A stretch of 43,039 nt of DNA from a virus, in the IMG/VR virus record IMGVR_UViG_3300027985_000981, positions 1-43,039 of that record; one strand, written 5' to 3'. The position numbers and the translations under genes are program-made. The stretch's first letter is position 1; each line of letters begins with the position of its first letter. This document shows positions 1-43,039 of the stretch, piece by piece. The notes beneath the pieces were generated by a model. It was not told where the DNA came from. It did not search any database and was given only the letters and a program-made list of their open reading frames with translations.

Positions 1-30
1 ATATAGAGAAACTTCTTTGAGTTTTATTAC

Positions 31-139
31 CATAACTACATACAACATGATTGTTTTGTGGCTACATAAAGCCATAAAAACAAGCCGAGACCAAAAAACA
101 TAACTACATACAACATGCTTTTTATGGCTTTGTATAGCC
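31..139 (+). repeat. Left arm of an imperfect inverted repeat of about 110 bp
   Basis: Two CATAACTACATACAACATG copies are separated by 49 bases containing GGCTACATAAAGCC followed by ATAAAAACAAGCCGAG. The second copy is followed by GGCTTTGTATAGCC (hairpin). Read on the minus strand, 42872-42981 has the same order with a 50-base separator and about the same bases (AAAGCCATAAAAA and CCGAG are conserved). It also has a GGCT...AGCC hairpin at the same distance after the second copy. The two arms are therefore related as a diverged inverted duplication across the window junction. Confidence 0.8.
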
Positions 140-335
140 TTTTTTTATTTGGTGATCTCAAAAAGAAAACAATACAACATGTGTGTTTTTTTAAAGAACT
201 ACATACAACATTTGCCTTTTCCACTTTTTGTGTTGTTGTATAAAACGTTTTATTTGTTTGTAAAGGGCACTACTACATTTTACAACCCTCAGAACTACAT
301 ACAACAAAAAAGTACTAAAGAACTACATACAACAT
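34..335 (+). repeat. Left array of AACTACATACAACATG repeats
   Basis: Copies lie at 34-49 and 102-117 (both extended leftwards as CATAACTACATACAACATG), 172-181 (3' half only), 197-211, 293-306 and 321-335. A degenerate copy is near 269-284. All point in the plus direction. Start-to-start spacing is 68, about 64, 31, 96 and 28 bp. The same motif occurs in the opposite direction at the right end of the window. Iteron-like binding sites of a replication or regulatory protein are the simplest reading. The function itself is not shown by the sequence. Confidence 0.85.
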
Positions 336-443
336 ATTTATACTATATATATGTTAAAAATGCCCCTGTGTATTCCTGAGGGTGGCTGTGGCTGCTTTAT
401 GTGGGGGGTCGTGAGATCTTGTGCAAGCTTTTAAGGTCCTGTT

Positions 444-463
444 GTGTCAATTATATGTCAACC
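444..463 (-). promoter_or_regulatory. Orphan operator-like pair TTGACA-N6-TGACAC
   Basis: On the minus strand GGTTGACA (456-463) is followed after six bases by TGACAC (444-449). This is the same 12-bp offset seen in the four minus-strand promoters at 30.5, 33.1, 37.7 and 42.7 kb. Here the expected -10 position reads GGACCT, so it is probably not a promoter in that direction. A protein-binding site that also serves the late side is possible. Confidence 0.5.
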
Positions 464-518
464 TTTATGTGTATTTTTTGTGACCTATACTAGAACACAT
501 ATATTCTGAAAATCAACC

Positions 519-533
519 CCCCGGTACCCGGGG
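519..533. other. GC-rich palindrome CCCCGG-TAC-CCGGGG
   Basis: This is a six-bp perfect inverted repeat with a three-base centre inside A/T-rich DNA, 160 bp upstream of the first late gene. It has no T-run, so terminator function is doubtful. A binding site or transcript-insulating hairpin is possible. Confidence 0.4.
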
Positions 534-614
534 TATAGGGCACGACGCCGAGTTTTGTGAATTTCCCCCCGGGACCCCTTTTTCAAAATTTTACTAAAAA
601 ACGATCCAAACTAT

Positions 615-664
615 TTGACAAAAATGAAAAATATTTTCTAATTATAAACTAAGAGCACTTGACA
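615..664 (+). promoter_or_regulatory. Candidate late-unit promoter region
   Basis: TTGACA at 615-620 is followed after 18 bases by TAATTA (639-644), continuing into TATAAA. A second TTGACA at 659-664 lies 44 bp further on but has no good -10. The stretch AATTATAA...AAGAGCAC (640-658) recurs at 5563-5586 ahead of the scaffold-like gene. The promoter would drive the terminase operon. It lacks the TGACAC and DnaA-box-like parts of the minus-strand promoters, which would fit a different temporal class. Confidence 0.45.
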
Positions 665-694
665 AATGTATAGATATACAGGGAGAATGATGCT

Positions 695-1348
695 ATGGAA
701 GATCCTACGCTAGTTCCTATCCCACCATCCCCTGAGCCTACCTCAACCGTAGTCACTCAACACCCATCCTTTCAGTTGCCGGGAAATGTTTTAACCGATG
801 CGCCTGTGGCAGAGCAACAGCTAGGTGTTGGTTCACCACAATACTTATCGTTGAACGATATTGAACCGGTTAAAGATATTGGGGACCCAACAGAACTTGC
901 AAAAAGTATTTTGAGTAAAGGTGAATACACGCCTGATAGAGCTGTGCAGATGGTTGCGTTCTTTTTGGAACACGAAAAATATCACGTAGCGTACGATACG
1001 ATTGTTTGGAAAAACGGAGAAGTGAGTGATCGGGAGAGAAAGGTACCTAATCCACCTCCGATGTTTTCATCTTTTGCGCGGAGTATTGGTGTGAGTGAGA
1101 AAACGCTTAAAAATTGGGCGAAGAAACACGAGGACTTTAATAAGGCATACCAGATCTGCGAGGGAATCATTAAGGAATTTTTTGTTGAGAATGGTTTGAG
1201 TGGTTTGTACCCGGGACAGTTTGCTATTTTTGCTGCTAAAAACTTAACTGACATGAAGGACACCAAGGTCAATGAGAACAGGAACACGAATATGAAGGAT
1301 GTTCTCGATGCTCTTGAAAAGGGAACGTTGTCCACTGATGAAATATAA
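695..1348 (+). CDS. terS: Terminase small subunit
   Basis: This 217-residue protein is expected to recognise phage DNA and load the large terminase during packaging. The first 70 residues are Pro/Thr-rich and probably disordered. Residues about 125-160 (SFARSIGVSEKTLKNWAKKH) form a helix-turn-helix of the type used by small terminases, followed by a helical oligomerisation-type region (EGIIKEFFVENGLSG...FAAKNLTDM). The gene lies directly upstream of the large subunit, two bases apart, which supports the call. GGGAG about nine bases before the ATG is one of the few Shine-Dalgarno-like sites in the late unit. Confidence 0.88.
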   Translation: MEDPTLVPIPPSPEPTSTVVTQHPSFQLPGNVLTDAPVAEQQLGVGSPQYLSLNDIEPVKDIGDPTELAKSILSKGEYTPDRAVQMVAFFLEHEKYHVAYDTIVWKNGEVSDRERKVPNPPPMFSSFARSIGVSEKTLKNWAKKHEDFNKAYQICEGIIKEFFVENGLSGLYPGQFAIFAAKNLTDMKDTKVNENRNTNMKDVLDALEKGTLSTDEI

Positions 1349-1350
1349 CA

Positions 1351-3207
1351 ATGTCTGAGTTACAAGATTATTTAAATAAGCAAACACACAATGGCAACAC
1401 TCTTTCTTGGAATGGGGCGACGTCTGTTGTTCCACAACCTATTGCGACTAGTGATTTTTATAGTGAATGTGAGGCGCAAATACCTCAACAAGAAACTCCA
1501 CAACCCCGAGTACATATTGATGCACCCCAAGTTTCAGAAGGAGTTGCTACGAGAACTGAAGAATTTGATACTGTTGAGACAATAACAACAAAAACCTATG
1601 TTTGTCCGGTCGCGAGTACTGACTATGTAGGTCTTGAAAAGATAGATCCGCGCCTTGTTGATCGGGTATGGAGACTCAACAATCTGTATAAGGTTTTGAA
1701 TGAGGACGGGAACCTTGTGCAGTTTAAGTTACGTGATGCTCAGGTACGAATACTGAGTGAGATGCACTACAAAAATATTATTTTGAAGGCACGGCAGCTT
1801 GGTTTTACAACATTTATCTGTATTTTTTTGTTGGACTACGCACTCTTTAACCAACACAAACAAATAGGAATCATTGGACCAACACAGAGCGATACCGGTG
1901 TGATCTTTCGTAAGGTAAAAGTGGCTTGGGACAATTTCCCGGAGCAAATAAAGGAGTTTTTGAAGTTAAGAACTATCGGAGACTCAAAAGTTGAGTACGA
2001 ATTTTCAAATGGATCTCTACTCCGTATCAGTACAAGCCTTCGATCAGGTACGTATCAGGCGGTACTCATCACTGAGTTTGGAAAGATCTCTGCAAGGTTC
2101 CCAGAAAGAGCTGAGGAGATCGTAACCGGAACCCTGCCTGCGGTCCCGGCGAATGGTTTGGTATTTATCGAGTCTACTGCCGAAGGTGAGGAGGGTCGTT
2201 TTTATGAGATGTGCCAAGACGCAATGGAATCGAAGCGTTTGCATAGACCTCTAACCATAAAAGATTACAGGTTCCACTTCTTCGCATGGTACGAAAACCC
2301 ATCTGATCGAGTTCCCGGCGACATTGATATCCCCCCGGCTGTGGATAAATACATAGATGAGATCGAGCAATTATGTGACGTCACTATAACCAAAGAGTAC
2401 CGTAATTGGTACTACCTCGAACAAAAAATTCAGAGGTCTAAGATGAAGCAGGAGCATCCCTCTACCCCGGATGAGGCATTTTTAACGTCAGGAAATAAGC
2501 TATTTAATGGAGAAATTGTTGAGGAGCATAGGAGAGACTTTGTTCGAGAGCCGCTTCAGATCGACGGAGATTTTATTATCTATGTTCATTACGTCAAAGG
2601 TCATCACTATGGTCTTGGTGCAGACGTTTCTCAAGGTGTGAAGCGTGACAGCTCTACCATTGTCATTGTAGACTTTACGACAGGAGAAGTTGTGATGACG
2701 TACAGATCGAACATTGTAGATCCTGTGACGTTTGCCTATGACATTAAGAAAGCGGCACTCATGTATGGTGGATGTATTGCCGCTCCCGAAAGCAACAACG
2801 TCGGTCTCACAACCTGTGTGACGTTAAATTCGATATACCCAAATATTTTTACGCAGGTTCGAGAGGGAGAACTTGAAACAAAGTCTACAAACAAACTTGG
2901 TTGGTTAACGAACGCTTTAACTAAACCAAAGATGATGTACGAACTATCTGAAGCAATAGAGGATGGCATACTGTATGTGTATGACATGGGGATATTGCTT
3001 GAGATGAAACGTTTTAATAAAGAGGACACTTTGCAAATTGCTGTCACTGAATCAACAACTCGACACTTTGACTTACTCATTGCACTTGCTATTGCTTGGC
3101 AGATGCGAGGGTATAGTTCACGAGGAAAAGCCGATCCTGAAGATGTTGCAAAAACTGAGGAGAGGCGTGAAAGAAACTTGCACCGAGTCAAAGGTAAATA
3201 TCGTTAA
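1351..3207 (+). CDS. terL: Terminase large subunit (ATPase-nuclease)
   Basis: This 618-residue packaging motor couples ATP hydrolysis to DNA translocation and cuts concatemers. A Walker A-like KARQLGFTT lies near residues 146-154, and a Walker B region with the catalytic acid (VLITEFG) near 238-244. TAEGEEG near 275 matches the coupling-motif region. The C-terminal half has the RNase H-like nuclease pattern, with GADVSQG near 421 and APESNNVG near 473. The first 90 residues are a low-complexity, Gln/Thr/Val-rich extension. No Shine-Dalgarno is visible; the ATG follows the terS stop by two bases. Confidence 0.95.
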   Translation: MSELQDYLNKQTHNGNTLSWNGATSVVPQPIATSDFYSECEAQIPQQETPQPRVHIDAPQVSEGVATRTEEFDTVETITTKTYVCPVASTDYVGLEKIDPRLVDRVWRLNNLYKVLNEDGNLVQFKLRDAQVRILSEMHYKNIILKARQLGFTTFICIFLLDYALFNQHKQIGIIGPTQSDTGVIFRKVKVAWDNFPEQIKEFLKLRTIGDSKVEYEFSNGSLLRISTSLRSGTYQAVLITEFGKISARFPERAEEIVTGTLPAVPANGLVFIESTAEGEEGRFYEMCQDAMESKRLHRPLTIKDYRFHFFAWYENPSDRVPGDIDIPPAVDKYIDEIEQLCDVTITKEYRNWYYLEQKIQRSKMKQEHPSTPDEAFLTSGNKLFNGEIVEEHRRDFVREPLQIDGDFIIYVHYVKGHHYGLGADVSQGVKRDSSTIVIVDFTTGEVVMTYRSNIVDPVTFAYDIKKAALMYGGCIAAPESNNVGLTTCVTLNSIYPNIFTQVREGELETKSTNKLGWLTNALTKPKMMYELSEAIEDGILYVYDMGILLEMKRFNKEDTLQIAVTESTTRHFDLLIALAIAWQMRGYSSRGKADPEDVAKTEERRERNLHRVKGKYR

Positions 3208-3210
3208 CAT

Positions 3211-5244
3211 ATGGCTTCACAATCAACAGTTTCATATCAAAACTACAACAGCAGCAGGTACTCGATGACGGCAAACCCTAATAATGGTTTTAACCCAACA
3301 ACGTTGTCAGGTCTTGTTGATAATTTCCAACATAATTTTCTTACAAAAAAAATAGAGATCGTTCCCGGTCTCTACTTTAACCAGTACGAAATTGTGAAGC
3401 GTGTATATTTTTATATGCACAATCAGTTTGAGTCGGGACCTACTGACGAAAACGGAGACCCAAAATATTTTTATGATCTTGTAAGCTATCGTAACGATCA
3501 AGCTACAAAGAACATAGATATCGACACAAAAGATGTCTACATCAAGGCTGAAGGAACAGGTAACAACGCTGTGATGACTTCATGGTTACTCCGCCGAGAG
3601 TATTCTGTGTATGCAAAAACAAGTGGTTGGGGAAAGAAACTCAACTCATTGTCAGATGATCTACCTGACTTTGGTACGGTTGTTTGGAAAAAGATAAAAA
3701 CAAAGAAGGGTACAGATGTCCGACGAGTAGATCTCATTAACCTTATGAATGACCCTAAGGTTGAGAACCTTCAAGATGGTATGGTGATCGAAAGACATCA
3801 ACTTGTACAGAGCCAACTACTTGGGAATAAGGTTTGGGACCGGACGGCAGTTATGACCTTAATTAATAGCGGCAGGACCTCAAACAAAGTTCCGTATCTC
3901 GACACAAACAACATGGACTCTAGTTTTGCAAACGTCGTTGACGAGACTACTCCTGTGTACGACGTCTATGAGGTGTGGGGAGAAATACCAAGAAACCTAT
4001 ACGAAAAATATAAAACAAACACTTCAAAGAATAACAACGAAGTAGCTAAGGCAGTTGTGTATGGTACGGAAAAAATCGGTGGTGATTCCAAGATCTCATA
4101 CAACAACGAGTCTGTGTATGTTATGGCCATTGTCGCAGGAGTTGGAGCGGGGAAAACTGAATGTGTCTTATTCTGCAAAGAAGTAACTCGCGATCTATTC
4201 CCATATAAAGAGGTTCACTTCCGACGTCGAAAAGGCAGATGGCTTGGTGTTGGAAATTACGAACAGTGTTTTCCTCTTATTGAAAAAGCGAATGAGATAA
4301 CCAACCGGTTCTTTGCCTCATTACGTATTGCCTTATTGCATCTATATCAGTCTCGCGAGAACTCTCACCTTAAAAATGTTCTTACAGATCTTATTGACGG
4401 AGACGTTGTTGTGACAAAATCTGAACTCGCTATTATCCCGACCGAGATACGAGGCTTCACTCAATACAAGGACGAGATGGAACGTATTGAGAATATTGCC
4501 GATCGGTATTGTAACTCATATGAGGTTGTAACCGGAGCAAATCTACCATCGGGAACTCCATTTAAACTTGGGGCACAACAGTTGGATACTGCAAACAAAT
4601 TATTTGTGCATGTCCAAGAGGAGATAGGTTTATTTATTGAGGATGTATTTAATGATTGGTTGCTTGAGGACTTTGGAAAATCACTTACGAAAGAGCACGT
4701 TCTAGATCTTCTTGATGATGCGGATGATATTCAGGTGTACTACGCGGCAAAGAGGAAAATGTATCAGTATGAGGTCATTAAGCGATACATAATGGAGCAC
4801 AGTGAAATGCCTGATCCTCAACAGTTAGCCCTCGTCGGAGAGTTGGTTAAGGATCAAATTGCGAAAGGACCGAAACAGGTTCTTGTTGAGGAGAACAACT
4901 ACACAAGTTATAAATACCGATTGAAGGTTGTTATTACTCAAGAGAACGATACGAAGAAAGAGAATCTTGGAACACTTGCCGAACTTACACAGGTTGCACT
5001 TGCGAATCCGGCAGGTCTACAGGACCCACGCTTAATGAAGATCATTAATCTCATTTTGGAGCAGACAGGATACTCTCCACTTGAAATTAATGCAGTCAAT
5101 GAAACGCCCACTAATCCTTTGCTTAACCCTGCAAATCAGGGTGGAGCGAATCAGGATAGGTCGAGTGGTGGGCAAACCCCGGACGCTACCGCGGTTGCAG
5201 CAGGATCGACACCTGCACCAACACCGGTTACGCCCGGGGCTTAG
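3211..5244 (+). CDS. Portal protein
   Basis: At 677 residues this is a size typical of podovirus portals. It should form the dodecameric ring at the capsid vertex through which DNA passes. Support comes from its position directly after the large terminase, and from alternating basic helical and beta segments followed by a long helical C-terminal part (residues about 360-560). The last 60 residues are a Pro/Gly/Ala/Thr-rich disordered tail. A string GVGAGKT near residue 312 resembles a P-loop but lies in a beta-rich stretch with no ATPase context. The start follows the terL stop by three bases (TAACATATGG) with no Shine-Dalgarno. Confidence 0.85.
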   Translation: MASQSTVSYQNYNSSRYSMTANPNNGFNPTTLSGLVDNFQHNFLTKKIEIVPGLYFNQYEIVKRVYFYMHNQFESGPTDENGDPKYFYDLVSYRNDQATKNIDIDTKDVYIKAEGTGNNAVMTSWLLRREYSVYAKTSGWGKKLNSLSDDLPDFGTVVWKKIKTKKGTDVRRVDLINLMNDPKVENLQDGMVIERHQLVQSQLLGNKVWDRTAVMTLINSGRTSNKVPYLDTNNMDSSFANVVDETTPVYDVYEVWGEIPRNLYEKYKTNTSKNNNEVAKAVVYGTEKIGGDSKISYNNESVYVMAIVAGVGAGKTECVLFCKEVTRDLFPYKEVHFRRRKGRWLGVGNYEQCFPLIEKANEITNRFFASLRIALLHLYQSRENSHLKNVLTDLIDGDVVVTKSELAIIPTEIRGFTQYKDEMERIENIADRYCNSYEVVTGANLPSGTPFKLGAQQLDTANKLFVHVQEEIGLFIEDVFNDWLLEDFGKSLTKEHVLDLLDDADDIQVYYAAKRKMYQYEVIKRYIMEHSEMPDPQQLALVGELVKDQIAKGPKQVLVEENNYTSYKYRLKVVITQENDTKKENLGTLAELTQVALANPAGLQDPRLMKIINLILEQTGYSPLEINAVNETPTNPLLNPANQGGANQDRSSGGQTPDATAVAAGSTPAPTPVTPGA

Positions 5245-5262
5245 TAAGAGAACTATTGAATC

Positions 5263-5553
5263 ATGAAAAAAATTGAACTAAACAGTGAGGAGATATCCCA
5301 CCTCGAAAACCTAATGACATCAGGGAACAACGCTGTAGCTGTGTTGAAGAAAATTTTTAAACACTACATTGCTCAACTTGAATCTGTGCGAGACATAGAT
5401 CCAAAAGGCAATGTCGGACTACAAACTTGTTCTAGACAGAACGCTCTTGAAACAATCGAGGAAATGGAGCTAGTTATTTTCCCGGATGTTGTTGTGAGTA
5501 GGCCACGAATACAACAGCCTTCAGGAGATCAACCAATGTCGAAATATAGATAG
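5263..5553 (+). CDS. Hypothetical protein between portal and scaffold
   Basis: This 96-residue protein is not recognised. It has an acidic helical N-terminal half (EEISHLENLMTSGNNAVAVLKKIFKHYIAQLESV) followed by a short beta/Pro segment. A small soluble helical protein between portal and scaffold genes could be a head-assembly helper, but nothing in the sequence proves that. The start follows the portal stop by 18 bases with no Shine-Dalgarno. Confidence 0.7.
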   Translation: MKKIELNSEEISHLENLMTSGNNAVAVLKKIFKHYIAQLESVRDIDPKGNVGLQTCSRQNALETIEEMELVIFPDVVVSRPRIQQPSGDQPMSKYR

Positions 5554-5562
5554 TGTAAAAAA

Positions 5563-5586
5563 AATTATAAGAACACTTAAGAGCAC
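5563..5586 (+). promoter_or_regulatory. AATTATAA...AAGAGCAC motif ahead of the scaffold gene
   Basis: AATTATAA (5563-5570) and AAGAGCAC (5579-5586) repeat the pair seen at 640-658 upstream of the terminase small subunit, with eight instead of three bases between them. A small GAGC/GCTC hairpin follows. It may be an internal late promoter or processing site; the evidence is two occurrences only. Confidence 0.3.
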
Positions 5587-5615
5587 AAAAGCTCGGTAAA
5601 AAATGAATAAAAAAT

Positions 5616-6221
5616 ATGACAGGACAAGAAGAAAAACAAACAGTAGACGTTAGTAACCTTACTGAGGATCAGATCAAAGAGATCGAAACCAGTGAGGAGT
5701 TTGTACTAAACTTTAAAGATGAAGATTATGCTGACCCGGATAAGGTCGAGGAGCTTAGGAAGCATCTCGCCACCACAAAAACAACCATTCATCAGAAAAG
5801 GCATTTCCGCGATAAGGTGAAAGAGCTAGAAGGTAAGGGCAAAAACCCTGACCCTGCTAACCCTCAGGCAACCCCCACGGTAGATGCACAAAAGCAAGCA
5901 ACCGAGGATGCGAAAAAAGGAGTTGATCCTAGTGTGGCTCTTACTTTTCGCGTCGATCATCCTGAGTTATCGAAGGATGCAGCAAACGAGGTTATACGTC
6001 ATGCCGGTGCGTATAACGTTACCCCAGAAGAAGCCTTGGAGTCACCGGTCATCAAGTCATACCTCGCAACAATAAAAACAAAAACAGAGGTTGAAGATGC
6101 GTCGATTCCTCCGGGAAATAACCCTTCTGCAACCGGATTAGAGAAGCGTGATTGGTCCAACGCTACTCCACAGGAAATTGAAGCTCAACGTCACAAGATC
6201 ATGACGGGAGGGACAAGTTAA
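5616..6221 (+). CDS. Scaffold-like head assembly protein
   Basis: This 201-residue protein is strongly charged and mostly helical, with acidic N-terminal segments, a Lys-rich middle and a Pro/Asn/Gly-rich C-terminal region. This composition and the place directly upstream of the capsid gene are those of scaffolding proteins in N4-gp56-type capsid clusters. No enzymatic motif is visible. The start AAAATATGACAGG has no Shine-Dalgarno. The scaffold role is inferred from position and composition. Confidence 0.65.
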   Translation: MTGQEEKQTVDVSNLTEDQIKEIETSEEFVLNFKDEDYADPDKVEELRKHLATTKTTIHQKRHFRDKVKELEGKGKNPDPANPQATPTVDAQKQATEDAKKGVDPSVALTFRVDHPELSKDAANEVIRHAGAYNVTPEEALESPVIKSYLATIKTKTEVEDASIPPGNNPSATGLEKRDWSNATPQEIEAQRHKIMTGGTS

Positions 6222-6258
6222 TGTGATTACCGGGCCACTGAATTAGCACTTAAACATT

Positions 6259-7227
6259 ATGACTGGCCAAATTACAGATACGAGTACGATTACGAATATC
6301 AACTCGTTTTATAGCAGGGATCTGCTATTCCGTGCACAGCCTTTTCTGACTCATGCACGATTCGCTCAGGTTAAAGACATTCCTACGGGGAACTCGATGA
6401 CAATCAAGTTCAAGAGGTATGCAAATCTTTCACCTGCTACCACTCCTCTAGTTGAAGGAGTCACCCCTGCGGGGAGTAAGCTCTCTGAGACGATAATCTA
6501 CACTACTCTCAACCAGTATGGAGATTTCGTGACCCTTACTGACCGTTTGACAATGACAACCGAAGATCCGGTTCGTCTTGAGGCAAACACGATCCTTGGA
6601 GATCAGGCAGGTAACACGTTCGATCAGGTCATTCGAGACGTGATGGTTACTAACACTAACCTTATTTACTCAGGCTCAGGCAACACAGCAAAGGATGAAG
6701 TTGCAGCAGGTGATGTGATTACATCAACGAATATTGCATCCGCAGTTGAGACTCTAAAGGTCAACAACACTCGTTGGATGACTTCTTTCGTTGACCCATC
6801 TACCGGTTACAACACCATGCCTCTTGCCCCTTGTTACATTGGTATCTGCCATGTATACACAACCAAGACTCTACGAGCGATGACTGGTTGGACCAAGGTT
6901 GAGTTGTATGCAAATCCTTCTGCTCGTATGGAAGGTGAGATCGGTATGATCGAGAACGTTCGATTCATCGAAACTGTAAACGCAAAGGTTTACTCCGCTG
7001 CGGGTACAGCAGGTATCGACCTCTACGGTACGCTTATCTTCGGTATGCACTTCTATGCGATTAGTCGCATCTCAGGACATGCCCTTGAGAATATCGTTAA
7101 GCCAATAGGTTCTGGTGGTACAAGCGACCCATTGAACCAGCGAGAGACTTCTGGTTGGAAGGGTACTCTTGCCGCTAAGGTCCTCAATGATGACTTTGGT
7201 GTACAGATCATCCACGCTCGCGTGTAA
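6259..7227 (+). CDS. Major capsid protein, N4 gp56 family
   Basis: This 322-residue protein is the shell subunit, with an HK97-type fold expected for this family. Family-typical segments are visible: QYGDFVTLTDRLTMTTEDP near residues 90-110, LGDQAGNTFDQVIRDVMV, the IDLYGTLIFG stretch near 255, and the end GSGGTSDPLNQRETSGWKG...VLNDDFGVQIIHARV. Length matches family members. It is followed by a strong hairpin (7234-7272) that may raise capsid transcript stability or partly stop transcription. Start CATTATGACTGG has no Shine-Dalgarno. Confidence 0.95.
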   Translation: MTGQITDTSTITNINSFYSRDLLFRAQPFLTHARFAQVKDIPTGNSMTIKFKRYANLSPATTPLVEGVTPAGSKLSETIIYTTLNQYGDFVTLTDRLTMTTEDPVRLEANTILGDQAGNTFDQVIRDVMVTNTNLIYSGSGNTAKDEVAAGDVITSTNIASAVETLKVNNTRWMTSFVDPSTGYNTMPLAPCYIGICHVYTTKTLRAMTGWTKVELYANPSARMEGEIGMIENVRFIETVNAKVYSAAGTAGIDLYGTLIFGMHFYAISRISGHALENIVKPIGSGGTSDPLNQRETSGWKGTLAAKVLNDDFGVQIIHARV

Positions 7228-7233
7228 TGATCG

Positions 7234-7272
7234 TTGTTGATGTGAGGGCTTAACCGCCCTCACCATCAACAA
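7234..7272 (+). terminator. Strong hairpin after the capsid gene
   Basis: TTGTTGATGTGAGGGC (7234-7249) pairs with 7256-7272 over 16 bp with one bulged base and a six-base loop, seven bases after the capsid stop. There is no T-run, so it may be a 3'-end stabiliser or attenuator rather than a full terminator. It would allow more capsid mRNA than downstream mRNA. Confidence 0.6.
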
Positions 7273-7297
7273 TATTAATCACTGTTAAATTAATTTC

Positions 7298-7615
7298 ATG
7301 ACTGGAACTTACACAAAGAAAGGCGAACTTCACGGAGTTCAAGGAGGGTGGATCGAGTTTGGTACGATTGCCATTGATCCGGCATCTGTAGCCGCAGATG
7401 CACAGGGCATTGAGACTACCGCAGTTACCGGTGTTGCAGCAGGTGACTCAGTATTCGTTAATGCTCAAGCGTTACCAAAAATGATATCAGTAGTTGGTGC
7501 GAAAGTAACAGCTACCGATGTGGTTAGCATCTATGTTAACAACATGTACGATGCAACAACCGAGGTCAACATCGGCGCGATCGTAGTTGATGTCATCATC
7601 GTTCACCTATCTTAA
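7298..7615 (+). CDS. Small capsid-associated beta protein (decoration-like)
   Basis: This 105-residue protein is rich in beta-strand and Val/Ala/Thr. The pattern DPASVAADAQGIETTAVTGVAAGDSVFV followed by VGAKVTATDVVSIYVNN is typical of a small beta-sandwich found repeatedly beside phage capsid or fibre genes. It probably decorates the head or forms a head-fibre module. It has no signal peptide or enzymatic motif. The MTGTYTKKG start has no Shine-Dalgarno. Confidence 0.6.
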   Translation: MTGTYTKKGELHGVQGGWIEFGTIAIDPASVAADAQGIETTAVTGVAAGDSVFVNAQALPKMISVVGAKVTATDVVSIYVNNMYDATTEVNIGAIVVDVIIVHLS

Positions 7616-7671
7616 TTGTTTAAGGTACTGAGTGAAGAACTTTAAAAGGAATTTTTATCCTACTCAAAATT

Positions 7672-8268
7672 ATGGACACTAAACAATTCGATCCAATGGC
7701 AATACCAGAAACACCTAAGAATGAGGAGTTTGACTCCGTTGCTGCGAATCTTCAAGAGGAGCATCGTCTTAAGGAGATCGGTGATGCTAATGAGGCCCAA
7801 GGGCTTAACCGCGACGGAACTCCTAAAGTTGTTCCAACAACAACCGCTCCAACCGGGCAGTTGACCGGAGCGCCTAGAGAAGAAGTAGGTGTTGTTTCAA
7901 CACCTGCTGAAAAAAAGCAAGAGTTAAAAGACCTTCAGATTCCAAACATTAAGGATGCACCGCGCGGAGGTGGAGGTTTGACTGACGAGGCTTTGCTCGT
8001 AAAAGAGAAACTGTCGAAAGAGCCAAAGATGCCTTTTTGGATACCACTGGATCAAGGTGAGAAAAAAGGCGTTGCGTATCGCTCTGTAACCTTAAATGGA
8101 TACAGGTTTGAGATCAAGAAAGGTATGCTTGTACAGGTCCCACGATCTATTTACAACATACTTGTTGACTCATATAACGCTGAAGCTGAGGCTATTGATC
8201 GACCTGAAAACATGAACGTGGAGAATCCTCTCCGTGATTCTGCTTTAGGCATCAAACCTCAGGCGTAG
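7672..8268 (+). CDS. Hypothetical structural-module protein
   Basis: This 198-residue protein is not recognised. The N-terminal half is Glu/Pro/Thr-rich and probably disordered. Residues about 120-170 look folded and basic (PKMPFWIPLDQGEKKGVAYRSVTLNGYRFEIKKG...), a small beta unit ending in a helix (YNILVDSYNAEAEAIDRP). Its place between capsid/decoration and adaptor genes suggests a virion component. It is followed by a long hairpin at 8276-8327. Confidence 0.65.
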   Translation: MDTKQFDPMAIPETPKNEEFDSVAANLQEEHRLKEIGDANEAQGLNRDGTPKVVPTTTAPTGQLTGAPREEVGVVSTPAEKKQELKDLQIPNIKDAPRGGGGLTDEALLVKEKLSKEPKMPFWIPLDQGEKKGVAYRSVTLNGYRFEIKKGMLVQVPRSIYNILVDSYNAEAEAIDRPENMNVENPLRDSALGIKPQA

Positions 8269-8275
8269 AGATATC

Positions 8276-8327
8276 GTCTCAATTACCGACCACCTTCTTC
8301 CACAGTAGGCGGTCGGGATATTGAGAC
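8276..8327 (+). terminator. Rod-like hairpin in the gap before the adaptor gene
   Basis: GTCTCAAT/ATTGAGAC (8276-8283 with 8320-8327), CCGACC/GGTCGG (8286-8291 with 8311-8316) and CCT/AGG form a rod of about 17 bp with small internal loops. No T-run follows. It is the main content of the 92-base gap and probably punctuates or stabilises late mRNA. Confidence 0.55.
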
Positions 8328-8360
8328 TGATACATAGGTAATGACGTATACTTAATTTAT

Positions 8361-9065
8361 ATGGAACTTTCAACTATACAAAAAGATGCTCGTTTCTTAG
8401 TTAGCCCACAGTTGACTGACGCCGAATATACTGACGTTGATTTGAACGGAAACATTAATAGGTGGTATCAAACTGTACTTGGTTGGATAATTCCTAACCA
8501 AGGAGACTGGGAAATTGAGGGTGACATTATTTACAAAGATTTTGAAAACGGTGTCACTGATTACGAGATCCCTGCTCGATTGCTGAGGATCTATAAAGGT
8601 GAGGCTATGTACACTACTGGTGGCCAGTTTGTACCATTAAACTTTATTTCACTTCAGAGAGATCAGGATGCAGTAGAAGGAAATACAACAAGGACTTTTG
8701 ACGATTCTCAAAACCCAACCGCAGAGCTTTTTGGTAACTATGTTCAGATACGTCCGGCACCTGAGGAGACTGTTGTTAACGGTATTAAACTTTGGGTACA
8801 GTTAGATTTTGTTGAACTTGACGCAAACAACGATGTCCCAAACTTAATGGACCCTATTGTTAGGGTTCTTTCTATAGGTGCGGCATATGACTATGCACTT
8901 GCTGAGGAGATGTATAAAAAAGCAGCGGAACTTAAAAAGTTGATATACGGAGATCCGGGCATACGGAATGATTACGGGTACAAGGGCGAAGTGGAAAGTC
9001 TTTATCAGAACAGGTCGGGAGCACGTAGAGATACGTTAGCTGCTCGACGTCGAAGTTATAGATAA
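8361..9065 (+). CDS. Head-tail adaptor protein (podovirus type)
   Basis: This 234-residue protein probably sits under the portal and connects head to tail. A helical N-terminus ([13 protein letters not shown]) is followed by a beta-rich core with ADEs typical of adaptors, [17 protein letters not shown]... and [14 protein letters not shown] helical C-terminal part ([30 protein letters not shown]) ends in an Arg-rich tail ([15 protein letters not shown]). Position after capsid genes and before fibre genes supports this. The exact homology to T7 gp11 or P22 gp4 is not asserted. Confidence 0.6.
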
Positions 9066-9069
9066 ACAT

Positions 9070-10740
<1,671 letters not shown>

Positions 10741-10741
10741 T

Positions 10742-11131
10742 ATGGCAATATTATCTGAAGTTAGAGAAAAAGCAGATGCAGTACTTACGACGTTCTGGTT
10801 GGCATTAAAAGTAAAACAAGAAGCGTACTTTGCAAAACACGGAAAGTACTTCCAACTGCTCGTATCACCAACAACAAACGTTGTGGACGGTGCAGACAGT
10901 ACATTCACGGTACGCAAACCAAGCGATGAGAAGTACGTGGTAGACGTAGACTTTACATGGATAACGAAGATACCGTTCAACATTGAGGTTCATGAGTGGG
11001 TGGGGGAGAAAGATAATATAGGATACGTTGTTCATGTAAAAATGAAAGTTGGAGAAGATACATACTGTCGTAGTCGAGACAGTAAGAACGTGGACACGGG
11101 CTGGTACAAGCAAGTGATACCGATAATATAA
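10742..11131 (+). CDS. Hypothetical protein following the collagen-like fibre
   Basis: This 129-residue protein is counted from the ATG immediately after the fibre stop (TAATATGGC). An N-terminal helix (EVREKADAVLTTFWLALKVKQEAYFAKHGKYFQ) is followed by beta strands ending in YKQVIPII. A helix followed by beta strands is common in small fibre-attached or chaperone proteins. No enzyme motif is visible. It lies between two receptor-binding-type genes. Confidence 0.65.
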   Translation: MAILSEVREKADAVLTTFWLALKVKQEAYFAKHGKYFQLLVSPTTNVVDGADSTFTVRKPSDEKYVVDVDFTWITKIPFNIEVHEWVGEKDNIGYVVHVKMKVGEDTYCRSRDSKNVDTGWYKQVIPII

Positions 11132-11138
11132 CAATAGT

Positions 11139-11870
11139 ATGGCGTTACGAGATAGCATGGTAAGTTGGTGGGAAATGAACGAGACAAGTGGTACTCGTTA
11201 TGATGCACATGGTTCGTATAATTTAACTGACTATAATACAGTTGGATACGGAACAGGGAAAAAGAATAATGCAGCAGATTTTGAATCAACAAACAGTGAG
11301 AACTTGCGATATCCCGGTGGTATTGGTTTATCTTCTGATAGTGATTTTTCAATATCAATGTGGCTGAATTATGAAAGCATCACGGGCGGGAAAAACCTAT
11401 TTTCTTATAACGTAGAAAATGGTTCAAATGGCAATCAGGTTTATGCTGATTTTAATTTTGTAGGCGCAAATATTCTTAGATTTTTGTCAGGAAGTGAAGT
11501 TACAACATCGTATACGTGGAGCAGTTTTGCATTAAACACATGGTATCATGTTGTTTTTACAATGGACTACAACACGACTAATGGTGTTAAGATATATATA
11601 AATGGTGTAAATGTAGCAACAGGCAATTCTGGTTCTAATAGCATAAATGGTGTTACACAGTCTAATTTTGCGTTAGGTGTAATGCAGTTTGGAGGAGGTT
11701 CATTATATGGTTTGTATCACGACGGTCTTATGGACGAAGTTGGAGTGTGGAGTAGAGTGCTTACCAGTGATGAGGTGACAGCACTTTACAACTCAGGGAA
11801 CGGTCTTGACTATGCAGGAACCGCACCGACAGTGGCAAGTTTTATCCCTAGAACAGTAATGCTTACTTAA
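11139..11870 (+). CDS. LamG/concanavalin-like carbohydrate-binding protein
   Basis: This 243-residue protein is almost entirely a LamG-like jelly-roll. It shows MVSWWEMNETSGTRYDAHG at the N-terminus, then FSISMWLNYES, NTWYHVVFTMDYNTTNGVKIYINGV, and DGLMDEVGVWSRVLTSDEVTALYNSG at the end, the usual strand order of this fold. It probably binds host surface glycan as part of the fibre or baseplate. It has no signal peptide. The gene starts eight bases after the preceding stop without a Shine-Dalgarno. Confidence 0.85.
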   Translation: MALRDSMVSWWEMNETSGTRYDAHGSYNLTDYNTVGYGTGKKNNAADFESTNSENLRYPGGIGLSSDSDFSISMWLNYESITGGKNLFSYNVENGSNGNQVYADFNFVGANILRFLSGSEVTTSYTWSSFALNTWYHVVFTMDYNTTNGVKIYINGVNVATGNSGSNSINGVTQSNFALGVMQFGGGSLYGLYHDGLMDEVGVWSRVLTSDEVTALYNSGNGLDYAGTAPTVASFIPRTVMLT

Positions 11871-11874
11871 AAAC

Positions 11875-12207
11875 ATGAACAACAAACAACGTTGGAGCGA
11901 TCTAACCACTGATGAACAAGCTTGCTACGGCAACGGGTGTGGAGCAGGTCCTATTTTCAGTATGGCCCCGGAGCTACTATTTAATGCAGACTGTAGACAA
12001 CACGACTTTTACTATGGGCGCGGTGGGGACATAATAGATAAAATGGAAGCAGATATCCTATTCTACGGTCACATGTTGAAAAGCATCAACAGTGCAAAAG
12101 ATAGACTGTACAAAAAGATACCACTTTTTTTAATGGCGACCTTGTATTTCCTAGCGGTATTCACCTTTGGTGCGTTCGCTTGGACTTGGAAGATGTATAA
12201 AAAATAA
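11875..12207 (+). CDS. Phospholipase A2-like small membrane protein
   Basis: This 110-residue protein combines a PLA2-like N-terminal part with a C-terminal transmembrane helix (IPLFLMATLYFLAVFTFGAFAW, residues about 81-103). The PLA2 signature is CYGNGCGAGP (calcium-loop-like) followed by NADCRQHDFYYGRGG with the catalytic His-Asp pair, then KMEADILFY, which supplies a second Asp. This order matches secreted and parvovirus-type PLA2 domains, although most disulfide cysteines are absent. A membrane-anchored lipase in a tail/lysis context would suit membrane breach at entry or exit. Catalytic activity is inferred. Confidence 0.65.
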   Translation: MNNKQRWSDLTTDEQACYGNGCGAGPIFSMAPELLFNADCRQHDFYYGRGGDIIDKMEADILFYGHMLKSINSAKDRLYKKIPLFLMATLYFLAVFTFGAFAWTWKMYKK

Positions 12208-12211
12208 GAAT

Positions 12212-14044
12212 ATGTCAAAACCACTTTTCACAGTCTGCCTCATCGTACGAAACGAGGAAAAAACATTACCAAGACTTTTGGAGTCTTTATCTGAGTTTCA
12301 AGGCAAAGGGGGGGAGGTGGTGATTCTAGATACGGGATCATCTGATAATACTGTTACGGTTGCACGAGACAAAGGTTGTAATGTTCATGAGGTAGGTGAT
12401 CGTTTTAAGGTCAGTATAACGAAAGGCATAGCATATGAGATCAATAAAAAGTTTTGTGTTGGGGGAGAAAAAAATATCGTTAAAGAAGGTGACACTCTTT
12501 TTGATTATTCTTCTGCTCGTAATTATGCTGCCGGACTTTGTAACACTGATATTGTTGCTATGCCTGATGCTGATGAAATTTATACAAAGTTTGATATCGA
12601 CAAGATCAATGAGGAGATCGAAAAAGGAGTAGATCAGTTTGAGTATGCGTTTGTTTTTAGTCACGATACTGAAGGGAATGAACTTGTTAAATTTAACCAT
12701 TCAAAATTTTATAATAGGAAAAAATTAAAGTGGGTAGGAATCATCCACGAGGTTTTACAGGGAACCGATGTCAACAGAAAGTTTTTTGATGAATCGGTCA
12801 TTAAGCTTGAACATTACCAGAACCACGAAACAGATCGAAGTGGATACCTTAAAGGTCTTGCGTATGACTGTTATCTTGATCCTAGTAATGATCGGAACTC
12901 TCACTATTTTGCGAGGGAGTTGTACTATCACGGGTATCTCAAGTCTGCTATCAAAGAGTTTGAGCGGCACATTTCTATGCAAAAATGGGACACAGAGAGA
13001 AGTGAATCTCTTTGTTATATAGGGAAGGCTAAACTACTTCTTGGAGAAACAGATGACGCTATTGCGAGTTTTACTCAAGCGTTCCATATCGAACCGAGGA
13101 GACGAGAACCGTTTATGCACTTGGCTGAATATTATTACAAAAACAAGATGAGTGAACACGCTCTTGTTTATGCAGCAGCAGCAACGCAGATCCCCGATCA
13201 CGAAGGTTTTTATGCGAATTACCAACCATACTATCAACACATTCCTCATGAGATACTATACTGGGCATATTGGCAAAGAGGAGATTTCCACTCGTCTCGA
13301 TATCACTTTGAAACAGCACTCGCATATCAACCGTATAATTCAAAGTATCTACACGACCTAAGATTCTATACACAGTTGCCAAAAGTGTCTTTCATCATAC
13401 CAACGTTAGGTAGACCTGAAGGTCTTAAAAGATGTATCAACTCAATTAAGAACCTTAATTACCCACGGGATCGTGTTGAGATAATTGTTGTTCTTGATGG
13501 TGGAGAACATTGTGTATTGCCCGGTGAGAATATTGAGGGGGTACAATTCTTTTTAAATTCTGACCGCATTGGAGTTCCAAAGTCTGTAAAAATAGGTGTT
13601 GAGAAGTCAACCGGCGAGTGGATCGTTTACGCTTCAAATGATATTGAGTTTGAACCGGACTCTCTTATCTACGCATTAAGGCAAGCACAGTCAAATGCAA
13701 AAGGGTTTATGGCGTTTAACACCGGAGAAGTAACAGAGGATGAAGGGAATATCTGTGAGCACTTTATGATTAAGAGAGATCTTTTGAAGAAGTTAAAGAT
13801 AGATATTTTTGATACTGACTTCAACCATGTCGGGGCAGACAACCTTTTATGGGAGAGAATGAAATTAGCAAATCAGGCAATGAGATGTTTACGTGCCGTT
13901 GTTCATCATTATCATTTTTCAAAGACCGGTGAACCGATGGATGAAGTGTATAAGTTAGCTTGGGATGAGAAAAAAGTTGAGGAAGATCGCAAGCTGTTGA
14001 AAGAAAAATTAGACAAACTATATAACCGCAATAACGATGACTGA
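12212..14044 (+). CDS. Two-domain glycosyltransferase (GT2-TPR-GT2)
   Basis: This protein has 610 residues from the ATG at 12212, 4 bases after the preceding stop. Residues about 1-190 form a GT-A family 2 domain (FTVCLIVRNEEKTLPRLLESL, VVILDTGSSDNT, and the metal-binding PDADE). Residues about 240-330 form TPR-like helices (AIKEFERHISMQ, DAIASFTQAFHIEPRRREPFMHLAEYYY). From about 395 a second GT2-like unit begins (KVSFIIPTLGRPEGLKRCINSI, VVLDGG, YASNDIEFEPDSL). It could glycosylate virion fibres or host surface polymers; the substrate is unknown. It lies inside the tail module, which is unusual, and overlaps the next gene by eight bases. Confidence 0.85.
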   Translation: MSKPLFTVCLIVRNEEKTLPRLLESLSEFQGKGGEVVILDTGSSDNTVTVARDKGCNVHEVGDRFKVSITKGIAYEINKKFCVGGEKNIVKEGDTLFDYSSARNYAAGLCNTDIVAMPDADEIYTKFDIDKINEEIEKGVDQFEYAFVFSHDTEGNELVKFNHSKFYNRKKLKWVGIIHEVLQGTDVNRKFFDESVIKLEHYQNHETDRSGYLKGLAYDCYLDPSNDRNSHYFARELYYHGYLKSAIKEFERHISMQKWDTERSESLCYIGKAKLLLGETDDAIASFTQAFHIEPRRREPFMHLAEYYYKNKMSEHALVYAAAATQIPDHEGFYANYQPYYQHIPHEILYWAYWQRGDFHSSRYHFETALAYQPYNSKYLHDLRFYTQLPKVSFIIPTLGRPEGLKRCINSIKNLNYPRDRVEIIVVLDGGEHCVLPGENIEGVQFFLNSDRIGVPKSVKIGVEKSTGEWIVYASNDIEFEPDSLIYALRQAQSNAKGFMAFNTGEVTEDEGNICEHFMIKRDLLKKLKIDIFDTDFNHVGADNLLWERMKLANQAMRCLRAVVHHYHFSKTGEPMDEVYKLAWDEKKVEEDRKLLKEKLDKLYNRNNDD

Positions 14045-14375
14045 ACCATGCCACAGTAATGACCACGATCTTCTCATCCGGGTTGATGAGAACCTTAAGA
14101 ACTTAATTCGTGAGCTTCAAACATTAAGGGACTCAACAATAGATAAAATGTCTTACCTTGAATCGAACAAGGCAGATCGTCAGGAGTTGAAGGATCTTAA
14201 TGTAGCTTTGATGGGTTTCCTAACTGAAGAAAAAAGTATACGAAAGAAAATAGATACCGATCTTGATGATCGAGTAAGGTCCATTGAGAAGTTTACCTAT
14301 GTTGCGATCGGTGTGTTAGGTATCGTTCAAATGGTTTTCTTACCGTTGATTTTAAAATTTATTGACCATGTATGA
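14037..14375 (+). CDS. Coiled-coil protein with C-terminal membrane helix (XhlA/holin-like)
   Basis: This 112-residue protein has a long charged coiled coil (residues about 12-85; LLIRVDENLKNLIRELQTLRD...) and one transmembrane helix at the C-terminus (FTYVAIGVLGIVQMVFLPLILKFI). This is the layout of XhlA-like hemolysin/holin accessory proteins that act at the inner membrane during lysis. It overlaps the glycosyltransferase stop (ATGACTGA) and its own TGA overlaps the next ATG, indicating translational coupling. Confidence 0.6.
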   Translation: MTEPCHSNDHDLLIRVDENLKNLIRELQTLRDSTIDKMSYLESNKADRQELKDLNVALMGFLTEEKSIRKKIDTDLDDRVRSIEKFTYVAIGVLGIVQMVFLPLILKFIDHV

Positions 14376-15811
14376 GATACGATTTACCTAGTTTCAGAGT
14401 AGATAAGAGAGACTTCCTTGCCGGAAGTAACTCATATGATAGTTACCCTGAAGGCGGCTTTCTTGCATCAAGTGTTGGGATGAACTCTTTTGCATACCCG
14501 GGATATTTGTCACAGGCTCCTGTTTTAGGATCAACGGTAACAGCAAGTTTGCCAAAGTCAGGCGTCATAGCTTGGGGGATCGGTGGTGGAACTTCCTCAC
14601 CTGTTCTCGCGGGGTTATATGCTGATGCTGATAATCATGGAAGTTGGTATCTATGCAACACGTCAACCGGAGCAATGACTCTTGTTGGTACAGTAGATAC
14701 AGGACATCATTACACCCTTGGTGTTAGCGATACAGTTTTTTATAACGGTAAATTTTACACAACAAGTGATACGGATATTGTTGAACAAGCATTAGATCTT
14801 ACTTCAAGAGATCTAACTTTTTGGACAACAACAAAAAGTCAAACAGCTCTTACCTCAGGGGTGCCCCACCCGCTACTTGTGTACGAATCAATAATGTATA
14901 TCGCTGATGGTAGGTACCTACACAAACTTGATGGAACCACAGCATCGTCTCAAGTTTGGGATGCTCCACCGGATCATGTCATAACGGCAATGATCGAGTT
15001 TAACGGTCTTATCTACATATGTGCGGAACCATACAACAATCTTGATGGATCTGTACACGGTCTGACGCAGATGTTTTCTTGGGATGGTTTACTTGAATCA
15101 TGGTATGAACAGTACTATCTTGATTATCGAGTCAATGCAATGTTTGTATACAAGAACCGTTTGTATACTTGGAACAATCACTTCTTGGGTCAATGGACCG
15201 GTAGTGAGATGGCTCCGGTTCGCCCGGTTAGTTCACAAGTATTTAAGTGTCAGATCACAGCAACGTCATCATCAATGGTGTATGCAGACGGTATGACTAT
15301 TGTTAGATACGGTGCACCGTTTGTCCCCGGAATGGTACGTAAGTTTTATAACTACCTAGACACAACCGTTACAAACTTCAGGGGCATCATTTCTGCATAT
15401 GCTGACAGCCTGATAGTGACTCAAGCACATGCTACTGCGGCTCCGGTATATTTCTTAAGCAATATAGATACACCATCCTCAACTGGATCAAGGACTTTTG
15501 TGTTCAACAGTAGATCATTTAAGCGTGCGGTTAAAATAAGAGGTATCGTTGTCGAGGTTAGTGCAATGACAACAGGACAAATAGTTAAGGCAGGTTTTTA
15601 TGATGACGCAGGAACAGCAACATATGGCATGGCAAACGGCGGTGAATTAGATGGAAGCGTAGAGGCTATGGAAGGAAAAACGTATTACCGATTTGACGTT
15701 AAAAGTGCTCCTACTCGTTGGATAGAGCCTCTTGTAACAGTAACCGGTAATGCAGTTATAAGTGCTATAGACTATCTTTACGATGGATCAGAAGTGGATC
15801 TCAATAAATAG
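14372..15811 (+). CDS. Beta-propeller-like tail protein
   Basis: This 479-residue protein is rich in short repeated strands such as NGKFYTTSDTDIV, ESIMYIADGRYLHKLDG, NGLIYICAEPYNN and KNRLYTWNNHFLGQW. They occur about every 40-60 residues and resemble Kelch/propeller blades. Such proteins form tail nozzles or adhesins in podoviruses. The C-terminal 110 residues look like a beta-sandwich (GIVVEVSAMTTGQIVKAGFYDD). No catalytic motif is evident. It starts within the stop codon of the preceding gene (ATGA). Confidence 0.6.
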   Translation: MRYDLPSFRVDKRDFLAGSNSYDSYPEGGFLASSVGMNSFAYPGYLSQAPVLGSTVTASLPKSGVIAWGIGGGTSSPVLAGLYADADNHGSWYLCNTSTGAMTLVGTVDTGHHYTLGVSDTVFYNGKFYTTSDTDIVEQALDLTSRDLTFWTTTKSQTALTSGVPHPLLVYESIMYIADGRYLHKLDGTTASSQVWDAPPDHVITAMIEFNGLIYICAEPYNNLDGSVHGLTQMFSWDGLLESWYEQYYLDYRVNAMFVYKNRLYTWNNHFLGQWTGSEMAPVRPVSSQVFKCQITATSSSMVYADGMTIVRYGAPFVPGMVRKFYNYLDTTVTNFRGIISAYADSLIVTQAHATAAPVYFLSNIDTPSSTGSRTFVFNSRSFKRAVKIRGIVVEVSAMTTGQIVKAGFYDDAGTATYGMANGGELDGSVEAMEGKTYYRFDVKSAPTRWIEPLVTVTGNAVISAIDYLYDGSEVDLNK

Positions 15812-15812
15812 T

Positions 15813-16850
15813 ATGACAACAGCTATAGATCAACAAGACGCAAACCTTTTGGTAGAAGAACCAAAGAAGTATACGTTCGACGAGATCGTTGAGCTTGTAA
15901 GCAGCATCCAAGAACAAGTTGCGTCTCTTGACTATAGGGTAACGAATAAAAATTTCGGGTCCAAGATCTATCAGGCAAAGGAAACGATCGCATCTAAGTC
16001 CCGCTTTATCGCGGGGGCGAAAGATGATGTGGTGATTCTAGACGGTCAACATCCTACATACAGAATATGGGCCGGGTCCACAGATCCCGAGACCGCTCCT
16101 TTTTCTGTTGACAAGTTTGGGAACATGATAGCGACGTCGTTAGATCTTTCAGGATATCTACAGGTTGGAGGCGCGCTTGGTGATGTACAGTCTGTAATAG
16201 GTGATCTCTCTGACATTGATACTGACTTGGGGGTTATTACTGCCGGAACACTTATAGGTCTAACCGTAATTGGAGGTGAGGTTAAAACATCTAGTTCAGG
16301 AGCAAGGGTTGTGATGGATGGCGTGAACGATCAGTTGGCGATTTACGACACTTCAAGGAAAAGAATGTATCTTGATAGTGACGAACTTGTATTTATAAAC
16401 TCAAGTGGATCTGCAACAGCTCACTTAACTGCGTCATCATACGCTCTTGATATTGATACGACAGGTGGAGCTTGGAGTGGTTGGACATTCAACGCATCAT
16501 ATGGAGTCTATTTTATATCAGGCACAACTCCCGTAGCGTTGTTCAACAACAACGGTCTAACGATGCAAAATGCAAAGTCTATAACAGGGACCGGTGACAT
16601 CCTATCTTCTTCAAACGGTGTATATGATCTTGGTTCAAGCAGCAACTACTGGAACCGTGTGTACACACAAGATCTTTATTTTGAGGGAGCCGGATCTGAT
16701 ATCTTCTACCCACAACGTATTCTTTGGACGGGATCAACAGCAAACCCATCAGGCGATGGAACAATGGTTTATTACGATTCTGGTGGAACCGAAGGTCTTA
16801 GGATGCAGTTCGGTAGTTCTGATTTTCAGTTTGATGCAACAGGTGTTTAA
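15813..16850 (+). CDS. Tail spike/fibre protein
   Basis: This protein has 345 residues from the ATG at 15813. A coiled-coil N-terminal part (EIVELVSSIQEQVASLDYRVTN) is followed by a beta-rich region with repeated short turns (SGYLQVGGALGDVQSVIGDLSDIDTDLGVITAGTLIGLTVIGGEVKT). It ends in strands and DLGSSSNYWNRVYTQDLYF, a motif common in trimeric fibres and in intramolecular-chaperone-adjacent regions. The role is inferred from this and from its neighbours. The earlier in-frame ATG at 15783 would overlap the previous gene and is less likely. Confidence 0.7.
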   Translation: MTTAIDQQDANLLVEEPKKYTFDEIVELVSSIQEQVASLDYRVTNKNFGSKIYQAKETIASKSRFIAGAKDDVVILDGQHPTYRIWAGSTDPETAPFSVDKFGNMIATSLDLSGYLQVGGALGDVQSVIGDLSDIDTDLGVITAGTLIGLTVIGGEVKTSSSGARVVMDGVNDQLAIYDTSRKRMYLDSDELVFINSSGSATAHLTASSYALDIDTTGGAWSGWTFNASYGVYFISGTTPVALFNNNGLTMQNAKSITGTGDILSSSNGVYDLGSSSNYWNRVYTQDLYFEGAGSDIFYPQRILWTGSTANPSGDGTMVYYDSGGTEGLRMQFGSSDFQFDATGV

Positions 16851-16851
16851 T

Positions 16852-17229
16852 ATGGCTATAGACAAAAAAACAAAAGAAGACCTTAAGGCAAAAGTTGATG
16901 ACGTCGCTTTACCATTACAATACCGTAAGGCTGCATACAAAGAACTTTGGGGACATGTAATGAACCCAAAGGATTCCAAAGACTTTAACCCGGAGACGTT
17001 TGACCCCATGGATGGTGTTGATTCATACGAGGTTAAAAAAAGGAATCGAGTAGTACCAAACAAGAGGCTGCCAAACATGGGGATGCTCCCAAAAGATATT
17101 CATATTGGACAGATGATAGGAATGTTTGAAAGCAAACAGGATCTATATTTATTAATAGCTTGGTTGTCGAACAGAGTTAGCGATCTAGAGGAGGTTGTGG
17201 AGAGCTTAACTAGCAAGGATAACCTTTAA
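16852..17229 (+). CDS. Hypothetical tail-module protein
   Basis: This protein has 125 residues from ATG 16852, one base after the previous stop (TAATATGGC). It is basic and mostly helical: KKTKEDLKAKVDDVALPLQYRKAAYKELWGHVMNP at the N-terminus and a helical C-terminus (LYLLIAWLSNRVSDLEEVVESL). It is not recognised. It was chosen over the longer reading frame because the extra upstream part overlaps the spike gene. Confidence 0.65.
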   Translation: MAIDKKTKEDLKAKVDDVALPLQYRKAAYKELWGHVMNPKDSKDFNPETFDPMDGVDSYEVKKRNRVVPNKRLPNMGMLPKDIHIGQMIGMFESKQDLYLLIAWLSNRVSDLEEVVESLTSKDNL

Positions 17230-17474
17230 TGTATAATGTCAACATGACCGCAATTACCGAAAAAGAAATAGAACTTAAGATCGAGCAGGTGCAAGCTTCT
17301 TTCAACAACATCTCATCAAAGTTAAGAGAATTAGAGGCAACCGAAATGAATCTTCAAAGAAAGAAGTCGGAAATGAATGTCGAGCTTTTCCGTTTACAAG
17401 GTGAAAAAAGAGTACTGACTGAGTTGTTAGAAGAAAACAAAGACACGAACAAAGATGAAGGTACTGTAGTTTAA
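17229..17474 (+). CDS. Small coiled-coil protein
   Basis: This 81-residue protein is almost entirely a heptad-pattern coiled coil (EKEIELKIEQVQASFNNISSKLRELEATEMNLQRKKSEMNVELFRLQGEKRVLTELLEEN). The first ATG overlaps the preceding stop (TAATG). An ATG at 17244 is an alternative start. It may be a tail chaperone or bridging protein; no function can be read from it. Confidence 0.65.
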   Translation: MYNVNMTAITEKEIELKIEQVQASFNNISSKLRELEATEMNLQRKKSEMNVELFRLQGEKRVLTELLEENKDTNKDEGTVV

Positions 17475-17479
17475 ATAAT

Positions 17480-18931
17480 ATGTCCACAACAAATTCTATC
17501 GTTGACTATTTGACATCAAAAGGGCAGGACAGCTCTTTGTCTGCACGAGCGAAACTCGCTGTTGATAACGGTCTCATAGGCAGCACGCAAGAGTATTTGT
17601 CTCTTGCATCTCAAGGTCTCAATGGTGATATAAATTCAAAATTGCTTTCAAAACTTTCTTCTTCATCATCAACGACAACACCAACTACAACACCGGCAAG
17701 CGGAACATCGTATGCAGGTAACGCTCCTGTTGTAACAGGTGGAGCGATAACGAGTTCAGATCTAACAAAAAGCTACAACTTGCCTGAACCTACAAAATTT
17801 ATTGATGGAACAAAACTTTCATCTTTGAATGAAATAATTGGTAATGTTGCAAAGGTCAACATGACCAACTCAACGCAGTACTCAATAGATCAGTTACGCG
17901 CACAATTACAGGAAACGACAACAAGACAAAAAGAGCAGGCACAAAAAGAAGTTGATGCTTACAAAAAACAAATTAATGATATTGTCGGATCAACTGATAC
18001 CGTAGACGCTTACAATGCTGCTGTTAAAAAGTACAAGATCGAGGACAATCTTGAACTCTATACAGAGATACAGCAAAAAATTGTTGATGCACAACAAGCT
18101 CTTGAGATAGGTCTTATCTATGAAAAAGATCGACCCGCACGAATGAAGTTTATAACCGGAGCAGAATCAACACTAAAACAGCAAGGACTCGCTACCATTG
18201 GTGCACTACAAGGGACAGCGGCAGTTATAAAAGGAAACATTGATATTGCTAAGGGGCTTGTGGAGTCAACTGTTGCCGCTATCAATACTGATAACGAGAG
18301 AAGTTTCAAAGCTCTCACAACGCTTCTTGATCTTGCAAACAATGAACTGATCTCTCTTACTGATGAAGAAAGAAAACTTGTCGATGATCGTATAACATCT
18401 ATTGAAGCGGCAGCAACAGATCTACAAAACAAAAAGGAGGCAGCCATTGATCTTATGGTTAAGTTCCCAAGAGCATACTTGCAAGGAGGGGTTACCCTAC
18501 TTGATTCATATGAGGAGGCACTACAAAAAATGTTGCCGGTTATGGCTCAAGATGAAACAGACAAACTTAATGCAGAGCTAACTTCAAAGTCTAGTAGCAC
18601 AAAACTCACCGATGCACAGATCTCAGAACTTAAGGCGGAGCTTCTTGATCTAAAGTCTAAGGGAATGACTTACGATGAAGCGATCATTGCTTATTCAAAT
18701 GATCTTCCTATCAGTTACATTAACGACGTGTATGGTAGAAAGTCTGTAAGTGACCCTGAACAAATTGTCACTGACTCATATTATAAACAGTTCATCAACC
18801 CTGATGGAACAATGAAAACTGGTTATACCGTAACGGTAGATCCTAAGAACGGTAGACCTGTTGTATCAGAATCAGAAAGCCCGGGATTTTGGTCTCAGAT
18901 AGGTAGCGCATTTTCAAGTATATTCAGTTAA
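17480..18931 (+). CDS. Helical internal/tail protein
   Basis: This 483-residue protein has a Ser/Thr-rich linker near residues 55-90 (SSSSSTTTPTTTPASG). Long helices and coiled coils run from about 125 to 390 (QLRAQLQETTTRQKEQAQKEVDAYKKQ, LDLANNELISLTDEERKLVDDRITSIEAAATDLQNKKEAAIDL). It sits directly upstream of the giant virion protein, as internal core or ejection proteins do in T7-like phages. No enzymatic motif is visible. The tail-tape or ejection role is inferred. Confidence 0.6.
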   Translation: MSTTNSIVDYLTSKGQDSSLSARAKLAVDNGLIGSTQEYLSLASQGLNGDINSKLLSKLSSSSSTTTPTTTPASGTSYAGNAPVVTGGAITSSDLTKSYNLPEPTKFIDGTKLSSLNEIIGNVAKVNMTNSTQYSIDQLRAQLQETTTRQKEQAQKEVDAYKKQINDIVGSTDTVDAYNAAVKKYKIEDNLELYTEIQQKIVDAQQALEIGLIYEKDRPARMKFITGAESTLKQQGLATIGALQGTAAVIKGNIDIAKGLVESTVAAINTDNERSFKALTTLLDLANNELISLTDEERKLVDDRITSIEAAATDLQNKKEAAIDLMVKFPRAYLQGGVTLLDSYEEALQKMLPVMAQDETDKLNAELTSKSSSTKLTDAQISELKAELLDLKSKGMTYDEAIIAYSNDLPISYINDVYGRKSVSDPEQIVTDSYYKQFINPDGTMKTGYTVTVDPKNGRPVVSESESPGFWSQIGSAFSSIFS

Positions 18932-18934
18932 CAT

Positions 18935-21900
18935 ATGGCAACATCGAACGCTCGGGACAAGATAAAACAAAAATACTCGTCGAGCGCATCGGCGGCTAAA
19001 CAAAGTCTTGTCCAAACAACAGGAGGTATTGTTAAAAACTACGTAGCGAGTAAAACTCCTACTGTGGAAACTCCAACAATATCTGCTCGCGACAAGATAA
19101 AAGAAAAATACTCATCTCAACCGGTAGTCACAAAAAAAACGGAAGCCCCTAAAAAAGAAGAAGTCAAAGAAGAACCGAAGTCTTTACTACAAAAAGCACA
19201 AAACGCATACACAAAGTACTATGCAGAACCGGTTAGAGCTACCCTTGATCGTATTACTCAAGGTCGTTTTGGTGCAATGAAATCTGTAACGGACATTAGC
19301 GTTGGAGTACTTGATAAACTTGGGCTAGAGAACAGCGGGGTGCGACAGTTCCTTGATGACTCGTCGGCAGGTTTCGAGTCTACTATAAACAGGATTCAAA
19401 AAGAAAGAGGTGAAGCAGGGACTCTTGGTAAACTTGGTCAAGGGATTGGATCCTCTCTAGACATGTCAGTACTGGGTGGTGCTGTTTCGGGGGCACTTAT
19501 GAAACTTGGAGTCGCAACAAAGACAGCACTAACTTACGGCAACGTTGCCGCAACATTAAGTGAGGCGGCAATGGAAGCAGGTAACGTATACGATCAGAAT
19601 CTTCAGGACGGGAAAAGTAAGGATGAAGCGTTTAACAAAGCAAGTCTAGCCTTTGGCATGAACGCAGCACTTATTTATTTTACAAACAAACTTGGGTTGT
19701 TCTCTGAGAACACCGCAAGCACTGTTGGCGGGTACCTTAAGAGATTAACTGGTGTTGCTTTTGTTGAAGGCGTTGGCCAAGAGTCTGTTCAACAAATAAT
19801 TCAGAACAGCACAACAAACAAAAACCTGATGGATGGTGTTGTTGAATCTGGTTTATATGGAGCAGCAGTTTCAATTCTTTCAGTTGGTCTTATTGATATA
19901 GTTACTTCGCCGACAGGTTCATCAAAGTACACAGAAAATGCGGTAAAGAGTTCTGAGGCATTACCTATAGATGAGGCAATTAAGACTGGTCAAATAGAAC
20001 GGTCTGCCGTTTATAAAGGAGAAGGGGATGTGTTGCAACCAAAGTTTGCAGAAGGGAGAATAAACGATATTGCTCTTAAGTTAGACAATTTTGAGTCAGG
20101 TCTTGGAGAGAATTTTCGAGGTCAGGTTGATATAAATAATTCAACAATGGAAGGATTGATTGAAACGGGGCTTAGAGTTCTCACTGAGTCTCAGAAAGTC
20201 ATCTCATCGTCAGACTATACAGGCTTTGAAAAACCGGTTAAAAATGAACAAAATGCCGACCCTATGGCACCAAGTACCGAGTCTACTGAAAACGTTGAAT
20301 CAGGAGCGATTTTACCGGTTCAAACTAAGGTTAGGGAGGTTTTAAACACCACTGTTTCAGAGAAAACAATACAAACGATCGCACAATTTACTCCTGAGGA
20401 ACAATCGGCGTTTGGAAGATCCATTGTCGAGAGAATCAACACTGAAGTTGGAACTCAACTAACAGACGAAAATATCAAGAACGCTCAGTTGCCAACACGC
20501 AACGTATCTATAGTTGAAACACAATCGGCGGACGGTAGACCTGCACAGTTTGGGTACGGTGGGAAGATAGAAGTTTTTTTACCTAACCTTGTCCGGGACA
20601 TAAAAGCACTAGCCTCTGGTAGCAGGATCGTTGCTCACCAAGGTCTCCAAGGATCTAAGGTGTATGAGATGGTGGCAGGGGAAACCATAGACCAACTTGC
20701 GGTTCGATATATAAAAGATGTTCTTGTGCACGAGAAGGCTCACCAAGATACTGTTACTCTTGAAGATAATACAAAGATTCAACAGCTACGTCAGGCAGTC
20801 ATACAGGCGAGGGCAAGCAGAAATCAAAATGCGATCATAAAAGCAACCACAGAGATGCAGAACTACATGCGTGTTCTTGAGGAGAGAGCTATTAGTTTTG
20901 AAAAAACAAACCGAGCAGATATCGAACGAGAACTTTTTGGTGCCCCTAGAAAAAAGACTGAACAGGTGGCTGAGAAAACCGCAGAAAAAACTGAACCAAA
21001 GAAACCAAAGGAAAAAGAAACAAAACGAGAAGATCCAAACATGGTTCGTAAAACACTTCAATGGTTATCTCGTGCAAGCGCAGAGAGTAGGCAAGCACTT
21101 CTTTCAGATGATTTTGTGAAATGGCTTGAGGAGCACAAGATAGGTGTTAAGGAACTGCACGGTATCAAAAACTTTTATAGATCAGGGAAAGTTACCCCGG
21201 GCAGGATAGAAAGTTACTCACTACTCGACAATGGTTGGACTGGAACCAAAGAGTACACTATACCAACAAAGGATATTCTTTTGAATTTTGGTAGCGATGA
21301 GTATATAGAACTTATCGAAAAAACACTCAAGGGCAAAGAGAAAGATCTCGCCATTGAGTCTGTAAAACATTGGCTTGAGAGAGAAGGGAGTGAGATCCTT
21401 ATAAGGACACCAAGCAAGGTGTCTCAAGCAAGGGAAAACCAAAAGCAAAAAGATACTGCTCGGTTTTCAGAGGTTCTTGCAACCATAAAAGATAAACAAG
21501 CTTCCATACAAGCAAAAAGAGTAAAGCTTGCAGACTACGCGGCAGCGTTCTTGCCTTTCAAGCAAAGAGGAAAATTCTTAAAGGCTATCAACAATACGGT
21601 AACGGATAAAAACTTTGAAAGCGTTTTGGCTCGGATGCAAAAAGCAACTGACCTTGTTGATCGTCAGGTATTGATAACTGAGATAACAAAAGAACTTAAG
21701 GACACAAAGATCCGTTTCAAAAACAAAGTACCTAACGTTAAGTTTGAGTACGAGGCACAGAAAAAGCTTAACCGTATTCGAGGTCTACAAAGTGAGTTTG
21801 AATCTCGTGCAAAAAGACTACGCGATGCAGGAAACAAAAAAGCAACAGCATATGAACTTGCCCAGAATGTTATTGCCGACAAGATCTCAGAGTTCCAAAC

Positions 21901-24121
21901 CGCAAACCCTGACGCGGTGCTGCCCATAGAGCTGGTGGTGGAGATTCAAGAACTCAAAACAGTTGGCCTTAAGGACATGACAGCAGCAGAACTTAGGGAC
22001 GTGTTGCAAGATATTGTAAGCATCAAAGAGGAGGGACGAATGAAGCGTGAGCTGCAAAAGTTCAACCGTGATTCAAACATAATGCAGATCAAAGATAAGA
22101 TCATTGATGTTGTTACCGGTAATAGAAAAAACCCAAAGGCAAATGTTGGTCTAAGGAGAACTGAGGATCGGCCAACTACTTTTGAAAAGATAGGAGACTT
22201 CTTTACCATCAAACACGCAGGGTTTGAGGAGCTTCTTGATGCTCTTTCAAAATTTGATTCCGGCAGCGATCCATACCACTCGTTTATGTCAGAACATTTT
22301 TCAAAGATGGTAAGAGATTCTTTTGCAAAACAAAACAGTGGAGAAATCGAAGTTATGGCCGGAATATCAGAAACCATTAAAGAAGTGTATGGTTTCTCTA
22401 ACGATAAAAAAGGAGATACCGCTTTGTATAAACACTTGAACTCAATGAGAAGAAAGGTCTTGTTGCAGGACGTTCCTATGGCAGATGGTAAACTCCGTCA
22501 GATCGAGATAAGTCCTGCGGAAGCGATGCAGATGTACATGTGGTCACAAGATGAAACGTTACGAGAAACATTTACAGAGGGTCTTAATTGGGGACCGGCA
22601 ACTGAGGAAAGAGTCTATTCAATACTTTCAGAGAAAGACATAAAGATGGCAGACAAGATGCTTGAATTTTATCGAGAGTATTACAAAGGCATCAATGAGG
22701 TGTATTCAAAAGAATATGGAGTCGATCTACCATTCAATGAAAATTACTCACCGTTGGCACGTAACGTTGAAACAACGATACCTGAAAATGTTTTACTTGC
22801 TCAAGAAATAAAAGCGTACGCTACTGCAAAAAACAACTCATTAAAGAGTCGAGTTAAGAGCAACCTTGAGATAAAACCGCGAGATGCTTTTTCTACACTT
22901 ACGTCACACATTAATCAGATGGAGCACTACAAAGCTTGGTCTGAAACTATGTATGAGATGAGAAGGATCTTTGGAGACAAAGAAGTACGTAGAACTATAG
23001 AGGATTATCACGGCCGCAAATACGTGAAAGAGGTTGACATGATCCTTAACGATTTTGCTCGTGACGGAGTTGATCGAGCAAAGGTAGTTCAATGGTTAGA
23101 TACCTTGAGAACCAACACCACTGCTGCGATCCTTGGGTTGAACCCTAACGTTGGGATCAAGCAGTTAACTGGTGTCATGAACTATTGGATCGAGATACCA
23201 ACAACTGAGTTCTTTAAAGGGGTATCAGGTTTCTGGTTGAACCCTGTAGAGAAAGCAAGTTTCCTCTACGACAACTCACCGGTGCTCCGAGAGAGGTTTG
23301 GTAACGGTTACGAGCGAGACATCAAGGCTGCACTTAGAACTGACTACGTTAAAAAGATCACCCGGAAGGACAACACGTTACGTGAGGCAATGTTTGTATT
23401 TATCCGTCAGGCAGATAAGATGACCACCTATCAAGGAGCATGGGCCGCATATAGATATGCTTATATGGATGCAAAGAAAAGCGGTAAAACCGAGGCCGAG
23501 GCACGAGACATTGGTATACGTAATGCAGAGAACGTAACGAATCGAGTACAAGAGTCATCTCAACTTGATACATTGTCATCAATACAGAGAGGTGGATCTC
23601 TTTATAAAGCATTGACGATGTTCCAGTCGCAACCTTCAAAGTACGTTCGCATCCTTTGGAATATCGCACGTAATCTTAAGTATGGTAGAGGAGCAAGAAA
23701 AGATCATATTAGAAGGTTGCTTGTTCTTTGGATCATTGTGCCATTCATCTACAACCTTGTTGCAGAGTCGTTGAAACCTGAGAAGTACAAATCTTCCCCG
23801 GGAGAGTTTGCGAGCAGACTTGTTTTTGGTCCACTCACATATCCACTTATTGTTGGTCAGATATTCCAGTCATTCTACGGATGGCTTACCGGTGACAACT
23901 TTGCGTATACCCCAACACCAGTGACATCTTTGTTCGATGATCTACAAAAAGGAACAGACTCGTTAACGTCAGGAGACGTTGAAGAAGCAACCACCTACTA
24001 CGTTGATACCGTCGGTAAACTTACCGGTGTACCAACGACGGTAATTACAAAGCCTATTCGCAATGCGGCGAAGGAGAGTGGTGGTGGTTCCAACTCTGAA
24101 GCTGCGGCAGCAAAATTCTAA
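18935..24121 (+). CDS. Giant internal virion / large polyvalent protein with HExxH motif
   Basis: This 1728-residue protein is the largest in the window. It has two short similar N-terminal basic segments (SNARDKIKQKYSSSA and SARDKIKEKYSSQP), membrane-like stretches near residues 175-200 and 300-325, and HEKAH (HExxH) near residue 600. A Lys/Glu-rich linker near 670-700 and long helical regions follow. The C-terminus (QPSKYVRILWNIARNLKYGRGARKDHIRRLLVLWIIVPFIYNLVAESL) resembles large ejected virion proteins of podoviruses. It probably enters the host with DNA and breaches the envelope. It is too short and lacks motifs for an N4-type virion RNA polymerase. Starts TAACATATGG with no Shine-Dalgarno. 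Confidence 0.7.
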   Translation: MATSNARDKIKQKYSSSASAAKQSLVQTTGGIVKNYVASKTPTVETPTISARDKIKEKYSSQPVVTKKTEAPKKEEVKEEPKSLLQKAQNAYTKYYAEPVRATLDRITQGRFGAMKSVTDISVGVLDKLGLENSGVRQFLDDSSAGFESTINRIQKERGEAGTLGKLGQGIGSSLDMSVLGGAVSGALMKLGVATKTALTYGNVAATLSEAAMEAGNVYDQNLQDGKSKDEAFNKASLAFGMNAALIYFTNKLGLFSENTASTVGGYLKRLTGVAFVEGVGQESVQQIIQNSTTNKNLMDGVVESGLYGAAVSILSVGLIDIVTSPTGSSKYTENAVKSSEALPIDEAIKTGQIERSAVYKGEGDVLQPKFAEGRINDIALKLDNFESGLGENFRGQVDINNSTMEGLIETGLRVLTESQKVISSSDYTGFEKPVKNEQNADPMAPSTESTENVESGAILPVQTKVREVLNTTVSEKTIQTIAQFTPEEQSAFGRSIVERINTEVGTQLTDENIKNAQLPTRNVSIVETQSADGRPAQFGYGGKIEVFLPNLVRDIKALASGSRIVAHQGLQGSKVYEMVAGETIDQLAVRYIKDVLVHEKAHQDTVTLEDNTKIQQLRQAVIQARASRNQNAIIKATTEMQNYMRVLEERAISFEKTNRADIERELFGAPRKKTEQVAEKTAEKTEPKKPKEKETKREDPNMVRKTLQWLSRASAESRQALLSDDFVKWLEEHKIGVKELHGIKNFYRSGKVTPGRIESYSLLDNGWTGTKEYTIPTKDILLNFGSDEYIELIEKTLKGKEKDLAIESVKHWLEREGSEILIRTPSKVSQARENQKQKDTARFSEVLATIKDKQASIQAKRVKLADYAAAFLPFKQRGKFLKAINNTVTDKNFESVLARMQKATDLVDRQVLITEITKELKDTKIRFKNKVPNVKFEYEAQKKLNRIRGLQSEFESRAKRLRDAGNKKATAYELAQNVIADKISEFQTANPDAVLPIELVVEIQELKTVGLKDMTAAELRDVLQDIVSIKEEGRMKRELQKFNRDSNIMQIKDKIIDVVTGNRKNPKANVGLRRTEDRPTTFEKIGDFFTIKHAGFEELLDALSKFDSGSDPYHSFMSEHFSKMVRDSFAKQNSGEIEVMAGISETIKEVYGFSNDKKGDTALYKHLNSMRRKVLLQDVPMADGKLRQIEISPAEAMQMYMWSQDETLRETFTEGLNWGPATEERVYSILSEKDIKMADKMLEFYREYYKGINEVYSKEYGVDLPFNENYSPLARNVETTIPENVLLAQEIKAYATAKNNSLKSRVKSNLEIKPRDAFSTLTSHINQMEHYKAWSETMYEMRRIFGDKEVRRTIEDYHGRKYVKEVDMILNDFARDGVDRAKVVQWLDTLRTNTTAAILGLNPNVGIKQLTGVMNYWIEIPTTEFFKGVSGFWLNPVEKASFLYDNSPVLRERFGNGYERDIKAALRTDYVKKITRKDNTLREAMFVFIRQADKMTTYQGAWAAYRYAYMDAKKSGKTEAEARDIGIRNAENVTNRVQESSQLDTLSSIQRGGSLYKALTMFQSQPSKYVRILWNIARNLKYGRGARKDHIRRLLVLWIIVPFIYNLVAESLKPEKYKSSPGEFASRLVFGPLTYPLIVGQIFQSFYGWLTGDNFAYTPTPVTSLFDDLQKGTDSLTSGDVEEATTYYVDTVGKLTGVPTTVITKPIRNAAKESGGGSNSEAAAAKF

Positions 24122-24124
24122 GAC

Positions 24125-24670
24125 ATGAATAAACCAGAATATCTTATAGTGCATCATACTGGGGGCACTGATGCGGACAAACTCGCAGACACCTCTCATC
24201 ATACTTTTGAAATGGTTGATGAGTGGCATCGTAAGTTGTGGAACTTTAAAAGTTCTCTTGGCCATTTTATTGGCTATCATTACTTCATAGACAAGACGGG
24301 GAAGGTGACTCAAGGGAGAGTCGATACCGAGACAGGAGCGCACACTATTGGGAAAAATAACTCATCAATCGGGATCTGTTTGGCCGGAAACTTTGATGTT
24401 ACTGACCCGAGTGATGCACAGGTAGCAGCCCTCAAAAAACTGCTTAAAAGACTAGCAGAGCTACATAACATACCTTCTGCTAATATCGTCCCACACAGGG
24501 CAATTTCAACCGGTAAAACGTGCTATGGAAAGCGTATTGCAGATAACTGGGCGGCAGAATTAATCGACGATGACAAGCCTGATGCGCCATCTCACATGAT
24601 GATCCAAGATCTTAAAAAGGCTCATGAACTAGCAAAACAGGCCATAGCCTTACTGAGTAAATATGTATAA
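24125..24670 (+). CDS. N-acetylmuramoyl-L-alanine amidase (Amidase_2)
   Basis: This 181-residue enzyme cleaves the bond between muramic acid and the stem peptide of peptidoglycan. Amidase_2 landmarks are EYLIVHHTGGTDAD (zinc His pair), GYHYFIDKTGKVTQGR, SIGICLAGNF and, near residues 120-140, VPHRAISTGKTCYGKRI, supplying the last His and Cys. A 20-residue helical tail follows. There is no signal peptide, so it would need a holin to reach the wall, or act as a virion enzyme. It is the last gene of the plus-strand unit and ends just before a bidirectional terminator. Confidence 0.92.
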   Translation: MNKPEYLIVHHTGGTDADKLADTSHHTFEMVDEWHRKLWNFKSSLGHFIGYHYFIDKTGKVTQGRVDTETGAHTIGKNNSSIGICLAGNFDVTDPSDAQVAALKKLLKRLAELHNIPSANIVPHRAISTGKTCYGKRIADNWAAELIDDDKPDAPSHMMIQDLKKAHELAKQAIALLSKYV

Positions 24671-24671
24671 G

Positions 24672-24703
24672 AAAAAAGCACCGGTCTCCCCGGTGCTTTT
24701 TTT
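24672..24703. terminator. Bidirectional rho-independent terminator between the two units
   Basis: AAAAAAGCACCGG (24672-24684) and CCGGTGCTTTTTTT (24690-24703) form a GC stem with a five-base loop, flanked by an A-run on one side and a T-run on the other. It therefore terminates in both directions and separates the converging late and early units. Confidence 0.93.
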
Positions 24704-25184
24704 ATTTAAGTTCTAATTCTTTGACGTTGATCTCGATATCGTCAACCTTGCCCTCCTTGAACTTTGTCGTAAGTACTGCTCTACCAACTGGTTTGTTTGA
24801 ATATGTGAGTCTAAGATCGTAAGCGTATATGTTGTTATCGAGATCATTAAACTTGTTCACATTGAGGTTGAGACCGGGAACCTTTTGGCGATCGTCGATA
24901 TACAACGATGCAATTTCAGGTGGAAGTATTTTTTCGATCTTACCTTTAACCCACTCCTCAGTTATTTTGTGGAACGGTGCCTCAACTTGTGCTGCAAATT
25001 TCTCAAAGGCAGATATCTTTTCTGCCTGTTGTTTAAACATAGTCATCGGATCAAACGCTCCGAGCATGTTGATGAGGTTGTCGATATGCCTATTCTGTTC
25101 TTCCTTTGGTCCGAGTTTCCATGTCGTTATAAACGCATGGATAGACTCGTCCAACTTTCTCAAGAAACTTCTTTTATTTTTCAT
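24702..25184 (-). CDS. Hypothetical protein at the end of the minus unit
   Basis: This 160-residue protein is not recognised. Its N-terminal two thirds are helical and charged (SFLRKLDESIHAFITTWKLGPKEEQNRHIDNLINML). The C-terminal third is beta-rich (LNLNVNKFNDLDNNIYAYDLRLTYSNKPVGRAVLTTKF) and ends in acidic/hydrophobic strands. The stop lies inside the terminator T-run. It may be a small nuclease or virion-interacting protein, but no motif supports that. Confidence 0.65.
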   Translation of the reverse strand: MKNKRSFLRKLDESIHAFITTWKLGPKEEQNRHIDNLINMLGAFDPMTMFKQQAEKISAFEKFAAQVEAPFHKITEEWVKGKIEKILPPEIASLYIDDRQKVPGLNLNVNKFNDLDNNIYAYDLRLTYSNKPVGRAVLTTKFKEGKVDDIEINVKELELK

Positions 25185-25190
25185 GGTAAA

Positions 25191-25325
25191 TTAACTTATT
25201 CTTTTTTCACACCTTGAACAATACTCTCTGTCCCAACCGATAGGTGAATAAACTTTTGCTCCACAACACTTACTCCTATAGCCAAGGAACACAAGAATAC
25301 TGTGTAAGATTTTTTTAACGATCAT
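25191..25325 (-). CDS. Small zinc-ribbon protein
   Basis: This 44-residue protein is counted from the ATG at 25325, which overlaps the end of the resolvase gene by 11 bases. Two Cys pairs, KCCGAKVYSPIG and YCSRCEKR, form a treble-clef/zinc-ribbon pattern preceded by a hydrophobic helix (IVKKILHSILVFLGY). An earlier in-frame ATG is possible but would extend further into the resolvase gene. Proteins of this type are common small phage factors of unknown role. Confidence 0.65.
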   Translation of the reverse strand: MIVKKILHSILVFLGYRSKCCGAKVYSPIGWDREYCSRCEKRIS

Positions 25326-25929
25326 AATAGTATTTGTTACATTGCTCATCTGCTCCCGGTATAAAAACTCCACAGTCTACACAGATGTCCGGATTCAGGG
25401 GCATAGATCGGTGATGTTTCGTAACCTTGTCAGAACTTGTATTTTTTTTCCCGCTTAATGTTTGCACGCCATACATTGCAATGCACGCGGCATCAGTTAG
25501 TCCATCAGCAGACACTCTTGCCCTACTAGAAACCCTAAAGTCAGTAAGTGGGAAAAGTCTTTTTGCAATGATCTCACTTTTAACCTTGGTGTCTAGTTTT
25601 GCGGAGACTCCAACAAACATTTTGTGCTGCCACATTCTTGCAGAAATAACAGTATGAGGAATCTCAAGTCCTGCAAGAAGGCCAAGGAGTATTCCAAAAC
25701 CCTTTCCTGTTTGTAGTGTCGATGACAAACCTTGTCCCGGCAATGCTATTTGTTGTTCGAGCATCACCATGTATGGTGCGCGGTTTTTTAAGTACTCCTT
25801 AATGATCTGAATGTCAAAGTCCTTACCTCCGATTGTTGGCATAGGGAGAAGATCTACTTCTCCCGGACGAGAACTTTCAACAGTTGCTAGTCCACCCTTA
25901 AGCCCCGGATCTATTCCAACAACTCTCAT
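25315..25929 (-). CDS. RuvC-like Holliday junction resolvase
   Basis: This 204-residue RNase H-fold nuclease probably resolves recombination or replication junctions. It has the expected acidic residues: GIDPGLKGG (Asp7), VMLEQQ (Glu58) and ADGLTDAACIA (Asp142/Asp146). A C-terminal extension carries CVDCGVF...CNKY, possibly a zinc knuckle and unusual for the family. It sits beside a PIF1/RecD-like helicase and a RecB-type nuclease, fitting a recombination-replication kit. It starts one base after the downstream-direction end of the helicase gene. Confidence 0.85.
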   Translation of the reverse strand: MRVVGIDPGLKGGLATVESSRPGEVDLLPMPTIGGKDFDIQIIKEYLKNRAPYMVMLEQQIALPGQGLSSTLQTGKGFGILLGLLAGLEIPHTVISARMWQHKMFVGVSAKLDTKVKSEIIAKRLFPLTDFRVSSRARVSADGLTDAACIAMYGVQTLSGKKNTSSDKVTKHHRSMPLNPDICVDCGVFIPGADEQCNKYYYDR

Positions 25930-25930
25930 A

Positions 25931-27151
25931 TTAGGAACCGGAGGCCCGGAAGATTAGATCTTGTTCAAGAACCTTTGGGTTAACCTTGAAAGCATCCTCA
26001 TTAATGCCTGCAAGGTGCAAACCATTAAGTGATCGAACCCTACTAATAGCAACGTACCCATGACCATACTCAAATGCTCTTGAAAGATCTATAGTCGCTT
26101 CATCGAGTGACATTCCTTGACTCTTGTGAACTGTAACAGCCCATGCAAGTTTCAATGGTATTTGAGAGATCCGAGCCTTTTCTTCATTCTTCTCATTGTA
26201 CGCTTTCCAAACGTGTTTTTCTGGGTAAACGATCCTTCCGTCAACTGTTTTGATACGGATGGTGTCGTCATCACAACTTTCAACTACACCCGTTGTCCCA
26301 TTAACATATCCTTTGTTAGGGTTGTTTGCTGTAAACATAACCACAGCTCCTTTTTTGAGAACCAACACTTCGGGTGATAGACAGTTCCGCTTGAGAGTCT
26401 TAACCGAGTAGTCATCTCCAAAAGATGTCATAAAAAACTTCGCAGGCTTTTCTTTGATACTGTCGAGTTTCTGGTTGTTCTCTCTATCAACATCAACGTT
26501 GTGTGTGTACAATTTTGTTTGCGTTTGATGAGTGGATAGTCGTGACATGAGAACGTTCTTTTGCTCTTGCGCCATTGTCCCAAAACGCATAGCCTTAAGA
26601 ATGTTTGTGAACAGAGGCTCTGCTTGTCTATGCTGTTCTGTTAGGTAGCAGACATCAAGATCTGCTTGGGTCCAAGCATCAGATTCAAAAGCAAAACGTG
26701 TTTCGCCTTCTCGTGATACCGGTGGAAGTTGGAAAAAATCACCAACCATTACTACCTGTATTCCACCAAAGGGTGCCTCTGACTGATGGATCTTTTTTAG
26801 AACCTTATCGAGATCATCAATGAATGTTGCTCCGAGCATTGATACCTCGTCTAGGATAAGGACACGGGCAGGTTTTATCCTTTTGTAGTTGAATGTGTTG
26901 AACCTGATGCTGTCAACGTCAGATTCTTCGAGACCGCTAAGTATCCCTATCCCGGACCAAGAGTGTATTGTTGATCCATCAATATGAGATGCGGCAATAC
27001 CGGTTGAGGCTGTAACGGCGTAAATAATATCCTCTGAGTCAAGCCATTCAGTGAATCGGTTGATAGTGTATGTTTTCCCTGCACCGGGTTCACCGGTTAA
27101 GAAAACATTACTACCGCTCTTTAATTTTTCAATCGCTTGTTCCTGTTTCAT
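25931..27151 (-). CDS. PIF1/RecD2-like SF1 DNA helicase
   Basis: This 406-residue 5'-3' helicase is counted from ATG 27151, which gives the usual N-terminal KQEQAIEKLKSGSNVFLTGEPGAGKT (Walker A). Other SF1 motifs are LILDEVSML (Walker B), MVGDFFQLPPV (motif III-like), TEQHRQ and the C-terminal AWAVTVHKSQGMSLDEATIDLSR with YVAISRVRSLNGL. It would unwind DNA during recombination or replication. An earlier in-frame start exists but would overlap the upstream zinc-protein gene by over 100 bases, so it was rejected. Confidence 0.88.
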   Translation of the reverse strand: MKQEQAIEKLKSGSNVFLTGEPGAGKTYTINRFTEWLDSEDIIYAVTASTGIAASHIDGSTIHSWSGIGILSGLEESDVDSIRFNTFNYKRIKPARVLILDEVSMLGATFIDDLDKVLKKIHQSEAPFGGIQVVMVGDFFQLPPVSREGETRFAFESDAWTQADLDVCYLTEQHRQAEPLFTNILKAMRFGTMAQEQKNVLMSRLSTHQTQTKLYTHNVDVDRENNQKLDSIKEKPAKFFMTSFGDDYSVKTLKRNCLSPEVLVLKKGAVVMFTANNPNKGYVNGTTGVVESCDDDTIRIKTVDGRIVYPEKHVWKAYNEKNEEKARISQIPLKLAWAVTVHKSQGMSLDEATIDLSRAFEYGHGYVAISRVRSLNGLHLAGINEDAFKVNPKVLEQDLIFRASGS

Positions 27152-27326
27152 GCAAGTTTTTGTTAGTACCCTTGATTGTTTGTATTGCGTTGTGAGCCTT
27201 AGAGCAAACTCCGCAGTAGGCAGATCCGTTTCTACGCGAACCGATGCCACAACTTTTACAAAGTTTGACTGGTCTTTCTCCGGTTATTCTACCTATTACT
27301 GGTAAAGGGGTTCGATGTTTGTTCAT
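27129..27326 (-). CDS. Small Cys-rich zinc-finger protein
   Basis: This 65-residue basic protein has LCKSCGIGSRRNGSAYCGVCSKA, a four-Cys zinc ribbon. It overlaps the start of the helicase gene by 23 bases and begins two bases after the nuclease gene. The role is unknown; DNA or RNA contact is plausible for such basic zinc ribbons. Confidence 0.65.
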   Translation of the reverse strand: MNKHRTPLPVIGRITGERPVKLCKSCGIGSRRNGSAYCGVCSKAHNAIQTIKGTNKNLHETGTSD

Positions 27327-27328
27327 AA

Positions 27329-28666
27329 TTAATTTTCAAGTGATGCGTCAACGGTAAATGATTCTGGTTCCTCGTACCCGTTAGGGTTTGGGTTACCGAG
27401 ATCGGGAGCAACTGAAAAACGTGGCGCATCAACGATAACAGCCTCTCCCGGGTTGATAGAGAATGGAGCTATACGACACTCTGAGCAAGTAAAACACTTC
27501 TGGTTCATCCCGTGTTTTCTCTTTGCAGAGATGTAAGCATTATTCTTTGTAGCTTGTTGCCATAGTCTCGCCCATTCTTTAACGTCAGGCTTGAGTTCGT
27601 CAATAGCTCTTTGCGTGTACCTAAACAGCTCTGCCATTTTGAATGTGCCACTAACTTTGTCTGCGGCAAAAGCTTGTAGTGTTATCTTTTCTTTTGGGAT
27701 GAGCAAAACACTACTTACGAGATCCTGATAGAAACCAAGTTGTCCTCTATAGTGATTGTTGTACGGTTCAAGTTTTTGTATCGAGTAACAAGTCTTGATG
27801 TCTGTGATAACGGCCCAAAGATCATTCGGGTTAAGCTCACGTATCTTTGCTTGTAGTTCATCAAGAGTCATCTGGTTTGCAATGTAGATCGAGTACAATT
27901 TTGTCAGTGTTGGTGAAAGTTTAAGATGGTCCAACCTCCCTTTGCATGGGATACCATCAATGACAGAAACAAAGATCTGTTGACTTGTTACTTGGTTGAA
28001 CTCCATATTCGAGTAGTACGGGTGTGTTTTGATAGCGAGTGCTGTTTCTTCAGCATTACGCCACACAGCAGCAGTAACTTGCTGCTTGTCGGAAAACTCT
28101 TTGATTCTATTAAGCTTGATCTTCTCCTCATCAATAGCTTTCAACCGAGACTCGATCCCTTTTGCCAAAACTTTGTTTGGTTCGATAGCGTCTACTTTTT
28201 TGCTAATATCCATCTGTTTTTCAAGTAACGGTACCGGGTCAAAATCTTTGTTCTTCTTTCTCTCTGCATCAATTTTTTCAGAGATCTCTTTAATCTTTTC
28301 TCTTAACGGTGCCGCTTTAGATTCTTTCTGTTGATTAATTTTTGTCTCCGCATCTTTTATTTGAGACTCAAGCTCTTTGATGTTGTTCTCGATCTTCAAC
28401 GCATCCTCAGGGTTAACCTTACGTTCAACGAGAACAAAATTCTCTCTGACAAATTCGTCAGACTCAGTAACCATTGCATCAACAAGCTTACCGTATACAA
28501 AGTAATCTTTCTCTGGTTCCTCATACGTCTTGGTGATGTACATATCTCTGTACAACGTCTCGCATTTTGAGAAAACTTTTATAGCAGAGAATGATGCAAA
28601 CAGAGTGTCTTTGTAGTAGGCATCTTTGTCGGCAAGGTTAGACTCTTTCTTGTAATCGTTAACCAT
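27329..28666 (-). CDS. Cas4/RecB-type PD-(D/E)XK nuclease with predicted Fe-S cluster
   Basis: This 445-residue protein is probably a DNA end-processing nuclease. Motifs are FVYGKLVDAMV, GRLDHLK (Asp246), ITDIKT (Asp289-X-Lys291) and RGQLGFYQ (QxxxY motif, Gln309/Tyr313). One Cys near the N-terminus (FSKCETLY, Cys35) and three near the C-terminus (KCFTCSEC, Cys391/394/397) are placed as in Cas4/AddB iron-sulfur nucleases. Residues about 85-195 are a charged coiled-coil insertion, not part of the core fold. It neighbours SSB-like and helicase genes, so recombination or replication end processing is likely. Confidence 0.8.
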   Translation of the reverse strand: MVNDYKKESNLADKDAYYKDTLFASFSAIKVFSKCETLYRDMYITKTYEEPEKDYFVYGKLVDAMVTESDEFVRENFVLVERKVNPEDALKIENNIKELESQIKDAETKINQQKESKAAPLREKIKEISEKIDAERKKNKDFDPVPLLEKQMDISKKVDAIEPNKVLAKGIESRLKAIDEEKIKLNRIKEFSDKQQVTAAVWRNAEETALAIKTHPYYSNMEFNQVTSQQIFVSVIDGIPCKGRLDHLKLSPTLTKLYSIYIANQMTLDELQAKIRELNPNDLWAVITDIKTCYSIQKLEPYNNHYRGQLGFYQDLVSSVLLIPKEKITLQAFAADKVSGTFKMAELFRYTQRAIDELKPDVKEWARLWQQATKNNAYISAKRKHGMNQKCFTCSECRIAPFSINPGEAVIVDAPRFSVAPDLGNPNPNGYEEPESFTVDASLEN

Positions 28667-28668
28667 AC

Positions 28669-29124
28669 TTATAGTTGGCGAGGGGCCGCATTAAAGTTGC
28701 TAACAGGTGCAGGTGAACCAACACCATCAAACTCTCCGGCAGGTGCAGCAGCGACGGGTTGAGTATAGGTGTTTACAGGAGCGGGAGCAGGCGGGGTGAA
28801 AGGTGGAACAACAGGAGCCGGTTGAACGGGAGCCGTTTGAACTGTCTCAACAGGAGCCGGTGTAACAGGAGCAGAAGCAGGAGGTGTGTCCGGTCCATGA
28901 GCTTCAGTACGAGAGGCTTTGATAGCATCGGTGATCTCTTTGATGTTTGAAAGCACATCACTCTTTGCTTGGTCGTAGATCATCTTACTTATTTTGATAG
29001 GGTCGTCACCGCTCTCACATTCTGCGGTATACGTTGCCTCTATCTTGATCCAAGATTCTGGTACACCAAAATTTTTAGTGTTAATAGATCGCGAGTATGT
29101 TCGCGTGACTTCTTTAAGCATCAT
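28669..29124 (-). CDS. Phage recombination-module protein with Pro/Ala tail
   Basis: This 151-residue protein has a folded N-terminal half (YSRSINTKNFGVPESWIKIEATYTAECESGDDPIKISKMIYDQAKSDVLSNIKEI) that resembles small phage proteins near recombination genes. It then carries a long Pro/Ala/Val/Thr-rich disordered tail (TPAPVETVQTAPVQPAP...). Its function is unknown. It follows a large structured non-coding stretch, which could act as its leader. A second ATG one codon later is an equally good start. Confidence 0.65.
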   Translation of the reverse strand: MMLKEVTRTYSRSINTKNFGVPESWIKIEATYTAECESGDDPIKISKMIYDQAKSDVLSNIKEITDAIKASRTEAHGPDTPPASAPVTPAPVETVQTAPVQPAPVVPPFTPPAPAPVNTYTQPVAAAPAGEFDGVGSPAPVSNFNAAPRQL

Positions 29125-29162
29125 AGGAAGTGTTTTTTAGATTGATTAATTTTCACACTTTC

Positions 29163-29337
29163 TGGTGAACTAAGGCCGGGGGTGAAGCTACTTGTCCGGT
29201 CACCGACTGACGCCAGTGGAAAAGGACTTTTACTTCGAGAAACTGAATTGAGAAAGCAGTGTTTCGCTACATCTATCCCTCTCTTTTCAATAACCCTGCG
29301 AAACCCCCTACCTTAGCCCACCATACGGTGAGCTAGG
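29163..29337 (-). ncRNA. Candidate structured RNA or RNA switch
   Basis: This 222-base gap holds no gene but has strong pairing. A long-range rod pairs TGGTG (29163-29167), CTAAGG (29170-29175) and GGGGG (29178-29182) with CCCCC (29304-29308), CCTTAG (29311-29316) and CACCA (29319-29323). That is 16 Watson-Crick pairs with two symmetric 2x2 loops. Inside, GTTTCGC/GCGAAAC (29261-29267 with 29298-29304) and ACTG/CAGT hairpins form. Bases 29311-29322 can instead pair locally with 29327-29337 (CCTTAGCCCACC with GGTGAGCTAGG), so two exclusive folds exist. It lies between two minus-strand genes, so minus-strand transcription is assumed. Confidence 0.6.
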
Positions 29338-29346
29338 TTAAAGATG

Positions 29347-29862
29347 TTACCAACTTTCAGGAACGTTTGCAGGTTGGCCTGTTGCAGGCTGTTGTGGGGC
29401 AGTAGGTTGAGCTACATAACCCTGTTGTACCGGTTGAGAAGGGGTTACTGCTTGCGCTGCCGGTTGAGCTACAGGCTGTGCCTCAGCTCCGGCGGTGCGG
29501 AGAGGACGGCGTGATGATTCGTCGTACTCAACCTTAAAGTTCTGGTAAGGACGACCCTTAGGTGTTTTCGGTTGAGAAACACCAAGATAGGTAATACGTA
29601 CCATACACCCGATAGGGATCTCATTGAACTTTCCATCAAGTAGCCCTGATCCCCATACTGCTACTATTTGTCCCGCTGCCGGGCCATCAAGAAGTTCAAG
29701 CTCATAAATATTTGAGTCATTTTGACCAACCTTTGTTTTCATACCGGTGTAGTAACCGGTTAAAATCGTTCCAAGGAATACAGATTTATCCTCTGCATCC
29801 TTAGGTTCTGGTTTCCATCGAACAATAGTACTAAGTTGTTCAACTGCTTCTTTAAACGCCAT
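29347..29862 (-). CDS. Predicted OB-fold single-strand DNA-binding protein
   Basis: This 171-residue protein's first 110 residues have the strand pattern of an OB-fold SSB-like protein: SVFLGTILTGYYTGMKTKVG, YELELLDGPAAGQIVAVWGSGLL, PIGCMVRITYLGVSQPK, YQNFKVEYDES. A Pro/Ala/Gln-rich disordered tail of 60 residues ends in PESW. No catalytic motif is seen. Its place beside the nuclease and helicases supports ssDNA binding; the family was not confirmed by a search. Confidence 0.65.
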   Translation of the reverse strand: MAFKEAVEQLSTIVRWKPEPKDAEDKSVFLGTILTGYYTGMKTKVGQNDSNIYELELLDGPAAGQIVAVWGSGLLDGKFNEIPIGCMVRITYLGVSQPKTPKGRPYQNFKVEYDESSRRPLRTAGAEAQPVAQPAAQAVTPSQPVQQGYVAQPTAPQQPATGQPANVPESW

Positions 29863-29930
29863 AAAAATGATAGTTAATTTTTGAATAATAATTTCGGACC
29901 TCGAATAGTTTTTTGGACTAAGGGAGAGCC

Positions 29931-30119
29931 TTACGCAGCTTCTCGACTCTCGTCACCTGTTACTGGCGTGTCCTCAGTAGCAGCTTCAGGAGCAGCTTCT
30001 TCAGCAGGCGCAGCATCAGGAGTTGGAGCTTCAACTTCAGGAGTAGTAGCCTCAACTTCAGATTCATTCGCAACAGGGGCATCAGTTTCGACACCGGTTG
30101 CCATAGTTTCTTCATTCAT
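29931..30119 (-). CDS. Small acidic Glu/Ala/Thr-rich protein
   Basis: This 62-residue low-complexity protein is almost wholly Glu, Ala, Thr, Pro and Val (TTPEVEAPTPDAAPAEEAAPEAATEDTPV). It is probably disordered. It resembles the disordered C-terminal tail of the protein encoded at 33489-33938 and could mimic nucleic acid or act as an interaction tail. Coding is plausible because codons follow the pattern of its neighbours, but the function is unknown. Confidence 0.5.
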   Translation of the reverse strand: MNEETMATGVETDAPVANESEVEATTPEVEAPTPDAAPAEEAAPEAATEDTPVTGDESREAA

Positions 30120-30179
30120 GATGATTGTTATTATGGTTCTAGTAAATTCGACCTACTACAGCCCCGCAACATGCCGGAC

Positions 30180-30218
30180 TGATCTTGTGGTTGATTGTAT
30201 GGACCAACCACAAGATCA
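30180..30218 (-). terminator. Perfect 14-bp inverted repeat after the winged-helix gene
   Basis: TGATCTTGTGGTTG (30180-30193) and its exact complement (30205-30218) with an 11-base loop lie nine bases beyond the winged-helix stop. No T-run follows on the minus strand. It may be a 3' hairpin that protects mRNA, an attenuator, or a binding site. It is the main content of the 107-base gap. Confidence 0.6.
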
Positions 30219-30226
30219 ACCAACCA

Positions 30227-30475
30227 TTATGAGGCAAACTCCTCAAGCGTTCGCTCGATCTTAATACTTCTTTTTTGATACTTCATTTTTGAAAGTATCC
30301 CAAGTTCACAAAGGTCATCAACAAGACGGTAGACATGTCGTTTTGCGATATGAACACCGGCAGATATTTCAGTTACCTCAGGTGAGACAAGGTTCTTCTT
30401 AATATATTTTTCTATGTAACGGTAAACCTTTACATGGAATGGTCTTAATGCGATGTGGTTAGTTTTTTTGCTCAT
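30227..30475 (-). CDS. Winged-helix transcription regulator
   Basis: This 82-residue DNA-binding protein has the LexA/MarR-like pattern RPFHVKVYRYIEKYIKKNLVSPEVTEISAGVHIAKRHVYRLVDDLCELGILSKMKYQKRSIKI, a helix-turn-helix followed by a wing. It has its own promoter of the shared type at 30482-30526. The -10 ends six bases before the ATG, so the transcript probably starts at the ATG (leaderless). It is the best candidate for the factor that recognises the repeated TTGACA-N6-TGACAC operator and could be self-regulated. Confidence 0.75.
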   Translation of the reverse strand: MSKKTNHIALRPFHVKVYRYIEKYIKKNLVSPEVTEISAGVHIAKRHVYRLVDDLCELGILSKMKYQKRSIKIERTLEEFAS

Positions 30476-30481
30476 AGGTAC

Positions 30482-30526
30482 ATTGTATCTGAAGTCATTT
30501 TAAGGTCAACAGTAAATTGTGGATAA
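30482..30526 (-). promoter_or_regulatory. Shared-type promoter of the winged-helix gene (leaderless)
   Basis: On the minus strand TTATCCACA (30518-30526, a perfect DnaA-box consensus) is followed after eight bases by TTGACC (30504-30509). TGACTT follows 6 bases later (30492-30497), and the -10 TACAAT at 30482-30487. The -35/-10 spacer is 16 bp. The -10 ends six bases before the ATG. Confidence 0.8.
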
Positions 30527-30976
30527 CTATCTTTTGTTAACAATAAGAGCATAAAAATCTGTAACCGTCATATCCTCAAACGAGTACATATCTTTCATGC
30601 ACCGAGCATAGAACAATGCTTGCTCGTGTCGGAAACTACGGTTGGGGTTTGTTGCTATGACAAATTTATACTGGCGACGGTAAGCTTCAATCTCTTGTTG
30701 GAGCCTAAAATCTTCATCAATAAAATATCTTTCCCACCAAGCAGCAGCTCCACCCGGGTACGTTGTTTGCTGTTCTACGTGAGTAAGTTCATGAGCAAGA
30801 ACGTCTTTTTGCAAATACCCTGACGCTACATGAATGGTGTCACCATACGTAAAAATAGTACTGATAGGATGGCCGTAGAAATCAACACCAAACTCTTTAA
30901 CTGCCCTTTCGTAAACAGGAGGAGGTGAGGTACTGATCTTATAGTTTATTTTTTCCATGTTACTTTCATGATTCAA
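30527..30976 (-). CDS. Small HExxH zinc metallopeptidase
   Basis: This 149-residue protein carries LAHELTHVEQQ (HExxH zinc site) with a downstream Glu in QQEIEAYRRQYKF that can serve as third ligand, the layout of compact gluzincins. No signal peptide is present, so it may act in the host cytoplasm or on phage proteins. The first ATG overlaps the helicase gene by 11 bases; ATG 30958 (MEKINYKIS) is an alternative. A phage-encoded protease in a replication unit could remodel host factors; the substrate is unknown. Confidence 0.75.
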   Translation of the reverse strand: MNHESNMEKINYKISTSPPPVYERAVKEFGVDFYGHPISTIFTYGDTIHVASGYLQKDVLAHELTHVEQQTTYPGGAAAWWERYFIDEDFRLQQEIEAYRRQYKFVIATNPNRSFRHEQALFYARCMKDMYSFEDMTVTDFYALIVNKR

Positions 30977-32369
30977 TAATTTTTAAAAACTTTTTTAATT
31001 TATGGTTAGGGAAAATGTACGGGTCATACACAAAATGTAATGTTCCAAAAGTCTTACCATCTGCTTTTCTCATCAAACGTCCTCTTATCTGGTGTAACAA
31101 TAGTTCGTTTGTATATATCGGCGAGATCAAAACAACATGGTCTAGATCTGATATTGAAACTCCGGTTGATACACAACCTACTGTTGCAAAGATGACTGAA
31201 AGGTCATCATGTTTCATTGCCTCATAACTCTTGATTGCGCCTTTAGCGTCCTTGCCAGTAATTATACCTGCCTCAATTCCATACGTCTCCTTGAGATCTT
31301 TCTGTAGAAGGTAGCAAGGAGCAACAAACCGCGACAGCACTATTGTTTTACCCTTCAGTTTTGAAACATGGTCAAGGATCATCTTGTTTCGTTTCTCGTC
31401 ATACATAATTGTTTTGTCTTGTAACTGACGAGCTTTTTGTGTAGGGTTGCGATCTCCTTGTTCGGTTAAACCCTCAACAACACTATCCCAATCAAATTTT
31501 GTTTCACTTTCAAGAATCTTTGGTACAACAGGTACCACTCTACCTTTCTCTAAAAGCACTTCTTTCCCTATCGTGTAGATCACTCCACCAAACGTGGAGA
31601 AGATCATGAACTCTTTACCGTCTTTCCTTTTGAGGGTACCGGAAGTCCCGAAACGATAAGTAGAGTTGATTCCGTTAATAAGGGTGTTGATAGTTGTTGC
31701 TGGGCATATGTGACACTCGTCAAGGAATACTGCGCCAAAACTTTCTCGATAGCTGTCTCTAAGTCTTGAGAGAGTCTTGTCGATTGCAATGGTGATAGGC
31801 CCGATGGTATTACTACCTGCACCGATGATACCCGGTTCGATTTTTTTGCCATGTTCGTCTCTTATATATTTATCAATATCTTCTAAAAATTGCTGCATCA
31901 ATACTTTTCGATGGACAACGATAACAGATCTTTGTTTCAGTTCACAGATAGCCTTGAGAATGATGAGAGACTTCCCCGCAGACGTCACAGCGTGGATGAC
32001 ACCCTGTCGGTGCTGTTTCAAAGCCTCGATAGCTCCTTCCTGATATTCATCCAAGGCAAAGTCATCATTAATGTACTGCAAAGATATCGGAGACTCAGCG
32101 GTTGAGAATTTATACGAAACACCACCTGCATACGCATCGTAGGCTTTCGATACCTTTTCCCATTCCCCCCGGGGTATAGAAAGCACGGTGTTGTCATCGT
32201 TAAACTCATACATCTCAATGTACTGCGGTGTCTTGTGCACTGATATACCCATCTCTTTTTTTTTGTAGTACTCAGGGTTGTTGTACGTAAGTAATGGCAC
32301 CAAAAAACTAACAATGTTCATGTCAGGGTTGTTGATCCGTATTTTGTTGTCAACAAAAAGTATATTCAT
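30966..32369 (-). CDS. SF2 DNA/RNA helicase (UvsW/RAD25-like)
   Basis: This 467-residue helicase is counted from ATG 32369 (TAATG overlap with the upstream stop). SF2 motifs are YQEGAIEAL (Q/Ia region), TSAGKS (Walker A), IVVHRKVLMQQFL, LDECHICPA (DECH box), SGTLKRKDG (motif III), IVLSRF, IFATVGCVSTGVS and HQIRGRLMRK (motif VI). UvsW-type helicases remodel branched DNA and R-loops in phage replication. It sits beside the metallopeptidase and other recombination genes, which fits the role. Confidence 0.88.
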   Translation of the reverse strand: MNILFVDNKIRINNPDMNIVSFLVPLLTYNNPEYYKKKEMGISVHKTPQYIEMYEFNDDNTVLSIPRGEWEKVSKAYDAYAGGVSYKFSTAESPISLQYINDDFALDEYQEGAIEALKQHRQGVIHAVTSAGKSLIILKAICELKQRSVIVVHRKVLMQQFLEDIDKYIRDEHGKKIEPGIIGAGSNTIGPITIAIDKTLSRLRDSYRESFGAVFLDECHICPATTINTLINGINSTYRFGTSGTLKRKDGKEFMIFSTFGGVIYTIGKEVLLEKGRVVPVVPKILESETKFDWDSVVEGLTEQGDRNPTQKARQLQDKTIMYDEKRNKMILDHVSKLKGKTIVLSRFVAPCYLLQKDLKETYGIEAGIITGKDAKGAIKSYEAMKHDDLSVIFATVGCVSTGVSISDLDHVVLISPIYTNELLLHQIRGRLMRKADGKTFGTLHFVYDPYIFPNHKLKKFLKIIES

Positions 32370-32677
32370 TAGCCGTTGATTAATTTTTGTAAGCCGTACC
32401 ATACAGGCTCACTCTTTTGTATGACGCAAAACTCATCAGGTGACATGACTCTTGTGCAAGCAAGAGAGTCATCTGCTTTTTGTGACACGTAGTATCCGAG
32501 GAAAAATGCAACAGTAAAAGCAATAGGAACTAACAACATAAAAGCAACTGTTGTTAGTTTCTGAGATTTTGCTTCCGCTATGGCACCTTCAACCCCTTCA
32601 GCTATAAAAGATCTTGGTAAAACATGTCCTCTGTTTAAGGCTGTACGTAGCGTTTCTAAATGTGTTGGTGTTTTCAT
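32369..32677 (-). CDS. Single-pass membrane protein
   Basis: This 102-residue protein has a soluble N-terminal region, one strong transmembrane helix (TTVAFMLLVPIAFTVAFFLGYYV, residues about 42-64) and an exterior C-terminal part with two Cys (LACTRVMSPDEFCVIQ) that could form a disulfide. Orientation and function are unknown; it could be a superinfection-exclusion or lysis-accessory protein. The last base of its stop is the first base of the helicase start. Confidence 0.6.
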   Translation of the reverse strand: MKTPTHLETLRTALNRGHVLPRSFIAEGVEGAIAEAKSQKLTTVAFMLLVPIAFTVAFFLGYYVSQKADDSLACTRVMSPDEFCVIQKSEPVWYGLQKLING

Positions 32678-32681
32678 ATGG

Positions 32682-32810
32682 TTATATTTGAGTAAGGAAC
32701 TCAGTTAATAAAATTTTTGGAAACCTTAAAAATACTCGTACATAAAACCTGTTCTCAAATGGGTCACACGACTTTCGCACAACTTCTATTATTAAGAATT
32801 TTCCAAACAT
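32682..32810 (-). CDS. Tiny basic/hydrophobic protein filling a gap
   Basis: This 42-residue reading frame (begins MFGKFLIIEVVRKSCDPFEN, ends LLTEFLTQI) fits exactly between its neighbours. It starts six bases after one stop and ends four bases before the next ATG, in the same direction, with alternating hydrophobic and charged residues. The tight fit is the main support; no function can be read. Confidence 0.45.
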   Translation of the reverse strand: MFGKFLIIEVVRKSCDPFENRFYVRVFLRFPKILLTEFLTQI

Positions 32811-32816
32811 ACATGG

Positions 32817-33026
32817 TTACTTATAGACTGAATAAACGATAACGGCCATAACAGTTTCTCCTTCTAAGTCACTAACTGGGACAACCTTTACGTTGTTGAT
32901 GTCATGACCTTTCTTAATCATTGACTCAAGTTCTAGATTCACTTCGACCTCAAAAGCCTCTATGGTTTGATAAGAGTTCTTTCTAATAAAGTGAACGTAC
33001 TTAAAATGACTTGTGCCTTGTGACAT
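32817..33026 (-). CDS. Small hypothetical protein under the 33.1-kb promoter
   Basis: This 69-residue protein has an alpha/beta pattern (SHFKYVHFIRKNSYQTIEAFEVEVNLELESMIKKG...VKVVPVSDLEGETVMAVIVYSVYK). It is the first gene after the promoter at 33045-33101 and so begins a sub-operon. It is not recognised. Confidence 0.65.
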   Translation of the reverse strand: MSQGTSHFKYVHFIRKNSYQTIEAFEVEVNLELESMIKKGHDINNVKVVPVSDLEGETVMAVIVYSVYK

Positions 33027-33044
33027 ATGTATATGGTTAACATA

Positions 33045-33101
33045 ATAATACAGTAAGTGTAATTGGTGTCAATTTAATGTCAACCTTTCAACTGTGGATA
33101 T
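33045..33101 (-). promoter_or_regulatory. Shared-type promoter at 33.1 kb
   Basis: On the minus strand ATATCCACA (33093-33101, one mismatch to a DnaA box) is followed after nine bases by TTGACA (33078-33083), TGACAC (33066-33071) and a -10 TACACT at 33056-33061 (16-bp spacer). An alternative -35 at 33067-33072 with TATTAT at 33045-33050, also 16 bp apart, overlaps it. It would drive the gene ending at 32817 and what follows. Confidence 0.75.
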
Positions 33102-33442
33102 CAACGGGAGTCTCTGTGTTTAATGTTTTCTTGGTGGGTACACCACTCTAAATTCGAGTGCACATTATTTGTTCGATCCTTATCTAAGTGGTTAACAAAG
33201 TCTTTGCCATCAACGATCTCTAAAAAATGTTCAGCAACGATGCGGTGCACAAAATATTTTTTATGTGTACCCGGTTTCCTTAACCACACAACAACGTAAC
33301 CATTGGTATGCACTCGCAAGGTCATTATCTTTTCTTTCTGAGTTCTGTTGTACACAAAGCGCGCAACAGTACGTACACGGCCATAAGAACTTATTTGATA
33401 ACGACCCTCAAAGCCGCAAACATCTTTCCATTCTTCCTCCAT
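33101..33442 (-). CDS. NUMOD4-HNH homing endonuclease
   Basis: This 113-residue protein is counted from ATG 33442. NUMOD4 signature EEEWKDVCGFEGRYQISSYGRVRT is followed by the HNH core: HRIVAEHFL, DFVNHLDKDRTNNVHSNLEWCTHQENIKH. Such endonucleases are usually selfish elements that cut related phages lacking the gene. A GTG 27 bases upstream is possible, but that sequence forms the right half of a hairpin (33449-33469). It stands alone between structural-type and hypothetical genes, a typical free-standing homing endonuclease position. Confidence 0.9.
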   Translation of the reverse strand: MEEEWKDVCGFEGRYQISSYGRVRTVARFVYNRTQKEKIMTLRVHTNGYVVVWLRKPGTHKKYFVHRIVAEHFLEIVDGKDFVNHLDKDRTNNVHSNLEWCTHQENIKHRDSR

Positions 33443-33448
33443 AAGGAT

Positions 33449-33469
33449 GTGGGTGACTTGAACACCCAC
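33449..33469 (-). terminator. GTGGGTG hairpin between two genes
   Basis: GTGGGTG (33449-33455) and CACCCAC (33463-33469) form a perfect seven-bp stem with a seven-base loop in the 46-base gap between the Glu/Pro-tailed protein and the HNH gene. It could reduce read-through into, or translation of, the endonuclease. Confidence 0.5.
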
Positions 33470-33488
33470 GTATGCCTTTCATCCTTGA

Positions 33489-33938
33489 TTAAGCAACCTG
33501 AGGACCATCCTCCTCTGGTCGGCTTAGATCTACTGGTGAAGGAATTGCCTCAGCAACTTCTTCAGCCACCTTGTCTTGCTCTGTAACAGGAGCAGCGACT
33601 TCAGGGGTATCGACAGGTGTCTCTACCTCTGGTTCATCCGCAAAAGGCTCAAAGATACTGTCGTGAAGGTTTTTACTTTCAAACTCATCAATGGTCATGA
33701 GAAGATCGTCAGCAACAGTACGCGCCCTTTGTTGATGGATCTGTTGAAAGTAATCAAAACCTCCAAAGACAATTTTGATCGGGAAAAGTCCCGGACCCCG
33801 GGCGTTCCTTCTCGCGTAATCCATGATGAACTTGTTAAGTTCACGACCAAAGTTACGGATCACCTCCTTGTCTTGTTTTGTAATCGCGTACGTACCTTCA
33901 GGTAGTTCCGGCTTCTTTTGTTGTGGTTGATTGTCCAT
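33489..33938 (-). CDS. Hypothetical protein with Glu/Pro/Val-rich tail
   Basis: This 149-residue protein has a folded region at about residues 15-90 (TYAITKQDKEVIRNFGRELNKFIMDYARRNARGPGLFPIKIVFGGFDYF...). It is followed by an acidic Pro/Val/Ala/Glu tail (VETPVDTPEVAAPVTEQDKVAEEVAEA), like the tails in genes at 28.7, 29.3 and 29.9 kb. Its function is unknown. Confidence 0.65.
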   Translation of the reverse strand: MDNQPQQKKPELPEGTYAITKQDKEVIRNFGRELNKFIMDYARRNARGPGLFPIKIVFGGFDYFQQIHQQRARTVADDLLMTIDEFESKNLHDSIFEPFADEPEVETPVDTPEVAAPVTEQDKVAEEVAEAIPSPVDLSRPEEDGPQVA

Positions 33939-33979
33939 AAAACAATAACGGTTGTGTAGTTAGACTACGGTTGATAATA

Positions 33980-34159
33980 CTACTTCGCTTTCTTTGTTGT
34001 TTTTTTCTTTGAAGCAACAGTAGTCTTTCGCTTTTCAGCGGCCTTCTTCTTCTTTTTAGCGGCAACAGAAGCGAGTCCTGCCTTACGAGCTATCTTTGTA
34101 CGATCAGCTTTCGTAAGTAGAGCAAAACCTTTCTTTTTGGTTGTTGTTTTCTTAGCCAT
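33980..34159 (-). CDS. Lys-rich basic protein with KGG-like motif
   Basis: This 59-residue protein consists of Lys runs around KGFALLTKADRTKIARKAGLAS, which resembles the KGG/stress-induced repeat motif (GFA...R..IA.KGG). The flanks (KKKKKAAEKR, SKKKTTKKAK) are like histone H1 tails. It is likely to bind nucleic acid, condensing DNA or RNA. Its ATG at 34159 has no Shine-Dalgarno. Codons and composition make it a credible gene; the biological role is unproven. Confidence 0.75.
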   Translation of the reverse strand: MAKKTTTKKKGFALLTKADRTKIARKAGLASVAAKKKKKAAEKRKTTVASKKKTTKKAK

Positions 34160-34219
34160 AAGTGATTTTATAATTATTTTTCTAACACTTAGTTACGTTC
34201 GACCTTCCGTAACCGCTCG

Positions 34220-34309
34220 GGTGTTGATTCCCCGTGTACCTGATCCGGGTGAACATATTGAGCTTGCAAACAATACGCCACCCGAACCAGTACACGAGGA
34301 ACCATCACC
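34220..34309 (-). ncRNA. Long rod-like hairpin in a 153-base gap
   Basis: GGTG (34220-34223), GATTCC (34226-34231), CGTGTAC (34233-34239), CGGGTG (34246-34251) and ATATTG (34255-34260) pair with CAATAC (34271-34276), CACCCG (34279-34284), GTACACG (34290-34296), GGAACC (34298-34303) and CACC (34306-34309). That is a rod of about 29 pairs, counting G-U pairs on the transcribed strand, with a ten-base loop. It separates the KGG-like gene from the gene above. It is large for a terminator and lacks a T-run. A 38-codon reading frame inside (34189-34305) is explained by this structure. Confidence 0.55.
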
Positions 34310-34312
34310 ACA

Positions 34313-34864
34313 TTAGCTCTCAAGGGTAGGATCTTCGATGATATCGTCACCGGTATCCATCATTGGAGCTTCAACAATTTGTTCTTCAGATGCTCTTGTC
34401 TCTGGGATGTCAAAAAGATCTCGATGTTCCGGTGGAACTTTAACCCTAAGCATCAACGGACCAACGACAAGAGTTTGTTTCCTACCCAACCTCCTCACAT
34501 AGAATTTCCAACCATTCCTCTCAAAATTCATACGTCGGATGATGACTGAAAACTGGTATCGTGTCTCGACTTCTTTGGTATACCTTACCTTTTCTCTGTA
34601 AAGCAGGTAGTACTCGTACAGAGTGTCCATGTCGAGATACGCATCATAAAATTCTTTCATTAAAAATGAGTGTCTGATGAAGCTTACCGGTTTATTTTTA
34701 AGATCGTGATGTAAAAATTCATGCTTAAAAAAATACTCAGGAGGCATGAATGTGCGGTTGAGAAAGTCTATAATAATTGAAGCGTCATATCGGAAAACAA
34801 GGTTCTGTTTTTCAACTGAGTCAGTTATTCTTTTTACCCGTTCAGGGTTTTTTGCATGTCTCAT
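34313..34864 (-). CDS. Hypothetical protein of the replication unit
   Basis: This 183-residue protein is rich in aromatic and charged residues (YDASIIIDFLNRTFMPPEYFFKHEFLHHDLKNKPVSFIRHSFLMKEFYDAYLDMDTLYEYYLLYREK). It then has a beta stretch (GWKFYVRRLGRKQTLVVGPLMLRVKVPPEHRDL) and an acidic tail. It is not recognised. It lies directly downstream of the PrimPol and a linker gene, so a replication accessory role is possible. Confidence 0.65.
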   Translation of the reverse strand: MRHAKNPERVKRITDSVEKQNLVFRYDASIIIDFLNRTFMPPEYFFKHEFLHHDLKNKPVSFIRHSFLMKEFYDAYLDMDTLYEYYLLYREKVRYTKEVETRYQFSVIIRRMNFERNGWKFYVRRLGRKQTLVVGPLMLRVKVPPEHRDLFDIPETRASEEQIVEAPMMDTGDDIIEDPTLES

Positions 34865-34866
34865 GA

Positions 34867-35256
34867 TTAATAAAAATTATAGCGGATAAACTTTAACTGT
34901 AGAACCATTGGAGGAACGTGAACTGGGTATATCTCTCCCTCTATTTTAACCACTACGTCATAATCGTTTACGTGTTCAACAACAATAGCGTTTTTTGGAG
35001 CAGACATTTCGTTTGGGTGAACCGTTACATATGAACCAACAGGGAAAAAAGATGCTTTATACCGATCCATACTATTCAATCGAGAGATCAACTCTTTCCT
35101 CATGTCATTAATTTCTCTAGCGGTTTGCCTTACCTTGGTTCCGGTAAGTTTTTTCTCTCCGTTAAGGCCAAGCATTTTTATGTGGGTCTCTTGAATAGCC
35201 TTAACCAAGGTAGCTGTACTGAATCCCTGAAATTTCATGTAGCCGTCGTCGATCAT
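34867..35256 (-). CDS. Hypothetical protein following the PrimPol-helicase
   Basis: This 129-residue protein has a helical N-terminal half (FSTATLVKAIQETHIKMLGLNGEKKLTGTKVRQTAREINDMRKELISRLNSM). A small beta domain follows (FFPVGSYVTVHPNEMSAPKNAIVVEHVNDYDVVVKIEGEIYPVHVPPMVLQLKFI) with a Tudor/SH3-like look. It overlaps the PrimPol stop as ATGA, implying translational coupling. It may be a DNA- or helicase-binding partner. Confidence 0.65.
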   Translation of the reverse strand: MIDDGYMKFQGFSTATLVKAIQETHIKMLGLNGEKKLTGTKVRQTAREINDMRKELISRLNSMDRYKASFFPVGSYVTVHPNEMSAPKNAIVVEHVNDYDVVVKIEGEIYPVHVPPMVLQLKFIRYNFY

Positions 35257-37649
35257 ACTACTGTTCTAAAGTCATAGTCATTTCCATGTTCATCTCTCAT
35301 CGGTCTCACCCCTTGTACCACTCTTTGTGCCTTACTGTTAAATGCAACATTGAGTTTGAACTGTGAATCAAGACTATTGATGTGTCCAAGATCTCTGTAA
35401 AAATTTACGAGTGACTTTGGTTTGTAACCGTACTCGTAGCAAAACTCACGATACTTTTTAAATAGATCTGCGCCAAGGATGTCAAACTTTCCATAGTCAA
35501 CCGGTGCTACTGGTTGGTACTCAGATACAAGCATATCAAGTAATGGTGAGTTCTCCCTTCTGAATGTTTTAAGCATTTGAGAGTTGCGTTCAGTTTCAAC
35601 AAATGATCCTGTCTCGCGTAGATCCTTAAGCCCCTCTATTGCCCAGTTCAATATCCCGGATAGTTCTGTCACAAGTTTTTCCTCAAGATGAATGTCAGGG
35701 TTGTCTATGAATGATCGTACAAAGGGTACGATGATAAACCTTCTAAAAAATCCCGGAGTGCTATCGTTGATGTGAGGCAACTCGTTAACTGAAAAAAGTA
35801 ATTTTGCTGTTGGATAAAATTCAATAGGCTCTGGTCGATACTTTATGTTTGCCTGCATCTTTTCCCCGGAAATGAGAGCCTTGATTATGTTCGACTCAAA
35901 ATAGTTTCCACTGATCTCATCAATGATGTTTAATTTTTTGTTGATGATACCAGTAAGCCCGAACTGTTGATTGAGTACTGTTAGGTTAACGCTAGATGTT
36001 GCAGCTTCTCCGACAATGCGAGTCATGACACGAGTAAACAATGACTTACCGTTACCTCCTGTTCCATATAAGATAAAGGCTTTTGCAAAATGTGTATCTG
36101 CGGTTAACAAATACCCTGCTATCTGACGTAGCAAACGTGCTTGAGTTTGGTCCCCATCACACACTTCAAGTATAAACTTTTTCCAAAGTGGGCAATCCAT
36201 ACCCGGGGCATACTCGATAGGAACTTGCCAAGTGGTTATGTATTCCGGTGTATGCTCGATCAAGGTGTAGTTTCTGATATCCAACAAACCATTTCTAACG
36301 TTAACGATGTAGGGGTTTTGGTTGATTTGATCGTGCGTAAACATTTTACCCGGCAATGATTTGAGACAAGCAATCTTATCGTTAACCGCAGATACTCTCC
36401 TGTAGTCATGCAAACCATCTTTACTCATCTCAGAAAGAAAAAGAGATCTCAACGAATCAGCACTCACAGGTTCATACACACCTCCGAGGTACTGATAAAA
36501 GTCACCTCCTTCTTGGTACCTCAGGTACGGATACCTTTCAGCAATGATCTGTTCGTAAATGTTGTACTTATTTTTCTGTAGCTCTTTGTTGTGGATACGG
36601 GCAGACTTTGTATCCTCAGACAATGCTTTACTTGTTACCTGTGAAAGCTTGATGCGCTCCTCATCGGTTGCCATTGCCTGCATAACCTCGTTGTTATATC
36701 CAAAGTCATAGGTATGTTGATATGCGCTGCGTATTGTTTTGCGGATCTCTCTCAACGATAAACCGTGGAACTCTGTAAAGTGTTCACATGTTTTATCAAA
36801 GGTCCAACCAGACTCACGAGCCGCATATGCAGCAACAAGTAAAGATTTGTTTCTAAGACCTTGCGGGATGGTACCGGGTTCCTTAGAGAAGATCTTTTTA
36901 TAACTAGGTCTATCGAGTAGAGGGTACTTCTCCTCGATCATCTTTTTTACATTCTCATCTATAGGGTTGCCTCCTTGAGCAACCGCCCACTGGTTAGGAG
37001 GTGGATCTTTCAAAAAGAACTCCTGTATCTCAGAAAATTTGTATACGTTATCAGGAGCAAAATGTACAAGCTTAATTTGAAACGGGTTGTCCTTGTCTTT
37101 CTGATGGTACGTTTCGGGGATACGCAAAACTCGGGCTATATCTTTCGCTGCCGGGTCACCATCAAACCTTTTTAAGATCGCTTCCTCAATGTCTCGGTAC
37201 ACAACTCGTATGCGCTGCCTTTGTTCATCGTTTAAGTTCTCAAGATAAACTGGTGCAACTAGATTCCAGTAGACATGAAAACCATTTTTAGTTTCAACAA
37301 TAGCGGTCGGTACGATTCCATCATCGTATAATTCCATTAAGATGTCCTGCTTGTATTGTTTGATTAGTTCCGGTGTACGGTTCATCTTATCCGGGAAATC
37401 TATGTCAGCAAAAAAGGCATTAATGTTTGTAAGGTTTTCATTAACGCGCTTGCCTCCGAAAAAACCATTAACCGTAAAAAAAATACCGTATCCTTTCCCT
37501 TGGTTGTTTAGGTCCAAGATCTCAGAATGGATAACGGGTAGACGTGAATCGTAATCGTGTATGTATGTGTAAACGGTGTTTGGGAATAGACTCAAAAATT
37601 TCTGAGTCTTTGGCGATAGTAATAAATCTTTTTCTTTTAATTCGAGCAT
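35253..37649 (-). CDS. PrimPol-D5 helicase fusion (replication initiator)
   Basis: This 798-residue replication protein is probably the key initiator of the genome. The N-terminal archaeo-eukaryotic primase/PrimPol part has INAFFADIDFP (DxD, Asp82/Asp84), VETKNGFHVYW (His125) and GDPAAKDIARVLRIPETYH. The C-terminal D5/poxvirus-type SF3 helicase has ILYGTGGNGKSLFTRVM (Walker A near residue 530), NIIDEISGNYF (Walker B), AKLLFSVNELPHI and FRRFIIVPF. It should synthesise primers and unwind the template for a host polymerase, since no phage polymerase is seen. Its promoter lies at 37700-37757, with a leader of about 50 bases. Confidence 0.93.
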   Translation of the reverse strand: MLELKEKDLLLSPKTQKFLSLFPNTVYTYIHDYDSRLPVIHSEILDLNNQGKGYGIFFTVNGFFGGKRVNENLTNINAFFADIDFPDKMNRTPELIKQYKQDILMELYDDGIVPTAIVETKNGFHVYWNLVAPVYLENLNDEQRQRIRVVYRDIEEAILKRFDGDPAAKDIARVLRIPETYHQKDKDNPFQIKLVHFAPDNVYKFSEIQEFFLKDPPPNQWAVAQGGNPIDENVKKMIEEKYPLLDRPSYKKIFSKEPGTIPQGLRNKSLLVAAYAARESGWTFDKTCEHFTEFHGLSLREIRKTIRSAYQHTYDFGYNNEVMQAMATDEERIKLSQVTSKALSEDTKSARIHNKELQKNKYNIYEQIIAERYPYLRYQEGGDFYQYLGGVYEPVSADSLRSLFLSEMSKDGLHDYRRVSAVNDKIACLKSLPGKMFTHDQINQNPYIVNVRNGLLDIRNYTLIEHTPEYITTWQVPIEYAPGMDCPLWKKFILEVCDGDQTQARLLRQIAGYLLTADTHFAKAFILYGTGGNGKSLFTRVMTRIVGEAATSSVNLTVLNQQFGLTGIINKKLNIIDEISGNYFESNIIKALISGEKMQANIKYRPEPIEFYPTAKLLFSVNELPHINDSTPGFFRRFIIVPFVRSFIDNPDIHLEEKLVTELSGILNWAIEGLKDLRETGSFVETERNSQMLKTFRRENSPLLDMLVSEYQPVAPVDYGKFDILGADLFKKYREFCYEYGYKPKSLVNFYRDLGHINSLDSQFKLNVAFNSKAQRVVQGVRPMRDEHGNDYDFRTVV

Positions 37650-37699
37650 AGCAAGCTAATATGCTCTGAATACTAGCAAGCAGTAATTCAGATGTTTTG

Positions 37700-37757
37700 A
37701 TTATACCTTGTGTCATTCAGAGGTCAAAAAAATAACTGTGGATAAACTCGGGGATAA
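37700..37757 (-). promoter_or_regulatory. Shared-type promoter of the PrimPol gene with two DnaA-box-like sites
   Basis: On the minus strand TTATCCACA (37737-37745) is a perfect DnaA-box consensus and TTATCCCCG (37749-37757) a second partial box. After nine bases comes TTGACC (37722-37727), then TGACAC (37710-37715), then TATAAT (37700-37705), with a 16-bp spacer. The leader carries two GCTTGCTA direct repeats and a CTGAAT/ATTCAG inverted repeat. This is the best-conserved member of the promoter set. Confidence 0.85.
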
Positions 37758-37765
37758 GTGCAAAA

Positions 37766-38218
37766 CTACTGTTCCACTATTATAGTTACTAAAACTTTTC
37801 TCTTTCCCCACCGGACAGCATCCCCTTTGTTCTCCATCCATATGTCAAAATAGTCACCAGATCGGTACCTACTCAACATACGATCGTTGCAATAATAAGC
37901 TACGTCATTGATGTAGACAACTGTACCAAACTCGTAACGTGTGGGACAGGCTACACCGCCTGTGTGCGTCTGTTCTCCGCTTGCTGTAACATTTTCTGAT
38001 CCGGTATAAGCAGTAACAGTGGCGTATAGACTTTTTTTAGTTGTAGTACGGACCTTTTGTGGTGTTGATTCCTCAACCACCTGTTTTACTTCGGGCACAT
38101 TGCTATAAGAAGCTGTCCGAGCTGTTACCGTTAACGATAAAATTAATATCGTTAAAAACAAAAGCGTAAAACGTACGGTACGTTTGTGGAATATCCTCAC
38201 ATAAAAACCGTACCACAT
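37766..38218 (-). CDS. 3D-domain cell-wall protein with N-terminal membrane anchor
   Basis: This 150-residue protein has an N-terminal hydrophobic helix (FTLLFLTILILSLTVTA, residues about 18-34; signal or anchor). It is followed by a 3D domain, named for its Asp residues: ATVTAYTGSENVTASG, GTVVYINDVAYYCNDRM, GDYFDIWMENKGDAVRWGKRKVLVTI. These domains occur in lytic transglycosylase-like wall enzymes. The ATG at 38218 lies in the loop of a terminator-like hairpin; GTG 38200 may be the true start. It would act in the periplasm or cell wall, at entry or lysis. Confidence 0.8.
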   Translation of the reverse strand: MWYGFYVRIFHKRTVRFTLLFLTILILSLTVTARTASYSNVPEVKQVVEESTPQKVRTTTKKSLYATVTAYTGSENVTASGEQTHTGGVACPTRYEFGTVVYINDVAYYCNDRMLSRYRSGDYFDIWMENKGDAVRWGKRKVLVTIIVEQ

Positions 38219-38229
38219 GGGTACGGTTT
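38205..38229 (-). terminator. Rho-independent terminator overlapping the 3D gene start
   Basis: AAACCGTACC (38205-38214) and GGTACGGTTT (38220-38229) form a ten-bp stem with a five-base loop. On the minus strand it is followed by a T-run (TTTTTAT). It ends the zinc-ribbon gene (38254-38517) and overlaps the 5' end of the 3D gene, so it may act as an attenuator for that gene. Confidence 0.8.
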
Positions 38230-38253
38230 GTCTCGTTCAATATCCACAAGCTG

Positions 38254-38517
38254 TTAAAACGGCGGTTCATCTGTCCAATTCCCCATGTTGAAACCTCCGT
38301 TAGTTTGATAGTTCTCCGGGTCATCACACACTTTGTCGTACATAGTATCTTTTTTGTTATCAGAAATTTTGAAACCACACCCACACTTCCATAGATAGAA
38401 CCGATCAAAATAAACTAATTCATCTCCACATGCCGGACACCGGTCATCTAGTATGTATGACCAGTCAAGGTGTATTCCCCTTTTCTCCGGCGGGGCACCT
38501 GCTTCTTTAAATGACAT
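38254..38517 (-). CDS. Zinc-ribbon protein
   Basis: This 87-residue protein has ILDDRCPACGDELVYFDRFYLWKCGCGFKIS, a CxxC-CxC zinc ribbon of the kind found in many small phage factors. A Gly/Pro/Glu-rich N-terminus and an Asn/Trp-rich C-terminus flank it. Its function is unknown; binding of RNA polymerase or nucleic acid is common for such ribbons. Confidence 0.75.
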   Translation of the reverse strand: MSFKEAGAPPEKRGIHLDWSYILDDRCPACGDELVYFDRFYLWKCGCGFKISDNKKDTMYDKVCDDPENYQTNGGFNMGNWTDEPPF

Positions 38518-38531
38518 AATGTTTTGAAGTT

Positions 38532-38586
38532 AATGGTAGGGCTTATTTTGAGACGCGCCCTAGACGTCTGTACTGCTACTACCATT
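38532..38586 (-). other. Inverted repeat around a gene end
   Basis: AATGGTAG (38532-38539) and CTACCATT (38579-38586) flank a short gap. TAGGGC/GCCCTA (38537-38542 with 38557-38562) and AGACG/CGTCT (38551-38555 with 38565-38569) give competing inner hairpins. It is probably a 3' hairpin of the upstream gene, possibly also a leader for the zinc-ribbon gene. Confidence 0.45.
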
Positions 38587-38764
38587 CACGAGTTGGCCTG
38601 TTCTCTTGTTTCGTACTGAATAGTACGTAACATCTTTCACCACAAAAATATTTGTTGTCTCCGATCCTTCGCGCTCGATCTTTCAACAGATCCTCTTTTT
38701 TGCATCCGAGACAAGTGACAAACTCCTCTGTTTTTTTATGCACCTCTAGCCTTAATCTCTGCAT
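38579..38764 (-). CDS. Small treble-clef zinc protein
   Basis: This 61-residue protein starts at ATG 38764, chosen because GGAGG lies six bases upstream; the longer in-frame start has no such site. EEFVTCLGCKKEDLLKDRARRIGDNKYFCGERCYVLF forms a CxxC...CxxxC treble clef. It overlaps the preceding gene by 29 bases. Its role is unknown. Confidence 0.65.
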   Translation of the reverse strand: MQRLRLEVHKKTEEFVTCLGCKKEDLLKDRARRIGDNKYFCGERCYVLFSTKQENRPTREW

Positions 38765-38963
38765 ATCGTTCCTCCCCGAGTGCAATTTCAAGATGATAAT
38801 CACAAAGTCCGTGACTGTCGTCTCCTGTTGAGGTCGGGCATGGCCCACAACACCCATCTTTGCAAACAAGATCTTTAGGAGTCCGATGTGAGTCGTGACA
38901 CCCGAGGATCTTCCTGCAATCCTCCACACAACACTTGCTCACCATGACCTCTCTTTTTTTCAT
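38736..38963 (-). CDS. Cys-rich zinc-finger protein
   Basis: This 75-residue protein starts at ATG 38963, preceded by AAGGAGG (a strong Shine-Dalgarno four bases before). Cys/His residues (VSKCCVEDCRKILGCHDSHRTPKDLVCKDGCCGPCP...HGLCDYH) suggest two zinc sites, and the region is His-rich. It overlaps the HNH-like gene by 89 bases and the next by 29. It is unknown, but translational coupling is likely. Confidence 0.65.
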   Translation of the reverse strand: MKKREVMVSKCCVEDCRKILGCHDSHRTPKDLVCKDGCCGPCPTSTGDDSHGLCDYHLEIALGEERYAEIKARGA

Positions 38964-39189
38964 GACTCCTCCTTTTAATGACAATGATCTCATATCGCGG
39001 GTCTACCCATATTTGTGACAGTCTCCTTGCTACTTGCCACACTGTAGCGTCTCCGCCAAAAAGAATGTTGAAGGCTCTGTGTTGTACCTTCGTGACTAGG
39101 CTTATGTTGTTCTGAGGGAAATTTGCCGTGCCTCCGTTTGCTTTTGCGAGGCGATGATGCCTCGACTTACTCGTCTTTTTCTTTGGCAT
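38875..39189 (-). CDS. Small HNH-like protein
   Basis: This 104-residue protein has RHHRLAKANGGTANFPQNNISLVTKVQHRAFNILFGG, the His-His, Asn and His spacing of small HNH-like proteins. Residues WVDPRYEIIVIKRRS follow. Whether it retains nuclease activity is unclear because the first Cys pairs of classic HNH are absent. A strong Shine-Dalgarno (AAGGAG) lies seven bases before its ATG and sits in the loop of an inverted repeat (39188-39227) that may hide the start. Confidence 0.7.
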   Translation of the reverse strand: MPKKKTSKSRHHRLAKANGGTANFPQNNISLVTKVQHRAFNILFGGDATVWQVARRLSQIWVDPRYEIIVIKRRSHEKKRGHGEQVLCGGLQEDPRVSRLTSDS

Positions 39190-39227
39190 TAGGTATCTCC
39201 TTTTTAGTAGTATACTCCGTACCTAAT
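39188..39227 (-). promoter_or_regulatory. Hairpin enclosing the start site of the HNH-like gene
   Basis: ATTAGGTA (39188-39195) and TACCTAAT (39220-39227) are perfect complements. The loop holds the Shine-Dalgarno (39197-39202) and one arm overlaps the ATG (39187-39189). It could control translation, for example by melting or by binding a protein. Confidence 0.5.
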
Positions 39228-39235
39228 TTTACCAT

Positions 39236-39266
39236 CACACACTATCGTCTATCTTAAGAGTGTGTG
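39236..39266 (-). terminator. CACACACT/AGTGTGTG inverted repeat
   Basis: CACACACT (39236-39243) and AGTGTGTG (39259-39266) pair with a 15-base loop across the end of the small membrane-protein gene. No T-run follows. It may be a 3' hairpin. Confidence 0.4.
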
Positions 39267-39392
39267 TATAAAAAAGCCGAGCCAATCAAAAAATTTTGAT
39301 GCAAGGTACAGAGTCACCCCGGTACCAATAAGAAGTTTTGTCCCGTGCCAAAAATTGCGCTCGTCATGTCTTGGGTTGTATCCATTTTCCAT
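39249..39392 (-). CDS. Small single-pass membrane protein
   Basis: This 47-residue protein starts at ATG 39392, four bases after the previous stop. A polar N-terminus (MENGYNPRHDERNFWHG) is followed by a transmembrane helix (TKLLIGTGVTLYLASKFFDWL) and a hydrophobic tail. It could be a holin-like or membrane-interacting peptide. Adjacency and composition support it; its function is unknown. Confidence 0.55.
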   Translation of the reverse strand: MENGYNPRHDERNFWHGTKLLIGTGVTLYLASKFFDWLGFFIHTLLR

Positions 39393-39396
39393 ATGT

Positions 39397-39672
39397 TTAG
39401 TTGCGCGTGTTCTCCGGCTGAAGGTGTCTATTAACGATTAAGTTTTCAAGAGACCGAACAGAAAAACTGACTCGGTATAGTTTATTTTTTGGTAGTACTT
39501 TTTTAAGTAGCCCGGCGATACTCTCGGCCCGGTGCATGATCTTGTACACCCCGGCTTGCCCTAGTCCTCGGCGTGTCGTCGTGTATAAAGCTTTGCCAGT
39601 GATCCCAGACCATGAGTAATACGTGATAGTGACCTCGTATAGTATGTGTGGTTGTAGCATGTTTGTTGTCAT
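39397..39672 (-). CDS. Hypothetical small protein
   Basis: This 91-residue protein has an alpha/beta pattern (HILYEVTITYYSWSGITGKALYTTTRRGLGQAGVYKIMHRAESIAGLLKKVLPKNKLYRVSFSVRSLENL) with basic helices. It is not recognised. It follows a GC hairpin (39694-39725) and precedes the small membrane protein. Confidence 0.6.
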   Translation of the reverse strand: MTTNMLQPHILYEVTITYYSWSGITGKALYTTTRRGLGQAGVYKIMHRAESIAGLLKKVLPKNKLYRVSFSVRSLENLIVNRHLQPENTRN

Positions 39673-39693
39673 TGTTTAAATGTTAACTAATAA

Positions 39694-39725
39694 ACCGCAC
39701 ACACCCTTTTTTGAGTGTGTGCGGT
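39694..39725 (-). terminator. ACCGCACACAC hairpin between two genes
   Basis: ACCGCACACAC (39694-39704) and GTGTGTGCGGT (39715-39725) pair perfectly over 11 bp with a ten-base loop. On the minus strand the sequence after it is only TTATTAG, so a weak terminator or mRNA-stabilising hairpin is likely. Confidence 0.55.
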
Positions 39726-39758
39726 TGTGCTTTGCTTTGTAGCGTTGCACGTTCGCGT

Positions 39759-39962
39759 TTATTTGATTGTGTCAATGAGTCGGGATGTGCTGCCGTCTTT
39801 TGCCTCGTAGCTTATTTGTAGGGTGTCCCCTTGATTGTCTACGATGATACGCCCGATGTATTTATTCCCGTGCCGTATGTCGATCTCAACCCATTTTGTG
39901 CCGGTGGTTATATTCTCGCGCTTGCTACTGTTGCCGCGCGTAGTTGTTGCGATCTTGCTCAT
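39759..39962 (-). CDS. Hypothetical small basic protein
   Basis: This 67-residue protein has an Arg/Lys/Ser-rich N-terminus and a beta-rich rest (TKWVEIDIRHGNKYIGRIIVDNQGDTLQISYEAKDG). It overlaps the preceding stop as ATGA. It is not recognised. Confidence 0.6.
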   Translation of the reverse strand: MSKIATTTRGNSSKRENITTGTKWVEIDIRHGNKYIGRIIVDNQGDTLQISYEAKDGSTSRLIDTIK

Positions 39963-40129
39963 ATTTCATCCCTTACAGCGTCAATGACACTGGTACTGAT
40001 AAAGTCGGTACCGTCGTGTAATGTCTCGGCGAGGCTTTGAGCGTTCGATATAACCTCCTCTTTGCTCATGTCCCCGGCGAATACAATGCACTCTATGGTA
40101 ACGGTCCATGTACTTGATTGTTCCCCCAT
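39959..40129 (-). CDS. Hypothetical small protein
   Basis: This 56-residue protein starts at ATG 40129 in the repeated junction TTAAAANTATCTAGTATG. A beta/alpha layout (STWTVTIECIVFAGDMSKEEVISNAQSLAETLHDGTDFISTSVIDAVRDE) resembles small alpha/beta folds. Its stop overlaps the next start as ATGA. It is not recognised. Confidence 0.6.
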   Translation of the reverse strand: MGEQSSTWTVTIECIVFAGDMSKEEVISNAQSLAETLHDGTDFISTSVIDAVRDEI

Positions 40130-40147
40130 ACTAGATATTTTTAACGT
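40127..40147 (-). repeat. Gene-junction repeat, copy A
   Basis: The minus strand reads ACG then TTAAAAATATCTAGTATG, ending at the ATG of the gene 39959-40129. It covers the last codons and stop of the upstream gene and the next start. Only one base differs from copy B at 40350-40370. A shortened form (TCTAGTATG) precedes the gene starting at 42573. Confidence 0.65.
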
Positions 40148-40352
40148 CATCCTTTGATAAACCAAAACCAACAAGCCGCATGTGATCTTTTTCCCGTCTT
40201 GTCATTTTGGGCCACGGTTCAACCCAAAAATGTATATTTGAGCTGTTATCGTCCGGCAGATTGTCTGCCGGTATGCACTTTGTACCTTTTGGAATAACTG
40301 CCGCTTTTCCTATACCGTACACAAATACAATGTTTTTTTTAGTTTTGTGCAT
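40131..40352 (-). CDS. Hypothetical small protein
   Basis: This 73-residue protein has KKNIVFVYGIGKAAVIPKGTKCIPADNLPDDNSSNIHFWVEPWPKMTRREKDHMRLVGFGLSKDDVKNI. A short beta hairpin and C-terminal helix are plausible. It starts in the repeated gene-junction sequence (copy B) and ends in copy A. It is not recognised. Confidence 0.6.
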   Translation of the reverse strand: MHKTKKNIVFVYGIGKAAVIPKGTKCIPADNLPDDNSSNIHFWVEPWPKMTRREKDHMRLVGFGLSKDDVKNI

Positions 40353-40370
40353 ACTAGATACTTTTAACGT
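40350..40370 (-). repeat. Gene-junction repeat, copy B
   Basis: The minus strand reads ACG then TTAAAAGTATCTAGTATG and includes the stop of the gene above and the ATG of the gene below. It differs from copy A by one base. The identical arrangement (VK-S/N-I ending followed by TAGTATG) suggests a duplicated coupling element. Confidence 0.65.
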
Positions 40371-41085
40371 TTAATTTTTTAGGCCGTGTCTGTAGCCATT
40401 CGATCACGTCGGCCGGTACTTGTTCATATAGCCACGCGCTGCCGTACCTGTAGCCGCAAACCTCGCAAGGCTTACACAACAACCCGCGCGGGTCCTCGTC
40501 AAACCGTACCCATCCGCGCCGCTCTGTTTCAACGTGTGCAAAGTATCCGTGTGTGTCTTTTGTCGGTTCGTAGTATTTCGCGTTGTACCCGGTTAATGTG
40601 TCGCTGTCTGTTTTTATAAACACATCAAGCTTTAGTATGCGCTTTTCCTCGGGGCTAAAGCCTAGAGCCTTACTGGTAGTACTTGCGGCGCGGTCAATAG
40701 CCTCCTGCTGTAGTTGCTTTTGCTTGTCTATGTATTCCATAGTAAGCCGCCACTGGTAGTGCTTTACATTCTCGCGCGCCATTTCCTGCCAACCGGCGGC
40801 GCGTTGATGCTCACAAGCAGCCCGCATGTCGTTTAAATGCCAACGGTCCCATATTTCATAAAGTTTCGCGACGCTTTCGGCATCCCACCCGAGGCCGTAT
40901 TTGTCAAAAGGCTCTTTTAGTTGGTCCAATATCTGCCCGTAGTTTTCGCGTGGTATTTCGCCGGTAATGCTCAAAACCTGTTGACCTTCTTTTTTGTCGC
41001 CGTATTCAACGTGCACGTATACATCACCGTTTACATTGTGCCCAATGTAAAACTTGCGGTCTATTAAGTTGTTTCTATTACTCAT
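40354..41085 (-). CDS. Phage protein with conserved WHLNDM motif
   Basis: This 243-residue protein contains YEIWDRWHLNDMRAACEHQRAAGW, a motif widespread in phage proteins of unknown function. Long helices (RLTMEYIDKQKQLQQEAIDRAASTT) follow, then a C-terminal CEVCGYRYGSAW zinc-like pair and a helical end. Codons are GC-rich compared with the rest of the window. It begins inside the preceding gene, overlapping by eight bases. Confidence 0.7.
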   Translation of the reverse strand: MSNRNNLIDRKFYIGHNVNGDVYVHVEYGDKKEGQQVLSITGEIPRENYGQILDQLKEPFDKYGLGWDAESVAKLYEIWDRWHLNDMRAACEHQRAAGWQEMARENVKHYQWRLTMEYIDKQKQLQQEAIDRAASTTSKALGFSPEEKRILKLDVFIKTDSDTLTGYNAKYYEPTKDTHGYFAHVETERRGWVRFDEDPRGLLCKPCEVCGYRYGSAWLYEQVPADVIEWLQTRPKKLNVKSI

Positions 41086-41545
41086 GGTTGATGTCTTTAA
41101 CCTCTAGTAAAGCAAGGGCGGCATATATAGCACGCTCACGATCCGCGAGAGTGCTATATATATACGTGTCCTTGCGTTTCTTTGCGTCCATTTCCTCGTG
41201 TAGTCGCTCAAGTTCACGCTGTAGAGCTGTAACAACGTTTGCATGTATTGTTACGCGTCCACTAATTCCCGCGCCGTAGTACTCGCCGCGTTGCATTTCG
41301 GCATCAATATCTGCCAATGTTCCCGCCCAACTGATATGCTTCGCGGTTGTGTTACTGTATCCGGCCGTATTGCGTACCCATACACGGCGGCCACTCGGGG
41401 TGTATATAACGAATAAAAGCGGGTAGTGGTACCCATAACTATAAATCGCCTCACCATCGGCAAAAACCGATGCACATTTTCCCTTGCCTTGTTCGCCGTC
41501 ATTGATCCGGTGGTATTGTTGGCGTATAAAATCTGAAGTTTGCAT
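41078..41545 (-). CDS. Hypothetical phage protein
   Basis: This protein has 155 residues from ATG 41545. The beta-rich N-terminal half (CASVFADGEAIYSYGYHYPLLFVIYTPSGRRVWVRNTAGYSNTTAKHISWAG) resembles a small domain shared by many phage genomes, with the SYGYHYPL and TTAKHI elements. It is followed by a coiled coil (TALQRELERLHEEMDAKKRK) and a helix. An earlier in-frame start would overlap the transglycosylase gene and was rejected. Confidence 0.65.
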   Translation of the reverse strand: MQTSDFIRQQYHRINDGEQGKGKCASVFADGEAIYSYGYHYPLLFVIYTPSGRRVWVRNTAGYSNTTAKHISWAGTLADIDAEMQRGEYYGAGISGRVTIHANVVTALQRELERLHEEMDAKKRKDTYIYSTLADRERAIYAALALLEVKDINHE

Positions 41546-41556
41546 ATATTTATTTT

Positions 41557-41913
41557 TTAGCGTCTTGTTAATACTTGCCGGGCGTACTCGCAACTATTGA
41601 AGGGTACGCCGTGCTTGTTTGTTCCTTTGTGACAGTTCCCGGCACTGTCTGTACCGTTGTACCGCCATAGCTTTTGGGTGTCGCTTAGTCCCTCGCGTGT
41701 CCATTGTTCTAGTGTGTGCGCTACCACATACCGTTGATTGTGATATGTGGGGCGTGCGTCATACCCTAAAATAGACCGAGACCATACGCGCCATGTGGTT
41801 GGTAGGATCTGAAAACATCCAACTTCACCACTTGCCCCGCGTAAATTGTCGCAAGGTTCGCCGCGTCCGATCTTGCCCCCGCTTTCATGCTGTCCGATCT
41901 TGTCGGCCAACAC
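41557..41913 (-). CDS. Lytic transglycosylase (SLT-like)
   Basis: This 118-residue protein starts at GTG 41913, 12 bases after the upstream stop; no ATG fits. KIGQHESGGKIGRGEPCDNLRGASGEVGCFQILPTTWRVWSR carries the catalytic Glu in HESGG and the GxFQILPTTW pattern of transglycosylase SLT domains. YNGTDSAGNCHKG follows. It cleaves the glycan strands of peptidoglycan. The missing signal peptide suggests it depends on the preceding membrane-anchored protein for export or acts as a virion enzyme. Confidence 0.75.
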   Translation of the reverse strand: MLADKIGQHESGGKIGRGEPCDNLRGASGEVGCFQILPTTWRVWSRSILGYDARPTYHNQRYVVAHTLEQWTREGLSDTQKLWRYNGTDSAGNCHKGTNKHGVPFNSCEYARQVLTRR

Positions 41914-41927
41914 TAGAGCGGCGCGGC

Positions 41928-42311
41928 TTACTGAAAAGACAATACAAGGGCGTTCAACTTCTCAAGCTCTGACTGTAGAGCGTCCACGGTTTCGTCACGT
42001 TCTGCCTCTATAGAGGCGATCTGTGCGGCCGCTGTGCTTGTTGCCGTGTCAATTTCAGAGAGTAGGCGCGCACGTTCCACACTGATTCGATCGTTTGCGG
42101 CCTTAAGTTCTGCCGCTGCTTTGTCGTATTCGGTGGGTGTTGGTTCGCTAGGTGCCATCATATTAGTGACAACCTCTAACGTGTCCGGGCCTTGTGCGTC
42201 GTATATCGTGCTTGTTGAAGGTATAAAGGTAACCGCGGAAACAGCACCAACGATCGCAAGGCCGGCTATAAAGATCTTTTTAGATCTCGTTTTTTTTGTA
42301 TTTGTAGCCAT
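41928..42311 (-). CDS. Membrane-anchored coiled-coil protein (spanin-like)
   Basis: This 127-residue protein has a Lys/Arg-rich start, an N-terminal transmembrane helix (IFIAGLAIVGAVSAVTFIP, residues about 13-31), then a Pro/Thr linker and a long coiled coil (AAELKAANDRISVERARLLSEIDTATSTAAAQIASIEAERDETVDALQSELEKLN). This is the layout of an inner-membrane spanin (Rz-type). It is placed directly upstream of the transglycosylase, so both may form an envelope-attack pair. Confidence 0.65.
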   Translation of the reverse strand: MATNTKKTRSKKIFIAGLAIVGAVSAVTFIPSTSTIYDAQGPDTLEVVTNMMAPSEPTPTEYDKAAAELKAANDRISVERARLLSEIDTATSTAAAQIASIEAERDETVDALQSELEKLNALVLSFQ

Positions 42312-42357
42312 ATACTATGGTTAATGGTAAGGAACAGCGTGTGTGTTGTTGTTGCTA

Positions 42358-42573
42358 CTACGCGATAGGAAACGCAAGCAACAACACAACAGCAAAGACC
42401 CAAAACAGGGCGAGGAGAACACAAGGCAGCACAGCGTATAAAACTACGCCGCGCGCAATGCGTGAGAGTAGGCAAGGTTTACACACTTGCCTTTCCGTCC
42501 CGTTTGTTGCTTTGCTCTTTCGGTCCTGTAGCTCTTTGTATAGATGACTACGGCCCGTATATGAGTTGTACAT
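42358..42573 (-). CDS. Small membrane protein at the head of the minus unit
   Basis: This 71-residue protein has a basic soluble N-terminal half (MYNSYTGRSHLYKELQDRKSK) and a strongly hydrophobic C-terminal half that could form two short helices (VVLYAVLPCVLLALFWVFAVVLLLAFPIA). The start CTCTAGTATG shares nine bases with the gene-junction repeats. It is the first gene after the 42.7-kb promoter. A holin-like role is possible. Confidence 0.55.
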   Translation of the reverse strand: MYNSYTGRSHLYKELQDRKSKATNGTERQVCKPCLLSRIARGVVLYAVLPCVLLALFWVFAVVLLLAFPIA

Positions 42574-42655
42574 ACTAGAGGTGGGTTAGGTTCCGCGTGA
42601 GCTTGTATGCCGGACATACCAGCGTAGCTTGTGCGGGTTCTGGTAAAAGTTGTGT

Positions 42656-42693
42656 GTGGTAGTGACCTGTGAGTGTTTACACACTCCTACCAC
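42656..42693 (-). promoter_or_regulatory. Structured leader hairpin of the minus unit
   Basis: GTGGTAG (42656-42662) pairs with CTACCAC (42687-42693), and GAGTGT (42671-42676) with ACACTC (42681-42686), forming a two-part hairpin just downstream of the predicted transcription start. It might control mRNA stability or attenuate early transcription. Confidence 0.6.
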
Positions 42694-42705
42694 TCACCTA
42701 CTACT

Positions 42706-42759
42706 ATTATATGTCGTGTCAATCAGATGTCAACCATTAAAAGTATCGTGTGGGGATAA
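42706..42759 (-). promoter_or_regulatory. Main promoter of the minus-strand (early) unit
   Basis: TTGACA (42728-42733) and TATAAT (42706-42711) are both exact sigma-70-type boxes, separated by 16 bp. TGACAC (42716-42721) sits 12 bp from the -35. A DnaA-box-like TTATCCCCA (42751-42759) lies 17 bases upstream. It would drive the right-hand genes from 42573 down. Confidence 0.88.
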
Positions 42760-42829
42760 CATACAACCACGGCAACGATCATATAAGGGGCTTTTTTATG
42801 GGTTATTGAGGCTGTTTTTCATGTTTTGT

Positions 42830-42978
42830 ATGTTGTATGTAGTTCTGTTTTACTGTGTTTGTGCTTTTTGTGGCTTAGTTAAGCCTTTAAAAGCATGTTG
42901 TATGTAGTTATGAAATGGGTATCTCGGTAACTTTTTATGGCTTTGTTTAGCGGTGTTTTTAGCATGTTGTATGTAGTT
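42830..42978 (-). repeat. Right array of AACTACATACAACATG repeats
   Basis: Copies are at 42830-42844, 42894-42909 (extended to CATAACTACATACAACATG across 42894-42912) and 42963-42978, all in the minus direction and 65-69 bp apart. They face away from the window end, mirroring the left array. Confidence 0.85.
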
Positions 42979-42981
42979 ACG
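42872..42981 (-). repeat. Right arm of the imperfect inverted repeat
   Basis: Read on the minus strand, this arm has two motif copies separated by 50 bases with conserved AAAGCCATAAAAA and CCGAG. The second copy is followed after eight bases by the hairpin GGCTTAACTAAGCC (42872-42885). It mirrors 31-139 at the left end and places a centre of symmetry near the window junction. Confidence 0.8.
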
Positions 42982-43039
42982 GGGCACTTTTTTAATAAAG
43001 TTAGTCATAGAGAAAAAAAAGAGTAAATATACATATGTA

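Follow-up and report, generated by a model that had tools for sequence, protein, structure and literature searches.

Which proteins control the early promoters of the phage recovered as IMG/VR virus record IMGVR_UViG_3300027985_000981, and does their shared promoter module form one regulatory site or several? In the window (the whole stretch of DNA analyzed, 43,039 bases), structural genes lie to the left and are read from the plus strand; those for replication lie to the right, on the minus strand, and encode a D5-type primase, an SF2 helicase, a PIF1-like helicase, and exonuclease VIII-like and RuvC-like proteins. Four minus-strand promoters, at 30.5, 33.1, 37.7 and 42.7 kb, precede the gene for an 82-aa winged-helix protein, the helicase operon, the primase gene and the rightmost early operon, respectively. 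The original prediction described them as one composite of promoter and DnaA-box-like elements; this view of a single site was not borne out, as the box is of a host type and the repeat is phage-specific, and the module is made of two independent elements. With a probability of roughly 0.55, we consider them early promoters of a probable Patescibacteria phage that are transcribed by the host vegetative RNA polymerase and carry a DnaA box and a LexA-like operator.

The predicted geometry proved exact by coordinates. Each promoter consists of TTGAC[A/C], six bases, a TGAC element, four bases and a -10, with a spacer of 16 bp that falls within the 16-18 bp of sigma-70 promoters, and all four contain a TGAC-N7-TGAC direct repeat. 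Upstream of the -35 lies a TTATCCACA-like 9-mer, at 8, 9, 9 and 17 bp in the order given above. The winged-helix promoter (30482..30509, minus strand; -35 TTGACC, -10 TACAAT) has a perfect TTATCCACA box at 30518..30526 (minus strand). The helicase-operon promoter (33056..33083, minus strand; TTGACATTAAATTGACACCAATTACACT) lies upstream of a superfamily 2 helicase gene (UvsW/ResIII-like; 30966..32402, minus strand), has a ATATCCACA box with one mismatch at 33093..33101 (minus strand) and contains an overlapping second -35/-10 pair (TTGACA at 33072, TATTAT). The primase promoter (37700..37727, minus strand; TTGACCTCTGAATGACACAAGGTATAAT) drives the D5-type primase/helicase gene (35253..37649, minus strand) and is preceded by a perfect TTATCCACA box at 37737..37745 and, in tandem and 3 bp away, a weaker box, TTATCCCCG, at 37749..37757, both on the minus strand. 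At the rightmost early operon (42706..42733, minus strand; TTGACATCTGATTGACACGACATATAAT) the box is TTATCCCCA (42751..42759, minus strand), which deviates from the classical DnaA consensus and is not a standard DnaA box. Scored against the consensus TTATNCACA, two of the four boxes are perfect and two have one mismatch.

Shuffled sequence does not reproduce the arrangement. In the window TTGACN7TGAC occurs 6 times, compared to a mean of 0.54 in 200 dinucleotide shuffles; with a -10 the figures are 4 and 0.01, and with a box in addition (at most one mismatch, within 17 bp) 4 and 0.00, none of the 200 shuffles yielding any box-plus-repeat arrangement. Boxes with at most one mismatch are not enriched in the 43-kb window (12 observed, 13.24 expected), and the signal is therefore one of position and not of number; the earlier statement that boxes far exceed chance holds for the former and fails for the latter. 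The two perfect 9-mers that had been reported are present, at the winged-helix and primase promoters, but a third perfect TTATCCACA lies at 2340-2348, inside the large terminase gene, where no promoter was noted. Of the two remaining copies of the repeat, one is intergenic (TTGACATATAATTGACAC; 434..461, minus strand) and has neither a box nor a good -10, and the other (10615-10642, minus strand) is antisense within a structural gene and probably due to chance.

The box also occurs outside the phage. A scan of GTDB (one genome per species) for the exact pattern TTATCCACA-N7..10-TTGAC-N17..18-TATAAT gave at least 80 loci; among the 80 matches listed, about two thirds, counted from titles, belong to Patescibacteria. 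The two genomes with most boxes are AH-259 assemblies (G001 and G002), which we take to be single-cell genomes and probably incomplete. When the distance between TTATCCACA and TTGAC was left free from 0 to 30, it peaked at 9-10 bp in both, with 45 of 64 and 22 of 33 sites at 8-10 bp (binomial 3e-31 and 3e-15), and a second peak appeared one helical turn further, at 18-20 bp; the reversed-pattern control gave zero. Reversed boxes are locked as well, at 5-7 bp from TTGAC (50 of 99) with a weaker peak at 14-17 bp. Matches were found in 37 of 192 sampled Patescibacteria genomes (2 control matches in total) and in 22 of the 26 genomes of the order to which G001 belongs (control 0). Bacillota likewise use TTGACA promoters and DnaA boxes; 149 of their genomes showed no peak at 8-10 bp, and the number of matches was of the same order as in the control. 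The variants at the locked host position are chiefly TTATCCCCA, followed by TTATNCACA, TTTTCCACA and ATATCCACA, so that both variants of the phage recur there, and the phage distances of 8, 9, 9 and 17 bp coincide with the host peaks or border on them. The box is best read from these sequences as an upstream promoter element of host type, adopted by the phage. The host of the phage is probably a member of the Patescibacteria, judging indirectly by this likeness; the primase gave distant matches only (4 of 380 Patescibacteria genomes), and host assignment by prophage therefore failed.

Which protein would read the box? The 9-mer TTATCCACA is the DnaA consensus (PMC8203912), and locked host sites vary at position 5, as DnaA boxes do. 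In several genomes dnaA itself has boxes upstream, which in some cases form tandem pairs with a separation of 11 bp; tandem boxes also occur at phage primase promoters (see below). Among the boxed host genes are lexA (4 cases), recA and nrdJ. DnaA with domain IV is encoded in 23 of the 26 genomes of the G001 order, one copy each. Together, these features make host DnaA a somewhat probable reader of the box, and they lend plausibility to the earlier suggestion of a regulator tied to DnaA, given that the same box position is common in Patescibacteria promoters. They also argue against a competing explanation that we regard as unlikely but worth weighing, in which the transcription machinery itself (through the alpha-CTD, as at an UP element) or another general activator would recognize the box and its likeness to a DnaA box would be coincidental. 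That explanation would account for the occurrence of boxes in both orientations with helical phasing, for their mostly single arrangement, and for the many targets that are ordinary housekeeping genes. It is also consistent with the lack of a match to DnaA domain IV (DnaA_C) in the two genomes richest in boxes; none was found in G001, G002 or G007, the first two probably being incomplete assemblies. UP elements resemble the box in location (about -45 to -60), orientation independence and helical phasing, and differ in that the box is a specific CCACA-containing 9-mer and not an A/T tract.

A stand-alone DnaA domain-IV protein was rejected as reader, as there is none in the order, each matching genome having one full-length DnaA. 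A signal of paired boxes was absent from 103 host promoters.

Recognition by DnaA would have precedents as well as peculiarities. DnaA is able to stabilize polymerase (PMC8203912), and DnaA-regulated promoters such as E. coli nrdAB and dnaA, as well as the activation of orilambda, share with our promoters the TTATCCACA boxes in promoter regions and the presence of nrd and dnaA among the targets. In contrast, E. coli DnaA prefers box pairs 2-3 bp apart and has a compact regulon in which mostly paired boxes are bound (PMC11317965), whereas here the boxes, mostly single, are confined at many promoters to one helical face before the -35. Ten downstream host proteins were scanned directly for their family, and the other boxed host targets are mixed housekeeping genes, their functions being named by reading of the sequences. 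As the boxed promoters serve such a mixture, the coordination of replication with gene expression by a regulator, as originally proposed, is something that we infer. Tentatively, DnaA could be a general, orientation-independent activator at a locked position in Patescibacteria, with lexA, recA and ribonucleotide reductase among its targets, and the phage early promoters would have been built on it; if so, cellular and viral transcription would both be coupled to replication competence via DnaA.

The TGAC repeat has a different distribution. Using a two-sequence primase alignment as query, where a single primase against viral contigs had found none, we identified three related phages (L388, L389 and L390) with 56-60% primase identity and a shared gene order; a nucleotide search among named phages found no relatives. 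The repeat is located directly upstream of the winged-helix gene in all four phages, and at the orthologous promoters of the primase (four of four, with TTGTC as first half in L389 and L390), the rightmost early operon (four of four) and the helicase operon (three of four). Over five phages, the spacing between TGAC elements peaks at 7 (18 cases), every other spacing accounting for at most 8. The proximal box is retained in L388-L390 mainly at the primase and winged-helix promoters, and tandem boxes are present at the primase promoters of the window phage, L388 and L391. The more distant relative L391/L005, a truncated sequence, retains boxes and has no TGAC repeat. In 144 genomes of the host class, TTGACN7TGACN6TANAAT is at background (4 matches, 3 in the control), and the repeat was rejected as a host regulatory element. 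From its distribution among these sequences, the repeat belongs to the phage and not to the host side.

The protein encoded downstream of the repeat at 30.5 kb (30227..30475, minus strand; 82 aa) is a stand-alone DNA-binding protein with a LexA-type N-terminal winged helix and a candidate regulator. Its profile matches LexA (E 4.8e-5), and the best PDB match of its structure model is LexA (TM 0.77; mean pLDDT 83.7, with only one of five models confident). The C-terminal S24 autopeptidase/dimerization domain is absent, leaving the DNA-binding domain only. In all four phages the ATG start codon lies about 7 nt past the -10, and therefore the mRNA is probably leaderless. A wider search for relatives of the protein returned nothing beyond the same three phages. 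Because the repeat is phage-specific and always precedes this gene, the part of the original prediction that invoked a phage protein as regulator is supported. The geometry also has a counterpart: alphaproteobacterial LexA reads GTTC-N7-GTTC, a direct repeat of 11 bp (PMC3323433). Phage protein and LexA thus have in common the winged helix, the 11-bp direct repeat, an autoregulatory layout and a site overlapping the -35 and spacer; they differ in the half-site, which is TGAC in the phage, and in the missing peptidase/dimer domain.

Alternatively, the repeat could be a variant of the phage promoter read by polymerase (a spacer element or double -35) or the site of a host regulator. The -35 is at the same time the first half of the repeat, the second TTGACA at 33.1 kb could itself act as a -35, and some host lexA promoters have TGAC or CGAC half-sites between the -35 and -10. 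Nevertheless, we judge this alternative improbable, slightly more so than that of a different reader of the box, as the pattern is at background in the host class, stands in four phages always directly before a LexA-type gene, and keeps the spacing of its second TGAC even where the -35 is TTGTC (the L389 and L390 primase promoters).

We therefore return to the reading with two independent elements. The first would be the TTATCCACA box, whose distance from the downstream -35 is fixed and helically phased (box centred near -50 or near -60); it is most likely bound by host DnaA, which would help to recruit polymerase. The second, the TGAC-N7-TGAC repeat, has halves one helical turn apart, the first in the -35 and the second in the spacer, and would most likely be the operator of the phage's own LexA-type protein. 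Besides its own leaderless gene, this protein would repress the primase gene as well as the helicase and rightmost early operons. Thus, in a cell with active DnaA the phage would begin early, and its early genes would be shut down as the regulator accumulates. Chance combined with ordinary AT-rich sigma-70 promoters would fit the unremarkable number of boxes in the window, but is very improbable in view of the shuffles, the orthologous conservation across four phages and the host-wide position lock of the box.

Patescibacteria are a large, mostly uncultured group, and to our knowledge little is known of their transcription control. A position-locked, DnaA-box-like element common to their promoters and a phage is a concrete, testable regulatory signal, which is relevant to how DnaA activates transcription, a mechanism still poorly understood, and could help to assign phages to Patescibacteria hosts. 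Our search of open-access papers, with most subscription journals and preprints outside its scope, found no report that combines Patescibacteria, DnaA and promoter architecture, and the claim to novelty is therefore provisional.

Several additional features were observed. Inverted repeats of the form [C/T]GAC-N6-GTC[A/G] lie between the -35 and -10 of three boxed Patescibacteria promoters (L131 and L139, both lexA, and L277:18597-); they are candidate LexA operators, and their half-site resembles the phage TGAC. In the boxed promoter of an hrcA-like gene (L279:7784-), the -35 is surrounded by a CIRCE-like inverted repeat (TTAGCACTC..GAGTGCTAA); this promoter thus joins the box to a heat-shock operator. 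Several G001 and G002 promoters whose box is 18-21 bp away (e.g., L245:7271-, L247:7038- and L254:3270+) share a CTAACGGGG-like stretch immediately before the -35. In the Bacillota genome G614, TTATCCACATTTTGAC is present in eight identical copies, probably as a repeated element. When viral sequences were scanned for box, repeat and -10 together, L399 was the one additional contig to match; its composite is good, but the small gene that follows is unrelated. The 89-kb viral contig IMGVR_UViG_3300025073_000039 (L068, L074) has up to four exact box-promoter matches; it seems that the element is used by other phages as well. In L389 (about 5700-5900 and 10880-10930) and L390, the primase promoter is separated from its gene by tRNA-like sequences, and a tRNA-like 3' end adjoins the helicase-operon promoter. 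Lastly, the structural genes of the window include one for a collagen-like protein with many repeats of a 10-residue unit (9070-10740).
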